This document shows, in pieces, positions 1-64,000 of a DNA stretch of 64,000 nucleotides. The DNA is from Echinicola vietnamensis DSM 17526 (GTDB lineage: Bacteria; Bacteroidota; Bacteroidia; Cytophagales; Cyclobacteriaceae): assembly GCF_000325705.1 (NCBI RefSeq), contig NC_019904.1, forward strand, positions 3,288,001 through 3,352,000, read 5' to 3'. Made by a program: the position numbers and the translations under genes. Each line of letters starts with the position of its first letter. The first letter of the stretch is position 1. The notes below the pieces were generated by a model. It saw only the letters and a program-made list of their open reading frames with translations, searched no databases and was not told where the DNA came from.

Positions 1-3000
1 TTTGGAGCATCTCTGCGGCTTTTTTAAGCCGTACCAGGCGGATATATCCATTGGGCGTCATTTTAGAGACACCTTTGATTTTGCGCAGTAGGCTGGATTG
101 GCTCATGCAGAGGATGTCTGCCATTTCATTGACCCCAAAGCGTTCATTGCTCAGATTTTCCAGGATCGCTTCATTGGCTTGGGAAAGGAATTCCTCGTCT
201 GCACGGGTATGCGCGATGGTTTCCACGTTCACCATGGGTTGATTGGCAAAAGCCTGGCGCACTTGGTCCCTATAATGAAGTAGGTTTTTGACCTGTAAGC
301 CAAGATGGTCAATGCTAAACGGCTTTTCCAGGTAGACATCAGCTCCCATTTCCATGCCTTCAATTTTTGATTGCAGGGTGTTTTTGGCCGTGAGCATGAT
401 CACGGGGATATGGCTAAAGTTGACATCGGATTTAATGGTGTCACAGAAGGTGAATCCGTCCATGACAGGCATCATTACGTCTGTGATGACCAAATCAATG
501 GGCTTATCCTTGAGCTGTTGGATACCATCCTGCCCATTTTCAGCGCGATAGACATGATATTCTTCTTTTAGTTGATCATAGAGGAACTTTTGCAATTCCT
601 TGTTGTCCTCTACCACTAGGATCGCTCCTTTTGAGGCAGCAGGCTTCGGTGATTTGGTGGTTTTGGTTGGGCGGTCCGGGGCAGGTTGCTCAGCAGGGAT
701 TTCTGTGATTTTAATGGTGTTTTTCTGCTTGATCGGTAAGTCCAGGACAAAGGTGTTTCTGTTTTGGGGATAATCGGGATCTACATGAAGGCTGCCTCCA
801 TGCATTTCGGCCAGGGATCTGGCCAAAGGAAGGCCCAACCCCGTGCCGGTGGTGTTGGGCTTATTGAATTCATTGCCCTCTTGGAAAAAGGGTTCAAAGA
901 TTTTTTCCCGGTTTTCTGGGCTTATAAGGTGGCCATCATTGCTGACGATTACCTTAAAATGGGCTTCAGCAGGAGAGATGGCCATTTCCAACTGTGCAGT
1001 GCTTTCTGCATTTTTGATGGCATTGGAAAGGAGATTGCTGATGACCTTGGTAAAGGCCTCTCTGTCAACATCGGCAAAGAAGGGCGCATCGCTTCCCGTA
1101 AAATGAAAATTGACTTGTTGCTGTTCTGCACTGCCCTTAAAGCGAATAAAAATATCTTCCAGCAGTTTCCCTATTTCGTTTCGGGTAAAATTTAAGGTGA
1201 ATCCTTTGTTTTCTGTTTTTCTGAAATCCAACAACTCATTACTGAGCTCGATCAGCCTGTTGGTGTTTTTGTTCATGATCCAAAGGCTTTCCTTGATCTC
1301 CGGATTGATAGCATTTTCTTTATTGAGGATGCTCTCCAAGGGCCCCTTGATCAGGGTAAGTGGGGTCCTGATTTCATGGGTTATATTGGTAAAGAACTCG
1401 ATTTTGGATTGGTAGATTTCGCGCTGTTTTTCATCTTCCAGACGCTTAAAGGCAGCCGCTTGACGGCGATGGATACGATCCTTATAGAATTTCAATATCC
1501 CGTACAGCATGATTGCGAAGAGCAGGGTATAAGCCGTATAGGCCCAATTGGTCTTCCAAAATGGAGGGAGAATGGTGATATGGAGCATTGCCTCCCGATC
1601 GCTCCATTCGCCAAAAATATCGGCCGTTTTGATTTTAAGGGTATAATCTCCAGGAGGGAGATAGGAGTAGTTGATGCGTTGGTTTTGGGGAAGGTAAGTC
1701 CACGTCTTATCGAAGCCCTCCATTTTATAAGCGTATGGAAGGGCGTCTGAGGCCGTATAGCTCAGGGCTGCAAAATCAAAACTCAAAGATGATTGGTCAT
1801 GTTTCAGCGTGATTTCTGAGGTATTGGTAATGGATGCATTTAGAATGGAGTTCTCTCCTCCAATCGGTACGGGCGTATTGAAAATTTGGATGCCCGTAAA
1901 GACTACCGGCGGATCATATTCGTAAGGTTCGAATTCCCGGGGATCGAAGGAAATAAAGCCATTCAGGCACCCGAAGTATAAGGTGCCGTCTTTTGCCCTA
2001 AAGCCACTTTTGTAATTGAATGGGTATGGCATCAGGCCATTGTCCTTGGTGAAAAGGCGGTATTCGGTGGTTTGGGGGTTAAATTCCAGCAATCCACGAC
2101 TGCAGGTGATCCACAAATGACCTGAAATATCCTCCAAAATTTTATAGATGATGTTCGAAGGAAAACCATTGTCTGTATTGAAAACGGTAAAATCATCACT
2201 TTTTTCATTATATATGCAGAATCCCCCTCCTTCTGTCGCTATCCATATTCTTTTTTGGCTGTCCTGAAAAATGTTGATCACAGAATAGTGTGGTAAAGCA
2301 TTCGGGTTTTTGGGGTCAGGTAAGTATGTCCGCATTTCTTGTGTGTTGGGATTGTACTTGACGAGGCCATTGGAATAGGTGCCCAACCATAAATTTCCTT
2401 TATGGTCTTCTATCATATCATAGATAAAGCGATTGCCGATCTTATCGATAGAGTTTACGGTGTTGTTTTCCTCGTCTAGTTTCAATAGGCCTACCACTGT
2501 ACCGAGCCACACTTGTTTGTTTTTATCCACGAGAATACTATGGATCTCGTTGTCATCGGGGGTGTCTAGATTGCTGTGAAAAGGAATGGTTTCTATTTTG
2601 TTAGTGTTGAGGTTCATGCGGTTAAGCCCTGTGGCAAAGGTGACCGTGCCAATCCAAAGTTCATTTTCCCTTTTGGCCAGGCCGTGAACATTGTGGTATG
2701 AAAGGCTATTGGAAGAATTATTGGGCAAATAGTGCAAGTAGGTTTCACTCTCAGGGTCGTACTGGTTCAATCCTGCATCTTCTGTACCGATCCAGATGGT
2801 GCCGTCTTTCCCTTCCTCAAATTCACGGACCCGCTGTCCGCTGATTGTGTTGGAATTTGGAATAGGGTAATGCTTTTTGAATTTGGTGGGGTGGTTGGGA
2901 AGAAAGTTTACACCGCCAAAATAGGTACCGATCCACATTCCCCCTTCAATGTCTCGGCTGATGCAATAGATGGCATTGTCTGAGATGGAGTAGGGGTCGT

Positions 3001-3925
3001 TAAGGTTTTCTTTGAAATGTTTGAATTTGTGTTTTTCAAGATCATAAATAAATAGTCCCGATTCGGTAGCTATCCAAAGTTCGTTTTCTGAAATCTTTTG
3101 AAGGTCTCGTATGAAAAGGTTTTTTCCGTTGGGGGCTTTGGTCAGCAGAGGTTTGACATGGCCGTTGTTTTTGTCCATTACCCATACGCCCAAGTCCTTG
3201 GTCCCTAAGAGTAGGTTGTTGCCATGATCTTCCATTTGCAGCACGGCAGCTTTGATGACTTCTGAGTGCGTGAGGTATTGCTTGAACTTTTTGGTTTTAG
3301 GCAAAAATTTATGGACACCAAGCCTCGAATTGGACACCCATAATTCTCCTTTTTCATCTACCAATACATTAGTAGTGTTGTTGTCATGAAGATTGACGTT
3401 GGTTTTGCTGATTGCCTGGTATTGGAAAAGGGAATCTTCGGCCACTTGATATTGGAAGAGTCCTCGGTTATTGACAGCAAAGTAAATATTTCCTTGTAAA
3501 TCTTCTGTGATTTCACCTACCGATCCGTCAATTTGATTTCCCAAGTTGGAGACTTTATCGAAATGGGTGAAGCTTTCGGTGGAGGAATTGTAGGTGTACA
3601 TTCCATGGGCCGTCCCAACCCATATAATTCCATTGCTGTCCTCGTGCAATCCATAGATGAAACTATCTGCCAGTCCCGATTTCTTACTGGTTTCAGGGTT
3701 GAACACCTTAAAGTTATGACCGTCATATCGGTTTAGGCCATTTTTGGTGCCAAACCACATAAAACCTTGGCGGTCCTGTAAAATGGAAAGGACGGTGCTA
3801 CCTGACAGCCCATCATCCATGGTGATGTGCTCAAAATAGTAATCTTGTCCTTGGGCAGCACTGCGTAAGAATAACCCTGTACAGAAGAATAGAAGTAAAG
3901 GAACAGTTTTGATAAATGTGCGCAT
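1..3925 (-). CDS. Hybrid two-component system (HTCS) sensor/regulator of the PUL, C-terminus cut by the window edge
   Basis: One-protein two-component system that senses a glycan fragment in the periplasm and switches on the adjacent susC operon. About 1308 residues are in the window, with no stop in the frame. Seen in order: signal peptide starting MRTFIKTVPLLLFF; two-bladed-propeller-type repeats (many W-x-G-T motifs, e.g. MWFGTKNGLNRYDG) to about residue 700; a Y_Y_Y-type domain; one membrane helix near 790-808; a histidine kinase with H-box THEIRTPL (His about 850) and ATPase G-box GTGLGLPLARSL; a receiver domain with VITDVMMPVMDGF (Asp about 1149) and LEKPF; and an AraC-type helix-turn-helix beginning near 1230, of which about the last 40 residues lie outside. 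The gene is divergent from susC across 1 kb, the usual PUL arrangement. Ligand specificity cannot be read from sequence. Confidence 0.95.
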   Translation of the reverse strand, partial: MRTFIKTVPLLLFFCTGLFLRSAAQGQDYYFEHITMDDGLSGSTVLSILQDRQGFMWFGTKNGLNRYDGHNFKVFNPETSKKSGLADSFIYGLHEDSNGIIWVGTAHGMYTYNSSTESFTHFDKVSNLGNQIDGSVGEITEDLQGNIYFAVNNRGLFQYQVAEDSLFQYQAISKTNVNLHDNNTTNVLVDEKGELWVSNSRLGVHKFLPKTKKFKQYLTHSEVIKAAVLQMEDHGNNLLLGTKDLGVWVMDKNNGHVKPLLTKAPNGKNLFIRDLQKISENELWIATESGLFIYDLEKHKFKHFKENLNDPYSISDNAIYCISRDIEGGMWIGTYFGGVNFLPNHPTKFKKHYPIPNSNTISGQRVREFEEGKDGTIWIGTEDAGLNQYDPESETYLHYLPNNSSNSLSYHNVHGLAKRENELWIGTVTFATGLNRMNLNTNKIETIPFHSNLDTPDDNEIHSILVDKNKQVWLGTVVGLLKLDEENNTVNSIDKIGNRFIYDMIEDHKGNLWLGTYSNGLVKYNPNTQEMRTYLPDPKNPNALPHYSVINIFQDSQKRIWIATEGGGFCIYNEKSDDFTVFNTDNGFPSNIIYKILEDISGHLWITCSRGLLEFNPQTTEYRLFTKDNGLMPYPFNYKSGFRAKDGTLYFGCLNGFISFDPREFEPYEYDPPVVFTGIQIFNTPVPIGGENSILNASITNTSEITLKHDQSSLSFDFAALSYTASDALPYAYKMEGFDKTWTYLPQNQRINYSYLPPGDYTLKIKTADIFGEWSDREAMLHITILPPFWKTNWAYTAYTLLFAIMLYGILKFYKDRIHRRQAAAFKRLEDEKQREIYQSKIEFFTNITHEIRTPLTLIKGPLESILNKENAINPEIKESLWIMNKNTNRLIELSNELLDFRKTENKGFTLNFTRNEIGKLLEDIFIRFKGSAEQQQVNFHFTGSDAPFFADVDREAFTKVISNLLSNAIKNAESTAQLEMAISPAEAHFKVIVSNDGHLISPENREKIFEPFFQEGNEFNKPNTTGTGLGLPLARSLAEMHGGSLHVDPDYPQNRNTFVLDLPIKQKNTIKITEIPAEQPAPDRPTKTTKSPKPAASKGAILVVEDNKELQKFLYDQLKEEYHVYRAENGQDGIQQLKDKPIDLVITDVMMPVMDGFTFCDTIKSDVNFSHIPVIMLTAKNTLQSKIEGMEMGADVYLEKPFSIDHLGLQVKNLLHYRDQVRQAFANQPMVNVETIAHTRADEEFLSQANEAILENLSNERFGVNEMADILCMSQSSLLRKIKGVSKMTPNGYIRLVRLKKAAEMLQ

Positions 3926-4745
3926 AAATGTGTTTTCTGGGTTTATTCGTGTGTTAAATGTACTAAAAAGCGATTGACCAAAAGTTAAGCGCAGTTAAAA
4001 ATTGCTTTTTATCGGGATGTTTTGAAGGATTTGTTTTAAGTCCTGACGGATATTTTTTATTCAAGGGACTATTTGGGACATGCTTGGCTCCTTTCCTTTA
4101 CCGAAACAGTTATGGAAGAGCCTGATAAGAAAATGATCGCCATTCTCCGGGCATCGCTCATTAGAGTAGACTTATTGTTAGGTGCACAAGGGATATTCGG
4201 GCGTGTTTTTAGTTCAATGGGGGAGTTATGCCTTAGTTTAGGTATTCTTATGATGGTTCATTTTTTTTATTCCTGCCAAATTTGATTCGTTAAGCGGGAT
4301 AAGCGCAATTTTATCCACTTTTTTTGAAGGAATACTTCCTGAAAAGTGGGTATTGATAGGAGAAGCACGCAAAAGCAGGAAAAGTTGCATTTAATGGTGG
4401 ATTTGTGATAAAGTCTTGGTGATAGGTTCTGTAGCTTAGCAATGTTGAAATTGTTGCTAAAACCATTAAGTGTTTGGTTAAACAATAGTTAGTCAATGAC
4501 AGTGCTAAAAGGTACTGAAAAACTGTAACCTTTAAGATCCCAAAATAATGATACATTCACCCTATCTAAATTTCCCCTCTTTCCCTTCTTTATGGATCAT
4601 CAAAATCAGGGAGGTTCGGTTATTTGCCACGTTAAAAAAGTCAATCGACATGCTTGGCATTTCCCTATATCCGGACAGGATGGTCTTCACCTGTCCGCAG
4701 CCAATAATAGCTTTTTTGCCAACTAGCTGACATGTTAGGAGTTTG

Positions 4746-4764
4746 CTGAACGGTCGCTGTTCAG
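4746..4764. promoter_or_regulatory. Short inverted repeat, possible operator
   Basis: CTGAAC and GTTCAG separated by 7 nt, about 200 bp upstream of susC. It could be a binding site for the AraC-type domain of the neighbouring HTCS or a small hairpin. Nothing beyond symmetry and position supports a role. Confidence 0.25.
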
Positions 4765-4850
4765 TCCGAAAATCAAGTAATAAGAATCAATCACCCTAAT
4801 GCATAAGTATTGGCCCCTCCCCAAAGGCTAATGCTATTATATCTCGTGCT

Positions 4851-4921
4851 GGTGTACAAGGCCATGTGTGGATATTCCACCTTGTATCACCGTGGTAACA
4901 GGCAGTAATCATGCACCTGTT
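4851..4921 (+). promoter_or_regulatory. Two consecutive hairpins in the susC leader
   Basis: Arm GGTGTACAAGG (4851-4861) pairs with CCTTGTATCACC (4880-4891) with a single bulged base. AACAGG (4896-4901 area) pairs with CCTGTT just downstream. They end about 45 bp before the chosen susC start, so they probably sit in the 5' untranslated RNA. susC leaders in Bacteroidetes are known sites of post-transcriptional control; a role here is inference. Confidence 0.4.
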
Positions 4922-4964
4922 TGGAAAATGGAGTATTAACCTTAACCCAAAATCTATTAATTAC

Positions 4965-7900
4965 ATGAAAGAAAAATTACTAAGAAATAGCAGTTTGATT
5001 GTTATCCTGCTATGCGGTTTGGTGTTTTCTGCTGCTGCGCAATCGCGTCAGGTAGTGGAAGGCACCGTAAAAGAAAAGGATTCCGGGCAGCCCATACCCG
5101 GGGTCAGCATTCTGGAAAAGGGCACTACCAATGGAACCGTCACTGGTATTGACGGTGAATTTAGACTGGAAGTTACCGGCGATAATCCAGTTCTACGTGT
5201 GAGCTTTATCGGTTATAAGACACTGGAGACAGAAGTAGGAAACAAGAGTGACTTTGACTTGCACTTGGAAAGTGAGCTTGGCGACCTGGAAGAAGTGGTG
5301 GTCGTCGGCTATGGCCAGCAGAAGAAGGAATCGATTACCGGATCTGTGGCCAATGTCACGAGTCGCGACATCGAACAAGTGCCGACCGCCACAGTGGGTG
5401 GCGCTTTGGCAGGTAAACTGCCGGGCCTCTCTTTTCGCCAGCCTGATGGTCGTCCCGGGGCAGGGGCTCAGTTGCGTATCCGGAATTTGGGCAATCCACT
5501 TTACGTAATAGACGGTATCCAAAAAGACGAAGGACAATTCAATAACCTGGCTCCTGGGGATATCGAAAGTATCACGATCTTGAAAGATGCTTCTGCGGCG
5601 GTTTACGGATCCCGTGCTGCCAACGGCGTGGTGGTGGTAACCACCAAAAGAGGTAGCCGCGGGGAAGCACCCCAGATCAGCATCAATGGCTACTACGGCA
5701 TTCAGAACTGGTCACGGTTTCCAGAAGGCGTAAATGGTTACGAGTGGATGCTGGGACGTGCCGATGCAGACATGAACCAGTTTGGAAGTACCAATATCAC
5801 TCGTGAGGAGCTTGACAAATGGCAAGCAGGTACTGAATATGGCTATCGGTCTTTTGACTGGCGGGACTTTATAATCCAAGGTAATGCCCCACAGAGCAAT
5901 ATCAGTGCAAGTGTATCCGGGGGATCTGAGAAAACAAATTATTACTTGGCCATTACGCGATTTGATCAGAAATCAGTGTTTAGTGATGAATTTGAGTTTA
6001 ACAGGACAAACCTTCAGTCCAATATTACTACAGACGTAACTGATCGATTAACGATCGGCTTACAGTTGAATGGAAGGTTGGAAAACCGTGAAAATCCTGG
6101 CGTACCGGGTGGGGATGATTATTGGCAGCCAAGATTTGCCTTGTTCAGAAACCGCCCTACTGAGCGGCCATATGCCAATGATAATCCGGATTATCCGGCA
6201 AATATCAATAATATCGAAACCAACTGGGCCTTGCTAAATTATGACCGGACAGGATTCTTTACCAATTATTGGAAAAACCTACAGACCAACTTTACGGCAG
6301 AGTATGATCTTCCCATAGAAGGGTTGAAGGCAAAAGGGCTATATTCCTATTATTTTGCTGATAACTATGTGAACACCTTTGAATATACTTATGATGTATT
6401 TGACTATATCCCTGAGGATGATGAATATGTCAGGACAGGTGGTAACGACAACCCTTATCGAGACAGAAACCAGCGGAAAATAGAGGAGACAGTTACGCAA
6501 TTCCAACTGAATTATGATAGGGTATTTGCCGAAAATCATAAGGTGGGTATTCTCGCCTTATATGAGCGTATCCAAAGAAGAGACTATAGAAACTTCATCC
6601 ATTCTGTACCTACTAATAATTACCTTTCTTTGGTGCAATTTGCAGACATGGACCAATACGACGATTATGACTATGAGGAAGCCAGGATTGGTTATGTAGG
6701 GCGTATCAATTATGAATATAAAGGGAAGTACCTATTGGAAGTTTCGGGAAGGTATGATGCTTCTTGGAAATTCTCGCCAGATATGAGGTGGGGATTTTTC
6801 CCGTCCGTTTCTGCTGGCTGGAGGTTAAGTGATGAGGTGTTTATGGATAATATTTCCGCGAAAACCAATTTGGATGAGTTAAAGCTACGGGTGTCCTACG
6901 GGGAATTAGGAGATGATGATATTGATATTGGACCTTTTGATTACATAAGAGGATATAATTACGGTGTGTCCACGGTTATTTTGGATGGTGAAAATGTCCA
7001 GGGGTCTAGAAATACGGGACAACCGATCGATAACCTTTCTTGGTACACGAGTAAAATGTTTGACGTGGGCTTGGACTTCTCTTTTGGTGCTGGAAAGATT
7101 ACCGGTACGATCGATTATTTCCATCGCAAAAGGGATGGTTTGAGAGATATCAAAGACGACGTTTTCCTTCCGCTTGAATTGGGCTATGGCCTGACCGATG
7201 AGAACCTCAGCAGTGATGCTACCCTTGGCGGGGACGTAGGAATAAACTATAACGGAAAGGTTCAGGACCTCACCTTTAGGATCGGCGGTACTTTTGGATA
7301 TGCCCGTGGCAAGTTTTTGAATTCTTATAATCCTGCTTTCAGCAGTAGCTGGAACCATTACCGAAATTCTGGTGAGAACAGATGGTATGGTATTTTTTGG
7401 GGGTATGAAACCATTGGACAGTTCCAGTCCCAAGAAGAAATCGATACCTATCCTGTAAACATTGATGGCCAAGGAAACGGAACGTTACTGCCAGGTGATT
7501 TGATCTATAAGGATGTCAATCAAGATGGCAAAATCGACGGTTATGATGAAAGGCCCATTGGTTACAGTTTAGATGGTACGCCTAGCATAAGCTATGGATT
7601 AAACATGTACTTTAACTATAGGAACTTTGATTTGACCATGGATTTTTCTGGAGGTTCTTTGGCTTCTTATAACCAAAACTGGGAGATGAGGTGGCCTTAT
7701 CAAAATGGCGGTAACCTCCTGGCCTATATGTATGACGACAGGTGGCACCGTGAAGATCCCTACAACCTGGACAGTGAGTGGATCCCCGGGGAAAATCCTC
7801 CCTTAAGGTATAATGCAGGTGGCCACAGTAACTACAACAGGAATTCTACTTGGTGGCTGACCAATGTGAAATACATCAGGATGAGGACGGCTTCCATTGG

Positions 7901-8090
7901 CTATACGCTGCCTCCCAAGGTGCTGAGTAAGCTGAAGATTGAGCGGGCAAGGGTGTACTTCACCACTTATAACCTGTTCTCTATTGACAATGTCCACCAG
8001 TTTGGTATCGATCCGGAAGTGAGGGATGAAAACGGTTTGCAGTATCCGCAAAACGTGAACATGAACCTAGGGTTTAATTTGACCTTCTAA
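4965..8090 (+). CDS. SusC/RagA-family TonB-dependent outer-membrane transporter
   Basis: Imports oligosaccharides across the outer membrane with its SusD partner, powered by TonB. The start at 4965 gives a clean signal peptide (MKEKLLRNSSLIVILLCG, cleavage after AAAQ); an upstream in-frame ATG at 4911 would add 18 residues before it. Domains: carboxypeptidase-regulatory-like beta domain about 30-110 (GQPIPGVSILEKGTTNG); the SusC motif EEVVVVGYGQQKKESITGSV; TonB plug about 118-230 with YGSRAANGVVVVTTKRG; then the beta-barrel to the C-terminal NLGFNLTF. At 1041 residues it is of normal length. It is followed after 13 bp by susD. Confidence 0.95.
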   Translation: MKEKLLRNSSLIVILLCGLVFSAAAQSRQVVEGTVKEKDSGQPIPGVSILEKGTTNGTVTGIDGEFRLEVTGDNPVLRVSFIGYKTLETEVGNKSDFDLHLESELGDLEEVVVVGYGQQKKESITGSVANVTSRDIEQVPTATVGGALAGKLPGLSFRQPDGRPGAGAQLRIRNLGNPLYVIDGIQKDEGQFNNLAPGDIESITILKDASAAVYGSRAANGVVVVTTKRGSRGEAPQISINGYYGIQNWSRFPEGVNGYEWMLGRADADMNQFGSTNITREELDKWQAGTEYGYRSFDWRDFIIQGNAPQSNISASVSGGSEKTNYYLAITRFDQKSVFSDEFEFNRTNLQSNITTDVTDRLTIGLQLNGRLENRENPGVPGGDDYWQPRFALFRNRPTERPYANDNPDYPANINNIETNWALLNYDRTGFFTNYWKNLQTNFTAEYDLPIEGLKAKGLYSYYFADNYVNTFEYTYDVFDYIPEDDEYVRTGGNDNPYRDRNQRKIEETVTQFQLNYDRVFAENHKVGILALYERIQRRDYRNFIHSVPTNNYLSLVQFADMDQYDDYDYEEARIGYVGRINYEYKGKYLLEVSGRYDASWKFSPDMRWGFFPSVSAGWRLSDEVFMDNISAKTNLDELKLRVSYGELGDDDIDIGPFDYIRGYNYGVSTVILDGENVQGSRNTGQPIDNLSWYTSKMFDVGLDFSFGAGKITGTIDYFHRKRDGLRDIKDDVFLPLELGYGLTDENLSSDATLGGDVGINYNGKVQDLTFRIGGTFGYARGKFLNSYNPAFSSSWNHYRNSGENRWYGIFWGYETIGQFQSQEEIDTYPVNIDGQGNGTLLPGDLIYKDVNQDGKIDGYDERPIGYSLDGTPSISYGLNMYFNYRNFDLTMDFSGGSLASYNQNWEMRWPYQNGGNLLAYMYDDRWHREDPYNLDSEWIPGENPPLRYNAGGHSNYNRNSTWWLTNVKYIRMRTASIGYTLPPKVLSKLKIERARVYFTTYNLFSIDNVHQFGIDPEVRDENGLQYPQNVNMNLGFNLTF

Positions 8091-8103
8091 AATGAGACTG
8101 ACC

Positions 8104-9969
8104 ATGAAAAAAATCATATTAAGTATATGCGCATGCGTAGCGTTGTTTACCGCATGTAACGATGAGGAATTCCTGAGTCGAGAGCCGCAGAATATCCTGT
8201 TGGATGATCAGGTTTGGGAAAGTGAGGATTTGGTGCTGTCTGTTTTGGCAGACCTATATAATAGAATTCCCGATTATCAACAGCTGGAGAACTGGTGGAA
8301 TTATACCAATTTTGATGAAGCATTTGCTTCCAATGCTGGTGATTACTGGAGACACCAAAACCAGGATTATGGTTATGGTGATTGGGGCATGTGGGACTAC
8401 GGATTTATCCGTGACCTTAACCTCTTCATAGAGAGTGCCGAGGCGGCTGATCAGCTTGACCCGAATGTAAGGGACAGGTTTATTGCCGAGGCCAAATTTA
8501 TCCGTGCCATGTCTTATTTTGAGCATGTCAAAAGAATGGGCGGTGTGCCGTTAATCTTGGAATCCTTGGAGTATGATTATAGCGGAGATCCTACTTATTT
8601 GCAATATCCCAGGGCAAAGGAGCATGAGATATATGATTTTGTGATTGAGGAGATGGAAGCCATTAAAGGGGACTTACCAGATGGTGGCACTGTATCCAGG
8701 GCAACAGTAGGAGCGGCCTTGGCATTGGAGGCCCGAGCGGCCTTGTATGCTGCCTCTATAGCTAACTACGGACAAACCACTCCTAATGTGTCCCTCCCCG
8801 GTGAAGAGGTGGGTATTCCGGCCAGCATGGCAGATGGATACTATACGACGGCTCTGAGTGCTGCTGAAGAACTCATGGGATTAGGAACCTACGAACTGTA
8901 CAATAATGACCCTGATCCTTCCGAAAACTTTACCAATATTTTCCTGAACAAATCAGCGAATAACGAGGTGATTTTCGCAAAGGATTATTTGGTGCAGGCC
9001 AGAACACACGGGTTTACCATTGAGACGATCCCAAGGTCACTTAGGGAGGAGAATACGTTAGGTGGGAAGCTAAACCCTTCATTGAATTTAGTACAGTCTT
9101 ATGAGCTGTTGGACAATACTTTTGCACCATTGCCGACGACTGACCAAAATGGAAATCCGATCTATTACGATAATCCTGAGGATATTTTTGCAGGAAGAGA
9201 TCCGCGATTAGCCGGTACTGTGATCCTTCCAGGGACTACATTTAGAGGAAGTGAAGTAGATATTTGGGCGGGATGGAAAGCTGAGGACGGAAGCTTGATT
9301 ACTTCCGATCAACTAGGCGGAAGAGGCGAGCTTCCTAACGGCGAAAGTGCTCAGCTAGTAGGCTTTGATGGTCCAATACCTAACCTGGAGTGGTCAGCAC
9401 AAAATGGGTTTTATATCAGAAAATTTGTGGATACCCAGGTGGGTTCAGGGCAACGTGGTACAAGGAGTTCGGTTTGGTGGATTCGTTTCCGTTATGCTGA
9501 AGTTTTGCTGAACGCTGCTGAGGCGGCATTCGAACTTGGAGATAATGCTAAAGCTGCCGAATACATGAACATGGTGAGAAGGAGGGCAGGAATGCCAATT
9601 GATCTGGCACCTTCTGAAATTACCTTTGACCGGATTATTCATGAGCGAAAGGTGGAGCTTTGTTTCGAAAACCATATTCTTTGGGATTACAAACGTTGGA
9701 GAATCGCCCACCAGATATGGAATGGTGAGGCCGTGCCGCTTACCAATAACCCCGGTAATGCGCAAGCGATCAGCACCCGTGTATTTGGACTGAACCCCTA
9801 TAAAGTTTATGCCCCAGGTACTCCAAACCATGAAAAATGGATGTTTGAAGAGTTTTTACCGACTCCGGTATTTAATGCTCACAGGTTCCGTTTGGGTAAT
9901 TATTATTCTCGAATAGGGGACAATGTACTGAACGGCAATCCTAAGATTATCAGAAACCCTAACCATTAA
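8104..9969 (+). CDS. SusD/RagB-family surface glycan-binding lipoprotein
   Basis: Cell-surface lipoprotein that caps the SusC channel and binds the glycan. The start at 8104 (MKKIILSICACVALFTAC) places the lipobox Cys at about residue 18; the frame is open to an ATG at 8092, which only adds MRLT. TPR-like helical SusD fold throughout: FIAEAKFIRAMSYFEHVKRMGGVPLI in the N-terminal half, and WIRFRYAEVLLNAAEAAFELG plus VRRRAGMP in the C-terminal half, all typical of the family. 621 residues. It lies directly behind susC and 17 bp before the DUF3823 gene. Confidence 0.95.
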   Translation: MKKIILSICACVALFTACNDEEFLSREPQNILLDDQVWESEDLVLSVLADLYNRIPDYQQLENWWNYTNFDEAFASNAGDYWRHQNQDYGYGDWGMWDYGFIRDLNLFIESAEAADQLDPNVRDRFIAEAKFIRAMSYFEHVKRMGGVPLILESLEYDYSGDPTYLQYPRAKEHEIYDFVIEEMEAIKGDLPDGGTVSRATVGAALALEARAALYAASIANYGQTTPNVSLPGEEVGIPASMADGYYTTALSAAEELMGLGTYELYNNDPDPSENFTNIFLNKSANNEVIFAKDYLVQARTHGFTIETIPRSLREENTLGGKLNPSLNLVQSYELLDNTFAPLPTTDQNGNPIYYDNPEDIFAGRDPRLAGTVILPGTTFRGSEVDIWAGWKAEDGSLITSDQLGGRGELPNGESAQLVGFDGPIPNLEWSAQNGFYIRKFVDTQVGSGQRGTRSSVWWIRFRYAEVLLNAAEAAFELGDNAKAAEYMNMVRRRAGMPIDLAPSEITFDRIIHERKVELCFENHILWDYKRWRIAHQIWNGEAVPLTNNPGNAQAISTRVFGLNPYKVYAPGTPNHEKWMFEEFLPTPVFNAHRFRLGNYYSRIGDNVLNGNPKIIRNPNH

Positions 9970-9986
9970 GGATAAAAGAAGAACAC

Positions 9987-10691
9987 ATGAAAAAGAACAT
10001 AAAATATCTTGCTGGACTTTGCCTAATGGCTTTGGGCATGAGTTCTTGTGAATATGATAACTACGATGAGCCCAAGCTGCTATTCGATGGGAATATTGTA
10101 TACAACGGTGAGCCCATTGGCGTAAGTTATAATGACGTTTACTTGCAGCTTTGGGAAGAGGGATGGCAGACTTTCGGAAACATTGGCGTGGCCATTGATC
10201 AGGACGGTTCGTTCAGTTCCCTGTTGTTTGCGGGAGATTACAAGTTGATCATCCCTGCAGATCAAGGGCCATTTATGAATTTGACCAACCAAGCATCCGG
10301 CTCCGATACCATTCCATTGAACATCAATGGCAGCATGAACATGGACATCGAGGTGCTTCCTTATTATATGATCCGAAACGTAGATATTTCGGGCAACAGT
10401 AATGAGGTGACCGCCAATTTTGGCTTGGAACAAATTATTACTGGGGACAATGCCAGAGGGGTAAACGAAGTAGTCCTTTACCTGAGCAAAACCACCTTCG
10501 TGGATGGTCGTACCAGTGTGAGCTCCGCTAGATTAGGGGGAGGAGATATTGCCGATATGGCTGATATTCAACTGACCACAGAAGTTCCTGACATGACCCC
10601 TACGCAAGGGTACATCTTTGCACGGGTAGGCCTCAGGATCAATGGGGTGGAGGACATGTTGTTCTCCCCAATTGAGCGGATAGATTTCTAA
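9987..10691 (+). CDS. DUF3823-type PUL lipoprotein
   Basis: Lipoprotein of 234 residues with lipobox SSC (Cys about 21). The sequence (PKLLFDGNIVYNGEPIG, LQLWEEGW, FAGDYKLII, VLPYYMIRN) fits the DUF3823 family, two-beta-sandwich proteins encoded right after susCD in many PULs and thought to be surface glycan-binding or accessory proteins in the SusE/F position. It shares an operon with susD (17-bp gap). The exact ligand is unknown. Confidence 0.85.
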   Translation: MKKNIKYLAGLCLMALGMSSCEYDNYDEPKLLFDGNIVYNGEPIGVSYNDVYLQLWEEGWQTFGNIGVAIDQDGSFSSLLFAGDYKLIIPADQGPFMNLTNQASGSDTIPLNINGSMNMDIEVLPYYMIRNVDISGNSNEVTANFGLEQIITGDNARGVNEVVLYLSKTTFVDGRTSVSSARLGGGDIADMADIQLTTEVPDMTPTQGYIFARVGLRINGVEDMLFSPIERIDF

Positions 10692-10704
10692 TTTTGAAGT
10701 ATAA

Positions 10705-10873
10705 CGTCATTGCGAGGAGCTTACGACATGGCAATCCTTTTTTCAAATGGAAAGATTGCTTCACTTCACTGTCGTTGCGTTCGCAATGACGTTTACCAGT
10801 CCATCATAGCGAGGAGGTAGGGAGCGTTCTCTTCTTAATGAATACGAGATGGCTTCACACCGCCCGCAATGAT
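10705..10873. repeat. CGTCATTGCGAG-type intergenic palindromic repeat, two degenerate units
   Basis: CGTCATTGCG (10705-10714) is matched by CGCAATGACG (10782-10791), with inner arms GCAATC and GATTGC. A second, more decayed unit (AGCGAGGAGG ... GAGATGGCTTC ... GCAATGATG) follows at about 10804-10873. Repeats of this type are scattered in intergenic DNA of many bacteria. It lies between the DUF3823 gene and the GH43 gene, so it may form a hairpin in the operon mRNA. Confidence 0.75.
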
Positions 10874-10917
10874 GTCTTGTGCTGGAATTATAATGACCAA
10901 TTGACTTAAAAATCCAT

Positions 10918-11982
10918 ATGATGAAACCACTATTATCAACGCTTTTTTACCTAGCGGCCATGTGTAGCATAGCAGCTTGTTCGAGCAATGCCCAGGAGCC
11001 TGTTCCTGAACCTGTGGATGATGATGAAGACCTACAAGGCCAATACACTAATCCCGTTTGGGAGCCCGTTTTGGCTGATCCCACCGTGGTGAAATCAGGA
11101 GACACTTTTTATGCCTATGGCACCGAAGACAATTGGGGCGATGAAGGAGGCTATCACCTTGTGCCCGTGATCAAATCAAAAGACTTAATCCATTGGGAAT
11201 TGGTAGGGGATGCACTGTCCTCCAAGCCCACATGGAAGCCAGAAGGAGGCATTTGGGCGCCAGATGTCACCAAAGTAGGCAACCAATATTTTATGTACTA
11301 TTCTTTTTCTACTTGGGGCGATGCCAATCCAGGCATTGGTTTGGCCATTGCGGACAATCCCGAAGGGCCTTTTGAGGACTATGGGAAAATTTTTGACTCC
11401 CAAAGTATCGGTGTAAACAACTCCATTGACCCTTTTTATTATGAAGAGGATGGTCAGAAATACTTGTTTTGGGGGAGTTTTAGAGGACTATACATGATCA
11501 AGCTCACAGAAGATGGAAAGGCTACCGAAGGAGAGAAAGTCCAAGTAGCCGGCGATCACCTGGAAGCCACTTATATTCATAAGAAAAATGGTTATTATTA
11601 CCTGTTTGGTTCCTACGGCTCATGCTGTGAAGGAGCCAACAGCAGCTATCAGGTATGGGTGGGAAGATCAGAAAAACTGGAAGGCCCCTACCTGGACAAA
11701 GCAGGAAACAGGCTTCTGGACGGCCATTATGGAGAATTGGTGGTCAAGGGAAATCTGGGCGATAGCGGTTTTGCAGGCCCAGGTCACAATGCAGAAGTCG
11801 TTACCGATATAGAAGGAACTGACTGGCTGATTTACCATGGCATGCTAAAAAGCCAACCCAGAACGAATAATGGTACCAATAGAAGGACACTGCTGATCGA
11901 TCCCATCCTCTGGAATGACGGTTGGCCGATGCTCTTCAGACAAGAACCAAGCACTACCGCTAACGATGGACCGGTGTTTTAA
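10918..11982 (+). CDS. GH43-family lipoprotein (arabinan endo-1,5-alpha-L-arabinosidase / arabinofuranosidase-like)
   Basis: Five-bladed propeller glycosidase predicted to cut alpha-L-arabinan or release arabinose or xylose residues. Lipobox SIAAC (Cys21), so probably surface or outer-membrane anchored. Catalytic triad of family 43 visible: Asp54 (LADPTVV, base), Asp171 (SIDPFYY, pKa modulator) and Glu216 (LEATYI, acid). The stretch GSYGSCCEGANSSYQVWVGR and the late HNAEV are characteristic of endo-arabinanase-like subfamilies. 354 residues is normal length without extra modules. It follows the CGTCATTGCG repeat and precedes the PHP-like gene by 28 bp. Confidence 0.9.
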   Translation: MMKPLLSTLFYLAAMCSIAACSSNAQEPVPEPVDDDEDLQGQYTNPVWEPVLADPTVVKSGDTFYAYGTEDNWGDEGGYHLVPVIKSKDLIHWELVGDALSSKPTWKPEGGIWAPDVTKVGNQYFMYYSFSTWGDANPGIGLAIADNPEGPFEDYGKIFDSQSIGVNNSIDPFYYEEDGQKYLFWGSFRGLYMIKLTEDGKATEGEKVQVAGDHLEATYIHKKNGYYYLFGSYGSCCEGANSSYQVWVGRSEKLEGPYLDKAGNRLLDGHYGELVVKGNLGDSGFAGPGHNAEVVTDIEGTDWLIYHGMLKSQPRTNNGTNRRTLLIDPILWNDGWPMLFRQEPSTTANDGPVF

Positions 11983-12010
11983 GCAATTATTAATGATCCC
12001 AATAAAGCCT

Positions 12011-14098
12011 ATGTATCTTTTAAAATACTTGATTTCCGGTTTTTTATTTTTATTGCCCTTTTTGCTCAATGCTCAAGTAGCACCTGTTCTATCTGATTTT
12101 GACAAGAAAGGGGAAGCTTCGGTAGAAAGTACCACTAATGGTTTGCTCGTTTCATGGCCTGCTGGAAATAACCAACTGGGTAAACTCACTATTAACACCA
12201 AAAGTGGTCAGCCGCTTTTTGAATCATTCCAGTTGGAGCAGGCGGGAGAAGCTGTCACGATTGCAAAAAACATTGACCCAATGTTTTTACTAACGGTTGG
12301 CGAGCGTGATTTGAGCAAGGAAAGTGGTTGGAATATCTTTTTTGACCGGACCGCCTATAAACCTCATGAAACCCACCTGGTGCAGTTGGAAAAATCCCAC
12401 GTCGAGGTATTGAGTGATGGACAGCGATCGGTTATTAAAGTAAGCGATCTGACTGCAGGGAATTTTTCTGGCTGGTTAGAAGTGACGCTTTACCACGGCA
12501 GTCCCTTGGTCAATATCGCCGCAGTCATGCACACCGAAGAGGATGCCAAGGCGATCCTTTATGATGCTGGCTTGGTGGCGCAGGATCAAGTTTGGAATGA
12601 AATATTTTGGTCTGATACTGAAGGGTATTTGCAGTCGAAGGCCACAAATCAGGATATTAATGAAAGTGAAAACCTAGCCGTAAAGTATAGGACAATTATT
12701 GGCGAAAGTGAGCAAGGGAGTATGGCGGTGTTTCCGGCACCACACCAATTTTTTTACCCATTGGACAATGCCTATAACCTGAAATATGTATGGTCTGGTG
12801 AAAATTATAGGAATAAAATAGATGGTTTTGGGATCGGTATCAGGCATGACCTGATGGGGGATAATAGACATGTCCCATGGTTCAATGCTCCCCCAAAGAC
12901 CGATCAGCGGTTAAATTTCTTTGTTTACCTCAGTGCTACCAAAGATGGACAGGTCATGGAAGACGTAAAGAAATTTACCAGAAATGATCAGTACAAACCA
13001 CTGCCAGGCTATAGGACCATGGCCAGCCACTTTCATACGGAACACATGGACGATATCCTCACCCACAAACCCGTACCGGATATTCCGGGGCATGTAAAAG
13101 CTCTGCGCACTATGGGGGTGAATATCATGCATCTGGGAGAATATCATTTGGCCGGAAATCCGCGAGATCCCGGCCCAAGGAGATTGCCGGAGCTGGATTT
13201 GATGTTTGCTGAATGTGAACGATTGAGTACGGCGGATTTTCTGATGCTTCCAGGGGAAGAACCTAATTGCCACTTCGGTGGTCACTGGATGAATATTTTT
13301 CCGAATCCTGTTTATTGGATCATGTCGAGACAGGACGGAGAACCTTTTGTGGAGGATCATCCCGAATACGGAAAAGTTTACCGTGTGGGAAACAAGGAGG
13401 AAATGTTGCGGCTTTTGGAAGAGGAAAAGGGTTTGGCCTGGACAGCCCATGCCCGTACCAAAGGCTCTACAGGCTATCCGGATGCCTACAAGGATGAAGC
13501 CTTCTTCCATTCGGACCGCTTCAATGGTGCGGCCTGGAAATCCCTTCCTGCAGATCTTTCGAATCCTAATTTGGGCAGAAGGGTACTGAAACTGATGGAC
13601 GATATGGCCAATTGGGGCGAACGAAAATACGTAATCGGTGAAGCAGATCTCTTTAAATTGGAACCGGATTATGAAATCTATGGCAATATGAATGTCAATT
13701 ACCTCCAATTGGATAAATTACCCAAGTTCGAGGATGGATGGCAACCGGTGCTGGATGCGATGGAATCCGGAAAATTCTTTGTGACCACAGGAGAAGTGCT
13801 TTTACCCACTTTCAGTGTCAATGGCAAAGGAAGTGGCGAGGTGCTGCAATTGGAAAAAGATGGAAAAGCCAGCATTAAGGTGAATGCCCAATGGACTTTT
13901 CCCCTCCAATATGCAGAAATTGTTTCCGGAGATGGAGAACAGGTCTATAGAGAGACGATTGATTTGAAGGATACCCAGGCCTTTGGAACAGAAGCATTTA
14001 CTTTTGAGCTGGATTTGACGGGGCGCTCTTGGGTGCGATTGGAGATATGGGATGCTGCTGTTAACGGCGCCTTTACACAGCCAGTGTGGATAGAATAG
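12011..14098 (+). CDS. Secreted PHP-like metallohydrolase of the PUL (CehA/McbA-like)
   Basis: 695 residues from an ATG at 12011 that gives a signal peptide (MYLLKYLISGFLFLLPFLLNAQ); the frame is open further upstream but would overlap the GH43 gene. The first ~330 residues look like a beta-sandwich. The rest carries PHP-type metal-binding motifs: HFHTEH (His340, His342, His345), GEYH (His379), EEPNCHFGGH (His421, His425) and TAHART (His480). PHP-superfamily enzymes are usually phosphoesterases; the substrate in a glycan locus is unknown. It could act on a phosphorylated or esterified decoration, or be a lyase/hydrolase of a type not yet described. Co-directional with the PUL. Confidence 0.7.
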   Translation: MYLLKYLISGFLFLLPFLLNAQVAPVLSDFDKKGEASVESTTNGLLVSWPAGNNQLGKLTINTKSGQPLFESFQLEQAGEAVTIAKNIDPMFLLTVGERDLSKESGWNIFFDRTAYKPHETHLVQLEKSHVEVLSDGQRSVIKVSDLTAGNFSGWLEVTLYHGSPLVNIAAVMHTEEDAKAILYDAGLVAQDQVWNEIFWSDTEGYLQSKATNQDINESENLAVKYRTIIGESEQGSMAVFPAPHQFFYPLDNAYNLKYVWSGENYRNKIDGFGIGIRHDLMGDNRHVPWFNAPPKTDQRLNFFVYLSATKDGQVMEDVKKFTRNDQYKPLPGYRTMASHFHTEHMDDILTHKPVPDIPGHVKALRTMGVNIMHLGEYHLAGNPRDPGPRRLPELDLMFAECERLSTADFLMLPGEEPNCHFGGHWMNIFPNPVYWIMSRQDGEPFVEDHPEYGKVYRVGNKEEMLRLLEEEKGLAWTAHARTKGSTGYPDAYKDEAFFHSDRFNGAAWKSLPADLSNPNLGRRVLKLMDDMANWGERKYVIGEADLFKLEPDYEIYGNMNVNYLQLDKLPKFEDGWQPVLDAMESGKFFVTTGEVLLPTFSVNGKGSGEVLQLEKDGKASIKVNAQWTFPLQYAEIVSGDGEQVYRETIDLKDTQAFGTEAFTFELDLTGRSWVRLEIWDAAVNGAFTQPVWIE

Positions 14099-15085
14099 GA
14101 GAAGTAGTAAGATGAAAGTAGTAAGTATCAAGATACAAGATAAAAGAGCAAAGACTGATATAGGGGACTGGGGGGAGGTTAGGAGGAGTTATACGTCAAA
14201 GGTTTTGCCGGCTCTCTGACTCGGTGCTGGCAAGCTCTCAGGAAGAGGTAAGCGTAAAAATATCAAACTAAATTAAACCATATTAAAATGATTTTTAATG
14301 TTAAAAAATGGGCTCAGCTTGTGATGATGGGAGGAATGGCCACTTTGATAAGCTGTCAAAATGCTGCCCAAGAGCAATCAAATGACCTATCACTGGAGGA
14401 ACATGCCATCCGTCCGCCAGCTTTTCCACTGATTACCGTTGATCCGTACTTAAGTGTATGGAGCATGGGAGATGAGCTTTCTGGTGATGCCACCCGGCAC
14501 TGGACGGGGGTGGCCAATGATCTGCAAGGAATCATCCGAGTGGATGGAGAGCCCTACTACTTCTTGGGCGAGGAATTGACCGAAACGAAAACGGTGCTTC
14601 CCCTTACAGCCTTGGAAGCGTCATGGAGCTATTCCTTTCAAGCGCCATCTTCTGGGTGGAAATCACTTGATTTTGAAGAAGATAGCCATTGGAAAACCAC
14701 CAAAGGAGCTTTTACCAATGGTGATGATAGTCCTGCTCCCAACCAATGGGACACGGAAGATATATGGGTTAGAAGGAGCTTTGAACTAGAGAATGCTGAC
14801 TTTTATGACCTGTTGCTGAATATTCATCATGACGATAATATCAAGGTGTACCTGAACGGGGTCCTCGCCTATGAAAAAGAAGGATGGGTCAGCAGGCCAG
14901 AGACCGTAGCGATTACCGAGGCAGCCAAAAAAGCCCTCAGAGAAGGGGAAAACCTATTGGCCATCCACTGTCAAAATACTACAGGTGGGGCATTTTTGGA
15001 CGCAGGATTGGTAGAAGTGCTTCAGCCAAGTGTGCGTATTGGCCAAGCTGAGCAGACTTTTTCCAAAGTCAATGCCACGGAGACC

Positions 15086-15090
15086 TTGTA
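15086..15090. repeat. Target-site duplication, left copy (TTGTA)
   Basis: Identical to 16222-16226. The pair brackets the IS and matches the 3-9 bp duplications known for IS982-type elements. Confidence 0.93.
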
Positions 15091-15208
15091 ACCTGAGTTC
15101 GATTAATAATTCCCCATAAATTGTCCGCCAAGAAACGTTCAAGCAAGAATAACACAAAAATTAATGTTAAAATTTATTTTATAAAAAAATTCACATATAT
15201 AGATAATA

Positions 15209-15265
15209 TTTTCTATGTATTTAATTAAAAACTATAATTAGAAACATAGAAAAAGCCATGTTTTT
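15209..15265 (+). promoter_or_regulatory. Hairpin leader upstream of the IS transposase
   Basis: TTTTCTATGT (15209-15218) pairs with ACATAGAAAA (15244-15253). The second arm can alternatively pair with ATGTTT just downstream, followed by a T run. The two folds exclude each other. This resembles devices that stop read-through transcription from flanking DNA reaching a transposase; the role is inference. Confidence 0.35.
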
Positions 15266-15310
15266 TCGTTATATTAAAGTGTTGAAGTTCAATACATTAA
15301 CTACTAAAAC

Positions 15311-16207
15311 ATGACCTTAACTGACTCCAAAATTACCGAAATTTTCTATCTTATCGATGAATTCTGCATCCAATTTGAAAAATCCACTGAAAAACATATT
15401 CTTGGAAACAGGCCCAAGAGAAGGCCCAGAATGAGCCTGAGCGAAGTCATTACCATTATGGTGATGTTCCATACCGGGGGATTCCGAAACATGAAACACT
15501 TTTATCTCTATTTTATCAAAGTCCATAAAAAACACCTTTTCCCCCAGACCGTTTCCTACAACAGGTTTGTTGAACTGATGCAATCCGCCACCCTTCCGAT
15601 GACTATATTCCTGAAAACCTGTTGTTTAGGAGAGGGGACAGGTATTGCGTTTATCGACTCAACTCCGATCAGGGTATGCAAAAACAAAAGGATAAAAAGG
15701 AACAAGGTTTTCAAAGATATTGCCCAGGTGGGCAAATCCACCATGGGATATTTCTTCGGCTTCAAGCTCCACCTGGTCATCAATGACAAAGGGGAGCTGT
15801 TAAACTTTGTGGTCACCCAGGCCAATGTTGATGACAGGGAGCCGCTTAGGAACAAAAGTTTCGTAAATAACCTAAAGGGGAAATTATATGCGGACAAAGG
15901 CTATGTTTCAAAGGATTTGACCGAATTGTTGTTTTCAGACGGGCTTCACCTAATTGCCAATATTAGGAATAATATGAAGAATGTCCTTATGGAAATGAAG
16001 GACAAAATCATGCTCAGAAAACGATCTGTTATTGAAACGGTAAATGATGAATTGAAAAACATGTGTCAGATCGAACATTCCAGGCACCGCTCTTTTGGAA
16101 ATTTCATCACCAACATGATTTCAGGACTCATTGCCTACTCATTTTTCCCTAAAAAGCCCGCAATCAAATACCAAACAGTCCAAACTAACCAAATAGCCCT
16201 GTTTTAA
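15311..16207 (+). CDS. IS982-family DDE transposase
   Basis: 298 residues, full length for the family. Landmarks: SLSEVITIMVMFHTGGFRNMKHFY near the N-terminus; IAFIDSTPIRVCKNKR (first catalytic Asp, about residue 117); GFKLHLVINDKGELLNF; LYADKGYVSK (second Asp); and RKRSVIETVNDELKNMCQIEHSRHRS (Glu region). It catalyses cut-and-paste movement of its element. It begins 220 bp inside the left end and stops 14 bp before the right end. It sits inside the glutaminase-A-like gene of the PUL. Confidence 0.95.
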   Translation: MTLTDSKITEIFYLIDEFCIQFEKSTEKHILGNRPKRRPRMSLSEVITIMVMFHTGGFRNMKHFYLYFIKVHKKHLFPQTVSYNRFVELMQSATLPMTIFLKTCCLGEGTGIAFIDSTPIRVCKNKRIKRNKVFKDIAQVGKSTMGYFFGFKLHLVINDKGELLNFVVTQANVDDREPLRNKSFVNNLKGKLYADKGYVSKDLTELLFSDGLHLIANIRNNMKNVLMEMKDKIMLRKRSVIETVNDELKNMCQIEHSRHRSFGNFITNMISGLIAYSFFPKKPAIKYQTVQTNQIALF

Positions 16208-16221
16208 AATCGAACTCAGGT

Positions 16222-16226
16222 TTGTA
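16222..16226. repeat. Target-site duplication, right copy (TTGTA)
   Basis: Identical to 15086-15090. Its first three bases, TTG, are also the first possible start codon of the downstream gene half. Confidence 0.93.
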
Positions 16227-18019
16227 TGCTTTTGATGCTGGAGCGGTTTCCCTGAATGTGACCTTTACCGCCCCGATGCTTCCCGATAATCTGGAAGTCA
16301 TGACCAGACCTGCCAATTATGTTACTTTTGAGGTAGCGGCCGAGGATGGTAAGGAACATGATGTGGAAGTTTACTTCAGCGCTGCGGGAAATTTGGCGGT
16401 AAACACCATGAACCAACAAGTGACTTGGGAGCGTCCAAACATTTCAGGCTTACAGACCATGAAAATAGGGACCAGCACCCAGCCCATACTGGAGAAAAAG
16501 GGTGATAATGTGCGCATTGATTGGGGCTACCTTTACTTAACGGCTGCAGATCAAGAAAATATTACTTCAAAAATTGACGTAAACGCCAATAGCATAACCA
16601 CTTTTGTTGAAAATGGACAATTAGGCGGGCCTGATGCCGATCATAAACCAGTGGCCTTAAATGATCAAATGATCACTTCAGCTTTTGCATTTGACTTTGG
16701 CAAAGTAGGGGAGGAACGAAAAGAAAATTTCTTGACCTTGGCCTATGATGATTTGTACGCGGTGCAGTTTTTCAATAAAAACCTCAAAGCTTGGTGGAAA
16801 AAATATGGTATGAGCACCGAAGAAATGCTTCAGGCAGCACAAACCGATTATGCTAAACTGAAAGCAGCGAGTGAGCAGTTTGACCAGCAGATTTACCAAG
16901 ATGCTTATGCAGCCGCAGGAAAGGAATATGCGGAGATGTGTGCTTTGGTGTACCGACAGGCCGTAGCGGCCCACAAGACTGTCGAAGGGCCGAATGGTGA
17001 ACTGTTTTTCTTTTCCAAGGAGAATTTCAGTAACGGATCTATCGGGACGGTGGATGTGACGTATCCATCGGCACCTTTATTTTTGATTTACAATCCAGAC
17101 TTGTTGAAAGGAATGATCGAACCGATCTTCTATTACAGTGAAAGTGGGAAATGGGCCAAGCCTTTTCCAGCCCATGATGTGGGAACCTATCCGCTGGCCA
17201 ATGGCCAAACTTATGGGGAAGATATGCCGGTAGAGGAAGCTGGGAACATGCTGCTGCTGACCGCTGCCATTGCCAAGGTGGAAGGAAATGCGGATTATGC
17301 CCAGCAGCATTGGGATGTCATGACCACTTGGGTGGAATACCTGGCCAAAGAAGGCTTTGACCCTGCCAATCAGCTGTGTACCGATGATTTTGCGGGTCAT
17401 TTGGCTCATAATGCAAACCTTTCGGTGAAGGCGATTTTGGCGATAGCTGCTTATGGCCAAATGGCGGAAACATTAGGGAAGACAGCGGAGGCTGAGAAGT
17501 ACACGGCATTGGCCAAGGATTTTGCTCAAAAGTGGATGGATAAAACAGCAGATGGAGACCATTATAGTTTGACTTTTGACAAAAAAGGTACTTGGAGCCA
17601 GAAATACAATTTGGTATGGAACAAGCTCTTGGGGCTCGATATTTTCCCTGAGGAAGTGGCCCAAAAAGAAATCGCCTATTACCTCACCAAGCAAGAAGCC
17701 TACGGTTTGCCTTTGGATAGCCGAAAGATGTATACCAAATCCGATTGGGTGATTTGGACAGCGGCGATGGCCGACGATGAGGAGGCAGAAAAAACCCTGA
17801 TCAAGCCGATGTTTACCTATATCAATAAGACGCCAAACAGGATCCCGGTAAGTGATTGGCATGAAACGACCAATGCCGAATCAGTGGGCTTTAGGGCCAG
17901 ATCTGTAGTCGGAGGATACTGGATGCCCGTGCTAAAGGATCAATTATTGAAAAACTAAGCGGTTGTCGGATATGAGTGGTTTTATCATTTCACATCTCAC
18001 ACCTCAAATCTCACTACTA

Positions 18020-20149
18020 ATGACTCAATACTTAAAACCCAAAATACTTACCAGTGCAGTGCTGCTTGCTCTACTCTTTTCGTGTGGAAAGGGAGAGCAG
18101 GCCACTGAAGTATCGGTAGTGCAGCGAATGGATACTACCGCTACCAACACACATTATATCAGTAATCGGGCCCCGCTAAAGCCCAGTGCCTTGATCAAAT
18201 TGCCTGTAGGCTCGGTAAAGCCTGAAGGGTTTCTGAAGGAATACCTGCTGCGCCAAAAGAATGGTCTGACGGGGCATCTTGGGGAAATCAGTGCTTGGCT
18301 ACAAAAAGAGGACAACGCTTGGCTTAGTAAGGACGGTGAAGGCGATTGGGGCTGGGAAGAAGTACCATATTGGCTAAAGGGATATGCAAACATTGGGTAT
18401 TTGTTGGAGGACCAGCAGATGATCGACGAGGCCAAAATTTGGTTAGAAGGCACCATAAACAGTCAGCGTGCAGATGGTAATTTTGGCCCCAAGCATTTTG
18501 AAGGTGAAAACCAAGATTTTTGGGCCAATATGATCATGCTTTACTGTCTCCAGTCTTACTATGAATATTCCCAAGACGATCGTGTGATTGATTTGATGAC
18601 CCAGTATTTTAAGTTTCAGCTTACCGTACCCGATGAGCATTTTCTCACCGGATATTGGCAAAAGCTTCGTGGTGGCGATAATCTACACAGTGTTTTTTGG
18701 CTGTATAATAGGACTGGAGCGCCCTTTTTACTTGAGTTGGCAGAAAAAATCCACCGGAACACTTCCGATTGGGTAGGAAGAGACCATGACCTAGAGGCTA
18801 TTCATAACTACTACGAAGTACGTGATGGAGGAGAAGTCCCTGACTGGTACCGTGACCTGATCGATTGGCACAATGTGAATCACGCACAGGCTTTCAGGGA
18901 ACCTGCCCAATACTATTTGCTCAGCCATGAACCAAAGCATTTGAGGGCTACATATGATAATTTTGATATTATCCGGGAGCATTTTGGCCAAGTGCCAGGA
19001 GGGATGTTTGGTAGTGATGAAAATGCCCGTCCAGGCTATGCGGATCCTCGTCAAGGAATCGAAACTTGCGGTATGGTGGAGCAGCTGAATTCCAATGAGC
19101 ATTTACTGCGTATTACCGGAGATCCATTCTGGGCTGATCATGCCGAGGAGGTCGCCTACAATACTTACCCTGCTGCAGTGATGCCTGATTTCAAGTCCTT
19201 ACACTACATTACCTCGCCAAACATGGTTTTGCTGGATGCTGAAAACCACGCGCCTGGCATTGCCAATAGTGGCCCTTTTTTAATGATGAACCCCTTCAGT
19301 TCCCGCTGCTGCCAGCATAATCATGCACAGGGGTGGCCTTATCTAGTAGAGAACCTTTGGATGGCAACCCCGGATAATGGAGTCGTTGCAGCGATCTATG
19401 GCCCCAGTACTGTGAAGGCTAAAGTTGGCGATGGGCAGGAAGTGACCATTCAGGAAAAGACCCAATACCCTTTTCGTGGGCAATTGGAGTTTACGATCGG
19501 AACGGCAAAGCCTACGAAGTTTCCGCTTTATTTGCGTATTCCAGCGTGGACCACTGGTGCTACAGTACGTATTAATGGGGAGACCCTGAAAGAACATGTT
19601 ACGGGAGCTGGATATCTTAAACTGAATCGTGAATGGACATCAGGTGATAAGGTAACCTTGACCTTGGGCATGGAGCTTCAGGTGAAGACGTGGGAGAAAA
19701 ACAGCAATAGTTTTAGTGTAAGTTATGGACCATTGACCTATTCACTTTTGATCGGAGAGGATTATATCCGAAAAGAAAGTGATGAAACGGCCATTTGGGA
19801 TTCCAAATGGCAAGAAGGGGTGGACACCAAAAAATGGCCATCTTGGGAGGTGCGTCCGACGACCGATTGGAATTATACTTTGGTATTGGATAAGGATAAT
19901 CCTGCCGCTTCACTGGAAGTAGAAGAGCGCCCTTGGCCTGAGAATGATTTTCCGTTTACGCCTGATAATGTGCCTGTTTTGATCAAGGCAAAAGGAAAGC
20001 AAATCCCACAATGGACACTAGACCAATACGGATTGGTGGGAGAATTGAAGGATTTACCGGCCAGTTCCGATCAGCCGGTCACTGACGTTACGCTCATCCC
20101 AATGGGGGCAGCGCGGCTACGTATCACGGCATTTCCCAATGTTAAATAA
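18020..20149 (+). CDS. GH127-type beta-L-arabinofuranosidase-like lipoprotein (DUF1680)
   Basis: Predicted to remove beta-L-arabinofuranose from arabino-oligosaccharides or glycoproteins. The ATG at 18020 gives a lipoprotein signal (LLFSC, Cys22); upstream codons to 17963 run through low-complexity spacer and are unlikely to be translated. The zinc/nucleophile set of the family is visible: Glu348 and Cys350 in GIETCGMVEQ, and Cys430-Cys431 in SSRCCQHNHAQGW, matching the Glu-x-Cys plus Cys-Cys arrangement known for bifidobacterial HypBA1. The (alpha/alpha) barrel spans about 60-450, followed by beta domains. 709 residues. It is 61 bp after the split gene, so its expression may be affected by the IS. 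A related family such as GH146 is possible. Confidence 0.87.
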   Translation: MTQYLKPKILTSAVLLALLFSCGKGEQATEVSVVQRMDTTATNTHYISNRAPLKPSALIKLPVGSVKPEGFLKEYLLRQKNGLTGHLGEISAWLQKEDNAWLSKDGEGDWGWEEVPYWLKGYANIGYLLEDQQMIDEAKIWLEGTINSQRADGNFGPKHFEGENQDFWANMIMLYCLQSYYEYSQDDRVIDLMTQYFKFQLTVPDEHFLTGYWQKLRGGDNLHSVFWLYNRTGAPFLLELAEKIHRNTSDWVGRDHDLEAIHNYYEVRDGGEVPDWYRDLIDWHNVNHAQAFREPAQYYLLSHEPKHLRATYDNFDIIREHFGQVPGGMFGSDENARPGYADPRQGIETCGMVEQLNSNEHLLRITGDPFWADHAEEVAYNTYPAAVMPDFKSLHYITSPNMVLLDAENHAPGIANSGPFLMMNPFSSRCCQHNHAQGWPYLVENLWMATPDNGVVAAIYGPSTVKAKVGDGQEVTIQEKTQYPFRGQLEFTIGTAKPTKFPLYLRIPAWTTGATVRINGETLKEHVTGAGYLKLNREWTSGDKVTLTLGMELQVKTWEKNSNSFSVSYGPLTYSLLIGEDYIRKESDETAIWDSKWQEGVDTKKWPSWEVRPTTDWNYTLVLDKDNPAASLEVEERPWPENDFPFTPDNVPVLIKAKGKQIPQWTLDQYGLVGELKDLPASSDQPVTDVTLIPMGAARLRITAFPNVK

Positions 20150-20191
20150 TAAAATTAATTTTCTATCATACTTATTTAAAACCTATAAAAC

Positions 20192-22024
20192 ATGAAAAAG
20201 TCACTATTGCTTGGTGCAGGATTGCTTTTGGCCCAGTCATTTGTGTGGGCGCAAGATGGCAATTGGAAACCAGCTGAAGGAAAGATCATGACCTCCTGGG
20301 CGGAGGAAGTGGACCCAGCGAATGTCCATCAAGAGTATCCTCGGCCACAATTGGTCCGGGAGGATAATTGGCAAAACTTAAACGGCTTATGGCAGTATAA
20401 AATCCAGGCAAAAGGGGAGGAAGCACCTTCTTCCTTTGATGGGGAGATTTTGGTGCCGTTTGCTGTGGAGTCGGCCCTTTCCGGAGTTGGCGAACGTGTA
20501 GGAGCAGAAAAGGAATTGTGGTACAAAACCACGTTTGATGCGAAAAAATCCAGTAGAGAACGCGTATTGCTTCATTTTGGAGCGGTTGACTGGGAAGCAG
20601 AAGTGTTTGTGAATGGCCAGTCTGTGGGCATCCATAAAGGTGGCTATGCCCCGTTCTCTTTTGACATCACCGATGCACTGGAAGGCAGAAAGGACAATGA
20701 GCTGGTGGTAAGGGTATGGGATCCCTCAAATGATGGCCCACAGCCTAGGGGGAAGCAAATTAAGAATCCCCATGGCATTTGGTATACTCCGGTAACCGGG
20801 ATTTGGCAGACTGTTTGGACGGAAAATGTGCCTACCAGTTATATCGCCAATACTAAAAATACACCGGATGTAGATGCCGGAACCCTTACCGTGGAGACGG
20901 AAATTGAAAATGCGGAATCAGGCCAGATGGTTCAGGTGAAGGCTTTTGCTGATGGGCAAGTGGTGGCTGAAGAAAAAGTGGAAGCGGGGCAGCCTGCAGT
21001 ACTGCACATTGACAATCCCCAACTGTGGGAGCCAGGAAATCCTTTCTTGTACGACCTGGAGGTGAGTTTGGTAAAAGGTAATCGAGTGGTGGATGCCACG
21101 GAGAGCTATGCTGCCATGAGAAAAGTGAGCATGGAGCTCGATGAAAATGGCGTTCAGCGCATGTTGGTAAATGATAAGTTCATTTTCCAATACGGCCCAC
21201 TGGATCAAGGATGGTGGCCTGATGGGCTTTATACGGCTCCTAATGAAGAGGCCTTGTTGTTTGATATTGTCAAAACACAGGAGATGGGCTTTAACATGAT
21301 CCGTAAGCACGTAAAAGTGGAGCCTGCTCGATGGTATTACCACTGTGATAGGCTGGGCATGTTGGTGTGGCAGGATATGCCTAGTGGAGACATGGGCAAT
21401 CAGTGGAATCCACGTCCGGGAATCGTGGGAGTAGGAACAGAAAGGGACAGAACTCCTGAGTCGGAACAAATCTTCAGAAATGAATGGAAAGAGATCATGG
21501 ATGATTTCCATAATTTTCCCTCCATCATTGTTTGGGTGCCATTTAACGAAGCTTGGGGGCAATTTAAAACCGAAGAGATCGTAAAGTGGACCATGGACTA
21601 TGATCCTAGCCGTTTGGTAAATGGAGCCAGTGGTGGAAATTTCTTCCCTGTCGGTCAAATAATGGATTTGCACAATTATCCAGAACCAGCCATGCCTAAT
21701 CCTAAATTTTTCGGCAAGGACATGGTCATTACGCTTGGGGAATTTGGTGGACTGGGATTACCTGTCGAAGGCCATACCTGGCAAGAAAAAGATAACTGGG
21801 GCTATCAAAGCTTTAAGTCTGTGGAGGACCTTGAAAATCGCTATGCCGAGATGATGAGTTCACTTGCTAAATTGATCCCGAGGGGACTTTCAGCTGCAGT
21901 TTACACCCAAACTACCGATGTGGAAGTGGAGACCAACGGATTGATGACCTATGACCGAAAGGTGATTAAGTTGACTCCGGAGTTCTTGAAAAAAGTACAC
22001 GAACAGCTGTACGATGCAAGATAA
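20192..22024 (+). CDS. Glycoside hydrolase family 2 protein
   Basis: 610 residues with signal peptide (cleavage near VWAQ). Order: jelly-roll sugar-binding domain about 60-200 (LNGLWQYKI, WEAEVFVNGQSVGIHKGGYAPFSFDIT); immunoglobulin-like domain about 205-315; TIM barrel from about 320, with GFNMIRKHVKVEPARWYYHCDRLGMLVWQDMP. Acid/base Glu453 (VPFNEAWGQ) and nucleophile Glu517 (TLGEFGG) are present. Family 2 covers beta-galactosidase, beta-mannosidase, beta-glucuronidase and alpha-L-arabinopyranosidase activities; the PUL context favours removal of a galactose or arabinopyranose cap, as inference. Last gene of the PUL, ending before a strong terminator. Confidence 0.88.
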   Translation: MKKSLLLGAGLLLAQSFVWAQDGNWKPAEGKIMTSWAEEVDPANVHQEYPRPQLVREDNWQNLNGLWQYKIQAKGEEAPSSFDGEILVPFAVESALSGVGERVGAEKELWYKTTFDAKKSSRERVLLHFGAVDWEAEVFVNGQSVGIHKGGYAPFSFDITDALEGRKDNELVVRVWDPSNDGPQPRGKQIKNPHGIWYTPVTGIWQTVWTENVPTSYIANTKNTPDVDAGTLTVETEIENAESGQMVQVKAFADGQVVAEEKVEAGQPAVLHIDNPQLWEPGNPFLYDLEVSLVKGNRVVDATESYAAMRKVSMELDENGVQRMLVNDKFIFQYGPLDQGWWPDGLYTAPNEEALLFDIVKTQEMGFNMIRKHVKVEPARWYYHCDRLGMLVWQDMPSGDMGNQWNPRPGIVGVGTERDRTPESEQIFRNEWKEIMDDFHNFPSIIVWVPFNEAWGQFKTEEIVKWTMDYDPSRLVNGASGGNFFPVGQIMDLHNYPEPAMPNPKFFGKDMVITLGEFGGLGLPVEGHTWQEKDNWGYQSFKSVEDLENRYAEMMSSLAKLIPRGLSAAVYTQTTDVEVETNGLMTYDRKVIKLTPEFLKKVHEQLYDAR

Positions 22025-22104
22025 TTTGGTGGCCTGGAGATGGGATTTATGAAGAATAATACTATGTAAGTCTTTCTCTTGCAGTTACGAGACATTATAA
22101 AAGC

Positions 22105-22138
22105 GCCCAAGGTGATTTAGCCTTGGGCACTTTTTTTT
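22105..22138 (+). terminator. Rho-independent terminator of the PUL operon
   Basis: GCCCAAGG and CCTTGGGC form a perfect 8-bp stem with an 8-nt loop, followed by eight T residues. It lies between the convergent GH2 and metalloprotease genes. Confidence 0.9.
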
Positions 22139-22162
22139 AGCAAGCAATGAATGGTTTGAGCA

Positions 22163-24646
22163 TTAATGTACGGTGAAATCACAAACCGGTGCAAGCCATT
22201 GGTAGCTCTCCGAGCCAATGGGAGAACCATCGGGTGTTGGGGCAGTAGGAAGCATCTTCGACGGGGTGATCGGCTCTTGCTCCAATGCCTGGATAACGTT
22301 CTCGATATAGGTTTGATGCGCCATCTGTTCAGGCGTGCCACTGGCAGGAAGGCTTTCATTTAGCGATTTGATGCCAGAAAAGGCCAGGGCCCTTGCCTGT
22401 GCTGAGGCTTGGCCATTTTGGTAGAGCGTGATAAGCTGATTTAGAAGTGTTTTTTGGACGATGCGGACAATTTCTTCTTGATAAGCGGTTTGGGCATCGA
22501 AGCGGTTGATGGTTGTGATGGTTTTGGCCATCACCTCGGAAAGTCCCGGTAATGATTCATCCATGGCATGCTGGGCCACCAACCTGCTTGCCCGCTGGGG
22601 ATGAAACAAGAACGAAAGGGTCATCTCTGCGGCCACTTTGGGAGGTGTAAGCGGGTCAAAAGTCAACCCAGTCTTCCCTTGGAATGTTTCCCTGTCATTA
22701 GCATAATACCCATAAGGCCGTGGAGGAATGAGGGCCAGCACTTTGGCCGGTACTTGGAGGTTTTCAGGGCTCACGGTAGCCAAAAGGGCATCCAGCGCGT
22801 TCAACTGTTCGGTAGCATCCACAGGAGATGGTGAAGGGCTTTGGTCACCGCGAAGGGTATATTGGTAGTTTACCCCGGCAATCACCTTGGAAGCAGCATC
22901 TACCTGATAGCGGTGAAACAGGTACATCGGCACAAATACTTCTTCCAAGATCGCCATGGGTTGGCCCATTTTGATTTTCTTTTCACTAAAATCATTCATG
23001 ACTTGTTGTCTGATTTCCATAACCCGGTTAAGTTCTTGGACGGCATCGGCGCCATTGTCCCACAGGTGTGTGGAAGGATGGGCACTTCCCGCAGGCCGGG
23101 CATCTTGGTCCGAAAGAAAGTCCAGTTCTTTGGTACGGTAGGCAGTTACTAACTTGTCGATTTCTTGCTGCTCATCGCTTCCTTCCGGAAAATCCGCATA
23201 GGCCATATTGATCGCTGCCTTGTCCCATTCGCCAATGCCGGAGTCATAGGCATCTGAGAGATCTATTTGGCCGTTATCGCTCATTTTCACTAAGGGATGG
23301 GGGTAATCCATCACGGATGCCCTGTCATGGGCACTGGCAATGTAATTATGCGGTAGGCCAAGAGTATGACCGACTTCATGCGCAGCGAGTTGGCGCATTC
23401 TGGCCAAGGCCATGTCGAGCATTTCCACGTCATTGACTTCTCCTGTTTCCAAATAATCTGCAATCAGCCCTTGTGCAATGAGAAAATCTTGGCGGACACG
23501 AAGAGAGCCTAGCGTTACTTTTCCCTTGATGATCTCACCTGTCCTTGGATCGGTAATGCCGCCCCCATAAGACCAGCCTCTTGTGGACCGATGTACCCAT
23601 TGGACGAGGTTATAGCGTACATCCATCGGGTCTGCATCCTCGGGGAGGAGTTTTACCTGAAAAGCATTGATAAATCCAGCTGCCTCAAATGCTTCCGCCC
23701 ACCATTCCGTACCTTCCATGAGGGCCGAACGAATAGGCTCAGGGGTCCCCGGGTCGATATAATAAACGATCGGGGTTAAGACTTCACTTGGTGCGGGGCC
23801 AGGATTTTTTTTGATGAGTCGGTGCCTTCTGATATATCTTTTGACAATGGGCTCGTTAATGGGGGTGGCGAAATCGTAAAAGCTGACAGCATTTACCCCT
23901 GCCCGAGGGTCAAAGAGGCGAGGAGTATACCCATCATCGGGAAGTTTGACGAAAGAGTGGTGCATCCGTACTGTCACCGCCTCTGCAGTCGGAGTGACAC
24001 TGCGCAAATAACCTCCTGCTCCACTGCCGGTAAGGGTAATGGTGGCTTCTATTTCGGTGTTTTCAGGAAAGTTCTTGGTTCGTGGTAGGTAGATAGCGGA
24101 ACGCTTAGGGTCGACATGATAATTGCCTTGGTTCCGCCTTCTAATGGCAGAAGCAGCATCCACAGCGTCTTGCAGAGCAAAATCCGTTGCATCCACCAAG
24201 TAATGGGTGTCGGATTGGGCCGATATTTCAAATCCCCATAAAACAGATTCAGCAAAAGATTCTTCGACAGCTTTTTGCTCCATAGCATTGTCGGTAATGG
24301 CACGATAGGCATAATTGCGTTCGGTCATCAACAGTTTTTTTCCTGCTTTCCGAAAATGAACCACGTGGGCGCCAGAGAGCCGTCCCCTGTCCAGTCCGAT
24401 ATCATTGGAACCCAGTCCGGACGCCAGGGAGGGGTAATAGAGGATTTCTTCGTTGTTTTTCGGGATGGCCAGCCATATTTTTCCGGTGTTTTCATCCCAT
24501 TGAAGGGGAAAGAAACCAGGCTTCTCTTCCATTCCTTTGGTGAATTCAGCAATGGTGGGATAAGTGGTGGATTGCGAAAATCCGTCATGCCTGGAAATCG
24601 TTAATAGGATCAGCGTTACCGCGAAAATCAGTAAGGTTTTTTTCAT
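22163..24646 (-). CDS. Secreted zinc-dependent metalloprotease (DUF5117/DUF4953 type)
   Basis: 827 residues with a signal peptide (MKKTLLIFAVTLILLTIS). The N-terminal part matches DUF5117 (YLVDATDFALQDAVDAASAIRRR). The catalytic part contains the extended zinc motif HEVGHTLGLPHN (His423, Glu424, His427) followed by SVMDYPHP, the Met-turn of metzincins. The long helical C-terminal region is DUF4953-like. Such proteins are common in Bacteroidetes and act outside the cytoplasm on unknown protein substrates. It is a single gene, convergent with the PUL. Confidence 0.88.
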   Translation of the reverse strand: MKKTLLIFAVTLILLTISRHDGFSQSTTYPTIAEFTKGMEEKPGFFPLQWDENTGKIWLAIPKNNEEILYYPSLASGLGSNDIGLDRGRLSGAHVVHFRKAGKKLLMTERNYAYRAITDNAMEQKAVEESFAESVLWGFEISAQSDTHYLVDATDFALQDAVDAASAIRRRNQGNYHVDPKRSAIYLPRTKNFPENTEIEATITLTGSGAGGYLRSVTPTAEAVTVRMHHSFVKLPDDGYTPRLFDPRAGVNAVSFYDFATPINEPIVKRYIRRHRLIKKNPGPAPSEVLTPIVYYIDPGTPEPIRSALMEGTEWWAEAFEAAGFINAFQVKLLPEDADPMDVRYNLVQWVHRSTRGWSYGGGITDPRTGEIIKGKVTLGSLRVRQDFLIAQGLIADYLETGEVNDVEMLDMALARMRQLAAHEVGHTLGLPHNYIASAHDRASVMDYPHPLVKMSDNGQIDLSDAYDSGIGEWDKAAINMAYADFPEGSDEQQEIDKLVTAYRTKELDFLSDQDARPAGSAHPSTHLWDNGADAVQELNRVMEIRQQVMNDFSEKKIKMGQPMAILEEVFVPMYLFHRYQVDAASKVIAGVNYQYTLRGDQSPSPSPVDATEQLNALDALLATVSPENLQVPAKVLALIPPRPYGYYANDRETFQGKTGLTFDPLTPPKVAAEMTLSFLFHPQRASRLVAQHAMDESLPGLSEVMAKTITTINRFDAQTAYQEEIVRIVQKTLLNQLITLYQNGQASAQARALAFSGIKSLNESLPASGTPEQMAHQTYIENVIQALEQEPITPSKMLPTAPTPDGSPIGSESYQWLAPVCDFTVH

Positions 24647-25324
24647 AAGGGGTAAGGACTTAAAAGTGGAAATTATGTAAGATTCTCATTCGTTATTTGG
24701 GCGGAATATTAAGTTTAACCAATTATGGGGAAATATACCAAGTGAAATACACCAATGGCTTTTCAGCTGTTTTGATGCTTCCTGATATCCTTCTTAGGTC
24801 TTGACCACTTGGTAATCAAATTTATCCCTAGTGGATTAGCCTTTACACCACGATGCACAAGTATTACAACTTAACATTACATCAAAGTTAGTCGCTTCGG
24901 TTCAGTTTTCGATTCTGCCTAGTGGCCAGACAGGTTCACCATTCGCTGCGGCGGATGATTCAATCTTCAGACATCCTTATTTTCTTCTAGTTTCAGCTCT
25001 TATAACGATTCCTAATGTTTAAAAATGGAGTTCATTTATGGTTACTTTATAGTCCCCTTGCAGGGTTTGCGTATGTAGAACCAATCATTTACCTAATGCC
25101 ATCTATCAGCTACCAAGGACACTTTCTTTATTGCCTCAAAAGGTTCCTTTTATCCGGGTTATCCTAAATCCATCATGGTATAAAATGTTCTGGTTTGTCT
25201 GTTAAGCTTCTATCGATATGGATGAATATAATCAAAAAGACTATCTCCTTATGTCGCGCTTACTATAAAGAAATAGCCTTTTAGTTGATAGTAAATTTGT
25301 AGTTTGGTTTATGAGGTGAATCTT
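24647..25324. other. Intergenic stretch with a dispersed repeat
   Basis: No protein gene could be supported. The centre (24850-25015) is related to 60926-61090 and is listed as a repeat; the remainder is AT-rich and featureless to me. Confidence 0.6.
24850..25015. repeat. Dispersed non-coding repeat, copy 1
   Basis: Aligns by eye over about 165 bp with 60926-61090 in the same orientation. Shared blocks include AAGTATTAC, AGTCGCTTCG, GTTTTCGA, TTCACCATTCGC and TTTCAGC. The identity is roughly three quarters, with a few small gaps. It encodes no open frame of its own. A mobile or structural origin is inferred only from dispersion. Confidence 0.75.
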
Positions 25325-25780
25325 TTACCTCTTTGGTCTTTCTGTTTTCCTTTTCCGGTTCACACGATAGAGGTGTTTTACGAAATCCCTGTCAGCCTCC
25401 TGCAGTAAATATACTTGCTTGGGACGAAGGACTTCAGTGAATTTATTCAAAGATGATTTTTCCAAGTCCAATAGAGACTGCTGAAGATCTATCTTGTTTT
25501 GGATAAGTTGAGTCGCTTTCTCTTCCGTTAGGTTTTCTTGATCCAGATGCGAAATGACTCGAAGCTGATGTAATAGATTCCGTCTTTTATCTTCAAACGC
25601 ATTATAAAGCGGCCAAAATTGTTCCGCCTGATCAGGTGTAATGTCAAGTTTCTGAGTTATGAAGGCTATTTTAGCTGCCGATAGCTTTTCGCGGTCATAC
25701 CCAGGCTTATTTTCTTTCCGCTGCGCCAAAAGGCTAAAGGAAATTAGTGCCAAACAAAGGAATAAACTTATTTTTTTCAT
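25325..25780 (-). CDS. Spy/CpxP-like periplasmic protein
   Basis: 151 residues from the ATG at 25780 (MKKISLFLCLALISFSLLAQ signal peptide); the frame extends upstream into the preceding gene. The helical body has AAKIAFITQKLDITPDQAEQFWPLYNAFEDKRR and basic, Lys/Arg-rich ends, as in the Spy/CpxP/periplasmic metal-sensor superfamily seen behind sigma/anti-sigma pairs in Bacteroidetes. Probable envelope-stress chaperone or modulator. Last gene of the three-gene sigma operon. Confidence 0.7.
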   Translation of the reverse strand: MKKISLFLCLALISFSLLAQRKENKPGYDREKLSAAKIAFITQKLDITPDQAEQFWPLYNAFEDKRRNLLHQLRVISHLDQENLTEEKATQLIQNKIDLQQSLLDLEKSSLNKFTEVLRPKQVYLLQEADRDFVKHLYRVNRKRKTERPKR

Positions 25781-25818
25781 GATTTTTCTTGATTTTTGGT
25801 TCCTATTTACTTTTAAGA

Positions 25819-26208
25819 TTAATAATAATACCATAATTCTTCTTCAAGTTCACTTTCACTTAATGGGTAGCTTCGCCAATGTTCGTATAGAAGTTCATCC
25901 AAAATAACATTGGGATCATCAGATAACGACAAAACATCTTCAGCATTCCAGTGGCCTCGATCGATCAACATTTCAATTTCTTCATCAACGGCTAAAGTAG
26001 AGGGTGGGGCAGGCTCAGCAGTAGGTTCTATTAACAGTTTAAAAAAAAGTAAACTGGTCAATATAACGGTGATTGCTGCGGCCACTCCGCTGATCCATGT
26101 CGTGTGCTGTTTATTTTGCAACTTCTTGGCCATTATCTGATCAGGAAGACTTTCGAAATAGCCTTCTGGGACACGGAAAATATTACCTTTGGGAATGTTA
26201 TTTTTCAT
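25819..26208 (-). CDS. Single-pass membrane protein, probable anti-sigma factor
   Basis: 129 residues. The cytoplasmic N-terminus has FRVPEGYFESLPDQIMAK, a motif common in Bacteroidetes proteins placed after ECF sigma genes. One membrane helix lies at about 38-62 (WISGVAAAITVILTSLLFF), followed by an acidic periplasmic tail ending EEELWYYY. No zinc-binding anti-sigma (ZAS) motif is visible, so the anti-sigma role rests on position and topology. It is 35 bp behind the sigma gene. Confidence 0.65.
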   Translation of the reverse strand: MKNNIPKGNIFRVPEGYFESLPDQIMAKKLQNKQHTTWISGVAAAITVILTSLLFFKLLIEPTAEPAPPSTLAVDEEIEMLIDRGHWNAEDVLSLSDDPNVILDELLYEHWRSYPLSESELEEELWYYY

Positions 26209-26243
26209 GATATATACATTTGACAGGGGATAAGAGAAAAGGT

Positions 26244-26792
26244 TTAGTCTGGATTGATTTCATTTTCAATCTTTTTTACTGCATGATGATAACTTGCTTT
26301 GAGAGCACCTTCTGAAGTTTTTGTGATTTCACTGATTTGCGCATAGCTCAAGTTTTCAAAATACTTCATATTGAATACTAATCGTTGCTTTTTGGGTAAT
26401 TTTAAAAGAAGCTTTTGTAGCAATAACTGTATTTCATCCCCCTCAATATGTAATGTGCTATCTAAGTATCCAGCCATTTTATGTTCATGGTCTTCTAGAC
26501 GGAAGAAATTTCGCTTTTTCTTTTTTTCAAGAAAATTGAGACATTCATTAATAGCAATTCTGTACAGCCAGGTAAATAGGCTTGAATCTCTTTTAAAGTT
26601 ATTAATGTTTTTGAAGGCTTTGACAAATGTGTTTTGGACAAGGTCATCGGCATCTTCATGAATAATAACCATTTTACGAATGATACTATAGATCCGTTTT
26701 TGATAATGATTTACAAGCATTCGATACCCTTTTTCCCTAGTTTGGGGGTTGTTGATTAGCTTTAGTAGTGAGGTGTCGTCCAATAGATTCAT
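26244..26792 (-). CDS. RNA polymerase sigma-70 factor, ECF-like
   Basis: 182 residues. Region 2 includes HEDADDLVQNTFVKAFKNINNFKRDSSLFTWLYRIAINECLNFLEKKKKR (core binding and -10 recognition). Region 4 includes LPKKQRLVFNMKYFENLSYAQISEITKTSEGALKASYHHAVKKIE (helix-turn-helix). It directs transcription of a small regulon, likely including its own operon. The following genes encode a membrane protein and a Spy-like protein, which suggests an envelope-stress circuit. Confidence 0.93.
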   Translation of the reverse strand: MNLLDDTSLLKLINNPQTREKGYRMLVNHYQKRIYSIIRKMVIIHEDADDLVQNTFVKAFKNINNFKRDSSLFTWLYRIAINECLNFLEKKKKRNFFRLEDHEHKMAGYLDSTLHIEGDEIQLLLQKLLLKLPKKQRLVFNMKYFENLSYAQISEITKTSEGALKASYHHAVKKIENEINPD

Positions 26793-26929
26793 TTCCTAAT
26801 TAGACTCGTTAGGTTGGGATAAGTTTAATGTTAGGGTACGATTAGATTAGAAAAGGAAAGGAGTGTGCTGATTATGAGTAGTTTAAAATGTATTTGGGAA
26901 ATGGAGACGTAGAGGAATTAATTTAAATG

Positions 26930-26966
26930 AAAAGAGCCAAAAAGCTATCATGCCTTTGGCTCTTTT
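26930..26966 (-). terminator. Terminator after the universal stress protein gene
   Basis: AAAAGAGCCAAA and TTTGGCTCTTTT form a 12-bp stem with a 13-nt loop. Read on the minus strand, it is followed by a T-rich run and lies 25 bp past the stop codon. Confidence 0.85.
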
Positions 26967-26990
26967 AGATATAATGAAGGTAGAAGAGAA

Positions 26991-27917
26991 TTAGATCTCC
27001 AAAATATAGTCTAATATTCCAGCATTTTTACCTTTCGGTCTGGTAACGACCAAGGGGTATTTCTCATTCAGCTGGATAAGCCGTTCGGCCATGCTGCCAA
27101 TAAATAGGGCAGTGGCCGCCGTTCTTCCTTTGGCACCGATGATGATTCCATCCACATCGAGTTCTTCTGCTTTTAAAATGATGTCTTCCACCGGATCATC
27201 GTTATTGTCGACGGTGTAAACCGGTCTTATGTCAAGCCCTTTGGTGTCGATTTTACGAATGAATTTCTTATAATTAACCTCCGCATTTTTCTTCATGACA
27301 TCCGCAAACTCTTCATAACTTTTGCCTGTGAGGTGATATCCTGAAGGCACGGAGAAGACATTTTGGCAAATGATCTCCACATTCCCCCCATTACGTTCTG
27401 CTATCATGATGGCTTCTTCCAACGCGTCTTTGCTATAATCAGAAAAATCGATGGGCACCAAAAGCTTGTTTACCTTGGGATTGGTGATGGTTTCCGGGAT
27501 AATGGTGAGGGAACAAGAGGCCCTTCGAGCCAATCGTTGTGAAACGACTCCACTACCTGCCAAAGTGGTTTTCCGGCCGACCAAAATCATGTCTGCTGAT
27601 TTTTCATGGGCAAGTTTCAGTATTTTTTTGGAAAGCTGGCCCTCTTTTACCACGTAGGAGAGTTCAGTATCCAGGTCCTTGGAAAAGTGCTCCTCTACCA
27701 CTGCCTTCATTTGCCCTTTTCTTTCGTCCACCATGTTTTCCACCAAGTTGGGAAATTCCTGCAAAATGTCTTTGGGCATTTGCAGATTACGGATGACATT
27801 GGTGAAATAGATCTTTTTGGTATGGTTAATTTGAGCAATGAACGATGCGAATTTAACCAACGTGACATCCATTTCAGATAGGTCCAGGCAAACGATGAGT
27901 TTTTTAATTTGGTACAT
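26991..27917 (-). CDS. Universal stress protein with two UspA domains
   Basis: 308 residues made of two tandem UspA folds (about 1-145 and 150-300). The second half has the full ATP-binding signature G-2x-G-9x-G-S in GAKGRTAATALFIGSMAE; the first half has a divergent version (VGRKTTLAGSGVVSQRLARRASCSL). Cytoplasmic nucleotide-binding stress protein of unknown direct target. It is a single gene with its own terminator. Confidence 0.88.
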   Translation of the reverse strand: MYQIKKLIVCLDLSEMDVTLVKFASFIAQINHTKKIYFTNVIRNLQMPKDILQEFPNLVENMVDERKGQMKAVVEEHFSKDLDTELSYVVKEGQLSKKILKLAHEKSADMILVGRKTTLAGSGVVSQRLARRASCSLTIIPETITNPKVNKLLVPIDFSDYSKDALEEAIMIAERNGGNVEIICQNVFSVPSGYHLTGKSYEEFADVMKKNAEVNYKKFIRKIDTKGLDIRPVYTVDNNDDPVEDIILKAEELDVDGIIIGAKGRTAATALFIGSMAERLIQLNEKYPLVVTRPKGKNAGILDYILEI

Positions 27918-28503
27918 TTCCTAAGCAGCTAAATTTGATGCGATACGATATAATGATTATACGGTAAAAGCAGTTAAAAATTATTTTTAATGTGATGGTT
28001 GGCTTTTTCCGTTAATTGCCAACTTATCTCCGAATATAAGGTTAATGTTCAAAATTTACCAAGGATTAGCCTTGCAAGTACTAATCTTCTACATTTTCTT
28101 GACAATTCGGAACTTCGGCCAAATTGATCCTGAATTTGGAGAAGATATTGCATCCTCTTGGGATTGTGGACATTAGTTCCCAATGAAAACATTTTCACAA
28201 AATCACATGGCTTTCGATGGGGATTGAATTTGTTTTTGTCTTCTCTCATCTTGTTAAATACATGCAAATATATGGTTAAATCTTTATTTGTTTTAGTTAA
28301 ATATTGTTTTTGTGTATAAATTTTTGATATTATAAAATAATTTATAGGCTTTGTGCCTTGTGCTTGGTGCGTTGGTATGTTGGTTTTTATCCTGGAGGGA
28401 TTTGCTAGGGCCTGCTCGGTTAGGACCAAGTCGGTATGGGCAGCACAGAGGGGAACAAAATCCAGATTTCCGGTTTATTTTTATCATTCCCTGATCTAAT
28501 TTG
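27918..28503. other. Gene-free stretch
   Basis: AT-rich DNA. Open frames up to 126 codons exist on the minus strand, but they have biased composition, no signal or domain, and no family resemblance. I see nothing else in it. Confidence 0.5.
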
Positions 28504-28511
28504 TATATTTG
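28504..28511 (+). promoter_or_regulatory. -7 promoter box for the candidate small RNA
   Basis: TATATTTG fits the Bacteroidetes -7 consensus TAnnTTTG and lies 3 bp before the base-paired 5' end of the candidate RNA. No clear -33 TTTG was found. Confidence 0.5.
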
Positions 28512-28513
28512 CA

Positions 28514-28720
28514 GAGGCTCGGGCCGCAGACATGTTCAAACTTCACAATTAACAAAAATGCCGAGTGAAGCCTATTCTCAAAACCAGGCCTCATCCGCCA
28601 ACGGCGGACCTCGTTTCTTCGGAAGCAGGATAACAGTGGAAGGTTGCGAAATTTTGGCAGCTCAAATCTTGTCTATAAAGAGGTTTTGTAACACTCCAAG
28701 GTCCGGGCTTTATTTTTTTT
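28514..28720 (+). ncRNA. Candidate structured small RNA, about 200 nt, family not assigned
   Basis: The ends pair: GAGGCTCGGGCC (28514-28525) with GGTCCGGGCTTT (28700-28711), an uninterrupted 12-bp helix with G-U pairs, followed by a run of eight T. Inside are hairpins: CTTCAC/GTGAAG near 28540-28567, TCCGCC-AAC-GGCGGA near 28597, and GTTTC-TTCG-GAAGC near 28612. A TAnnTTTG box precedes it. The open frame across it has no protein-like features. The closing helix and length recall 6S RNA; the stretch GGAAGCAGGATAAC is reminiscent of the signal-recognition-particle RNA core. I cannot decide between these or an unknown RNA. Confidence 0.6.
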
Positions 28721-28734
28721 CTGCCATTGGGACA

Positions 28735-29735
28735 TGAAGGATCCAGGATTAAGTAATATTTCTGGGAGACTAATTTTTACATGGTCTTATGAAATAGAAT
28801 TTCATACGGTTAAAACGATGGACTTCCTCCACAGGGCAAACGCCTTTAAAAAAAATGTTCCTATTTGCATTTATATTTGCCGTTCCTACGGAACTTTCCC
28901 TTTTGTGTGTAATCATTTTTGTTGCAGGTTGTCACCTGCACCTTCTATATGCCCCTCCGCCAAAGGCGGATTAGGCAGGATGTTCAGTTGCTTAACGCAT
29001 ATTCAGGGTTTAACCTCAGCCAAGCCAACCATTATGCATGAGCAGATAGCCGCGACGGCTTGTAGGATCCAAATCAACTAATCATTCTTCAGCCTATTCC
29101 GCCATTCGGCACCATAGGCTACTGCGGTTTCCAATGTACAAATCGGGGCAAAGTGCCCGCGGCACGGTAAATTATGTAACCTGCGGATTCATCCGCAGGA
29201 ACTTAAGCGCTCCTCAACTTCCCGAAGGAGTGCCAGCGGCACGGATGATAGCTCATCTACACGAAATTAGTATTAAATGCGTTTGCCACATTTGACAAAC
29301 CATCAGGGAAATCACTTTTAGCCTCTTGAAGTTCTTTAGTTCAGGCTGACATCTCTTTACTAATAGTTTAAAAGTGTTTGCCCTAGAGGAACTGCCAATT
29401 TTCATTATGTTGTAAAATGCCCCCTACTTTTCGGCTTGATCCAGGTTCATGCCATGTTTCTGGGGGCGATAAATTTCTGCATTTATCGAAACAATGATAC
29501 ACTTCAAGGCTTCAACGAACAAAGCACTTATAATTTCTTTTCTGTGAAGGGTGCATTATGCACTTGGTGCCAGTGGTCCTTTGTGGAAATTTTAGTTATT
29601 CGTGGCATTATGGATCAAGCTACAACGTTGGCGAAGATAAATATAGTAGGAGCATAGTGACCACCAGTTCCCTAAATAGCTTTCGGACCGCCTCGTGCAA
29701 ACAATAAACGATAAAGTTGACCAGTTTATAGAAAT
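28735..29735. repeat. Palindrome-rich relic region with dispersed repeat fragments
   Basis: No protein gene supported. Six short perfect hairpins occur within 28880-29250: GTTCC-tac-GGAAC, GCAGGT-tgtc-ACCTGC, TCCGCC-aaa-GGCGGA, GTGCC-cgc-GGCAC, CTGCGGA-ttca-TCCGCAG and GTGCC-agc-GGCAC. Fragments at 28800-28826, 29446-29466 and 29612-29631 recur elsewhere in the window (47.6-48.3 and 59.9 kb). It looks like accumulated REP-like elements or remnants of a decayed mobile unit. Confidence 0.6.
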
Positions 29736-29769
29736 AAAAAGGGGGGATGAAAATCATACTCCCCCTTTT
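29736..29769 (-). terminator. Terminator after serBA
   Basis: AAAAAGGGGGGA and TCCCCCTTTT form a strong stem; on the minus strand it ends in a T run. It lies 34 bp past the stop of the SerB-SerA fusion gene. Confidence 0.85.
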
Positions 29770-29802
29770 GGATTGTTGTGGTTAATTGTGTTTATGAAAT
29801 GC

Positions 29803-31695
29803 TTAATAGAGAATTCTGAAACGGATAGTCCCTTCGATCTCTTTTAGTGCATCGATGACATCATTTGAATAACGCTTGTCAATGTCCGTAATGACATATC
29901 CGATCTTTTCGTTTGTTTTCAGGTATTGGCCGACAATGTTGATTTTATAGCTGGCGAGTACCTGATTGATTTTTGCCAATACCCCAGGAGCGTTTTGGTG
30001 GATATGAATCAAGCGGTGAGCGTCCTTTAGGAATGGCAACTGGATATTGGGGAAGTTTACGCTGTTAAACGTATTCCCACTATTGATATATTCGATGATT
30101 TTACCTGGTACGAACTGGGCAATGTTTTCTTGGGCCTCCAAGGTACTGCCACCGATATGTGGCGTTAGGATGGTGTTTGGGCAACCGATCAATTCGGATT
30201 CAAACGGCTCATCATTGTTCTTGGGTTCTGTCGGGAACACGTCCACCGCAGCACCTGCCAAATGGCCACTTTCCAGTGCATCCCTAAGGGCGGGAACATC
30301 CACTACATGGCCGCGGCTAAGGTTGACCAGAATGGCACCTTTTTTCATCTTGAAGATTTTTTCTTTGTTCAAGATGTTTTTATTTTCTGTTCTGCCATCC
30401 ACATGGAGCGAGATGATATCACAGGTTTCCAGCAACTCGTCCAGTGAGTCTATTTTAGTGGCATTTCCGAGGGCCAAACGTTCTACGATGTCGTAATAGA
30501 AAACATTCATACCCATGTTTTCAGCCAACACTGAAAGCTGGGCGCCAATGTTTCCATAACCAATGATACCTAGCTTTTTGCCCCTCACTTCAAAGCTTCC
30601 AGAAGCAGACTTGTTCCAGATCCCTTGGTGCATTTTTAAGGTTTTGTCATGGAGGTTTCGCATCAGGAAGATGATTTCCGATATGGCCAGTTCCACCACA
30701 GAACGAGTATTGCTAAAAGGGGCGTTGAAAACCGCGATGCCCTTTTCCTGACAGGTTTCCAGGTCGATTTGGTTGGTGCCGATGCAGAAGGCGCCGACAG
30801 CCATCAGCCTGTTGGCATTTTCAAGGACCTTTTTGGTGATCTGTGTTTTGGAACGGATGCCTATAATAGAGACATTCTTTATCTTCTCACACAATTCCTC
30901 TTCGGACATAGCAGAACTTACCACTTCCACGTTGTAGCCTTCTTGCTTCATGATTTCCACACCGATAGGGTGGACATTTTCCAATAGAAGCACGTTTATT
31001 CTGCTTTTTGGATAGCTGAATTTTTTGTTCATTTTATTAACATACAAAATTTCATCCAGACTGGGAGCAATATGGTCCGCTTTTGATGAAACCTTAGGTC
31101 TATTGATATTTTCGGTAAATGCGTAAAATTTATTGGCCAATCCAGAAGCCTTGATCTCATAATCTGTATAACCATCACCAATGACATAGACGTCACCTTC
31201 TAGCTTTAAGCTTTTGATAGTGGCGGGCTTGCCGTTATTATTGGATAGGAGGTTTTCCTTGTTAAGGTCAATGATATTGCCTGCTTCATCATAGATAAAA
31301 TCATTGGCAAATACATTTTCCTCCTTCAGGCCATAAGCAGCCACCACCGGGGTGATAAAATCCTTAAAGCCATTGGACAGGATATAGATGTTTTCAGCAT
31401 TTTCTTGGAAAAACTCCCGGTTTCGCTGAAAAGATTTGGACACCTTTTGCTTAAGCGCATCTATAAGCTCTGCGATTTGCGATTTGTTGGCTTGAAGGAT
31501 TTCGATTCTCCTTTCCAAGCTTTCGCGCAGATTCAATTTCCCTTCCATGCCCAAGTCCGTGATGTCCTTGATGGCTTGCAATTTTTCATCTCTTTTGGGA
31601 TCATTTCTCAAGCTGATCTCTCCCAAAATATCCAACGCTTCTACCTGCGTAAAGGTACTGTCAAAATCGATGATAAACTTTTTATCAGTGGTCAT
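29803..31695 (-). CDS. SerB-SerA fusion: HAD phosphatase plus D-3-phosphoglycerate dehydrogenase
   Basis: 630 residues joining the first and last steps of serine biosynthesis. Residues 1-215 are a phosphoserine-phosphatase-like HAD domain (nucleophile region IIDFDST, Asp10 and Asp12; later VIGDGYTDYEI). Residues 230-545 are phosphoglycerate dehydrogenase, with NAD-binding GYGNIG (379-384), Arg281 (GIRSKT), and the active-site end DVFPTEP (Glu490) with TPHIGGST (His513). Residues 550-630 are an ACT domain, the usual serine-feedback site. The PSAT step is not encoded in this window. Oxidation of 3-phosphoglycerate and final dephosphorylation would share one polypeptide. Single gene with its own terminator. 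Confidence 0.92.
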   Translation of the reverse strand: MTTDKKFIIDFDSTFTQVEALDILGEISLRNDPKRDEKLQAIKDITDLGMEGKLNLRESLERRIEILQANKSQIAELIDALKQKVSKSFQRNREFFQENAENIYILSNGFKDFITPVVAAYGLKEENVFANDFIYDEAGNIIDLNKENLLSNNNGKPATIKSLKLEGDVYVIGDGYTDYEIKASGLANKFYAFTENINRPKVSSKADHIAPSLDEILYVNKMNKKFSYPKSRINVLLLENVHPIGVEIMKQEGYNVEVVSSAMSEEELCEKIKNVSIIGIRSKTQITKKVLENANRLMAVGAFCIGTNQIDLETCQEKGIAVFNAPFSNTRSVVELAISEIIFLMRNLHDKTLKMHQGIWNKSASGSFEVRGKKLGIIGYGNIGAQLSVLAENMGMNVFYYDIVERLALGNATKIDSLDELLETCDIISLHVDGRTENKNILNKEKIFKMKKGAILVNLSRGHVVDVPALRDALESGHLAGAAVDVFPTEPKNNDEPFESELIGCPNTILTPHIGGSTLEAQENIAQFVPGKIIEYINSGNTFNSVNFPNIQLPFLKDAHRLIHIHQNAPGVLAKINQVLASYKINIVGQYLKTNEKIGYVITDIDKRYSNDVIDALKEIEGTIRFRILY

Positions 31696-31811
31696 TTTGT
31701 GGTGAACTTTTAATGATTTGCGCGTAAATTTAGCATTTTCTTAATTTATACGAATGTTTGTTGTCAAAAATACTTTCAAAATTTTTAAATGTTTTTTAGT
31801 CGATTACGACG

Positions 31812-31819
31812 TATTTTTG
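31812..31819 (+). promoter_or_regulatory. -7 promoter box of the DUF4920 gene
   Basis: TATTTTTG fits TAnnTTTG and lies 28 bp before the ATG at 31848, leaving a short leader. The -33 element is not clear. Confidence 0.45.
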
Positions 31820-31847
31820 TAAAATCACTGAAATAAACGAAATAGCT

Positions 31848-32351
31848 ATGAAAATGAAGGTTCCTGTGCTTTTGGTACTCCTTTTAACTTTTTCTTTTTT
31901 TGCTTGCGACGATGCAAAAAAAGTCCAAGAAACCACTGGGGAGACGGCAAGTGAAGACGGGGTTTCTGGCACTTACGGTGCACCCCTTAGTGAGGATGGA
32001 ATGTTTTCCCTCACGCATATGTTGGAGACGTTAAAGTCAGAGGAGAAATTTGAGGGAAAGATCAGTGGTGAAATCGACGAGGTCTGTGTGAAAAAAGGAT
32101 GTTGGTTGACGATGGACTTGCCAAATGGGGAGTCAATGCGGGTGACGTTTAAAGATTATGGCTTTTTTGTGCCTAAAAATGCCCATGGATATCCAGTGGT
32201 GCTTGAAGGAGAAGCGGTGAAAGTCGTTACCGATGTGGCTTCTTTGAGGCATTATGCCCAGGATGGGGGTGCATCAGCTGAAGAAATAGAGAATATTACT
32301 GAACCGAAAGAAGAGTATACTTTTGTTGCGACAGGAGTTTTGATTCAATAG
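31848..32351 (+). CDS. DUF4920-family lipoprotein
   Basis: 167 residues. Lipoprotein signal with FFAC (Cys about 20), an acidic linker, then a compact domain from about 42: GTYGAPL, GKISGEIDEVCVKKGCWLTMDLPNGESMRVTFKDYGFFVP. The conserved VCxKKGCW with two Cys is the hallmark of DUF4920. An OB-like fold and a periplasmic or outer-membrane location are likely; function unknown. It is followed after 13 bp by a small gene and probably co-transcribed with it. Confidence 0.85.
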   Translation: MKMKVPVLLVLLLTFSFFACDDAKKVQETTGETASEDGVSGTYGAPLSEDGMFSLTHMLETLKSEEKFEGKISGEIDEVCVKKGCWLTMDLPNGESMRVTFKDYGFFVPKNAHGYPVVLEGEAVKVVTDVASLRHYAQDGGASAEEIENITEPKEEYTFVATGVLIQ

Positions 32352-32364
32352 AAATTTTAAGAAT

Positions 32365-32568
32365 ATGGCAATAGCATTGGATAATTTACGTGTAGGTAGG
32401 GTTTATTATTTGACCAATTATGGAGAAAACCGTCACCTGGAGGTATTGGAGCGGATAGGAAGGGAAAATTTTCAGGTAAAGGATTTGGATACCTTGGAAA
32501 TCTACGAGTTGGACGAATTGTTGAGATGGGGGATTGGTAAGGACTATGATCTGGATGAGGTAAGATGA
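32365..32568 (+). CDS. Small conserved-looking protein, 67 aa, unknown function
   Basis: Begins 13 bp after the DUF4920 gene. MAIALDNLRVGRVYYLTNYGE ... LERIGRENFQVKDLDTLEIYELDELLRWGIGKDYDL is a well-composed, acidic, soluble sequence with no signal peptide or membrane helix, and looks like a small SH3-like beta domain. Coding is supported by balanced codon use and operon position. I do not recognise a named family. Confidence 0.65.
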   Translation: MAIALDNLRVGRVYYLTNYGENRHLEVLERIGRENFQVKDLDTLEIYELDELLRWGIGKDYDLDEVR

Positions 32569-32646
32569 ACATGTTCCGAAGAATAAAAGGAGGATAAAAC
32601 TCCGTTTAAGCCAATTTAAGATAAGTCTGGTGGATATCAGAAAAAA

Positions 32647-32674
32647 TACCGCTGGAGGTTCTGTTCCAGCGGTA
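32647..32674 (-). terminator. Terminator of the RND efflux operon
   Basis: TACCGCTGGA and TCCAGCGGTA form a 10-bp stem with an 8-nt loop; on the minus strand it is followed by six T. It lies 38 bp past the OMF gene. Confidence 0.85.
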
Positions 32675-32711
32675 CAAGATTAGTTATGGTAAATGCCAGT
32701 CCGTTTATAGT

Positions 32712-34127
32712 TTAATTCCATCCACCACCCAAGGAACGGTACAGGTCCACAACTGATAGGAACACCTCTTTTCTTGTATTCGTCATTTCTAACTCTGCTT
32801 CCAAAGCTCTTGCTTGGGCGGTAATAACCTCTAAATAGGTCGCATAACCTCCTCTGAAAAGGTCATTGGCTATTTGAATAGAATTTAGGAGAACTTGGGT
32901 TTCCTCTTCTTTGAGGGCGTATTTCTTTTTCATTTTATCCACCCGCCTGAGATTAGTCAAGACCTCTCTATAGCCATTCATGATAGCTTGTTGATATTGA
33001 TAATAAGCTATTCGATTATTTGCAATGGACTTATTAAATCCAGCTCGGATTTTAAACTGTTGGAATATAGGGGCGGTAATGCCACCAAGAAACCCTACTG
33101 TAAGCGCTCCCGGGAAATTGAAAGCAGAAGGAATGTTCTGTTCATTTAGACCGATATATGGCGTAAGGCTTAAGGAAGGGAAAAATTCTGCCCTAGCAGC
33201 GGCAAGGTGTGCATCAGTAGCCAGTAATTCAAGCTCTGCCTGTTGGACATCGGGCCTTCTAAGCAATAGATCCGTGGGGACACCAACATTGATTGCTTCT
33301 GGCAAGTTTATATCCAAGAGTGATTCTGCCCGGGGTATTTCTTCGGGATACCTGCCCAAGAGATAGTTTAGGGAATTTTCAGCAGCAATGATTTCCTGTT
33401 CTTTTTCATATCGTAGGCTTTTGGTGGCCAATAACTGGGCAGCAAATTGCTGAACGGCCAGTTCGTTAGCCCTTCCGGCCATTTTTTGAATTTTGATCAG
33501 CTCAAGGGCAATTTCCTGGTAATCAATGTTTTTATTGATGGTTTCCAGCTCTTTATCAAATCCTAGCAATTCATAATATAGCTTTGCTACTTCTGCAATT
33601 AATGTGGTCTGTACCAGCAAGCGTCCCTTTTCTGTAGCCAGTATCCGCTGATGGGCAGCTTTCTTTCGGTTTTTGATCTTTCCCCAAAGGTCAATTTCCC
33701 AAGTGCTTTGAAATCCTAAAAAGCTACGTTCAATCTGATTGTCCACGTTGCGGTCTCCATTAACGGTACCGGAGAGTAGATTGGGTTTGATATTTCCAGA
33801 CCTGTACCTAGCGATACCGTCTACTGTGGGATATAGTCTCCCTTTTTCTATGCGGTATTGTGCGGTGGCTACCTCGATACGCTCTACGGCTGCTAGCATA
33901 TCCAAGTTGTGTTCCAATGCCTCTTCGATCAAACTGTTGAGGTTAGGATCGTTGAAGAATTTGTTCCATGGAATATGCGCAATGTTAATAGAGTCTTTTT
34001 CTCCGATAAAAGTTGCGGGTATTTTCGGCATATCAGGTTTTTCGGGGATGTCTATGGATTTGCACCCCCCGAAAATTCCCGCTATTATAATGATTGACAG
34101 TATTACTTTTTGATCAATTCGGATCAT
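32712..34127 (-). CDS. TolC-like outer-membrane efflux lipoprotein (NodT type)
   Basis: Outer-membrane exit duct of a tripartite pump. 471 residues with lipobox GGC (Cys22). Two outer-membrane-efflux-protein repeats are seen (LIEEALEHNLDMLAAVERIEVATAQYRIEKGRLYPTVDGIA; LRRPDVQQAELELLATDAHLAAARAEFFPSLSLTPYIG), with long coiled-coil helices between them. Third gene of the operon, starting 4 bp after the RND gene. Confidence 0.93.
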   Translation of the reverse strand: MIRIDQKVILSIIIIAGIFGGCKSIDIPEKPDMPKIPATFIGEKDSINIAHIPWNKFFNDPNLNSLIEEALEHNLDMLAAVERIEVATAQYRIEKGRLYPTVDGIARYRSGNIKPNLLSGTVNGDRNVDNQIERSFLGFQSTWEIDLWGKIKNRKKAAHQRILATEKGRLLVQTTLIAEVAKLYYELLGFDKELETINKNIDYQEIALELIKIQKMAGRANELAVQQFAAQLLATKSLRYEKEQEIIAAENSLNYLLGRYPEEIPRAESLLDINLPEAINVGVPTDLLLRRPDVQQAELELLATDAHLAAARAEFFPSLSLTPYIGLNEQNIPSAFNFPGALTVGFLGGITAPIFQQFKIRAGFNKSIANNRIAYYQYQQAIMNGYREVLTNLRRVDKMKKKYALKEEETQVLLNSIQIANDLFRGGYATYLEVITAQARALEAELEMTNTRKEVFLSVVDLYRSLGGGWN

Positions 34128-34131
34128 TATA

Positions 34132-37100
34132 TTAATTATTAGATAGCGAAACCGCTATGTTTTCCACTTTATTTTTCATCTTGGTCTTATTCTTTTTCCT
34201 TCTACTGGAAAACAGTACATAGAGGCCAGGAATAAGGAACATGCCAAAGACCGTTCCGCTGAACATTCCTCCCAATGCAGCGGTACCTATTGACCTGTTG
34301 CCGAGTGCTCCGGCTCCTGTGGCCATACAGAGGGGTACCAGTCCTGCCATAAAAGCAAAGGAAGTCATCAGGATGGGCCGTAATCGGGACACGGCGCCAG
34401 TAATTGCTGCCGGGATTATGTCCATGCCTTCTTTTCGCTTTAGAACCGCAAATTCAATAATCAGAATCGCGTTTTTGCCCAGCAAGCCTATCAACATAAT
34501 GAGGGCCACTTGGGCATATATGTTGTTTTGAAGGCCAAGTAAATAGAGGGCTGCAAAAGAACCGAATACCCCGGCTGGTAAGAACAGAATCACTGGAAGT
34601 GGCAATACAAAGCTTTCGTACTGCGCTGCCAGCAGTAGGTAAACGAAGACAAGGCAGATGATGAAAATGTAAATGGCCTGATTGCCTGAACTTACTTCCT
34701 GACGCGTCATTCCGTACCAATCATAGCCATATCCTTTAGGCAGTTTTTCTGCCGCTACTCTTTGGATGGCAGCCACAGCATCACCACTACTGTACCCTGG
34801 CGCAGGGATACCTTTTACCTTTGCCGAGGTGTACATGTTATGTTTACTCAACTGTTCTGGGCCGTATACTTTTTCCAAATTAATGAAAGAGGAGATAGGG
34901 ACCATTTCACCGCCGTCATTCTTAACATGGACTTTCAGCACGTCTTCTGGATTAGCTCTATATTGTGGTCCGGCCTGCATCATCACATCATACATGTTTT
35001 CGAAGCGAACAAAATCGGAGGCCAAGACACCTCCCATCAGTATTTGTAAAGTGCTCATGGCATTACTGATGGTAACGCCTTTTTTGGCGGCCATGTCTTG
35101 ATCTACATTTACCATATACTGGGGGAAGTTTGGATCAAAATCCGACTTCACTTCACCAATTTCAGGCGCATTGTCCAGCGCTTCCACAAAATCCTCGATC
35201 ACTAGTGAGAGCTTCTGAAGATTGCCACTGCCTGTCTGGTCGAGCACCTTCATTTGGAATCCACTGGAATTACCAAAACCAGAAACCGTAGGAGGAAGGA
35301 AAAACTGCACTTGGGCATCGGAAATATCCGCCGTGCGGGCATAGAGCTCATCGATAGTCTCCTGAATAGAAGCTTCTCGCTCATCCCAATTTTTCAGATT
35401 GATCATGCCCATCCCATAGGATGCTCCGGACAGTCCTGTGGACAGGCTATATCCTGCAAGGGTGGATACTGCGGCAACTTCATCCAGCTCCTCAGCAGCT
35501 TGCTGAATATGGTCAAGTACCTTTTCTGTCCTTTCTACGGTGGCACCGGATGGGGATACGACATTGATGTAAACCATACTCTGATCCTCAACAGGAATGA
35601 ATCCCGAAGGCAATACTTTGGCCACTCCCCAAGTGCCTATGAAAAAGGCGACAAGCATGATTACGGTCACTAATCGCCGTCCCACTAGCACCCCCAATGT
35701 ATTACGGTATTTGCCTGAAAAGGACTCATAGGCCCTGTTAAAGCCATTGAAAAAGGTGTTGAGAAGCGTCTTTTTCTGTTCTGTACCGTAATGGTTTTTT
35801 AATATAATGGCGCACAATGCGGGCGTAAGGGTCAAGGCATTGATTCCAGAAATAACAATGGCAATGGCCAGGGTAATCGAAAACTGGCGATAGAAAATTC
35901 CTACGGGACCATCAAGAAATGCAACAGGGATAAATACCGCCGACATGACTAACGTAATGGACACGATGGCACCTCCAATATCCTTCATTGCTGCCAATGT
36001 AGCTTCCATGGGAGGGAGATGGTCTTCCTCCATTTTGGCATGCACGGCCTCTACTACTACAATAGCATTGTCCACGACAATACCGATGGCCAGTACCAGA
36101 GCAAATAGGGTCAGCATATTGATGGAAAAACCAAATAACTGCATAAAAAACAAGGTGCCGATCAATGCTACGGGTACGGCAAGTGCTGGAATTAAGGTAG
36201 ACCTGAAATCTTGGAGGAATATAAAAACGACCAAGAATACCAAAATAAAGGCTTCGATCAATGTCTTTAATACTTCATGGATAGAGGCGTCAAGAAAGCG
36301 CGAAACATCATAGGTGATTTTATAATCTACACCCGGAGGAAACGATCCTTGCTTCAGTTCTTCCATGCGTTTTTTTACCCGCTGGATGACATCCCTGGCA
36401 TTGGATCCGGGACGCTGGATGATCATGATTGACGCAGCAGGTTTACCGTCGGTTTTAGAGATACGTCCATAGTTCAATGAACCAAACTCTACATCTGCTA
36501 TATCTCCAAGTCTTAGGATAGAACCGTCTTTATTGGCACGGATTACCAGGTTTTCATATTCTTTGGCCTCATTGAACTTACCGGAATACCGAAGGCCGTA
36601 CTGGATCATCTGCGCTCCTTTGCCCGAGCTTACCCCTACTTGACCGGGAGCTGCCTCTACATTTTGGTTGTTTAAGGCGGCTTTTACCTCGTCAGTAGAA
36701 ACTTGGTAAGCGGTCATGCGGTCAGGTTTTAGCCATATCCGCATGGAATAATCTTTCGTACTCATGATTTCGGCAAAGCCCACTCCGTCTACTCTCCTTA
36801 GTTCCTGAAGGACATTTAGATCAGAGAAATTATATATAAACTGCTCATCCATAGAGGGGTCGCTACCCATCACATTGATGTAGAGGAGCAGTCCTTCTAC
36901 TTCCTTTTCTACGGTCACACCTGCTTTGATGACATCCTGTGGCAAATCATTTACGACTGTAGAAACACGGTTTTGTACTTCCATGGCCGCTTCATCTGGG
37001 CTGGTTTCCGCCCCAAAATATACCTTGATTTTGGAAGTACCCCGGTTACTGGACACTGAAGACATGTACATCATCCCCGGTACACCGTTTATGGCTTTTT

Positions 37101-37296
37101 CCAATGGGGTTGTCACAGTTTTGGCTACCACCTCGGAATTAGCTCCCCGGTATTTTGCCCTGATCGAAACGGCTGGAGGAGCGATGTCCGGGAATAGGGC
37201 TACGGGCAACGAAAAGAATGTCAGTGCTCCGAGTAAGACAAAGAAAAGGGATATGACCAAAGAAAGGATTGGTCTTTTGATAAATAAAGACAGCAT
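34132..37296 (-). CDS. RND multidrug efflux permease, HAE1 (AcrB/MexB-like)
   Basis: Inner-membrane proton-driven exporter of 1054 residues, normal family length with 12 membrane helices. Family landmarks: N-terminal FIKRPILSLVISLFFVLLGALTFFSLPVALFPDIAPP; the helix-4 motif LAIGIVVDNAIVVVEAVHAKME; the helix-10 motif GLLGKNAILIIEFAV with the proton-relay Lys; and RLRPILMTSFAFMAGLVPL. The second Asp of the AcrB Asp407-Asp408 pair is Asn here. Second gene of the operon MFP-RND-OMF, 26 bp after the adaptor gene. Drugs or metabolites exported cannot be predicted. Confidence 0.95.
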   Translation of the reverse strand: MLSLFIKRPILSLVISLFFVLLGALTFFSLPVALFPDIAPPAVSIRAKYRGANSEVVAKTVTTPLEKAINGVPGMMYMSSVSSNRGTSKIKVYFGAETSPDEAAMEVQNRVSTVVNDLPQDVIKAGVTVEKEVEGLLLYINVMGSDPSMDEQFIYNFSDLNVLQELRRVDGVGFAEIMSTKDYSMRIWLKPDRMTAYQVSTDEVKAALNNQNVEAAPGQVGVSSGKGAQMIQYGLRYSGKFNEAKEYENLVIRANKDGSILRLGDIADVEFGSLNYGRISKTDGKPAASIMIIQRPGSNARDVIQRVKKRMEELKQGSFPPGVDYKITYDVSRFLDASIHEVLKTLIEAFILVFLVVFIFLQDFRSTLIPALAVPVALIGTLFFMQLFGFSINMLTLFALVLAIGIVVDNAIVVVEAVHAKMEEDHLPPMEATLAAMKDIGGAIVSITLVMSAVFIPVAFLDGPVGIFYRQFSITLAIAIVISGINALTLTPALCAIILKNHYGTEQKKTLLNTFFNGFNRAYESFSGKYRNTLGVLVGRRLVTVIMLVAFFIGTWGVAKVLPSGFIPVEDQSMVYINVVSPSGATVERTEKVLDHIQQAAEELDEVAAVSTLAGYSLSTGLSGASYGMGMINLKNWDEREASIQETIDELYARTADISDAQVQFFLPPTVSGFGNSSGFQMKVLDQTGSGNLQKLSLVIEDFVEALDNAPEIGEVKSDFDPNFPQYMVNVDQDMAAKKGVTISNAMSTLQILMGGVLASDFVRFENMYDVMMQAGPQYRANPEDVLKVHVKNDGGEMVPISSFINLEKVYGPEQLSKHNMYTSAKVKGIPAPGYSSGDAVAAIQRVAAEKLPKGYGYDWYGMTRQEVSSGNQAIYIFIICLVFVYLLLAAQYESFVLPLPVILFLPAGVFGSFAALYLLGLQNNIYAQVALIMLIGLLGKNAILIIEFAVLKRKEGMDIIPAAITGAVSRLRPILMTSFAFMAGLVPLCMATGAGALGNRSIGTAALGGMFSGTVFGMFLIPGLYVLFSSRRKKNKTKMKNKVENIAVSLSNN

Positions 37297-37322
37297 GAGG
37301 TTGAAATAAGGTCTTGGTGGAA

Positions 37323-38477
37323 TTATTGAACGGTAGGGGTTTCCTGAAGGGGGCTTAAGTGATGCGCAGCAATAAATTTCGGCTGGATGGTCATGCCCTC
37401 TTGCAAGTCCTGAATCCCTTCATAGACAATCTTATCACCTTCCTCAATTCCTGATTCCACTACATAATAATGGGAAAACCGAACTTTAGGGATAAATGAT
37501 TTCATTTTCACTTGATTGTTTTCGTCCAGTACAAAAACGTAATGACGGTCTTGTATTTCAAAAACTGCTTTTTGTGGAACCATCAAAACATCGTGTACTT
37601 GGTTGGTGAGGACTACTTTACCTGTAGCTCCGTGTTTTAGGATTTGCTTTTGGTTAGGAAATCGTGCCCGGAAAGCAATGGAGCCTGTGTTGGCATTGAA
37701 TTCTCCTTCCATGGTTTCGATTTTACCTTCATAAGGGTAGGGGGTGCCATCAGCTAGAATTAACTTCACTATATCATTGTTGGAGTCTTCTTGGGTGTTG
37801 ACATATTCAAGGTATTCCCTCTCCGATACATTAAAGTAAACATGTACTGCACTGATGTCAGATACCTTGGTGAGCAAACTTCCTTGATCCAAAAGGCTAC
37901 CTATTCTATGGGGTATTCTATCTATTATTCCACTGAAAGGTGCTTTGATTTCGGTATATCCAAGTTGGGTGTCGGCATGGGCGTATGCTGATTTGGCCTC
38001 TTCAATTTTGGCGAGCACGGCATTGTGCTTTGCCAATGCCACTTTTAATTCCGATTCGGAAATGACATTTTTATTTACCATAATCCGAAGCCTATCTACC
38101 TCGTATTCCAATGCTTTCGCTTCTGCTATTGCACTTGTGAGGTTAGCACTGGCTTTTGCCAATGCCGCTTTGTATTCTTCATCATTGGTTTTGAAAAGGA
38201 GCTGTCCCTTTTTTACGTATTTACCTTCATCGATGAGTATTTCTTCCAGAAAACCCGGAACGCGTGATCGCAGCTCCACGTTCTGAATAGCTTTGATATC
38301 CGCTACATATTCCCGGTAAAGCGCCGTGTCAATGGACGTTACCTGCATGACGGGAAGCGATTTTTCTCTTATCTTTTTCTCTCTTGGCTTACTTTCTGTC
38401 GAACAGCTGCTGTAAAGCATACAGGCAAAAACCAATAGGGTAATGGTGAAATAGTGAGGAGCGTGTAAAATTTTCAT
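37323..38477 (-). CDS. RND periplasmic adaptor (membrane fusion) lipoprotein
   Basis: Links the RND pump to the TolC-like duct. 384 residues with lipobox SSC (Cys25). The lipoyl half-motifs (VELRSRVPGFLEEILIDEGKYVKKGQLLF and YTEIKAPFSGIIDRIPHRIGSLLDQG) flank an alpha-hairpin coiled coil; a beta-barrel and a membrane-proximal domain follow (VLMVPQKAVFEIQDRHYVFVL). First gene of the operon. An 8-bp inverted repeat lies about 40 bp upstream, a possible operator. Confidence 0.94.
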   Translation of the reverse strand: MKILHAPHYFTITLLVFACMLYSSCSTESKPREKKIREKSLPVMQVTSIDTALYREYVADIKAIQNVELRSRVPGFLEEILIDEGKYVKKGQLLFKTNDEEYKAALAKASANLTSAIAEAKALEYEVDRLRIMVNKNVISESELKVALAKHNAVLAKIEEAKSAYAHADTQLGYTEIKAPFSGIIDRIPHRIGSLLDQGSLLTKVSDISAVHVYFNVSEREYLEYVNTQEDSNNDIVKLILADGTPYPYEGKIETMEGEFNANTGSIAFRARFPNQKQILKHGATGKVVLTNQVHDVLMVPQKAVFEIQDRHYVFVLDENNQVKMKSFIPKVRFSHYYVVESGIEEGDKIVYEGIQDLQEGMTIQPKFIAAHHLSPLQETPTVQ

Positions 38478-38516
38478 AATTGACTAAGCAGCAAAACTTA
38501 TGCTAAAATTTTAAAT

Positions 38517-38537
38517 ATTGTGGATTTTTTCCACAAT
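38517..38537. promoter_or_regulatory. Inverted repeat upstream of the efflux operon, candidate operator
   Basis: ATTGTGGA and TCCACAAT, 8-bp arms with a 5-nt spacer, 40 bp upstream of the adaptor start codon. The position suits a repressor site; no regulator gene is adjacent. Confidence 0.35.
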
Positions 38538-38741
38538 TTAATCTGCAAATCTATTCATTACACGCTCTTTTCATAGTGTTATTTTTTAAACGGTAGATGT
38601 TCGTGATAGCTTGTCTTCTTGTTGTTCTTTAGGTCGTTGAGGTTATTTTAAAGCTGTCTGAATTAATCGGTTTTTGTGTGTTTTTTTGATAAATTAGGCT
38701 TCTGTATATTTTAGGCATGATTTTTGTAAAAAGGAGTTCGC

Positions 38742-40499
38742 TTATTTGACTTTGATATCAAAAGGCAACCTTGCGTTGATGCCTTTCATTTGTTGAATGT
38801 TTTCGATTTTTTCAAGAAGACGATAGGAGTTTCCAAATCGATAGTTCATGTATCGGGCTTCGATATCAGTGCCCAATTCAGTCATGATCTGTTCCAAGAT
38901 GGTTTTTTGTTTGGGGTAGTAAAGGACTCTGTAGTCTTCACCCACATCAGCTTTGTTTGCTGCGATTTGAATTGCATCATCCAGTCCTCCAAGGATGTCA
39001 ACCAGACCATTTTCTTTGGCTTGGCGGCCACTCCATACCCTTCCTGATGCCACTTCCATGACGGCTTCCTTGCTCATCTTTCGCCCATCAGCCACGCGAG
39101 TGATAAACGTGTCGTAACCGTCTTCGATCTGTTTTTGGATGATGTTTTTTTCGACTTCGCTCAGCTGACGGGTAGGGTTCATAAAATCCGAGAATTCACC
39201 GGTCTTTGCCACATCCGTCGTGATCCCCAATTTATTGTTAAGGAGGCCTTCAGCATTGAACCACATGCCGAATATGCCAATTGATCCAGTGATGGTATTG
39301 GGCTGGGCGACGATGGTATCGGCTGGTGTAGAGATATAATATCCTCCTGATGCAGCCAAAGATGACATGGATGCAATGACAGGTTTTACCTTTTTGGCTT
39401 CATTCATTTCTCTCCAAATGACTTCAGAGGCCAAGACAGACCCACCCGGTGAGTTTACACGGAGGACGATTGCCTTGATGTCATCATCCATTCGTGCCTT
39501 TTTGATTTCCTGCGCAAAGATCTCTGAGCTGATGGTGCCTTCCACTTTGCCACTGACGATCTCTCCTTCCGCCACGATCACGGCAATGCGATTACTGGCG
39601 GTCAGGTTTTTGGTTTTGGCGGTTTTATTGATGCCTGAGATGTTGATGGTGGTGATTTCAGCGTCCGCTTCCAAACCAAGCTTTTCCCGAAGGAGGTCTT
39701 TGACTTGATCGTCGTACCAAATCCCGTCCACTAGGCCCAGGTCAGCAGCATCTTGTGGCTCACGCACCAGCATCTGATCATTGGCTTTTTTGAGCGTGTC
39801 AAACGTCAATGACCTACTCTCCGCTATTTGACGAATCATGTAATCGTTCATGTCGCCCAGGAATGACTCCGTTTGTAGGCGGTTGGCATCACTCATTTGG
39901 TCGAGAATAAAAGGTTCTACGGCACTTTTAAATTCCCCAACCCTAAATATCACCGGTTCTATTTCAAGTTTCTCCAGCATGCCCTTAAAAAACAATATTT
40001 CGGAGGAAAGGCCATTGAATTCAAGTCCTCCCATGGGGTTAAGGTAGATCTCACTGGCAGCGGATGATAGAAAATATCCTCCTTCACTGTATAATTCTGA
40101 ATAGGACACGATAAATTTCCCGGATTCACTAAAATCAATCAGCTCATTCCGGAGTTCGGTCAGGACGGCAGGATTTGCCATGACGGTTCCAGCTTGGAGG
40201 TATATGCCCTTTATATTGTTGTTTTCCTTAGCGGTACGGATGGCCTTTTTTACATTTGCAAGCCCGATTTTATAGGCTGCGGGAATAGGGCCAAACGATG
40301 AAAGGTCAATATTGTCTTCAGATGTCCGTTCCACCAATACAATATTTTCTAAATTGATATGGAGAACAGTATTATCGCTGATGGTGACTTTTTCTTCTGC
40401 AGTGGATAACGTGATCAGACCAGCAAATAAAATGAAACTGATGACCGAAAAAATCATCAACCCCAAAATTACTGCCAGCACATTACTTAAAAATTTCAT
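38742..40499 (-). CDS. sppA: Signal peptide peptidase SppA, 67-kDa type
   Basis: Membrane-bound serine protease that degrades cleaved signal peptides. 585 residues: an N-terminal membrane anchor (VLAVILGLMIFSVISFILFAGL) and tandem S49 domains. Catalytic Lys191 (RVGEFKSAVEPF) lies in the first domain and Ser384 (LAASGGYYIS) in the second, the Ser-Lys dyad of the long enterobacterial form. RVNSPGGSVLASE precedes the Ser motif as expected. Divergent from folK. Confidence 0.93.
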   Translation of the reverse strand: MKFLSNVLAVILGLMIFSVISFILFAGLITLSTAEEKVTISDNTVLHINLENIVLVERTSEDNIDLSSFGPIPAAYKIGLANVKKAIRTAKENNNIKGIYLQAGTVMANPAVLTELRNELIDFSESGKFIVSYSELYSEGGYFLSSAASEIYLNPMGGLEFNGLSSEILFFKGMLEKLEIEPVIFRVGEFKSAVEPFILDQMSDANRLQTESFLGDMNDYMIRQIAESRSLTFDTLKKANDQMLVREPQDAADLGLVDGIWYDDQVKDLLREKLGLEADAEITTINISGINKTAKTKNLTASNRIAVIVAEGEIVSGKVEGTISSEIFAQEIKKARMDDDIKAIVLRVNSPGGSVLASEVIWREMNEAKKVKPVIASMSSLAASGGYYISTPADTIVAQPNTITGSIGIFGMWFNAEGLLNNKLGITTDVAKTGEFSDFMNPTRQLSEVEKNIIQKQIEDGYDTFITRVADGRKMSKEAVMEVASGRVWSGRQAKENGLVDILGGLDDAIQIAANKADVGEDYRVLYYPKQKTILEQIMTELGTDIEARYMNYRFGNSYRLLEKIENIQQMKGINARLPFDIKVK

Positions 40500-40551
40500 A
40501 GATTATGCGTTTTTGATTAGCTCGAAAATACGTCTTTTTTCTTATTTCTGT

Positions 40552-40559
40552 TAGTTTTG
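40552..40559 (+). promoter_or_regulatory. -7 promoter box of folK
   Basis: TAGTTTTG fits TAnnTTTG. It lies so close to the ATG at 40564 that transcription would start at or after that codon, which supports the start at 40582. Confidence 0.45.
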
Positions 40560-40581
40560 AAAGGTGAAATTAAATCAAGAT

Positions 40582-41058
40582 ATGTCACAAGTAGTGTTGT
40601 TAATCGGAGGGAATTTGGGGGATAGGGAAATGCTGATCCATGCTGCCGTGGAACAGCTCGGAAGAAAATTCAGGTTGGTCAAAACTTCATCCCTTTATGA
40701 AACAGCCGCTTGGGGAGGGAAGTCCTCAGGCGATTACCTTAACCAAGCGGTGGTGGTTGAAACCGATTGGGAACCCGAAAAGGTGTTGGATTTTACGCAA
40801 GCCGTGGAGATTGATTTGGGAAGAAAGCGTAAAGAGAAATGGGGAGATCGAACCATGGACATTGATATTATCTATTTTGGGAATAGGGTTATTAAAACCG
40901 CAAGGTTGGCAGTGCCACATCCGCACTTGCCTGATAGAAAGTTTGTGCTGATGCCATTGGTAGAAATCATGCCGGATTTTGTTCATCCTATATTGAGGAA
41001 GACGAACCAAGCGCTTCTCGATGCATGTACCGATATCGGAAAGGTGATAAAACTGTAA
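40582..41058 (+). CDS. folK: 2-amino-4-hydroxy-6-hydroxymethyldihydropteridine pyrophosphokinase
   Basis: Transfers pyrophosphate from ATP to the pterin alcohol in folate synthesis. 158 residues from ATG 40582 (MSQVVLLIGGNLGDRE); an in-frame ATG at 40564 adds six residues but clashes with the promoter box. Family motifs: GGNLGDR, SSLYETAAWGG, NQAVVVETDWEPEKVLDFTQAVEIDLGR, KWGDRTMDIDIIYFG (metal-binding Asp pair) and VPHPHLPDRKFVLMPL. Cytoplasmic. Divergent from sppA, single gene. Confidence 0.95.
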   Translation: MSQVVLLIGGNLGDREMLIHAAVEQLGRKFRLVKTSSLYETAAWGGKSSGDYLNQAVVVETDWEPEKVLDFTQAVEIDLGRKRKEKWGDRTMDIDIIYFGNRVIKTARLAVPHPHLPDRKFVLMPLVEIMPDFVHPILRKTNQALLDACTDIGKVIKL

Positions 41059-41092
41059 TGCGGGTAAAAAAGCTGATTTTTATTGCAAGTAA

Positions 41093-41107
41093 TGCCAATA
41101 ATTGGCA
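41093..41107. promoter_or_regulatory. Perfect palindrome upstream of the MATE gene
   Basis: TGCCAATAATTGGCA, a 15-bp palindrome with an odd centre, between folK and the MATE gene and about 125 bp before its start. It could be an operator of a dimeric regulator; no regulator is adjacent. Confidence 0.3.
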
Positions 41108-41232
41108 AATTTGAGGCATCATGAAGTCATAATTAACAATTTCGGAGATTTTTGGCCTCTTAAGGTCATGTATGCGGTGTTCTTTACGTCAAGGGAATGC
41201 ACTGCTATTTTTCATTATATCTTTTCTTAATT

Positions 41233-42624
41233 ATGACATTAACGAATATTATTCATCATTTTAAAAAGGCACTGAGTGGCGAAGAAGAGGACTTTACAGT
41301 AGGAAGTATCCGAAAAGCCATCTTTTACCTGTCCATTCCTATGATCCTGGAGATGCTCATGGAATCACTGTTTGCAGTGGTAGACATTTTCTTTGTAGGT
41401 AAATTGGGGGTGCAAGCTGTGGCTACGGTGGGATTGACCGAATCGGTGCTGACCATTGTGTATTCGGTGGCCATCGGGCTGAGCATGGCCGCGACGGCTG
41501 TGGTAGCGCGAAGGATAGGGGAGAAGAAAAAGAAAGCCGCCTCCCAAGCAGCCTTTCAAGCCATCATTATTTGTGCGGTATTGGCCATGACGATTGGTGT
41601 GTTGGGCTTGTTTTTCGCTAAGGACCTCCTTACCCTGATGGGGGGCGATCCAGCGTTGGTAGCAAGTGGATTTGGCTACACCCAGGTGATCTTTGCAGGA
41701 AATATCAGTGTAATGCTGTTGTTTTTGATCAATGGAGTATTCCGGGGTGCGGGCAATGCCGTCATTGCAATGCGTACACTATGGTTGGCAAATGGCATCA
41801 ATATCGTATTGGACCCTATGCTGATCTTCGGGATCGGCTTTTTCCCTGAACTTGGTCTGGAAGGGGCTGCTTGGGCCACTACGATCGGTCGATCAGTAGG
41901 CGTCTTGTTTCAGTTGAGTGTCCTTTTTCGCGGAAAAGCGATCATTAGCTTTAATTGGGATGTTTTGCGCTTCAGGTGGTATACGGTAAAAAATATCCTC
42001 AAAATCGCCATCGGCGGAATGGGCCAATTTCTCATTGAATCGGCCAGTTGGATTGTACTCATGCGGATCGTCTCCAATTCAGGAAGCGTCGCTTTGGCGG
42101 GTTTTACCATTGCCATACGCCTGATCATATTTGCCTTACTTCCTGCTATGGGCTTTTCAAATGCTTCGGCCACATTGGTCGGCCAGAACCTGGGCGCCAA
42201 AAGGCCTGACCGAGCAGAACAGTCCGCTTGGAAGGCTGCGCATTACACGGCGCTTTTTTTAGGAAGCATTGGCCTACTGTTTTTCTTTTTCGGGGAATAC
42301 ATCATCAGCTGGTTCAATGATAACCCGGAGGTGATTCAAGTAGGAACCGATGGGCTTGGGATCATTTGTTTGGGCTATGTGTTCTTTGCTTATGGTATGG
42401 TCATGAGCCAATCGCTTAACGGAGCTGGCGATACGAAGACCCCTACGTTAATTAACATTGTGGTGTTATGGCTGTTTCAGTTGCCTTTGGCCTATGTGCT
42501 CTCTCAGTGGTTTGACATGGGAGAAATTGGGGTGTTTATAGCCATTGCTGTAGGCCATTCCGTTCATGCACTGGTCAGCGGTTTTATCTTTAACCAAGGA
42601 AAGTGGAAGCTGAAGGAGGTATAG
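41233..42624 (+). CDS. MATE-family efflux transporter
   Basis: Inner-membrane exporter using a sodium or proton gradient. 463 residues from ATG 41233 (MTLTNIIHHF); the frame opens 12 codons earlier. 12 helices in two halves: PMILEMLMESLFAVVDIFFVGKLGVQAVATVGLTESVLTIVYSVAIGLSMAATAVVARRIGE in the first, and the matching GFSNASATLVGQNLGAKRPDRAEQSAWKA in the second. Close to the DinF/NorM-like branches. Substrates unknown. Confidence 0.92.
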   Translation: MTLTNIIHHFKKALSGEEEDFTVGSIRKAIFYLSIPMILEMLMESLFAVVDIFFVGKLGVQAVATVGLTESVLTIVYSVAIGLSMAATAVVARRIGEKKKKAASQAAFQAIIICAVLAMTIGVLGLFFAKDLLTLMGGDPALVASGFGYTQVIFAGNISVMLLFLINGVFRGAGNAVIAMRTLWLANGINIVLDPMLIFGIGFFPELGLEGAAWATTIGRSVGVLFQLSVLFRGKAIISFNWDVLRFRWYTVKNILKIAIGGMGQFLIESASWIVLMRIVSNSGSVALAGFTIAIRLIIFALLPAMGFSNASATLVGQNLGAKRPDRAEQSAWKAAHYTALFLGSIGLLFFFFGEYIISWFNDNPEVIQVGTDGLGIICLGYVFFAYGMVMSQSLNGAGDTKTPTLINIVVLWLFQLPLAYVLSQWFDMGEIGVFIAIAVGHSVHALVSGFIFNQGKWKLKEV

Positions 42625-42640
42625 CAGAGAAAGATAAAGG

Positions 42641-42733
42641 AAAGAAGCTGTCTCAAAAGCCATTTGCCCATGTTTATGGGGAAAGATTATTTGGCAACCA
42701 ATTCAAAAGTTGCCTTTAAAAGACAGCTTCTTT
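42641..42733. repeat. Three-way-junction inverted-repeat element
   Basis: AAAGAAGCTGTCT (42641-42653) and AGACAGCTTCTTT (42721-42733) are a perfect 13-bp outer stem. It encloses two further hairpins, CCCAT-gttt-ATGGG (42667-42680) and GGCAAC/GTTGCC (42693-42714). It may serve as transcription end for the convergent MATE and HopJ genes, or be a small non-autonomous mobile element. Confidence 0.65.
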
Positions 42734-42903
42734 CTGCTTTAATGGAAAGTCTATGGGAAGAATTCTTTCGGATCAAGCTATGTTTTCAAGTGCCTTTGTG
42801 TGCGCGGCTACGTTACCCATTTACGAAGGTAGGTGCTCGATAGCTGGCGCTCCTTTAGGTTTAACCAAGGTGAAAACCATGATGATGGAAGCTGCTTGCC
42901 CGA

Positions 42904-43239
42904 TTATTTCTTCTCCAATGCAGTACCTTTAAAGATAATTCCTTCCCAACCGTTTTGGATAAAATTCCGGATATTTTGATGATCTTCTCCTTGGGGATTT
43001 CCCAAGACATCCTTGCGGTAAATGTCACCAAAAAGATTTAGCGTTTGCGCTTTACTAAGGCTAAGGAGTCGGCCAAGGCTGAAGATTTTACAGGATCCGT
43101 TGTTTTGACCGGCTTCATTGACCGTTTTACCATTGCTGAAATGCGTGGGGGTGAAAATGTAGTTTTCGTCAATGAAATCCATGGTTTCCTGAAAGGAAAT
43201 TGCTTCTGGGTTTTGGCTGATTTTGTCTAGAAATGTCAT
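42904..43239 (-). CDS. HopJ-family protein
   Basis: 111 residues from the ATG at 43239 (MTFLDKISQNPEAISFQETMDFIDENYIF). FTPTHFSNGKTVNEAGQNNGSCKIFSLGRLLSLSKAQTL and YRKDVLGNPQGEDHQNIRNFIQNGW are the core of the HopJ family (PF08888). The family name comes from a Pseudomonas type III effector, but homologues are widespread in free-living bacteria that lack such a system, and none is visible here. Its function is probably an ordinary cytoplasmic one, unknown. Confidence 0.88.
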   Translation of the reverse strand: MTFLDKISQNPEAISFQETMDFIDENYIFTPTHFSNGKTVNEAGQNNGSCKIFSLGRLLSLSKAQTLNLFGDIYRKDVLGNPQGEDHQNIRNFIQNGWEGIIFKGTALEKK

Positions 43240-43371
43240 TGTAGGTAATATCGTTTGCCCAAAAATAATAGGTTTTTCGTGATTTAACTTAAAAGTTAAG
43301 TGGTAAGCAAATTTCAAGTGTTTTGTGGCGTTTAATTTGTAAATTGAATAGGTTAAAATGATTTTTAAAAG

Positions 43372-44004
43372 ATGAGAATCACAAATCTACAAAAGAAGGC
43401 ATTGTCCGACTTACTACGGGAGGTGGGATTGAATGTAGTGGATTTTGAGGTGTCCGGGATGCACAAGGAGTTTAAAGTGCAGTACCGGTATGATTATTTT
43501 TCGTTTTCGATCAACCGAGTGGGGTTGCAGCAGTATTCCATTGGGATTTTACCTGTAAATTCCACCAAACCGATTAGCGAAACAGGTGATTGGGATTACC
43601 TCATATCCCGCTTTGGGGTTTGGGCGGAGCAGTTGGCCAAAGAGTTGAGCACTCCAACAGGCTGGGAGCATTTCGAAAGCGAAAATTACCTGGACCTGAA
43701 AGCAATAGATTTGGATAGGCCGTTCAGTTCAGAGGAGAAAAAGCAGGTCAGGAAGAGCTTAGATCATTACAAGTTTTATATTGATGGCCAATCGGCCTTT
43801 GGGGCAGAAGACAAACAGGTGATTTTGGATAAGCTTGAGGAATTGTCCGGAAAATTAGAGGAGATGAATAAATTTGACTGGAAGTCCCTGCTGATCGGAA
43901 CCCTGGCAAATGTGGTCATGGTTTTGGGGCTTCCTTCAGAAGTCAGCGGATTGATATGGGAGGGGCTAAAAAGTGCTTTTGGAGGCCTTCGGATCGATGG
44001 TTAA
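43372..44004 (+). CDS. Uncharacterised protein with soluble head and C-terminal membrane segment
   Basis: 210 residues. The N-terminal ~105 residues form an alpha/beta-looking domain (FKVQYRYDYFSFSINR ... WAEQLAKELSTPTGWEHF). A Lys/Glu-rich helical linker follows (IDLDRPFSSEEKKQVRKSLDHY; DKLEELSGKLEEMNKFDWKS), then a hydrophobic tail, SLLIGTLANVVMVLGLPSEVSGLIWEGL. The same layout (W..WL..L..E..pd.WE head, then DWK-IGTL tail) occurs in small hypothetical proteins of many bacteria; this is from memory. No enzyme motif. Single gene with its own bidirectional terminator. Confidence 0.75.
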   Translation: MRITNLQKKALSDLLREVGLNVVDFEVSGMHKEFKVQYRYDYFSFSINRVGLQQYSIGILPVNSTKPISETGDWDYLISRFGVWAEQLAKELSTPTGWEHFESENYLDLKAIDLDRPFSSEEKKQVRKSLDHYKFYIDGQSAFGAEDKQVILDKLEELSGKLEEMNKFDWKSLLIGTLANVVMVLGLPSEVSGLIWEGLKSAFGGLRIDG

Positions 44005-44005
44005 A

Positions 44006-44041
44006 AAAATGCCTTTCAAGCTGTACATTGAAAGGCATTTT
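44006..44041. terminator. Bidirectional terminator
   Basis: AAAATGCCTTTCA and TGAAAGGCATTTT form a 13-bp stem with a 10-nt loop. It has T or A runs on both sides and sits between two convergent genes. Confidence 0.9.
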
Positions 44042-44062
44042 GATCACAGGACCATTCCCGTT

Positions 44063-44893
44063 TTATTTTTTCAGAAAATCCAGTAGCAACTTGTCCACCT
44101 CATCTCTGTGGGTGAGGGTCAGTCCATGGGGACCACCCGATATCACATGATATTCATTAGCGGTGATGCCTTTGGCAGCTTGGTCACTGGCACTTTTGAT
44201 GGGGACAATATTATCTTCGTCACCGTGGATGATGAGGGTCGGTACGGAGACATTTTTCAATTCGGGTCTGAAGTCTGTTCCTGCCCAAGCTTCAGCACAT
44301 TTAATGGTAGCGATGGGAGAGGCATGGGATGCAATGGAGAAATCGTAATCCAAGTTGGCTTGGGACATGCGATCAGTATTATTTTCATAATTATAGAAAT
44401 TTTTATGAAAATCCTTCAAGAACCCTATGCGATTGCTTTTCAGGGCGTCCAAGATACCGTTCAGCATATCGGCAGGTACTCCGTCAGGGTTGTCGGTCTT
44501 CTGGGCTACCAATGGAATGATGGAGCCAATCAGGACTGCTTTTTTCACCCTGTCACCACCAAAGTCTGTAAAGTAGCGCACCACTTCACCTCCCCCCATG
44601 CTAAAGCCGACAATGGTGACGTCCTGTAAGTCCAATTGAAGGATGATTTCTCTCAGGTCACTTGTCAAGGAAGAATAATCATACCCTTCCAAGGGCTGTG
44701 AGGAAAGCCCGAAGCCTCTGCGGTCATAGCTGATCACACGGTACCCTGCATCCAAAAGGGTTTGTGTCTGGCCTTCCCAAGCTTGATGGCTGAGTGGCCA
44801 TCCGTGGATCAGGATTACAGGCTTGCCTTTTCCATAGTCTTTGTAATATAAATCTACGGGATCTTTCCCTGTCTCATTGATCAAAAATGGCAT
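44063..44893 (-). CDS. Alpha/beta hydrolase (non-haem chloroperoxidase/esterase-like)
   Basis: 276 residues, cytoplasmic, no signal. The full catalytic triad is visible: Ser98 in the nucleophile elbow GFSMGG, Asp227 in HGDEDNIVP, His256 in GGPHGL; oxyanion motif HGWPLS. SYDRRGFGLSSQP is typical of the cofactor-free haloperoxidase/aryl-esterase subgroup. Probable ester or lactone hydrolase; natural substrate unknown. Confidence 0.88.
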   Translation of the reverse strand: MPFLINETGKDPVDLYYKDYGKGKPVILIHGWPLSHQAWEGQTQTLLDAGYRVISYDRRGFGLSSQPLEGYDYSSLTSDLREIILQLDLQDVTIVGFSMGGGEVVRYFTDFGGDRVKKAVLIGSIIPLVAQKTDNPDGVPADMLNGILDALKSNRIGFLKDFHKNFYNYENNTDRMSQANLDYDFSIASHASPIATIKCAEAWAGTDFRPELKNVSVPTLIIHGDEDNIVPIKSASDQAAKGITANEYHVISGGPHGLTLTHRDEVDKLLLDFLKK

Positions 44894-44991
44894 GGTTAAA
44901 TGTTTTTTAGGTTAGCAATGGTTTTCTACAATTGTAACGATTTGAACCGTAGGTTTGTTGAGGAAAAGTGGGATTATAGGTTGTCTGGTGT

Positions 44992-46296
44992 TTACTTTTC
45001 TTCTGTTAATTTTTCGCCATAAGCCTTGATGCTGTCGACCATGGCATTGGTGAGTTGCTGGAGTTCCGCTGGAGTGATCACGAAAGGCGGCATCGTATAG
45101 ATCAGTTTTCCAAAGGGTCTAAGCCAAAGGCCTCTTTTGGTGAGTGCTGCTTGTATGGCCTTCATGTCCACTTCAGCTTTCATCTCCACCACGCCTATGG
45201 CCCCCAGCACCCTTACCTCTTTGACCGCCTCCAAGGTTTGGAGACCAGCAAGGGCATCATTCAAGTGGCTTTCAATGGCCTGGATTTCAGCTTTCCAGTC
45301 TTTGGCCAGTAGCAGTTCCAGGCTGGCCAATGCCGTGGCACAGGCCAATGGATTGCCCATAAAAGTGGGGCCGTGCATAAATACCCCTGGCGACCCGTCC
45401 GAAATGGTATGGGCCACATCAGCAGTACAAAGCGTGGCTGCAAATGACATGTAACCGCCTGTAAGGGCTTTACCAATACACATGATATCAGGGGTAATGG
45501 CTGCATGCTCGCAAGCAAACAATTTCCCCGTTCTCCCAAAACCGGTGGCAATTTCGTCTGCGATCAGGAGGATGTCGTATTTTTCACAATGTGTTTTTAG
45601 GGAGTTGAGGTAGTCAGGATGGTAAAAACGCATGCCTCCCGCCCCTTGAACGATCGGTTCGAGGATAAAGGCGGCGATTTCTTCGTGGTGGGAAGAAAGT
45701 ACCCGTTCCACTTCTTCTAATTCCTCCGGTATCAGCTGTCCATGGAATGTCGATTGTGGGGCAGGTAGGAAAATTTGTGGGGATAAACGATTGTTGAAAA
45801 TGCTGTGCATGCCGGTGACGGGGTCGCATACAGACATGTCATGCCAGGTGTCGCCATGATAGCCACTTCGCACCGTGGCAAAACGATTTTTACTTCCTTG
45901 CCCTTTGGAATGCCAATATTGGAGCGCCATCTTCATGGCCACTTCTACGGCAACTGAGCCAGAGTCACTGTAAAATACATGCTTTAATCCCTGGGGCACG
46001 ACCTCCAGCAATGCTTGGGTCAGCTCAGCGGCAGGCCTGTGTGTAATTCCCCCAAACATCACGTGCGCCATGTTTTCCAACTGCTGCTGAATGGCACGAT
46101 TGAGTGCTGGCACTTGGTATCCATGGATGGTGGACCACCAGCTGGACATGCCATCGATCAGTCGGGTGCCATCTTCCAATTCCAGAAAAACACCACTGGC
46201 TTTTTTTACGACCAAGTTGTCCATTGGCCTTGAGGCAGCGGTATACGGGTGCCAAATGTGTTTGTGGTCTATGGAAAGGATTTCTTCTTGGGTCAT
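44992..46296 (-). CDS. bioA: Adenosylmethionine-8-amino-7-oxononanoate aminotransferase
   Basis: PLP enzyme making 7,8-diaminopelargonate in biotin synthesis, with S-adenosylmethionine as amino donor. 434 residues, class-III aminotransferase fold. HIWHPYTAASRP (Tyr18) and SSWWSTIHGY (Trp53-Trp54 region) are BioA-specific. DEIATGFGRTGKLFA and the Schiff-base lysine Lys276 in IGKALTGGYM follow. No other biotin gene is in the window. It lies behind fabD but is separated from it by two hairpins. Confidence 0.93.
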   Translation of the reverse strand: MTQEEILSIDHKHIWHPYTAASRPMDNLVVKKASGVFLELEDGTRLIDGMSSWWSTIHGYQVPALNRAIQQQLENMAHVMFGGITHRPAAELTQALLEVVPQGLKHVFYSDSGSVAVEVAMKMALQYWHSKGQGSKNRFATVRSGYHGDTWHDMSVCDPVTGMHSIFNNRLSPQIFLPAPQSTFHGQLIPEELEEVERVLSSHHEEIAAFILEPIVQGAGGMRFYHPDYLNSLKTHCEKYDILLIADEIATGFGRTGKLFACEHAAITPDIMCIGKALTGGYMSFAATLCTADVAHTISDGSPGVFMHGPTFMGNPLACATALASLELLLAKDWKAEIQAIESHLNDALAGLQTLEAVKEVRVLGAIGVVEMKAEVDMKAIQAALTKRGLWLRPFGKLIYTMPPFVITPAELQQLTNAMVDSIKAYGEKLTEEK

Positions 46297-46347
46297 AAGT
46301 TTGGATTGCTATTGGTTTTGTTGATATTTTCTATCGCCCAGATAATA

Positions 46348-46403
46348 AACAAAGGGGATGGCAAATCCCCTTTGTTAGGAGTTCCTGATTTGCGATCAGG
46401 AAC
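46348..46403 (-). terminator. Two tandem hairpins after fabD
   Basis: AACAAAGGGGAT/ATCCCCTTTGTT (46348-46376, 12-bp stem) and GTTCCTGAT/ATCAGGAAC (46381-46403, 9-bp stem). In the direction of fabD transcription the weaker hairpin comes first, and the second ends in a T-rich stretch. It probably separates fabD from bioA. Confidence 0.7.
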
Positions 46404-46452
46404 CATAATGACAGCAAAGAGACCGCTCTCTAAGCAGTCTGATTTTTATTTC

Positions 46453-47328
46453 TTAAAGTCCAGAAACTTCTGCTTCTCGGTGAATTTTTTTGACCAAGCC
46501 CTGTAGGACTTTGCCAGGACCACATTCTACAAAATCCGTTGCTCCGTCGGCGACCATGTTTTGTACCGACTGGGTCCACTTCACGGGAGCGGTAAGCTGG
46601 GCGATCAGGTTTTGTTTGATCGTAGTGATATCCGTTTCGCCTTTGGTACTGACGTTTTGGTAAATGGGGCAAACGGGCTGGTTGAAAGCCGTGGAGGCAA
46701 TGGCCTTTTCCAGCTTTTCCCTGGCAGGTTCCATCAAAGGAGAGTGGAACGCTCCCCCCACAGGAAGTGGCAATGCCCGCTTGGCACCGGCTTCTTTGGC
46801 TTTTTCGCAGGCAATCTTGATGCCTTCGTTGGAGCCGGAAATGACCAGCTGACCAGGACAATTGTAGTTGGCAGCTACCACTACTTCTCCTGCTACACTG
46901 GCGCAGATTTCTTCCACTTTATCATCTTCCAAACCGAGGATAGCGGCCATCGTGGAAGGGTTGATTTCGCATGCTTCTTGCATGGCAAGGGCCCTTTGGT
47001 ACACCAGATTCAGGCCATCTTCAAATGACAATGCTCCTGTCGCCACTAAGGCGGAGAGCTCTCCAAGAGAATGTCCTGCCGCCATATCAGGTTTGAAATC
47101 TGCGGTGGTCTTGGCCAGGATTACGGAGTGGAGAAATACCGCTGGTTGGGTGACCTTGGTTTCCTTGAGCTCTTCGGCCGTACCGTGAAACATGATCTCG
47201 CTGATCTTAAAGCCTAAAATCTCATCGGCTTGGTCAAACAGTTTTTTGGCTTCATCGTTGGATTCGTAAAGTTCTTTGCCCATTCCTGGGAATTGTGCTC
47301 CCTGACCGGGAAAAACATAAGCTTTCAT
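46453..47328 (-). CDS. fabD: Malonyl-CoA:ACP transacylase
   Basis: Loads malonate onto acyl carrier protein for fatty-acid synthesis. 291 residues. FPGQGAQFPGMGKEL at the N-terminus, the nucleophile Ser87 in GHSLGE, Arg112 in YQRA, and His195 in GGAFHSPLM form the standard active site; Gln (GQGAQ) supplies the oxyanion hole. Cytoplasmic. Single gene preceded by a TATATTTG promoter box on its strand. Confidence 0.96.
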   Translation of the reverse strand: MKAYVFPGQGAQFPGMGKELYESNDEAKKLFDQADEILGFKISEIMFHGTAEELKETKVTQPAVFLHSVILAKTTADFKPDMAAGHSLGELSALVATGALSFEDGLNLVYQRALAMQEACEINPSTMAAILGLEDDKVEEICASVAGEVVVAANYNCPGQLVISGSNEGIKIACEKAKEAGAKRALPLPVGGAFHSPLMEPAREKLEKAIASTAFNQPVCPIYQNVSTKGETDITTIKQNLIAQLTAPVKWTQSVQNMVADGATDFVECGPGKVLQGLVKKIHREAEVSGL

Positions 47329-47417
47329 ATCCTTATCGTTATTTATGGTGCATGCTTTAAATCATTGGCTTACGACGGCAATCCGTTGCACGCCAAGGTA
47401 AAGTAATTTTGTGAGGC

Positions 47418-47425
47418 CAAATATA
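47418..47425 (-). promoter_or_regulatory. -7 promoter box of fabD
   Basis: On the minus strand the sequence is TATATTTG, fitting TAnnTTTG, about 90 bp upstream of the fabD start. No convincing -33 partner. Confidence 0.4.
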
Positions 47426-48434
47426 CCAAAAAATAAGGCAAGGACTGAAGGCTACTTTAATTTCGTTTCTGCTTAGTGTTTTAGAGATCGTAGCCAATTG
47501 GCCGCTATGGGCCATTTGAAAAGATATTTTTTGACAGCGATGATGTAGGTACTTCCTAAAACGGATCAAGCCACTTTTCCAAGGGGTGAATGTTGAAATA
47601 TTCTTATGAAAGAATACTTCATACCGTTAAACGATGGTTTCCGTCATGGGTGCTGCACGGGTTTTAGCCAGAATTTATGGGGGATAGGGAGGGCAATGCG
47701 GCTAAAACCGGCCATGTTGTATGGGCTAAGCATCGGGTGTGCTACCTACCGGACCCCTTGTATTCATGGAAGTTTCCTGAGTAGGGGATTTGTATTTCCC
47801 ATGAAGATAAAACCTAGTCCCCCAGAAATATGGCTTGATCCTTCTTTGCCACCTTGGGTTCTATTTGGCCACGGATAAACGCTCATAAACACAGTTAGGG
47901 ATCAATAGGAATAGTTTGGAGACTGGCAGTTTGCTTCATGGTAGCACCACGGATAACTAAAAAGGCCACAAAGTCGCAAAGGCACGAAGTGGATGCTGTA
48001 ACCTAGGCGCAAGAAATTGATAATTACGGATCAAGCTACAACGTTGGGGAAGGGGGTTGGTTGGTGCTGAAAGCATGCAGATGACGCAGGTTATGAAGAT
48101 TTTGCTGGTCTTTTTTGGAGGCAATCACCTTGGATTTTTTCAGCTCTACAGGGGGCTTCTAGCAGATATTTATCCCCAAACCCCATGCTGGAACCGAAGG
48201 CTGAAAGTCTTTGATCATCTTAGCCCAAGGCAAGGCCTTGGGGAGCAACCGCCATAACACATTCCTTTCAGGCTGAAAGCCTAGTTCAGCATTTCGGTAA
48301 ACACCGCCTTGATCCCCCAAAACCATGGCGTGATCTTTCCTGATTTTGTGCCTAATGTACCTTTTGTGTGATACCATACTTATCACAAGTGGAAGCAGCT
48401 GAGGTCACATGAAAGGGGGGAGCGGATGGATCGA
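47426..48434. repeat. Gene-free region of dispersed repeats and hairpins
   Basis: No coding gene could be supported; open frames of 66-90 codons have no family likeness. It carries repeat fragments shared with other spacers: 47619-47645 (related to 28800-28826), 47819-47841 and 48314-48340 (related to 29446-29466 minus and 59943-59964), 47844-47872 (minus strand related to 55622-55651), and a 20-bp block at 48028-48047 identical to 29612-29631. It also has hairpins CCCAAGG/CCTTGGG near 48222-48240 and AGGCT-gaa-AGCCT near 48270. Confidence 0.65.
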
Positions 48435-48869
48435 TCAAGTGGATTCAAGATCTTCTTTGCTTAAAAACTTCATTTTGTCCTCTTCGGTAGGGAAGCGGCA
48501 TGTTTCCCTTTTGCCAAACCACTTGTAACGGTTGCGGGCAATCCAGTCATAAAGTGGATCGCGAAGAAATCTCGGAATGACGATAAAAACATATAGTAAC
48601 GGCCACAGCCCATTTAGCTTCTTGGCAATTTCAAGGGCCGCCCTGCTCTTATAATAAACCTGATCGTTTTGGAGCAGCACGATCGAATCCAAATAAGACT
48701 CATCTAAGTTTTTTCCTTTGAGCAGTTTTTTGCTCAGGTCGTCTTGCAAGGATGCTAGTTTGAAATGGTTTTTGGGGTCACGTTGGATGATGAAGTCTAC
48801 CGCCTGATTGCACAGGTTGCAGACTCCATCGAATAAAACGATATCGTAACGATCGGTTAGCTTTGTCAT
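48435..48869 (-). CDS. DCC-family (DUF393/YuxK-like) thiol oxidoreductase
   Basis: 144 residues. VLFDGVCNLCNQAVDFIIQRD carries the DxxCxxC motif (Cys17, Cys20) of the DCC family, thioredoxin-like proteins of uncertain role. YKSRAALEIAKKLNGLWPLLY and the C-terminal LYDWIARNRYKWFGKRETC are also typical. Its ATG overlaps the stop of the upstream T9SS cargo gene by 4 bp (ATGA), so the two are translationally coupled. Confidence 0.9.
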   Translation of the reverse strand: MTKLTDRYDIVLFDGVCNLCNQAVDFIIQRDPKNHFKLASLQDDLSKKLLKGKNLDESYLDSIVLLQNDQVYYKSRAALEIAKKLNGLWPLLYVFIVIPRFLRDPLYDWIARNRYKWFGKRETCRFPTEEDKMKFLSKEDLEST

Positions 48870-51661
48870 TTGATGATCTGTATATGGCCTTTTAATTCTT
48901 CTTGGCCAGCACTTTCATCATTGGTGTCGTAAAGGACGGTGGCCGAATAGAAGTAAGTGCCTGCCGGAAGCTCATTTCCATTTTGGTCTCTACCATCCCA
49001 ACGAATATAAATGTCATTTTCGTTTGATGTGGCACTGTTATATTCAAACACCAGACCGCCCCATCGGTTATAGATTTTTATTTCGACTGCTTCTACAAAC
49101 CTTGGACACCTCGGGAAAGGATTGTCAAAGGCCATAAACGTATCGTTAGTGCCATCGCCGTTTGGTGTGAAGGCATTGGGAAGCTCATAATTGGGACAAT
49201 TATCCACGCAAACAATATTGCTGGGCTCACTTTCATTTCCAGAACGGTCTACGGCTGTGATATAGTAACAGCCTTTATAATCTTCCAGATCTGAAAGGGT
49301 CGCGTCACGGCTCAGTGAGCTTTCGGTGCTGACCAATTCAAAAGTCCCCTCGTCACCAGTAGGAGAAAAGTAGATGTTGAAACTTCCCAGTTCATCATCG
49401 CAATCACCTGAGAAATCAGGCTCCCAACTCAAATCATGGTAGAAAGCATTGAAGTTGCAGTCTTCATTGGCCAGTAGTTCCTCACATACCGGCCCATCGA
49501 AAGTCAAGACAGGAGGGCAGGGCAGCCTATTGTCATCAGGACGGGCACATATAATTTGAGAATTGTTTATGAGGGGATACGTCAGCATGTCCACATTATA
49601 TGCTCCCTTCGTGACCACATAATAGCAATACTCGGTTTCCCGGCTTAGGGGAATACCATTATGACTGCCGTCATCCAAGAAGGTAAATCCATTTGCGGTA
49701 ACATCTACCTCTGCGATCAGCGTAAAGGTATCGGCATCGCTGGCATCTGGATCAGTCCTGTTTCTATAAACTTCATGGGTGTATTGGCCTATGCTGTTGT
49801 TCCAAGGAACATTGAACTCCCAGTTGAGCTCGATGGCTTCATTGATGATGGTAGGTTGGAGCCATACCGAAGAAGCCATGCTGGAAGTATCAATGGCTTG
49901 TCCGCCATCAAATAGCACTACTTGATAATTATACACCAACCCTTCGGTGTTCAATCCTGTGTCGGTGAACAAGGTGTCGCTAGTAGTGACCACGGTTTCC
50001 ATATTGCCAGTGCCGCTAAACCCTTCCGAGCGGATCAGCTGGTATTCATAAGGGCCGGGGAATTGCTGGGTATCGATATCGTAGGGAGGTGTCCATTTTA
50101 CGAAAATCTCTCCATTTTCTGCATTGGTTTCTTCCACGCTGACATTGGTAATGATGGGAACGTCCACGTCCACGGTCAAGCAGAATTCTTCAGAAACGAT
50201 ACTTTCGCCCCCTCGCGGCTGAGGAAAAGTCGCGACGAGTCGGTAACAATAGGTGTTACCAGGCGCCAGTCCTTCGCCGTCATTGTTGTCCAGGAACTCG
50301 AAGGTTTGCATATCGGTGGTGCCGATAAGCTCATAACCTTCCCTGATGCCCGTCTCACAGGAGTCGGGGGTATAAGGGTTACTGTTGACACTGCGCCAGA
50401 TTTGCATGGATTCTGCGCTGTTGGTACAGGAATAGGGATCCCACGTAATATTGGCGGATCGCCCGACTCCTTGCGATACCGACTGGATGACGGGAGGTGG
50501 CCCCACTACCCGGATATTCCAGGTACGGATATCCACCAGGGCCGGCCCAGACTCAGGATCATCTGTAATCCGGATCCTTACCTGGTATTCCCTGGATCGA
50601 ACGTGGTTACAGACGGTTTGCCAATCGAAGTTTACGATACCAGGAGAAGATTGGAACGTTTCTTCCGGACTGTAGGAGGCAGGAGAAGAGGTGATCTCTA
50701 TGGGATCACCAAAAACCTCAATTTTTATGTCATCACCATCAGGGTCGCTTCCCTGTATGATGGCTTCTATGTTTTCACCAGCTACGACGCAGAGGTCATC
50801 TGGAATTTGGAGTTGTGGACGTTGGTTGTCCGAATTTTCAATGATGATCTGCATGTCCCTGACGACATATCCGATTTTTCGATACTCCCCATCTATCTTT
50901 CGCCATTCTTCAATATGAAAGGCGACGTTGTATTGTCCGGCAATTCCAGGGGCGTCCCATATGAGGTCTCCAGTGAGTGGATCCATGGAAATATATGGAT
51001 TGGGGGAGCCATCTTCACGGTTAAAACTGAATTCACCGGAAGCAGGGCTTCGATAGTTATTTACGGGGCGCTGAAAATCCTGTAGGGGAACCACATCTTC
51101 AAAGCGGTAGGCAATGCTGTCTCCATCCGGGTCATAAGCTCCAGGATTGTGGATATAACGGGTGTTGATCTGGCCATTGTCCACAGGAGGGATGGTAAGG
51201 ACTGGGGAATTGTTGACGCCTATAAATGGGTCGATGGTGATCATCGTTTCGATATAGAAAGGCGTGTCGACCGAATTGTCCATGTTCAGGGTCAGGTCAT
51301 TTCGGTTAAATTCCTGAAACCGGATGGTGTATTCTCCGGGACCTTGGTACGTATGGGTGATGACAAAAACGTTCTTTTCTATTTGGTTGCCCAAGGATTC
51401 GACAGTACTGAATTCACTTTCGGTGTTGAGATTTTCTACTACCCTTCCATCTCCAAAATGGATCTCTCCGGGACCGAATACTACAGATGACCGTGTATCC
51501 GTATAACCGACTACCGTGATACGATAAGTGAGGGATTGGGTGGATATTCTTTCTGCAATGATCTCTCCTGCCCGGATGTGGGTGGCCATGGCCTGATGGA
51601 ATCCAAAGAGGAATAGGATGGTGGAGAGTAGGAGAAAAGCTTTACATTTCATATATCTCAT
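48866..51661 (-). CDS. Large secreted protein with T9SS type-B (CHU_C) sorting domain
   Basis: 931 residues (928 if translation begins at the second Met, which fits the signal peptide MKCKAFLLLSTILFLFGF better). A Bacteroidetes-type N-terminal domain (THIRAGEIIAERISTQSLTYRITVVGYTDTRS) is followed by cadherin/Ig-like and several fibronectin-III-like repeats, e.g. near 390-500, 500-600 and 600-700. The last ~90 residues, LPNAFTPNGDGTNDTF ... IKIYNRWGGLVFEY ... WDGRDQNGNELPAGTYFYSA, form the gliding-motility-associated CHU_C domain that routes proteins through the type IX secretion system. Likely adhesin-like surface protein. Confidence 0.93.
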   Translation of the reverse strand: MRYMKCKAFLLLSTILFLFGFHQAMATHIRAGEIIAERISTQSLTYRITVVGYTDTRSSVVFGPGEIHFGDGRVVENLNTESEFSTVESLGNQIEKNVFVITHTYQGPGEYTIRFQEFNRNDLTLNMDNSVDTPFYIETMITIDPFIGVNNSPVLTIPPVDNGQINTRYIHNPGAYDPDGDSIAYRFEDVVPLQDFQRPVNNYRSPASGEFSFNREDGSPNPYISMDPLTGDLIWDAPGIAGQYNVAFHIEEWRKIDGEYRKIGYVVRDMQIIIENSDNQRPQLQIPDDLCVVAGENIEAIIQGSDPDGDDIKIEVFGDPIEITSSPASYSPEETFQSSPGIVNFDWQTVCNHVRSREYQVRIRITDDPESGPALVDIRTWNIRVVGPPPVIQSVSQGVGRSANITWDPYSCTNSAESMQIWRSVNSNPYTPDSCETGIREGYELIGTTDMQTFEFLDNNDGEGLAPGNTYCYRLVATFPQPRGGESIVSEEFCLTVDVDVPIITNVSVEETNAENGEIFVKWTPPYDIDTQQFPGPYEYQLIRSEGFSGTGNMETVVTTSDTLFTDTGLNTEGLVYNYQVVLFDGGQAIDTSSMASSVWLQPTIINEAIELNWEFNVPWNNSIGQYTHEVYRNRTDPDASDADTFTLIAEVDVTANGFTFLDDGSHNGIPLSRETEYCYYVVTKGAYNVDMLTYPLINNSQIICARPDDNRLPCPPVLTFDGPVCEELLANEDCNFNAFYHDLSWEPDFSGDCDDELGSFNIYFSPTGDEGTFELVSTESSLSRDATLSDLEDYKGCYYITAVDRSGNESEPSNIVCVDNCPNYELPNAFTPNGDGTNDTFMAFDNPFPRCPRFVEAVEIKIYNRWGGLVFEYNSATSNENDIYIRWDGRDQNGNELPAGTYFYSATVLYDTNDESAGQEELKGHIQIIK

Positions 51662-51942
51662 AAGTTTTTACACCGATTACGCTGTGATTTCCGTTTTTCA
51701 CAGTGTATTACTTAAAAATTTTAACGTAATTTTACTTAAATTTTAAATACGTAGTTAACGTAATTTTTTACTCATTTTAAATTTATATACGGATTAAAGT
51801 TAATGAAGTGTCCCTATTTATCTAAATACAACCCAAAAATTAAGTCATTAGGGAGCAAAAAGTTTAAAAAAGTGTCATAAATCCTCGTTTTGGAGTTATT
51901 TAGAACCTTTTAAAATAAGCTTATTACGTATGAAGTGGATTG

Positions 51943-51970
51943 TTTGCTAAACTTTCGGCATTTAACTTTG
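51943..51970 (+). promoter_or_regulatory. Promoter of the sdh operon
   Basis: TTTG (51943-51946) and TAACTTTG (51963-51970), 16 nt apart, fit the Bacteroidetes -33/-7 consensus, 52 bp before sdhC. The rest of the 360-bp spacer 51662-52021 is AT-rich and holds nothing else I can name. Confidence 0.6.
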
Positions 51971-52021
51971 TTAACCAGATAAAAAAATAAAACCATCTAC
52001 ATTAAATAAAGAAAAAAGTTT

Positions 52022-52708
52022 ATGAGTTGGGTAACCAAAACCTTTACTAGCACTTTGGGACGAAAGTTGCTAATGGCCCTGACAGGATTATTCCTGATAC
52101 TGTTTTTAATCGGCCACGTTTCAGGAAACATGTTGTTGTTTAAGGACGACGGCGGTCAGGCGTTTAATGAGTACGCCAAGTTTATGACCACAAACCCCGC
52201 TGTGAAGATTCTTTCTTACTTGACTTATATCTCGATAATAGCGCACGTTGTTTACGCCATTATCCTATCCGCCAAAAATAAGAAAGCTAGGCCAATTGGC
52301 TATGCTGAATCCAAAGCCAGCACAAACAGTACTTGGAATTCCAGAAATATGGGGATTCTAGGTACCATTATTCTCATCTTTATTGTTGTCCACCTCCAAA
52401 ACTTTTGGGCAGAGATGCATTGGGGTGGTATACCAGTGGTAAACTATGAATCCGGTGAGTACAAAGACCTCTATTCAGTGGTTTACGGGGCTTTTTCAAA
52501 TATTGGCCTTGTCGCTTTGTACGTGGTGGCCATGGCCTTTTTGGGCTTTCACCTGAACCATGGATTTGCAAGTGCTTTCCAGACCTTAGGGCTTAATCAC
52601 AAAAAATACACGCCTGCGATCAAGTTTATAGGAACTGCATTTTCCATTATTGTGCCGGCATTGTTTGCTTCCATGCCGATTTACATCTATTTCTCAACTT
52701 TGAATTAA
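52022..52708 (+). CDS. sdhC: Succinate dehydrogenase/fumarate reductase cytochrome b subunit
   Basis: Membrane anchor of complex II: binds haem and menaquinone. 228 residues with five membrane helices, as in the Bacteroidetes/Bacillus type-B b558 subunits. WVTKTFTSTLGRKLLMALTGLFLILFLIGHVSGNMLLF starts it; haem-ligand candidates are His in LIGHVSGN, IIAHVVYA, FIVVHLQNFW and LGFHLNHGFASAFQTLGL. First gene of sdhCAB, 12 bp before sdhA. Confidence 0.95.
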   Translation: MSWVTKTFTSTLGRKLLMALTGLFLILFLIGHVSGNMLLFKDDGGQAFNEYAKFMTTNPAVKILSYLTYISIIAHVVYAIILSAKNKKARPIGYAESKASTNSTWNSRNMGILGTIILIFIVVHLQNFWAEMHWGGIPVVNYESGEYKDLYSVVYGAFSNIGLVALYVVAMAFLGFHLNHGFASAFQTLGLNHKKYTPAIKFIGTAFSIIVPALFASMPIYIYFSTLN

Positions 52709-52720
52709 CAACTAGCCAAT

Positions 52721-54655
52721 ATGATACTTGATTCTAAATTACCAGCAGGTTCATTAGCTGAAAAGTGGACGAAACATAAATTCAACATGAAGTTGGTCAA
52801 TCCGGCCAACAAGAGAAAGTACGAAGTGATCGTGGTGGGAACCGGATTGGCTGGGGCCTCCGCTGCCGCTTCTTTGGCAGAGTTAGGCTATAATGTGAAA
52901 GCCTTTTGCTTTCAGGACAGCCCCCGAAGAGCGCACTCTATTGCTGCCCAAGGGGGGATCAATGCTGCCAAGAATTATCAGAATGATGGTGACTCGGTGT
53001 ACAGGTTGTTTTATGATACCATCAAAGGTGGAGACTACCGCTCCAGAGAAGCCAACGTATATAGACTAGCAGAAGTATCTGTAAATATCATTGACCAATG
53101 TGTCGCCCAAGGGGTGCCTTTTGCCCGTGAGTACGGAGGGTTATTGGCCAACCGTTCCTTTGGTGGGGCGCAGGTGTCCAGGACATTCTATGCACGGGGC
53201 CAAACGGGACAGCAGCTATTGCTTGGGGCTTATTCGGCACTCAGCCGTCAGGTCGCCAATGGCAAAGTGAAGCTTTACCCGCGGACTGAGATGATGGACG
53301 TGGTGACCATCGATGGCAAAGCCAGGGGAATCGTTACCCGTAACTTGATTACAGGAGCCATCGAATCGCACAGTGCACATGCCGTATTGCTGTGTACAGG
53401 AGGATACGGAAACGTGTTCTTCCTCTCCACCAATGCGATGGGATCCAATGTGACCGCCGCTTGGAGGGCACACAAGAAGGGAGCTTATTTTGCAAACCCT
53501 TGTTACACGCAAATCCACCCTACATGTATTCCGGTTTCAGGTGATCACCAGTCGAAGCTGACCTTGATGTCAGAGTCACTGCGAAACGATGGAAGGGTAT
53601 GGGTACCGAAGACGAAAGAATTGGCAGAAAAGCTTCGCAAGAAGGAAATCATGCCAAAAGATATCAAAGATGAAGACAGGGATTATTATTTGGAGCGAAG
53701 GTATCCTTCCTTCGGTAACCTTGTGCCACGTGATGTGGCTTCCAGAAATGCCAAATACGTCTGTGATGAAGGCCGGGGCGTAAATGAGACGGGTGAAGCG
53801 GTATTCTTGGACTTCCGTGATGCCATCATCCGTGACGGAGAGGACCTCATCAGTGCCAAGTACGGGAACCTGTTTGATATGTATCAGCAGATCACGGGTG
53901 AAAATCCTTATAAAACGCCGATGAAAATTTATCCGGCAGTTCACTATACCATGGGGGGACTCTGGGTGGATTACCACTTGATGACTTCAGTGCCTGGTTT
54001 GTACGCTTTGGGAGAAGCCAATTTCTCTGATCACGGGGCCAATAGACTTGGGGCATCCGCACTGATGCAGGGCTTGGCAGATGGTTATTTCGTGATTCCT
54101 TACACAGTAGGTGATTACCTCGCGGGAATGGCTTATGAAAAAGTACCTACAGACCATGAGGAATTCAAAAAAGCTGAAAAGGAAGTCAAGGATAAAATCC
54201 AAAAACTGCTTAGCATAAAAGGAACCAAGACGGTGGATGATTTCCACAAGCGCCTTGGCAAAATCATGTGGGAATACTGTGGAATGGCCAGAACCGCTGA
54301 AGGGTTGGAAAAAGCCATCTCCATGATCCAAGACTTGAGAAAGGAGTTTTGGAACGATGTGAAAGTGTTGGGCGCAAATGAAGAATTGAACCTTTCCCTG
54401 GAAAAAGCCCATAGAGTGGCGGATTTCTTGGAATTGGGTGAGCTAATGGTAAGGGATGCACTGCACCGAAATGAATCGTGTGGTGGTCACTTCAGAGAAG
54501 AATATCAGACAGAGGAGGGCGAAGCCCTTCGCGATGACGAAAACTTTGCTTACGTGGCTGCTTGGAAGCACATGGGAGAAGGAGTAGCGGAAGAGCTAAA
54601 CAAAGAAGAGCTCAAATTTGAAAACGTGAAGTTGACCCAGCGTAGCTACAAGTAA
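52721..54655 (+). CDS. sdhA: Succinate dehydrogenase flavoprotein subunit
   Basis: Oxidises succinate to fumarate in the TCA cycle; covalent FAD. 644 residues. [20 protein letters not shown] is the FAD-binding motif. [18 protein letters not shown] contains the His that carries [41 protein letters not shown] and [14 protein letters not shown] form the active-site and C-terminal regions. Long Bacteroidetes-type variant. Between sdhC and sdhB. Confidence 0.97.
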
Positions 54656-54686
54656 CCATTTCAAAATCTAAAAACTCATCACTCTT

Positions 54687-55436
54687 ATGAACTTAACACT
54701 TAAAGTTTGGAGACAACAAAACAGTTCTGACAAGGGCGGTTTTAAAAATTATACACTTACGGGAATTTCTGAAGACATGTCTTTTTTGGAAATGCTGGAC
54801 GTATTGAACGAAGAGCTTTCTGAGAAAGGGGAGGATCCCGTGCACTTTGACCATGACTGTAGGGAAGGTATCTGCGGAATGTGCTCACTCTACATTAACG
54901 GTAAGCCACACGGTCCCCAGCAGACGACCACATGCCAGTTGCATATGCGTTCCTTTAAAGACGGAGATACCATCGTGATCGAACCTTGGAGAGCAGCAGC
55001 TTTTCCTGTGGTAAAGGATTTGGTAGTGGATCGTGGGTCTTTTGACCGCATTATCCAGGCAGGAGGGTATGTATCCGTAAACACGGGTGGTGTACCCGAT
55101 GCGAATGAAATTCCTATTCCGAAAAGAATAGCTGATGAAGCTTTTGACGCAGCCACCTGTATCGGCTGTGGGGCTTGTGTGGCGGCTTGTAAAAATGCCT
55201 CTGCCATGCTCTTTACCTCCGCAAAAATCTCGCAATTGGCCATGTTGCCGCAAGGTAAGGTGGAGCGTAAAGAAAGGGCTGAGAAAATGGTAGCCCAGAT
55301 GGATGCGGAAGGTTTCGGCGCTTGTACCAATACAGGAGCCTGTTCTGCAGAATGTCCGAAGGGCATTAGTTTGACGAATATCGCTCGGATGAACAGGGAG
55401 TATTTCTCTGCATCAGCCAGCAGCGAAAACGTATAG
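54687..55436 (+). CDS. sdhB: Succinate dehydrogenase iron-sulfur subunit
   Basis: Passes electrons from FAD to quinone. 249 residues. The N-terminal ferredoxin domain binds 2Fe-2S through CREGICGMC and a later Cys (TTTC). The C-terminal domain has [11 protein letters not shown] and CSAECPKG for the 4Fe-4S and 3Fe-4S clusters. Last gene of the operon, 31 bp after sdhA and followed by a strong terminator. Confidence 0.97.
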
Positions 55437-55452
55437 ATGATCAAGTTAATGT

Positions 55453-55480
55453 AAAAAAGCCGGTTTATCCGGCTTTTTTT
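55453..55480 (+). terminator. Terminator of the sdh operon
   Basis: AAAAAAGCCGG and CCGGCTTTTTT form a stem with a 5-nt loop, ending in seven T. Confidence 0.92.
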
Positions 55481-55885
55481 TATGCCCATTTATAAAGGGA
55501 CCAAATGATTTTTTTACAAGCAGATTCCCTATAAGGAAGGCATTTTGAGCCACGTACAAAGGATATGGAAATAGACTGGCAACGCCTTAAGTATCTAATC
55601 GGATTTTTTCAGCGGTCATCAGTGGCCAAATAGAAACCAAAGGTGGTAAAGCATGTGCATCGTCATTGAAATTGGCTGGCCCCTATCTATTCTTCATGAT
55701 CCAAAAAGGATAGCGAAATCTATCCATCACAGCAAATGTAGTATTTGATTTTTCGGAGTAAAATCGCTACTTTAATAGTATATTTTTGGAAAATGGTGCT
55801 TCCAAATAGGAAAAAATAAATAAAACATTATATTAGTTAATCGGTTTATTTAAAACGAACACCACTATAAATAACGCATCACTGA
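55481..55885. other. Intergenic spacer with a dispersed repeat fragment and a possible promoter
   Basis: 55622-55651 resembles the minus strand of 47844-47872 (shared GTGGCCAAATAGAA and AGGTGG). TATTTTTG at 55781-55788 fits a -7 box, about 100 bp before the symporter gene. Nothing else seen. Confidence 0.5.
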
Positions 55886-57349
55886 ATGGAATTAGTCGAC
55901 CTCCTGATTTTTGTCATTTACATGATTGTCATGCTCGGAGTGGGTGTATATTTTATGCGCAAGAATGAGGGAAATGATGACTATTATGTCGGTGGTCGAA
56001 ATATGGGGGCTTGGCACATCGGATTATCCGTGGTGGCCACCGATGTGGGAGGAGGATTTAGCATAGGTTTGGGAGGCCTTGGCTTTGCTATGGGACTCTC
56101 AGGTAGTTGGATGCTTTTTACCGGCCTGTTAGGGGCTTGGCTTGCGGCTGTTTTCCTCATCCCAAAAGTCAAATCCAACCCTGCCTTTGCGAAATTCTAT
56201 ACCTTTCCCCAGATTTTTCAATACCTGTTTAACCGGCAAGTGGGGATTGTAGCGGGGTTAATTTGTTTTGTAGGATATTTGGGATTTACTTCCTCCCAGT
56301 TGTTGGCAGGGGCCAAACTAGCTTCCGGTACCTTTAAGGGACTTGATTTGGACATGGCTTTGATGATCATGGGGGTGATCGCGGTGGTGTATACGGTAAT
56401 GGGAGGATTGAAGGCAGTGATTTATACAGACACCATTCAATGGATCATTTTGCTTCTTGGGTTTATCTTTATTGGCTTGCCTATCGCCTATTTTCACGTG
56501 GGGGGCTGGGCCGAAATCAGTAAAACACTTCCTGCCGAATACTTTAGCTTGACCAATCTTACCTGGCAGGATTTGGCCAATTGGGGCATCACGATTTTAC
56601 CGATTTGGTTTGTGGGTATGACCCTTTACCAGCGGATATTTGCCAGTAAGGATGTCAAAACAGCCAAAAGGGCTTGGTATATAGCAGGAATATTTGAGTG
56701 GCCGATCATGGCCTTTATGGGCGTTTCACTGGGTGTTTTGGCGAAAGTAGCCTTTGAGCAGGGCCTTATCGCAGAAGCAACGGAATCCCTTGATCCCGAA
56801 ATGGGATTGCCTATACTGCTGAGCCACGTACTACCCGCTGGAATCATGGGCCTGATGATGTCAGCGTATTTCTCAGCAGTCCTTTCCACAGCAGATTCAT
56901 GCTTGATGGCAGCATCTGGAAATCTGACCACTGACCTGTTTGGAAAATGGCTTAGCAAGCAGCCGGAAGAAAAGTCCGTCCGATATAGCCAATTGTTTAC
57001 CCTGTTGATTGGAACGGTAGCGCTTTTGATCGCAATGCAGATGACGAATGTTCTGGAGCTGATGCTGTATTCTTATGCTTTTATGGTTTCGGGGCTGTTG
57101 GTCCCGATCCTGGCAGGCTTGTTTTGGAATAGGCGAAACCCTACGGCTGCCATTGCTTCCATGATCATTGGTGGAGGGTTAACTGCAGGGTTAGCTTTTA
57201 GTGAGCTGGCATTGCCTTTAGGGCTCGATGCCAATTTGTTTGGGCTTTTGGCATCTTTAGCAGTGTTTTTGCTGCTGGATAATTCACTTAAAATTAAGCA
57301 AAGAAAAATTAGTGAACATAAATCATTTAGTGGGACAGGATTATCCTGA
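55886..57349 (+). CDS. Sodium:solute symporter (SSS family)
   Basis: Inner-membrane secondary transporter of 487 residues with 13 predicted helices. N-terminal YYVGGRNMGAWHIGLSVVATDVGGGFSIGLGGLGFAMG is the family signature region; GLMMSAYFSAVLSTADSCLMAASGN contains the sodium-site Ser residues of the LeuT fold. It starts a three-gene unit with a GNAT acetyltransferase and an ornithine/alanine racemase-like enzyme, so an amino-acid-type substrate is a fair guess. Confidence 0.92.
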   Translation: MELVDLLIFVIYMIVMLGVGVYFMRKNEGNDDYYVGGRNMGAWHIGLSVVATDVGGGFSIGLGGLGFAMGLSGSWMLFTGLLGAWLAAVFLIPKVKSNPAFAKFYTFPQIFQYLFNRQVGIVAGLICFVGYLGFTSSQLLAGAKLASGTFKGLDLDMALMIMGVIAVVYTVMGGLKAVIYTDTIQWIILLLGFIFIGLPIAYFHVGGWAEISKTLPAEYFSLTNLTWQDLANWGITILPIWFVGMTLYQRIFASKDVKTAKRAWYIAGIFEWPIMAFMGVSLGVLAKVAFEQGLIAEATESLDPEMGLPILLSHVLPAGIMGLMMSAYFSAVLSTADSCLMAASGNLTTDLFGKWLSKQPEEKSVRYSQLFTLLIGTVALLIAMQMTNVLELMLYSYAFMVSGLLVPILAGLFWNRRNPTAAIASMIIGGGLTAGLAFSELALPLGLDANLFGLLASLAVFLLLDNSLKIKQRKISEHKSFSGTGLS

Positions 57350-57385
57350 ATATGATTATTCCCATTGTACCAATTGAGATCAATT

Positions 57386-57823
57386 ATGAAGATAGAATCA
57401 CTTTCTACGATAGATAACGCCACTTATTTGCAAAAAAAAGAAATAGCCGATTTCCTTTTTGAACACTTGGATGAGTATGGAGATCCCCATGCCTATATTA
57501 TGAACTGTCTTGATTATGCATTGGATCAGGCGGTTGACAAAGGAGGTTTTGTGGTAATGGGCCGCGAAAAAGGTCAAATTGTGGGCGCCGTAGTGGTAAA
57601 TAAGACAGGGATGTCTGGTTATATTCCGGAAAATATACTAGTTTATATTGCTGTCAATGCCAATCAACGCGGAAAAGGGCTGGGCAAAAAGTTGATGGAG
57701 ACGGCCATAAATATGACAACAGGTGATATAGCCTTGCACGTAGAACCAGATAACCCGGCGAAAAAATTATACGAAAGATTAGGCTTCACGAACAAATACT
57801 TGGAAATGAGGTTGAAAAAATAG
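57386..57823 (+). CDS. GNAT-family N-acetyltransferase
   Basis: 145 residues from ATG 57386; the frame also opens at a TTG 21 bp upstream. VYIAVNANQRGKGLGKKLMETAI is the acetyl-CoA motif A (R-x-x-G-x-G/A). IALHVEPDNPAKKLYERLGFTNKYLEMRL is motif B. Such enzymes acetylate amines, often amino acids or polyamines. It is 37 bp after the symporter and 1 bp before the racemase gene, so it is tightly co-expressed. Confidence 0.88.
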   Translation: MKIESLSTIDNATYLQKKEIADFLFEHLDEYGDPHAYIMNCLDYALDQAVDKGGFVVMGREKGQIVGAVVVNKTGMSGYIPENILVYIAVNANQRGKGLGKKLMETAINMTTGDIALHVEPDNPAKKLYERLGFTNKYLEMRLKK

Positions 57824-57824
57824 A

Positions 57825-58895
57825 ATGGCTTTTTTAAATCTTCATAAAGGAAACCTTCAAAAAAACTATCAATTCCTAAAGGAAAAATTCAAAGAACATG
57901 GAGTGGCTTGGGGTGCTGTGTCCAAAATGCTCTGTGGAAATGAGATTTACATCAAGGAACTGATCGATCTTGGCGTGGATGAAATCCATGATTCCAGGAT
58001 CAGTAACCTTGTTAAGGTTAAGGAAATCAATTCCAATATTAAAACGGTATATATCAAGCCACCTTCCAAAAGAAACTTGGCAGATGTGGTGACCTATGCA
58101 GATGTAAGCTTAAACAGCGAATTGACGACTATTAGGTGGATAAGTGAAGAAGCCGTCAGGCAAGACAAAAGACACCAAATCATCATCATGGTGGAAACGG
58201 GGGATCTGCGTGAAGGCGTGATGGGGGAAGATCTGGTGGACTTTTATGCCAAAATATTTAGGCTGCCCAATGTGGAGGTAATTGGACTGGGGACCAACTT
58301 AAACTGCCTGAACGGTGTAATGCCTTCCACGGATAAGCTCGTGCAGCTGTCCCTATACAAGCAAATCATAGAGCTAAAATTCAATAAAGAAATTCCGTTG
58401 GTGTCTGCGGGTACTTCGGTGACCATTCCCCTGATGCTCAATCATCAACTTCCCAAAGGAGTCAACCACTTTAGGGTTGGTGAGACGCTTTATTTTGGTG
58501 CTAACTTGTTTGATGAAAGCACTATCCCAGGAATGAATGATGCAGTGTTTGAGCTGTGTACAGAAATCATTGAGATGCAGGAGAAACCCCTGCTACCAAC
58601 AGGAAACTTAGCCGCAAATCCACAGGGAGACATTAAGGAAATAGATGAATCACTGTATGGGCAGTCTTCTTTTAGAGGGATTTTGGATATAGGCCTATTA
58701 GACGTGGATCCCAAGTATTTAATTTATGACAAAGATGAATTTGAGGTGCTGGGGGCGAGCTCTGATATGCTCATTTTGGATTTAGGTAAAAATCCAAAAA
58801 ACTACAAAGTGGGTGATTTGATTCGTTTTAAATTAAAATACATGGGGGCATTGGCCATTTTAAATTCTTACTATATCGAAAAACGAGTTATTTGA
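57825..58895 (+). CDS. Alanine/ornithine racemase-family PLP enzyme
   Basis: 356 residues, fold-type III (alanine-racemase-like) enzyme. The PLP lysine is Lys34 in WGAVSKMLCGN. HDSRISNLVKVKEI, ADVSLNSELTTIRWISEEA, IIIMVETGDLREGVMGEDL, VIGLGTNLNCLNGVMPS and HFRVGETLYFGANLF match the clostridial ornithine-racemase branch as I know it. It likely interconverts L and D forms of a basic or small amino acid. Stop-start spacing of 1 bp to the GNAT gene indicates coupling. Confidence 0.85.
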   Translation: MAFLNLHKGNLQKNYQFLKEKFKEHGVAWGAVSKMLCGNEIYIKELIDLGVDEIHDSRISNLVKVKEINSNIKTVYIKPPSKRNLADVVTYADVSLNSELTTIRWISEEAVRQDKRHQIIIMVETGDLREGVMGEDLVDFYAKIFRLPNVEVIGLGTNLNCLNGVMPSTDKLVQLSLYKQIIELKFNKEIPLVSAGTSVTIPLMLNHQLPKGVNHFRVGETLYFGANLFDESTIPGMNDAVFELCTEIIEMQEKPLLPTGNLAANPQGDIKEIDESLYGQSSFRGILDIGLLDVDPKYLIYDKDEFEVLGASSDMLILDLGKNPKNYKVGDLIRFKLKYMGALAILNSYYIEKRVI

Positions 58896-59012
58896 TTGAT
58901 AGCCAATTGTTTTAGATCGGATCGGTGAAAAGATTAAACTTAAACAACCTTTTTTCATGATATTTTGGCACAGAATTGGTGTATAAATGGGTGAACCAAC
59001 TATATCAATGAC

Positions 59013-59618
59013 ATGAAAAAAGTAATTTTTGCATTTATCGCGTTTTCATTATTTGTGTGGGATGCCAATGCGCAGCGAAGAACTCCAGCAAGTGCGCAAA
59101 ACAGTAACTTTGGTATCCGAGGTGGGGTCAACTTCTTTAATTGGGGAGGAGACGATGGCTCCAATAATGATTACACTAACAGGGCTGGATTTCATGCGGG
59201 GATTTACGGTAACATGTTTGTGACCGATAATTTCGCGATTGAGCCAGGGGTTTATTATTCCCAAAAAGGTACAGAAGCCGATAACTTTACCGAGTCCAGG
59301 ACCATCTTGGAGTACATTGATGTACCAATATTGCTAAGATTTTATGCCAGTGATGGTTTTAATGTTTTTGCAGGACCTCAAGGCTCGATTTTGACCAACG
59401 CAAAATTTGAAGGTGATGCTTTTGGCAGCTCCTTTGAATGGGAAAGGGATGATGTCAATGACCTGGATGCAGGACTTGTGTTTGGTGTCGGCTATAATCT
59501 CCCTGTGGGATTAAATGTTCAGGGGAGTTATGATCTTGGGCTGACGCCGGTCTTTAAAGAATCAGATGCAAAAGTCTACAACAGAGGATTTAAGGTGTCG
59601 TTAGGATACAGTTTCTAA
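59013..59618 (+). CDS. Outer-membrane beta-barrel protein (PorT/OmpW-like), paralogue 1
   Basis: 201 residues with signal peptide (MKKVIFAFIAFSLFVWDANAQ). Beta-strand-rich: GIRGGVNFFNW, AGFHAGIYGNMFVTDNFAIEPGVYYSQKGTE, YIDVPILLRFYASDGFNVFAGPQGSIL, VFGVGYNLPVGLNVQGSYDLGLTPV, ending in the aromatic C-terminal strand FKVSLGYSF. It matches the small outer-membrane beta-barrel family (PF13568) abundant in Bacteroidetes; role unknown. Own terminator. Confidence 0.88.
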   Translation: MKKVIFAFIAFSLFVWDANAQRRTPASAQNSNFGIRGGVNFFNWGGDDGSNNDYTNRAGFHAGIYGNMFVTDNFAIEPGVYYSQKGTEADNFTESRTILEYIDVPILLRFYASDGFNVFAGPQGSILTNAKFEGDAFGSSFEWERDDVNDLDAGLVFGVGYNLPVGLNVQGSYDLGLTPVFKESDAKVYNRGFKVSLGYSF

Positions 59619-59635
59619 TCGATCCCTTTAACCAT

Positions 59636-59671
59636 AAAAAAGGATTTCCTAGCTATGGGAAATCCTTTTTT
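59636..59671 (+). terminator. Terminator after outer-membrane protein 1
   Basis: AAAAAAGGATTTCC and GGAAATCCTTTTTT form a 14-bp stem with an 8-nt loop and a T run. Confidence 0.92.
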
Positions 59672-60197
59672 TATATAGAAACTTTTTGTATCAAAGGTGG
59701 ATCAAACAGAAAAGATGGGCTAGCCTATTCCGATGGGTAAACATGTACCTTTGCCACTGATGAAAGCTGATAAACCCAGATAGGATGCTTAGGCATTGGA
59801 AATCCGTGTTCAAATCTTTTATCAGTAGCTTACATGACTTAAAAGTTTACAATGCCCATGCCTTTAACTATAAAGAGGACTTCTTGACAAAGCTTGAATT
59901 CATCCAGTCCATAGATAAAATGCCATTCTTTTAAGGAAGCTGCCCCTAGAAATATGGTGGATCCCCAAAGCCATTCCTATAGAATTCAGCTACCATAAGG
60001 TCTTTGGCTAGCATAATCGAAAAGCCAATAGGAACGTTAGTTGCTATTGAGTACTTTGGCTTTAGTGATTTTGGTAAAATTTAGCGAATTATTTACCTCC
60101 ATTTGGTGATTATTATCGTTATAAAGAAAGGTTCTCGTTTATTTTGTGTTTCAGAGCCGAGTTTTAATAGATAGTTTGCATATAAACCAACACTTTC
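59672..60197. other. Gene-free spacer
   Basis: No protein gene supported. It contains one copy (59943-59964) of the short dispersed motif also found at 29.4, 47.8 and 48.3 kb. Otherwise unremarkable. Confidence 0.5.
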
Positions 60198-60743
60198 ATG
60201 AAAGCACGTTTGATCATTTTTGTAATCGTAATGATGGGAGGATTTCACCAGCTTTATGGCCAGACCGGTATCAGGGCCGGGTGGAATTATTCTGATATTA
60301 ATGGAATTGGTTCGGATGGTAGTTCCGGTTTCCACGCGGGATTTTACCATAAGATCAATTTAGGGTTGTTAGCGGTAGAGCCTGGGCTTCAATATACCCG
60401 AAAGGGCTGTAAGGTGGATGAAATGGGTACTACTGGGAAAGAAAGGCTACACTATTTGGATGTTCCCGTATTGGTGCGGGTAGGCTTCCTTCCCCTATTT
60501 AACGTATTCGCCGGACCACAGGCTTCTGTGCTATTGGCGAGGAGCTATAAGGGAAGCACAGACGTTTCATCTTTGGATGGATTGACCAAGTTTGATATTG
60601 GTGGAATCGTCGGAGTGGGATTGAATTTGCCGTTAGGGTTTAATATCCAAGGGAGTTATGATTTTGGATTTGTGGACATGAATTATAATGATGTCGACAC
60701 CAAAAATAGCGTGTTCAAGGTATCTCTCGGGAAAAGTTTCTGA
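60198..60743 (+). CDS. Outer-membrane beta-barrel protein, paralogue 2
   Basis: 181 residues with signal peptide (cleavage near YGQ). The same architecture and motifs as the upstream paralogue: GIRAGWNYSDI, GFHAGFYHKINLGLLAVEPGLQYTRKGCK, YLDVPVLVRVGFLPLFNVFAGPQASVLL, GGIVGVGLNLPLGFNIQGSYDFGFVDM, ending FKVSLGKSF. Duplicate of the PF13568-type gene about 600 bp upstream, with a separate terminator. Confidence 0.87.
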   Translation: MKARLIIFVIVMMGGFHQLYGQTGIRAGWNYSDINGIGSDGSSGFHAGFYHKINLGLLAVEPGLQYTRKGCKVDEMGTTGKERLHYLDVPVLVRVGFLPLFNVFAGPQASVLLARSYKGSTDVSSLDGLTKFDIGGIVGVGLNLPLGFNIQGSYDFGFVDMNYNDVDTKNSVFKVSLGKSF

Positions 60744-60769
60744 CCGATTATACCAATTTTACATATTTC

Positions 60770-60802
60770 AACCCATCTGTCGTAGCGGATGGGTTTTTCT
60801 TT
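60770..60802 (+). terminator. Terminator after outer-membrane protein 2
   Basis: AACCCATC and GATGGGTT form an 8-bp stem with a 10-nt loop, followed by a T-rich run. Confidence 0.88.
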
Positions 60803-60925
60803 TTGTATCTTAATGAAACAGTGGGGGGTAAGGACGGGGAGATTGACATGCCAATATTCAGACATGTATCTTTTTGTCTTTAGCTTGGTCGATATAAAAC
60901 CCGAAATATGCAATAGAAAATCTGC

Positions 60926-61090
60926 GCCGCGGCGCAAAAGTATTACGGCCTTAAACTACTTCAAAATCAGTCGCTTCGCTACTGTTTTCGACTCTACTTG
61001 GCGGCAGACAAGTTCACCATTCGCCACGGTGGATGCCTCAGTCTCCAAACAGCCTGGTTTTCTTGCGGTTTCAGCCCTCATTACGAATCC
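60926..61090. repeat. Dispersed non-coding repeat, copy 2
   Basis: Related to 24850-25015. It begins next to a 14-bp palindrome (TGCGCCGCGGCGCA, about 60923-60936) that is unusually GC-rich for this spacer. It lies directly upstream of the Gfo/Idh/MocA gene; the rest of the 60803-61181 spacer is featureless. Confidence 0.75.
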
Positions 61091-61181
61091 AATTGCATAA
61101 TTCGGGTTAAACCTAGATTAATTCATGTTTTCCCAACTCTTAAACCAATTAAGCTTCAAACCTTTAAACCTAAAACCAACC

Positions 61182-62255
61182 ATGAAAAGAAGACAATTCA
61201 TCCAACGTACGGCCTTGGCCACTGCTGCTATCAATTTTCCAAATGTTTCTTTTGGCCGGAAGAAAGAGAAACTAGGGGTGGCTTTAGTGGGACTTGGTGG
61301 ATACAGCACAGGGCAATTGGCCCCAGCACTCCAAATGACCGCTAACTGCCACCTGGCGGGTATTGTAACCGGTACGCCGGCCAAGGCAGTGAAGTGGCAG
61401 AAAGATTACGGCATACCCGATCAGAACATTTACAATTACGATAACTTCGAATCTATCGCCGATAATCCGGATATTGACGTGGTTTATGTGGTGTTGCCAA
61501 ACAGCATGCATACCGAATATGCCATCAAAGCTGCCGAAGCCGGAAAGCACGTTTGGTGTGAAAAACCAATGGCCAAGACGGTCAAGGAATGCGAACAAAT
61601 TATAGAAGCCTGTCGCAAAAATAAGGTGAAATTATCCATCGGTTACAGGATGCAACACGAACCCAATACGCAGCTGTTCCGGGAATTTGTGAAGACCCAG
61701 AAATATGGGGAACTTAAAATGCTGGAAGCAGTGGCTGGCTTTTACATGAATAGCACTGGTATTTGGCGCTTGGATAAGGAAATGGGAGGCGGGGCCATGT
61801 ACGATATGGGCGTATACCCTATAAATGGTGTTCGGTATATCAGTGGCCAAGAACCGATTTCAGTTATGGCTTATGAAAGCAAGATGAGGCCTGAAATGTT
61901 TGCAGAAGTGGACGAGACCATGAATTATATGCTCGAGTTTCCAGACGGATTGATGGCGAATTGTGCGACCAGCTTTGGGATGAACATGGGAAGGCTTACC
62001 GTAACTTGTCGGAGTGGCAATTTCCGTTTAGAGCCATTTCAGTCTTACGGAGGTATCAAAGGATACGCCAGTGACGGTACCCAATTCACCAATCAGGTAA
62101 AAAGTCAGCAAGCCGTACAGATGGACGATGATGCGATGGCCATTTTGCAGGACAAGCCTGTAATGGTGCCTGGAGAGGAAGGACTCAGAGATGTCATGGT
62201 CGTGGAAGCGGCATTTAAGTCTGCGAAGGAAGGGGTGAGGGTGAAGATTGGATAA
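61182..62255 (+). CDS. Gfo/Idh/MocA-family oxidoreductase, exported
   Basis: 357 residues from ATG 61182; the frame opens 19 codons earlier in low-complexity spacer. The N-terminus, MKRRQFIQRTALATAAINF, is a twin-arginine-like signal, so the enzyme probably carries its NAD(P) into the periplasm. Rossmann motif VALVGLGGYSTG; catalytic-region CEKPMAKTVKECEQI with the conserved Lys of the EKP motif; YDMGVYPINGVRYISGQEP with the Asp-x-x-x-Tyr/His region. Closest in layout to glucose-fructose oxidoreductase. Substrate unknown, likely a sugar. Confidence 0.9.
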   Translation: MKRRQFIQRTALATAAINFPNVSFGRKKEKLGVALVGLGGYSTGQLAPALQMTANCHLAGIVTGTPAKAVKWQKDYGIPDQNIYNYDNFESIADNPDIDVVYVVLPNSMHTEYAIKAAEAGKHVWCEKPMAKTVKECEQIIEACRKNKVKLSIGYRMQHEPNTQLFREFVKTQKYGELKMLEAVAGFYMNSTGIWRLDKEMGGGAMYDMGVYPINGVRYISGQEPISVMAYESKMRPEMFAEVDETMNYMLEFPDGLMANCATSFGMNMGRLTVTCRSGNFRLEPFQSYGGIKGYASDGTQFTNQVKSQQAVQMDDDAMAILQDKPVMVPGEEGLRDVMVVEAAFKSAKEGVRVKIG

Positions 62256-62344
62256 AGAGGTAGGGAGACTTTTCATGATATAATGCCAACGATATATAGT
62301 CAGTTTGTTCTCCTTCACCGATTGTTATTTGCCTTTTTTTGATT

Positions 62345-63232
62345 TTATGAGTTGTTATCTTGGATAGCAGTAATCTGATCTGTGTCATACCGTGGTGTGC
62401 CGCCTTTTTGGGTGGCTACAAGGGCACCAAGAGCACACGCAAAATCAAGGATTTTATTGGGGTGATTGCCTTTCAGGTACTGGGAAATAAAACCACTGAG
62501 AAAGGCATCCCCTGAGCCCACCGTGTCTTCTACATCCACTTGGTAGCCCGGATGACGGTAAAACTCCCTGCCATCATAGATAATGGCTCCCGCACTGCCT
62601 TTGGTCATACAGACTAATTGTAACTCGTATCGATCGACTATTGCTGAAAGAGCCTTTTCTTCATTTTTATCTAAAGCACTCATTTCGATGAGGATTTCCA
62701 GTTCATCCTCATTGATTTTCAAAACGTCGGTGTTTTTCAGTAGTCGTTCCAACACTTTGGTGCTGTAATGGGGCGGACGAAGATTGATGTCCAAGACTTT
62801 TAGGGTGGAAGTTTCCAGCAGCCTGAAAAGTGTATTCTGGCTTTGGGAACTTCTAGCAGCGAGGCTACCAAATACAAAGACATCGGCCTCATCCACTTTT
62901 TCCTGAATGGCTGTGTTCCACTCCATAAAGTCCCAGGCCACAGGCTTCACGATTTCATATTTGATGTTTTCTTTGTCGGAGTTGTCCACCACTACGCGAC
63001 TGGTCTCATGAGCGGTATCTCTTTGAACAAAATCACCATTAAGCCCGTTTTTTTGGACAAACGACAATAAATCTGCTCCAAGACTATCAGAACCTATTTT
63101 GGAGATAAAAGTGGTCGTGATGCCCAAATGCTGTAGGTGTAGGGCTACGTTCATGGGGGCACCTCCCGGTAGTTGCTTATCAGGAAAGCAATCCCAAAGC
63201 ATTTCACCGAAAATAACTGCTTTTTTGTTCAT
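62345..63232 (-). CDS. PfkB-family carbohydrate kinase, fructokinase-like
   Basis: 295 residues. GEMLWDCFPDKQLPGGAPMNVALHLQHLG is the N-terminal sugar-binding region. The C-terminal VEDTVGSGDAFLSGFISQYL holds the catalytic Asp and anion hole (DTVGSGDAF). ATP-dependent phosphorylation of a hexose, most likely fructose. It lies 51 bp behind the sugar-porter gene on the same strand, so uptake and phosphorylation are probably one operon. Confidence 0.92.
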   Translation of the reverse strand: MNKKAVIFGEMLWDCFPDKQLPGGAPMNVALHLQHLGITTTFISKIGSDSLGADLLSFVQKNGLNGDFVQRDTAHETSRVVVDNSDKENIKYEIVKPVAWDFMEWNTAIQEKVDEADVFVFGSLAARSSQSQNTLFRLLETSTLKVLDINLRPPHYSTKVLERLLKNTDVLKINEDELEILIEMSALDKNEEKALSAIVDRYELQLVCMTKGSAGAIIYDGREFYRHPGYQVDVEDTVGSGDAFLSGFISQYLKGNHPNKILDFACALGALVATQKGGTPRYDTDQITAIQDNNS

Positions 63233-63283
63233 TTACTGTTTGCTTTTTATTGTGAATCTTTTGGAAAGATACTTTAGGTACCG

Positions 63284-64000
63284 TTAAGTGCCTTGCTTTA
63301 TTTTGAGGTCCTGCTGGATTTCCTCCAAGGATCTTCCTTTGGTCTCGGGCATTTTGGTCAATACCCATAGGAGTTGCAAGCCCATCATGACTGCAAAGAA
63401 TCCAAATATACTTGCCGGCCCAAAGGAATTGGCAAAGAAAGGGAATACATTGGCGATCACTGCAGCCAATATCCAGTGCGTAAAACAACCAATGGACTGT
63501 CCAAAAGCGCGGGTCTCGTTGGGAAATACTTCTGAGATAAACACCCAGATCACACTGCCCTGTCCCACGGCATGTGAGGCAATGAAAACGAATACGAAAA
63601 GGGGTAAATACCCGGAGTTGATGACTCCTCCCGAAAAGGAATAGGCCATCAGTAGTAGCGAAATGATATAGCCGATGGAGCCGATCACCATTAGTTTTTT
63701 ACGACCGATTCGGTCGATCAAGTACAGGCCGATCATGGTGGCGATCATATTGACCACGCCGATGCCTATGGTGGACAGCAAGGCACTTTTTTGATCAATT
63801 CCTGCCATTTCAAAAACTCTGGGCGCAAAATAGATGATGGCATTGATGCCTGAAAGTTGGTTGAACAGCGCAATCATAATAGCCAGCAAGGTGGTTTTCA
63901 AATGGCTGTGCTTAAAGAGCACGGCAAAACCAACTTTGATTTTTTCTCTATTGCGTTCCTCAATGGCCAAATGGATGGCTTCATCCACACCTTCTGGGTC
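63284..64000 (-). CDS. MFS sugar porter, C-terminal part (cut by the window edge)
   Basis: About 239 residues are visible; the frame stays open to the right edge, so the start is outside. Sugar-porter signatures: LFNQLSGINAIIYFAPRVFEMAG (helix 7 sugar-binding QLSGINAI), DRIGRKKLMVIGS and PETKGRSLEEIQQDL at the C-terminus. Six C-terminal helices are seen. Inner-membrane uptake of a hexose or disaccharide, paired with the fructokinase-like gene downstream. Confidence 0.93.
   Translation of the reverse strand, partial: DPEGVDEAIHLAIEERNREKIKVGFAVLFKHSHLKTTLLAIMIALFNQLSGINAIIYFAPRVFEMAGIDQKSALLSTIGIGVVNMIATMIGLYLIDRIGRKKLMVIGSIGYIISLLLMAYSFSGGVINSGYLPLFVFVFIASHAVGQGSVIWVFISEVFPNETRAFGQSIGCFTHWILAAVIANVFPFFANSFGPASIFGFFAVMMGLQLLWVLTKMPETKGRSLEEIQQDLKIKQGT

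Follow-up and report, generated by a model that had tools for sequence, protein, structure and literature searches.

Introduction

Insertion sequences of the IS982 family are described, in the part of PMC7335449 that is accessible to us, as elements of 845-1282 bp (mean 996 bp), whose ends begin with AC and which have inverted repeats of 11-32 bp and direct repeats of 2-10 bp. The gene treated here belongs with the DUF4964-DUF5127-GtaA_6_Hairpin proteins. A Streptomyces relative that shares the four-domain architecture had, according to the available portion of PMC9668830, weak activity as a beta-galactosidase and no glutaminase activity that could be detected; its authors suggested a glycoside hydrolase role.

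In this work we analysed an Echinicola genome consisting of one contig of 5,608,040 bp, and within it a stretch of 64 kb (genome positions 3288001-3352000), which we call the window; coordinates are those of the window unless a contig is named. A PUL gene of the window is interrupted by an element which shares with the IS982 family the transposase model, a length (1131 bp) inside the family range, the AC start (here ACC), 14-bp inverted repeats and 5-bp direct repeats, and differs in exceeding the mean length of the family and in its 220-nt leader. The two halves of the gene carry the three domains in the same order as the orthologues, which the window gene differs from in being interrupted. 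We are almost certain that an active IS982-family element multiplied recently to seven copies in this Echinicola lineage, and that one of them inserted at TTGTA inside the PUL gene and split it, with the exported enzyme most likely lost. The first-pass annotation of the window had read the event correctly, while its interpretation is supported in part. The event is well supported and ordinary: the mobile element and the gene are both of known kinds.

Results

Insertion site and interrupted gene

The layout of the locus is shown in Table 1; the coordinates, duplications and reading frame that had been proposed for it were right to the base. The first half starts with the ATG at 14288, its codon 267 is the TTG at 15086, and the TAA that follows (15089-15091) combines TA from the target with the A at which the element begins. 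In the second half the frame resumes at 16222 and the stop codon ends at 17958; this half has no signal sequence. As its start the ORF finder chose the TTG at 16222, which is putative and by itself no sign of expression. When joined, the halves amount to 266 + 578 = 844 codons. The element apart, neither half contains a frame-breaking change, in agreement with the first-pass reading, and DUF4964, DUF5127 and the six-hairpin domain, divided between the halves, each score above their Pfam cut-offs. The earlier reading had also presented the exact restoration of the frame as evidence: the halves do join in frame, but this is automatic and carries no extra weight, because any insertion whose sole effect on its target is a duplication will leave in-frame halves.

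Table 1. Features of the interrupted PUL locus (window coordinates)
Feature	Position	Strand	Basis
Upstream PUL genes: TonB-receptor (SusC-like), SusD, DUF3823, GH43, CehA/McbA-like	4911..14098	+	profile matches
5' part of interrupted gene, 267 codons with DUF4964, and TAA	14288..15091	+	Pfam PF16334, 82 bits
Left copy of 5-bp target duplication, TTGTA	15086..15090		sequence
IS982-family insertion sequence, 1131 bp, one of seven identical genome copies	15091..16221	+	sequence comparison
Left inverted repeat ACCTGAGTTCGATT	15091..15104		end comparison
AU-rich hairpin in the 220-nt untranslated leader of the element	15209..15253	+	RNA fold of 15091-15320
IS982 transposase, 298 aa, open, full length	15311..16207	+	NF033520 272.1 bits; PF13612 239.2 bits
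Right inverted repeat AATCGAACTCAGGT	16208..16221		end comparison
Right copy of target duplication, TTGTA	16222..16226		sequence
3' part of interrupted gene, 578 codons, DUF5127 and whole six-hairpin domain	16222..17958	+	PF17168 202.3 bits, PF16335 477.7 bits
Downstream PUL genes: GH127, GH2	17963..22024	+	profile matches

The length of about 844 residues had been called normal for the family, and six congeners indeed have 842-845; the window protein is one residue shorter around position 39, well away from the insertion site, which is ordinary length variation. That the gene is part of a PUL was borne out by the neighbouring SusC-like/SusD, GH43, GH127 and GH2 genes, the CehA/McbA-like gene having reached 69.7 bits, under its model cut-off of 80. 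Rfam and tRNA scans within the 64-kb window gave no hits, nor did PADLOC.

This layout suggests the following sequence of events. One copy of the element would have entered TTGTA within the gene, doubling the 5 bp; translation ends after codon 267, at the stop formed by the duplication and the first base of the element, and the six-hairpin domain stays behind as a 578-codon frame lacking both signal sequence and DUF4964, so that the exported enzyme would most likely be lost.

The element and its relatives

Membership in the IS982 family, claimed in the first-pass annotation, agrees with the transposase profile (the NCBIfam cut-off of NF033520 IS982 is 130 bits), the length and the ends. The terminal repeats and the target duplications are as perfect as had been stated: the inverted repeats match at 14 of 14 bp, with the ends diverging beyond, and TTGTA stands on both sides. 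Compared with the end consensus that we used for the family, AC(N)6T(N)5TT, both ends have the AC and the T, and positions 15-16 are TT at the right and AA at the left end. The DDE criterion for the family was an atypical motif without K/R 6-7 residues after the E; in the transposase the candidate residues, assigned by eye, are D116, D195 and E242, in which case there is a K at E+7. The leader hairpin has a perfect 10-bp stem and the fold of 15091-15320 has a z-score of -2.37, none of 200 shuffles being equally stable; the hairpin was not evident in five aligned relatives.

Among 245 genomes of the taxonomic family of the host (two candidates scored per genome) the closest DNA was 78% identical to the element, and because of this distance it is probably not a copy of any element named in the table of PMC7335449, as far as the accessible part of that source goes. 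At least 35 of these 245 genomes had DNA matches and at least 47 of 395 genomes sampled in the class had protein matches to the transposase; the host genome is part of both counts, as are partial or weak matches, and both are lower bounds, since few candidates were scored per genome (two, and up to six, respectively). The closest transposase protein (97%) is encoded on short contigs, the longest being 1,250 bp. An element of Lunatimonas lonarensis (1141 bp) has identical 14-bp inverted repeats, 85% transposase identity and a similarly long leader; it differs in that the leader hardly aligns and in the flanking repeat found, which is 2 bp.

A remnant of the right end, 122 bp long and 97% identical to the element, was found in another Echinicola genome (L053:4000-4121; G005:C1:996190-996311). 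Close kin of the element were therefore present in the genus earlier, and its acquisition need not be as recent as the insertion.

Among the relatives (L084-L163), the length of the direct repeat seems to track the type of the inverted repeat. Ends of the ACCTGA type (one left end being ACTTGA) had 5-bp repeats in 15 of 17 copies, the others having 4 and 8 bp, and ends of the ACGTGA type had 7-bp repeats in 8 of 11, the others having 6, 10 and 10 bp. These figures come from a boundary search of 59 of the 80 relative loci, which gave an exact flanking repeat of at least 4 bp in 28 and none in 31; the score favoured repeats of at least 4 bp and some copies are from the same genome. Because a single genome contributes four of the 17 ACCTGA-type copies, a Fisher test overstates the association. 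The pattern may be partly known already, since PMC7335449 gives direct-repeat ranges per transposase cluster in a figure.

The gene in other Echinicola genomes

The orthologue was found in nine of the ten other Echinicola genomes searched (not in G002); there the frame is open over 843-877 aa, and identity to the second half is 73-90%. In six loci compared in detail the sequences matching the two halves abut to the base in four (G008, G010, G001 and G009) and are separated by one mismatched codon in the other two (G005 and G003). DNA alignments across the site have no gap within 30 bp in any of the six, and in three of them no gap anywhere; the longest extends over 790 bp at 79.9% identity. 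The joined protein thus has neither gap nor shift at the junction relative to its intact homologues, which run through the site, as the earlier reading had predicted, and damage at the junction is excluded by the contiguous site in the six congener loci. Eight query pieces had the same order in all six, by which arrival of the gene together with the element can also be rejected. In a protein search with the second half, only the window's own protein exceeded 90% identity among the best 120 of 7,999 matches, and the next seven named matches, one unnamed one excepted, were full-length Echinicola proteins of 807-844 aa.

The first-pass annotation had also named fixation of the element at this site across related strains as an observation that would speak against its proposal. 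Between species, the level covered by a comparison of one genome per species, such fixation is absent: a full-length copy was found in none of the ten congeners, and this excludes an insertion common to the genus. Compared with the three nearest congeners, dN/dS is 0.055-0.082 in the first half and 0.023-0.035 in the second, at dS values near saturation; by this measure both halves appear still to evolve as coding sequence.

Several relatives are named glutaminase, DUF4965 or glutaminase family protein in the databases. In the light of the Streptomyces enzyme, as far as the accessible report describes it, the label "glutaminase" is doubtful for the interrupted gene. By analogy its six-hairpin domain is probably a glycoside hydrolase, and the PUL context would fit such a role. 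Searching the PDB by sequence for a relative of the protein gave no match. The strain has an intact paralogue of 846 aa, 56% identical over the second half, about 55 kb upstream, and seven of the ten other congeners have both the orthologue of the interrupted gene and the paralogue.

Copies of the element and age of the insertion

The genome contains seven copies of the element, 100% identical across all 1131 bp, and each has perfect flanking repeats of its own, exactly 5 bp long. An assembly artefact is excluded, as the copies occupy seven sites and the duplication differs at every one. Seven identical copies point to a recent burst. With no difference in 7,917 bp, the 95% upper limit is 3.8e-4 changes per site (2.7e-3 for the window copy alone); neither value takes account of selective constraint on the transposase or of gene conversion, which may occur. 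The PUL genes measured have dS values of at least 0.73 relative to the three nearest congeners, several being near saturation. Set against this divergence, the identity of the copies would place the insertion in a very small last part of the history of the lineage, with the limit that gene conversion between copies could prolong their identity. The very young age proposed earlier is therefore supported by the identical copies, the perfect 5-bp duplications and the lack of a full-length copy in the congeners.

Discussion

The youth of the insertion had led to the suggestion, in the first-pass annotation, that the culture may be mixed or the site revertible, i.e. that a subpopulation has the uninterrupted gene or that precise exit of the element switches the gene. 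With the 5-bp repeats the site could be restored exactly, and excision of this precise kind is on record for a different element, IS5 (PMC8944449, in the part available to us). Within the reach of the full texts cited here, we found no literature specific to IS982 excision. Between repeats of 5 bp, exact loss of an element should be a rare event. The single contig carries the element in place and the sequence contains no sign of mixture or reversion. Youth does not imply such a state, which we consider very unlikely.

The insertion could also be old and fixed in the species, with gene conversion keeping the copies identical, and it must be noted that the species is represented by one genome only. 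The two halves have accumulated no further damage, no full-length copy occurs in the ten congeners, and the seven duplications, which lie outside the element, are, though short, all perfect; we give an old insertion hardly any credence. Equally improbable is an adaptive or regulatory insertion, in which the element drives the downstream part of the gene, or else GH127 and GH2: the transposase is oriented like the PUL genes, and other IS982 elements raise the expression of neighbours from promoter regions (PMC7335449, accessible part), but the scans for promoters argue, weakly, against it. A sigma-70-type scan of 14000-18100 gave 11 matches, compared with 6.8 in shuffles, and none of them fell within the element's final 200 bp. 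The Bacteroidota-type promoter pattern occurred nowhere in the element and twice elsewhere in the window, with 2.4 expected.

A recent insertion of an actively multiplying element is thus the reading we prefer. It documents an element of the IS982 family that is intact and recently active in the genome of a marine member of the Bacteroidota, and it cautions against crediting this strain with a functional copy of the PUL enzyme. Genome-wide mutant fitness data exist for the E. vietnamensis type strain (PMC7311316, as far as its available part goes); if our strain is this type strain, the phenotypes of this PUL in those data would come from a background in which the gene is broken. The general understanding of such elements and genes is unchanged by the insertion.

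The target sites of the seven copies are worth a comment. Read in the orientation of the element, the duplications start with T in all seven and end with A in five. Four copies (L047, L048, L050 and L051) stop 3-18 bp short of an ORF end; of the others one is at codon 8 of a 234-aa frame with a putative start, one is intergenic, and the window copy is the sole case in mid-gene. Positions this near an ORF end make up 2.7% of all positions and 3.4% of the T...A positions pooled from 34 loci, the gene calls being the longest non-overlapping ORFs, uncurated. With the T...A background the chance of at least four of seven is 4e-5, and if only non-coding or gene-end positions were tolerated, the chance of four of six is 0.004. 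A real gene end is supported by congener homologues at L051 and L047, and roughly at L050, where congener alignments stop at residues 266-272 of frames of 301-309 aa; at L048 the remaining 101 aa of a 104-aa ORF had no Pfam match. Among the copies in relatives 1 of 27 was near a gene end (4/7 vs. 1/27, Fisher P 0.003), where 27 of 28 copies were used, L150 being omitted for its imperfect ends and the repeat of L109 set to 5 by hand. We found no literature specific to the target preference of IS982 within the reach of the full texts cited here. That the element, or the tolerance of the host for it, favours the last codons of genes is in our opinion unlikely; the comparison is post hoc and the relatives have only 1/27, therefore survivor selection or small numbers may explain the pattern.

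At L052 (5065-5814) the copy at codon 8 leaves a 249-aa frame which starts inside the end of the element and enters the gene, and the element may thus have replaced the start of this gene.

One copy of the element lies 76 bp from the edge of a block of about 16.4 kb (L202 and L203, G000:C1:5011963-5028373), which is 98.2-98.7% identical at the DNA level to a segment of another Echinicola genome (G003:C1:3839240-3855650) that is without the element. At the insertion site, by contrast, identity between the window PUL and G003 is only about 70%. The block carries another PUL, with SusC/SusD-like, FecR, SASA esterase, GH88-like and anion transporter genes, and from its sequence similarity it looks like a recent horizontal exchange.
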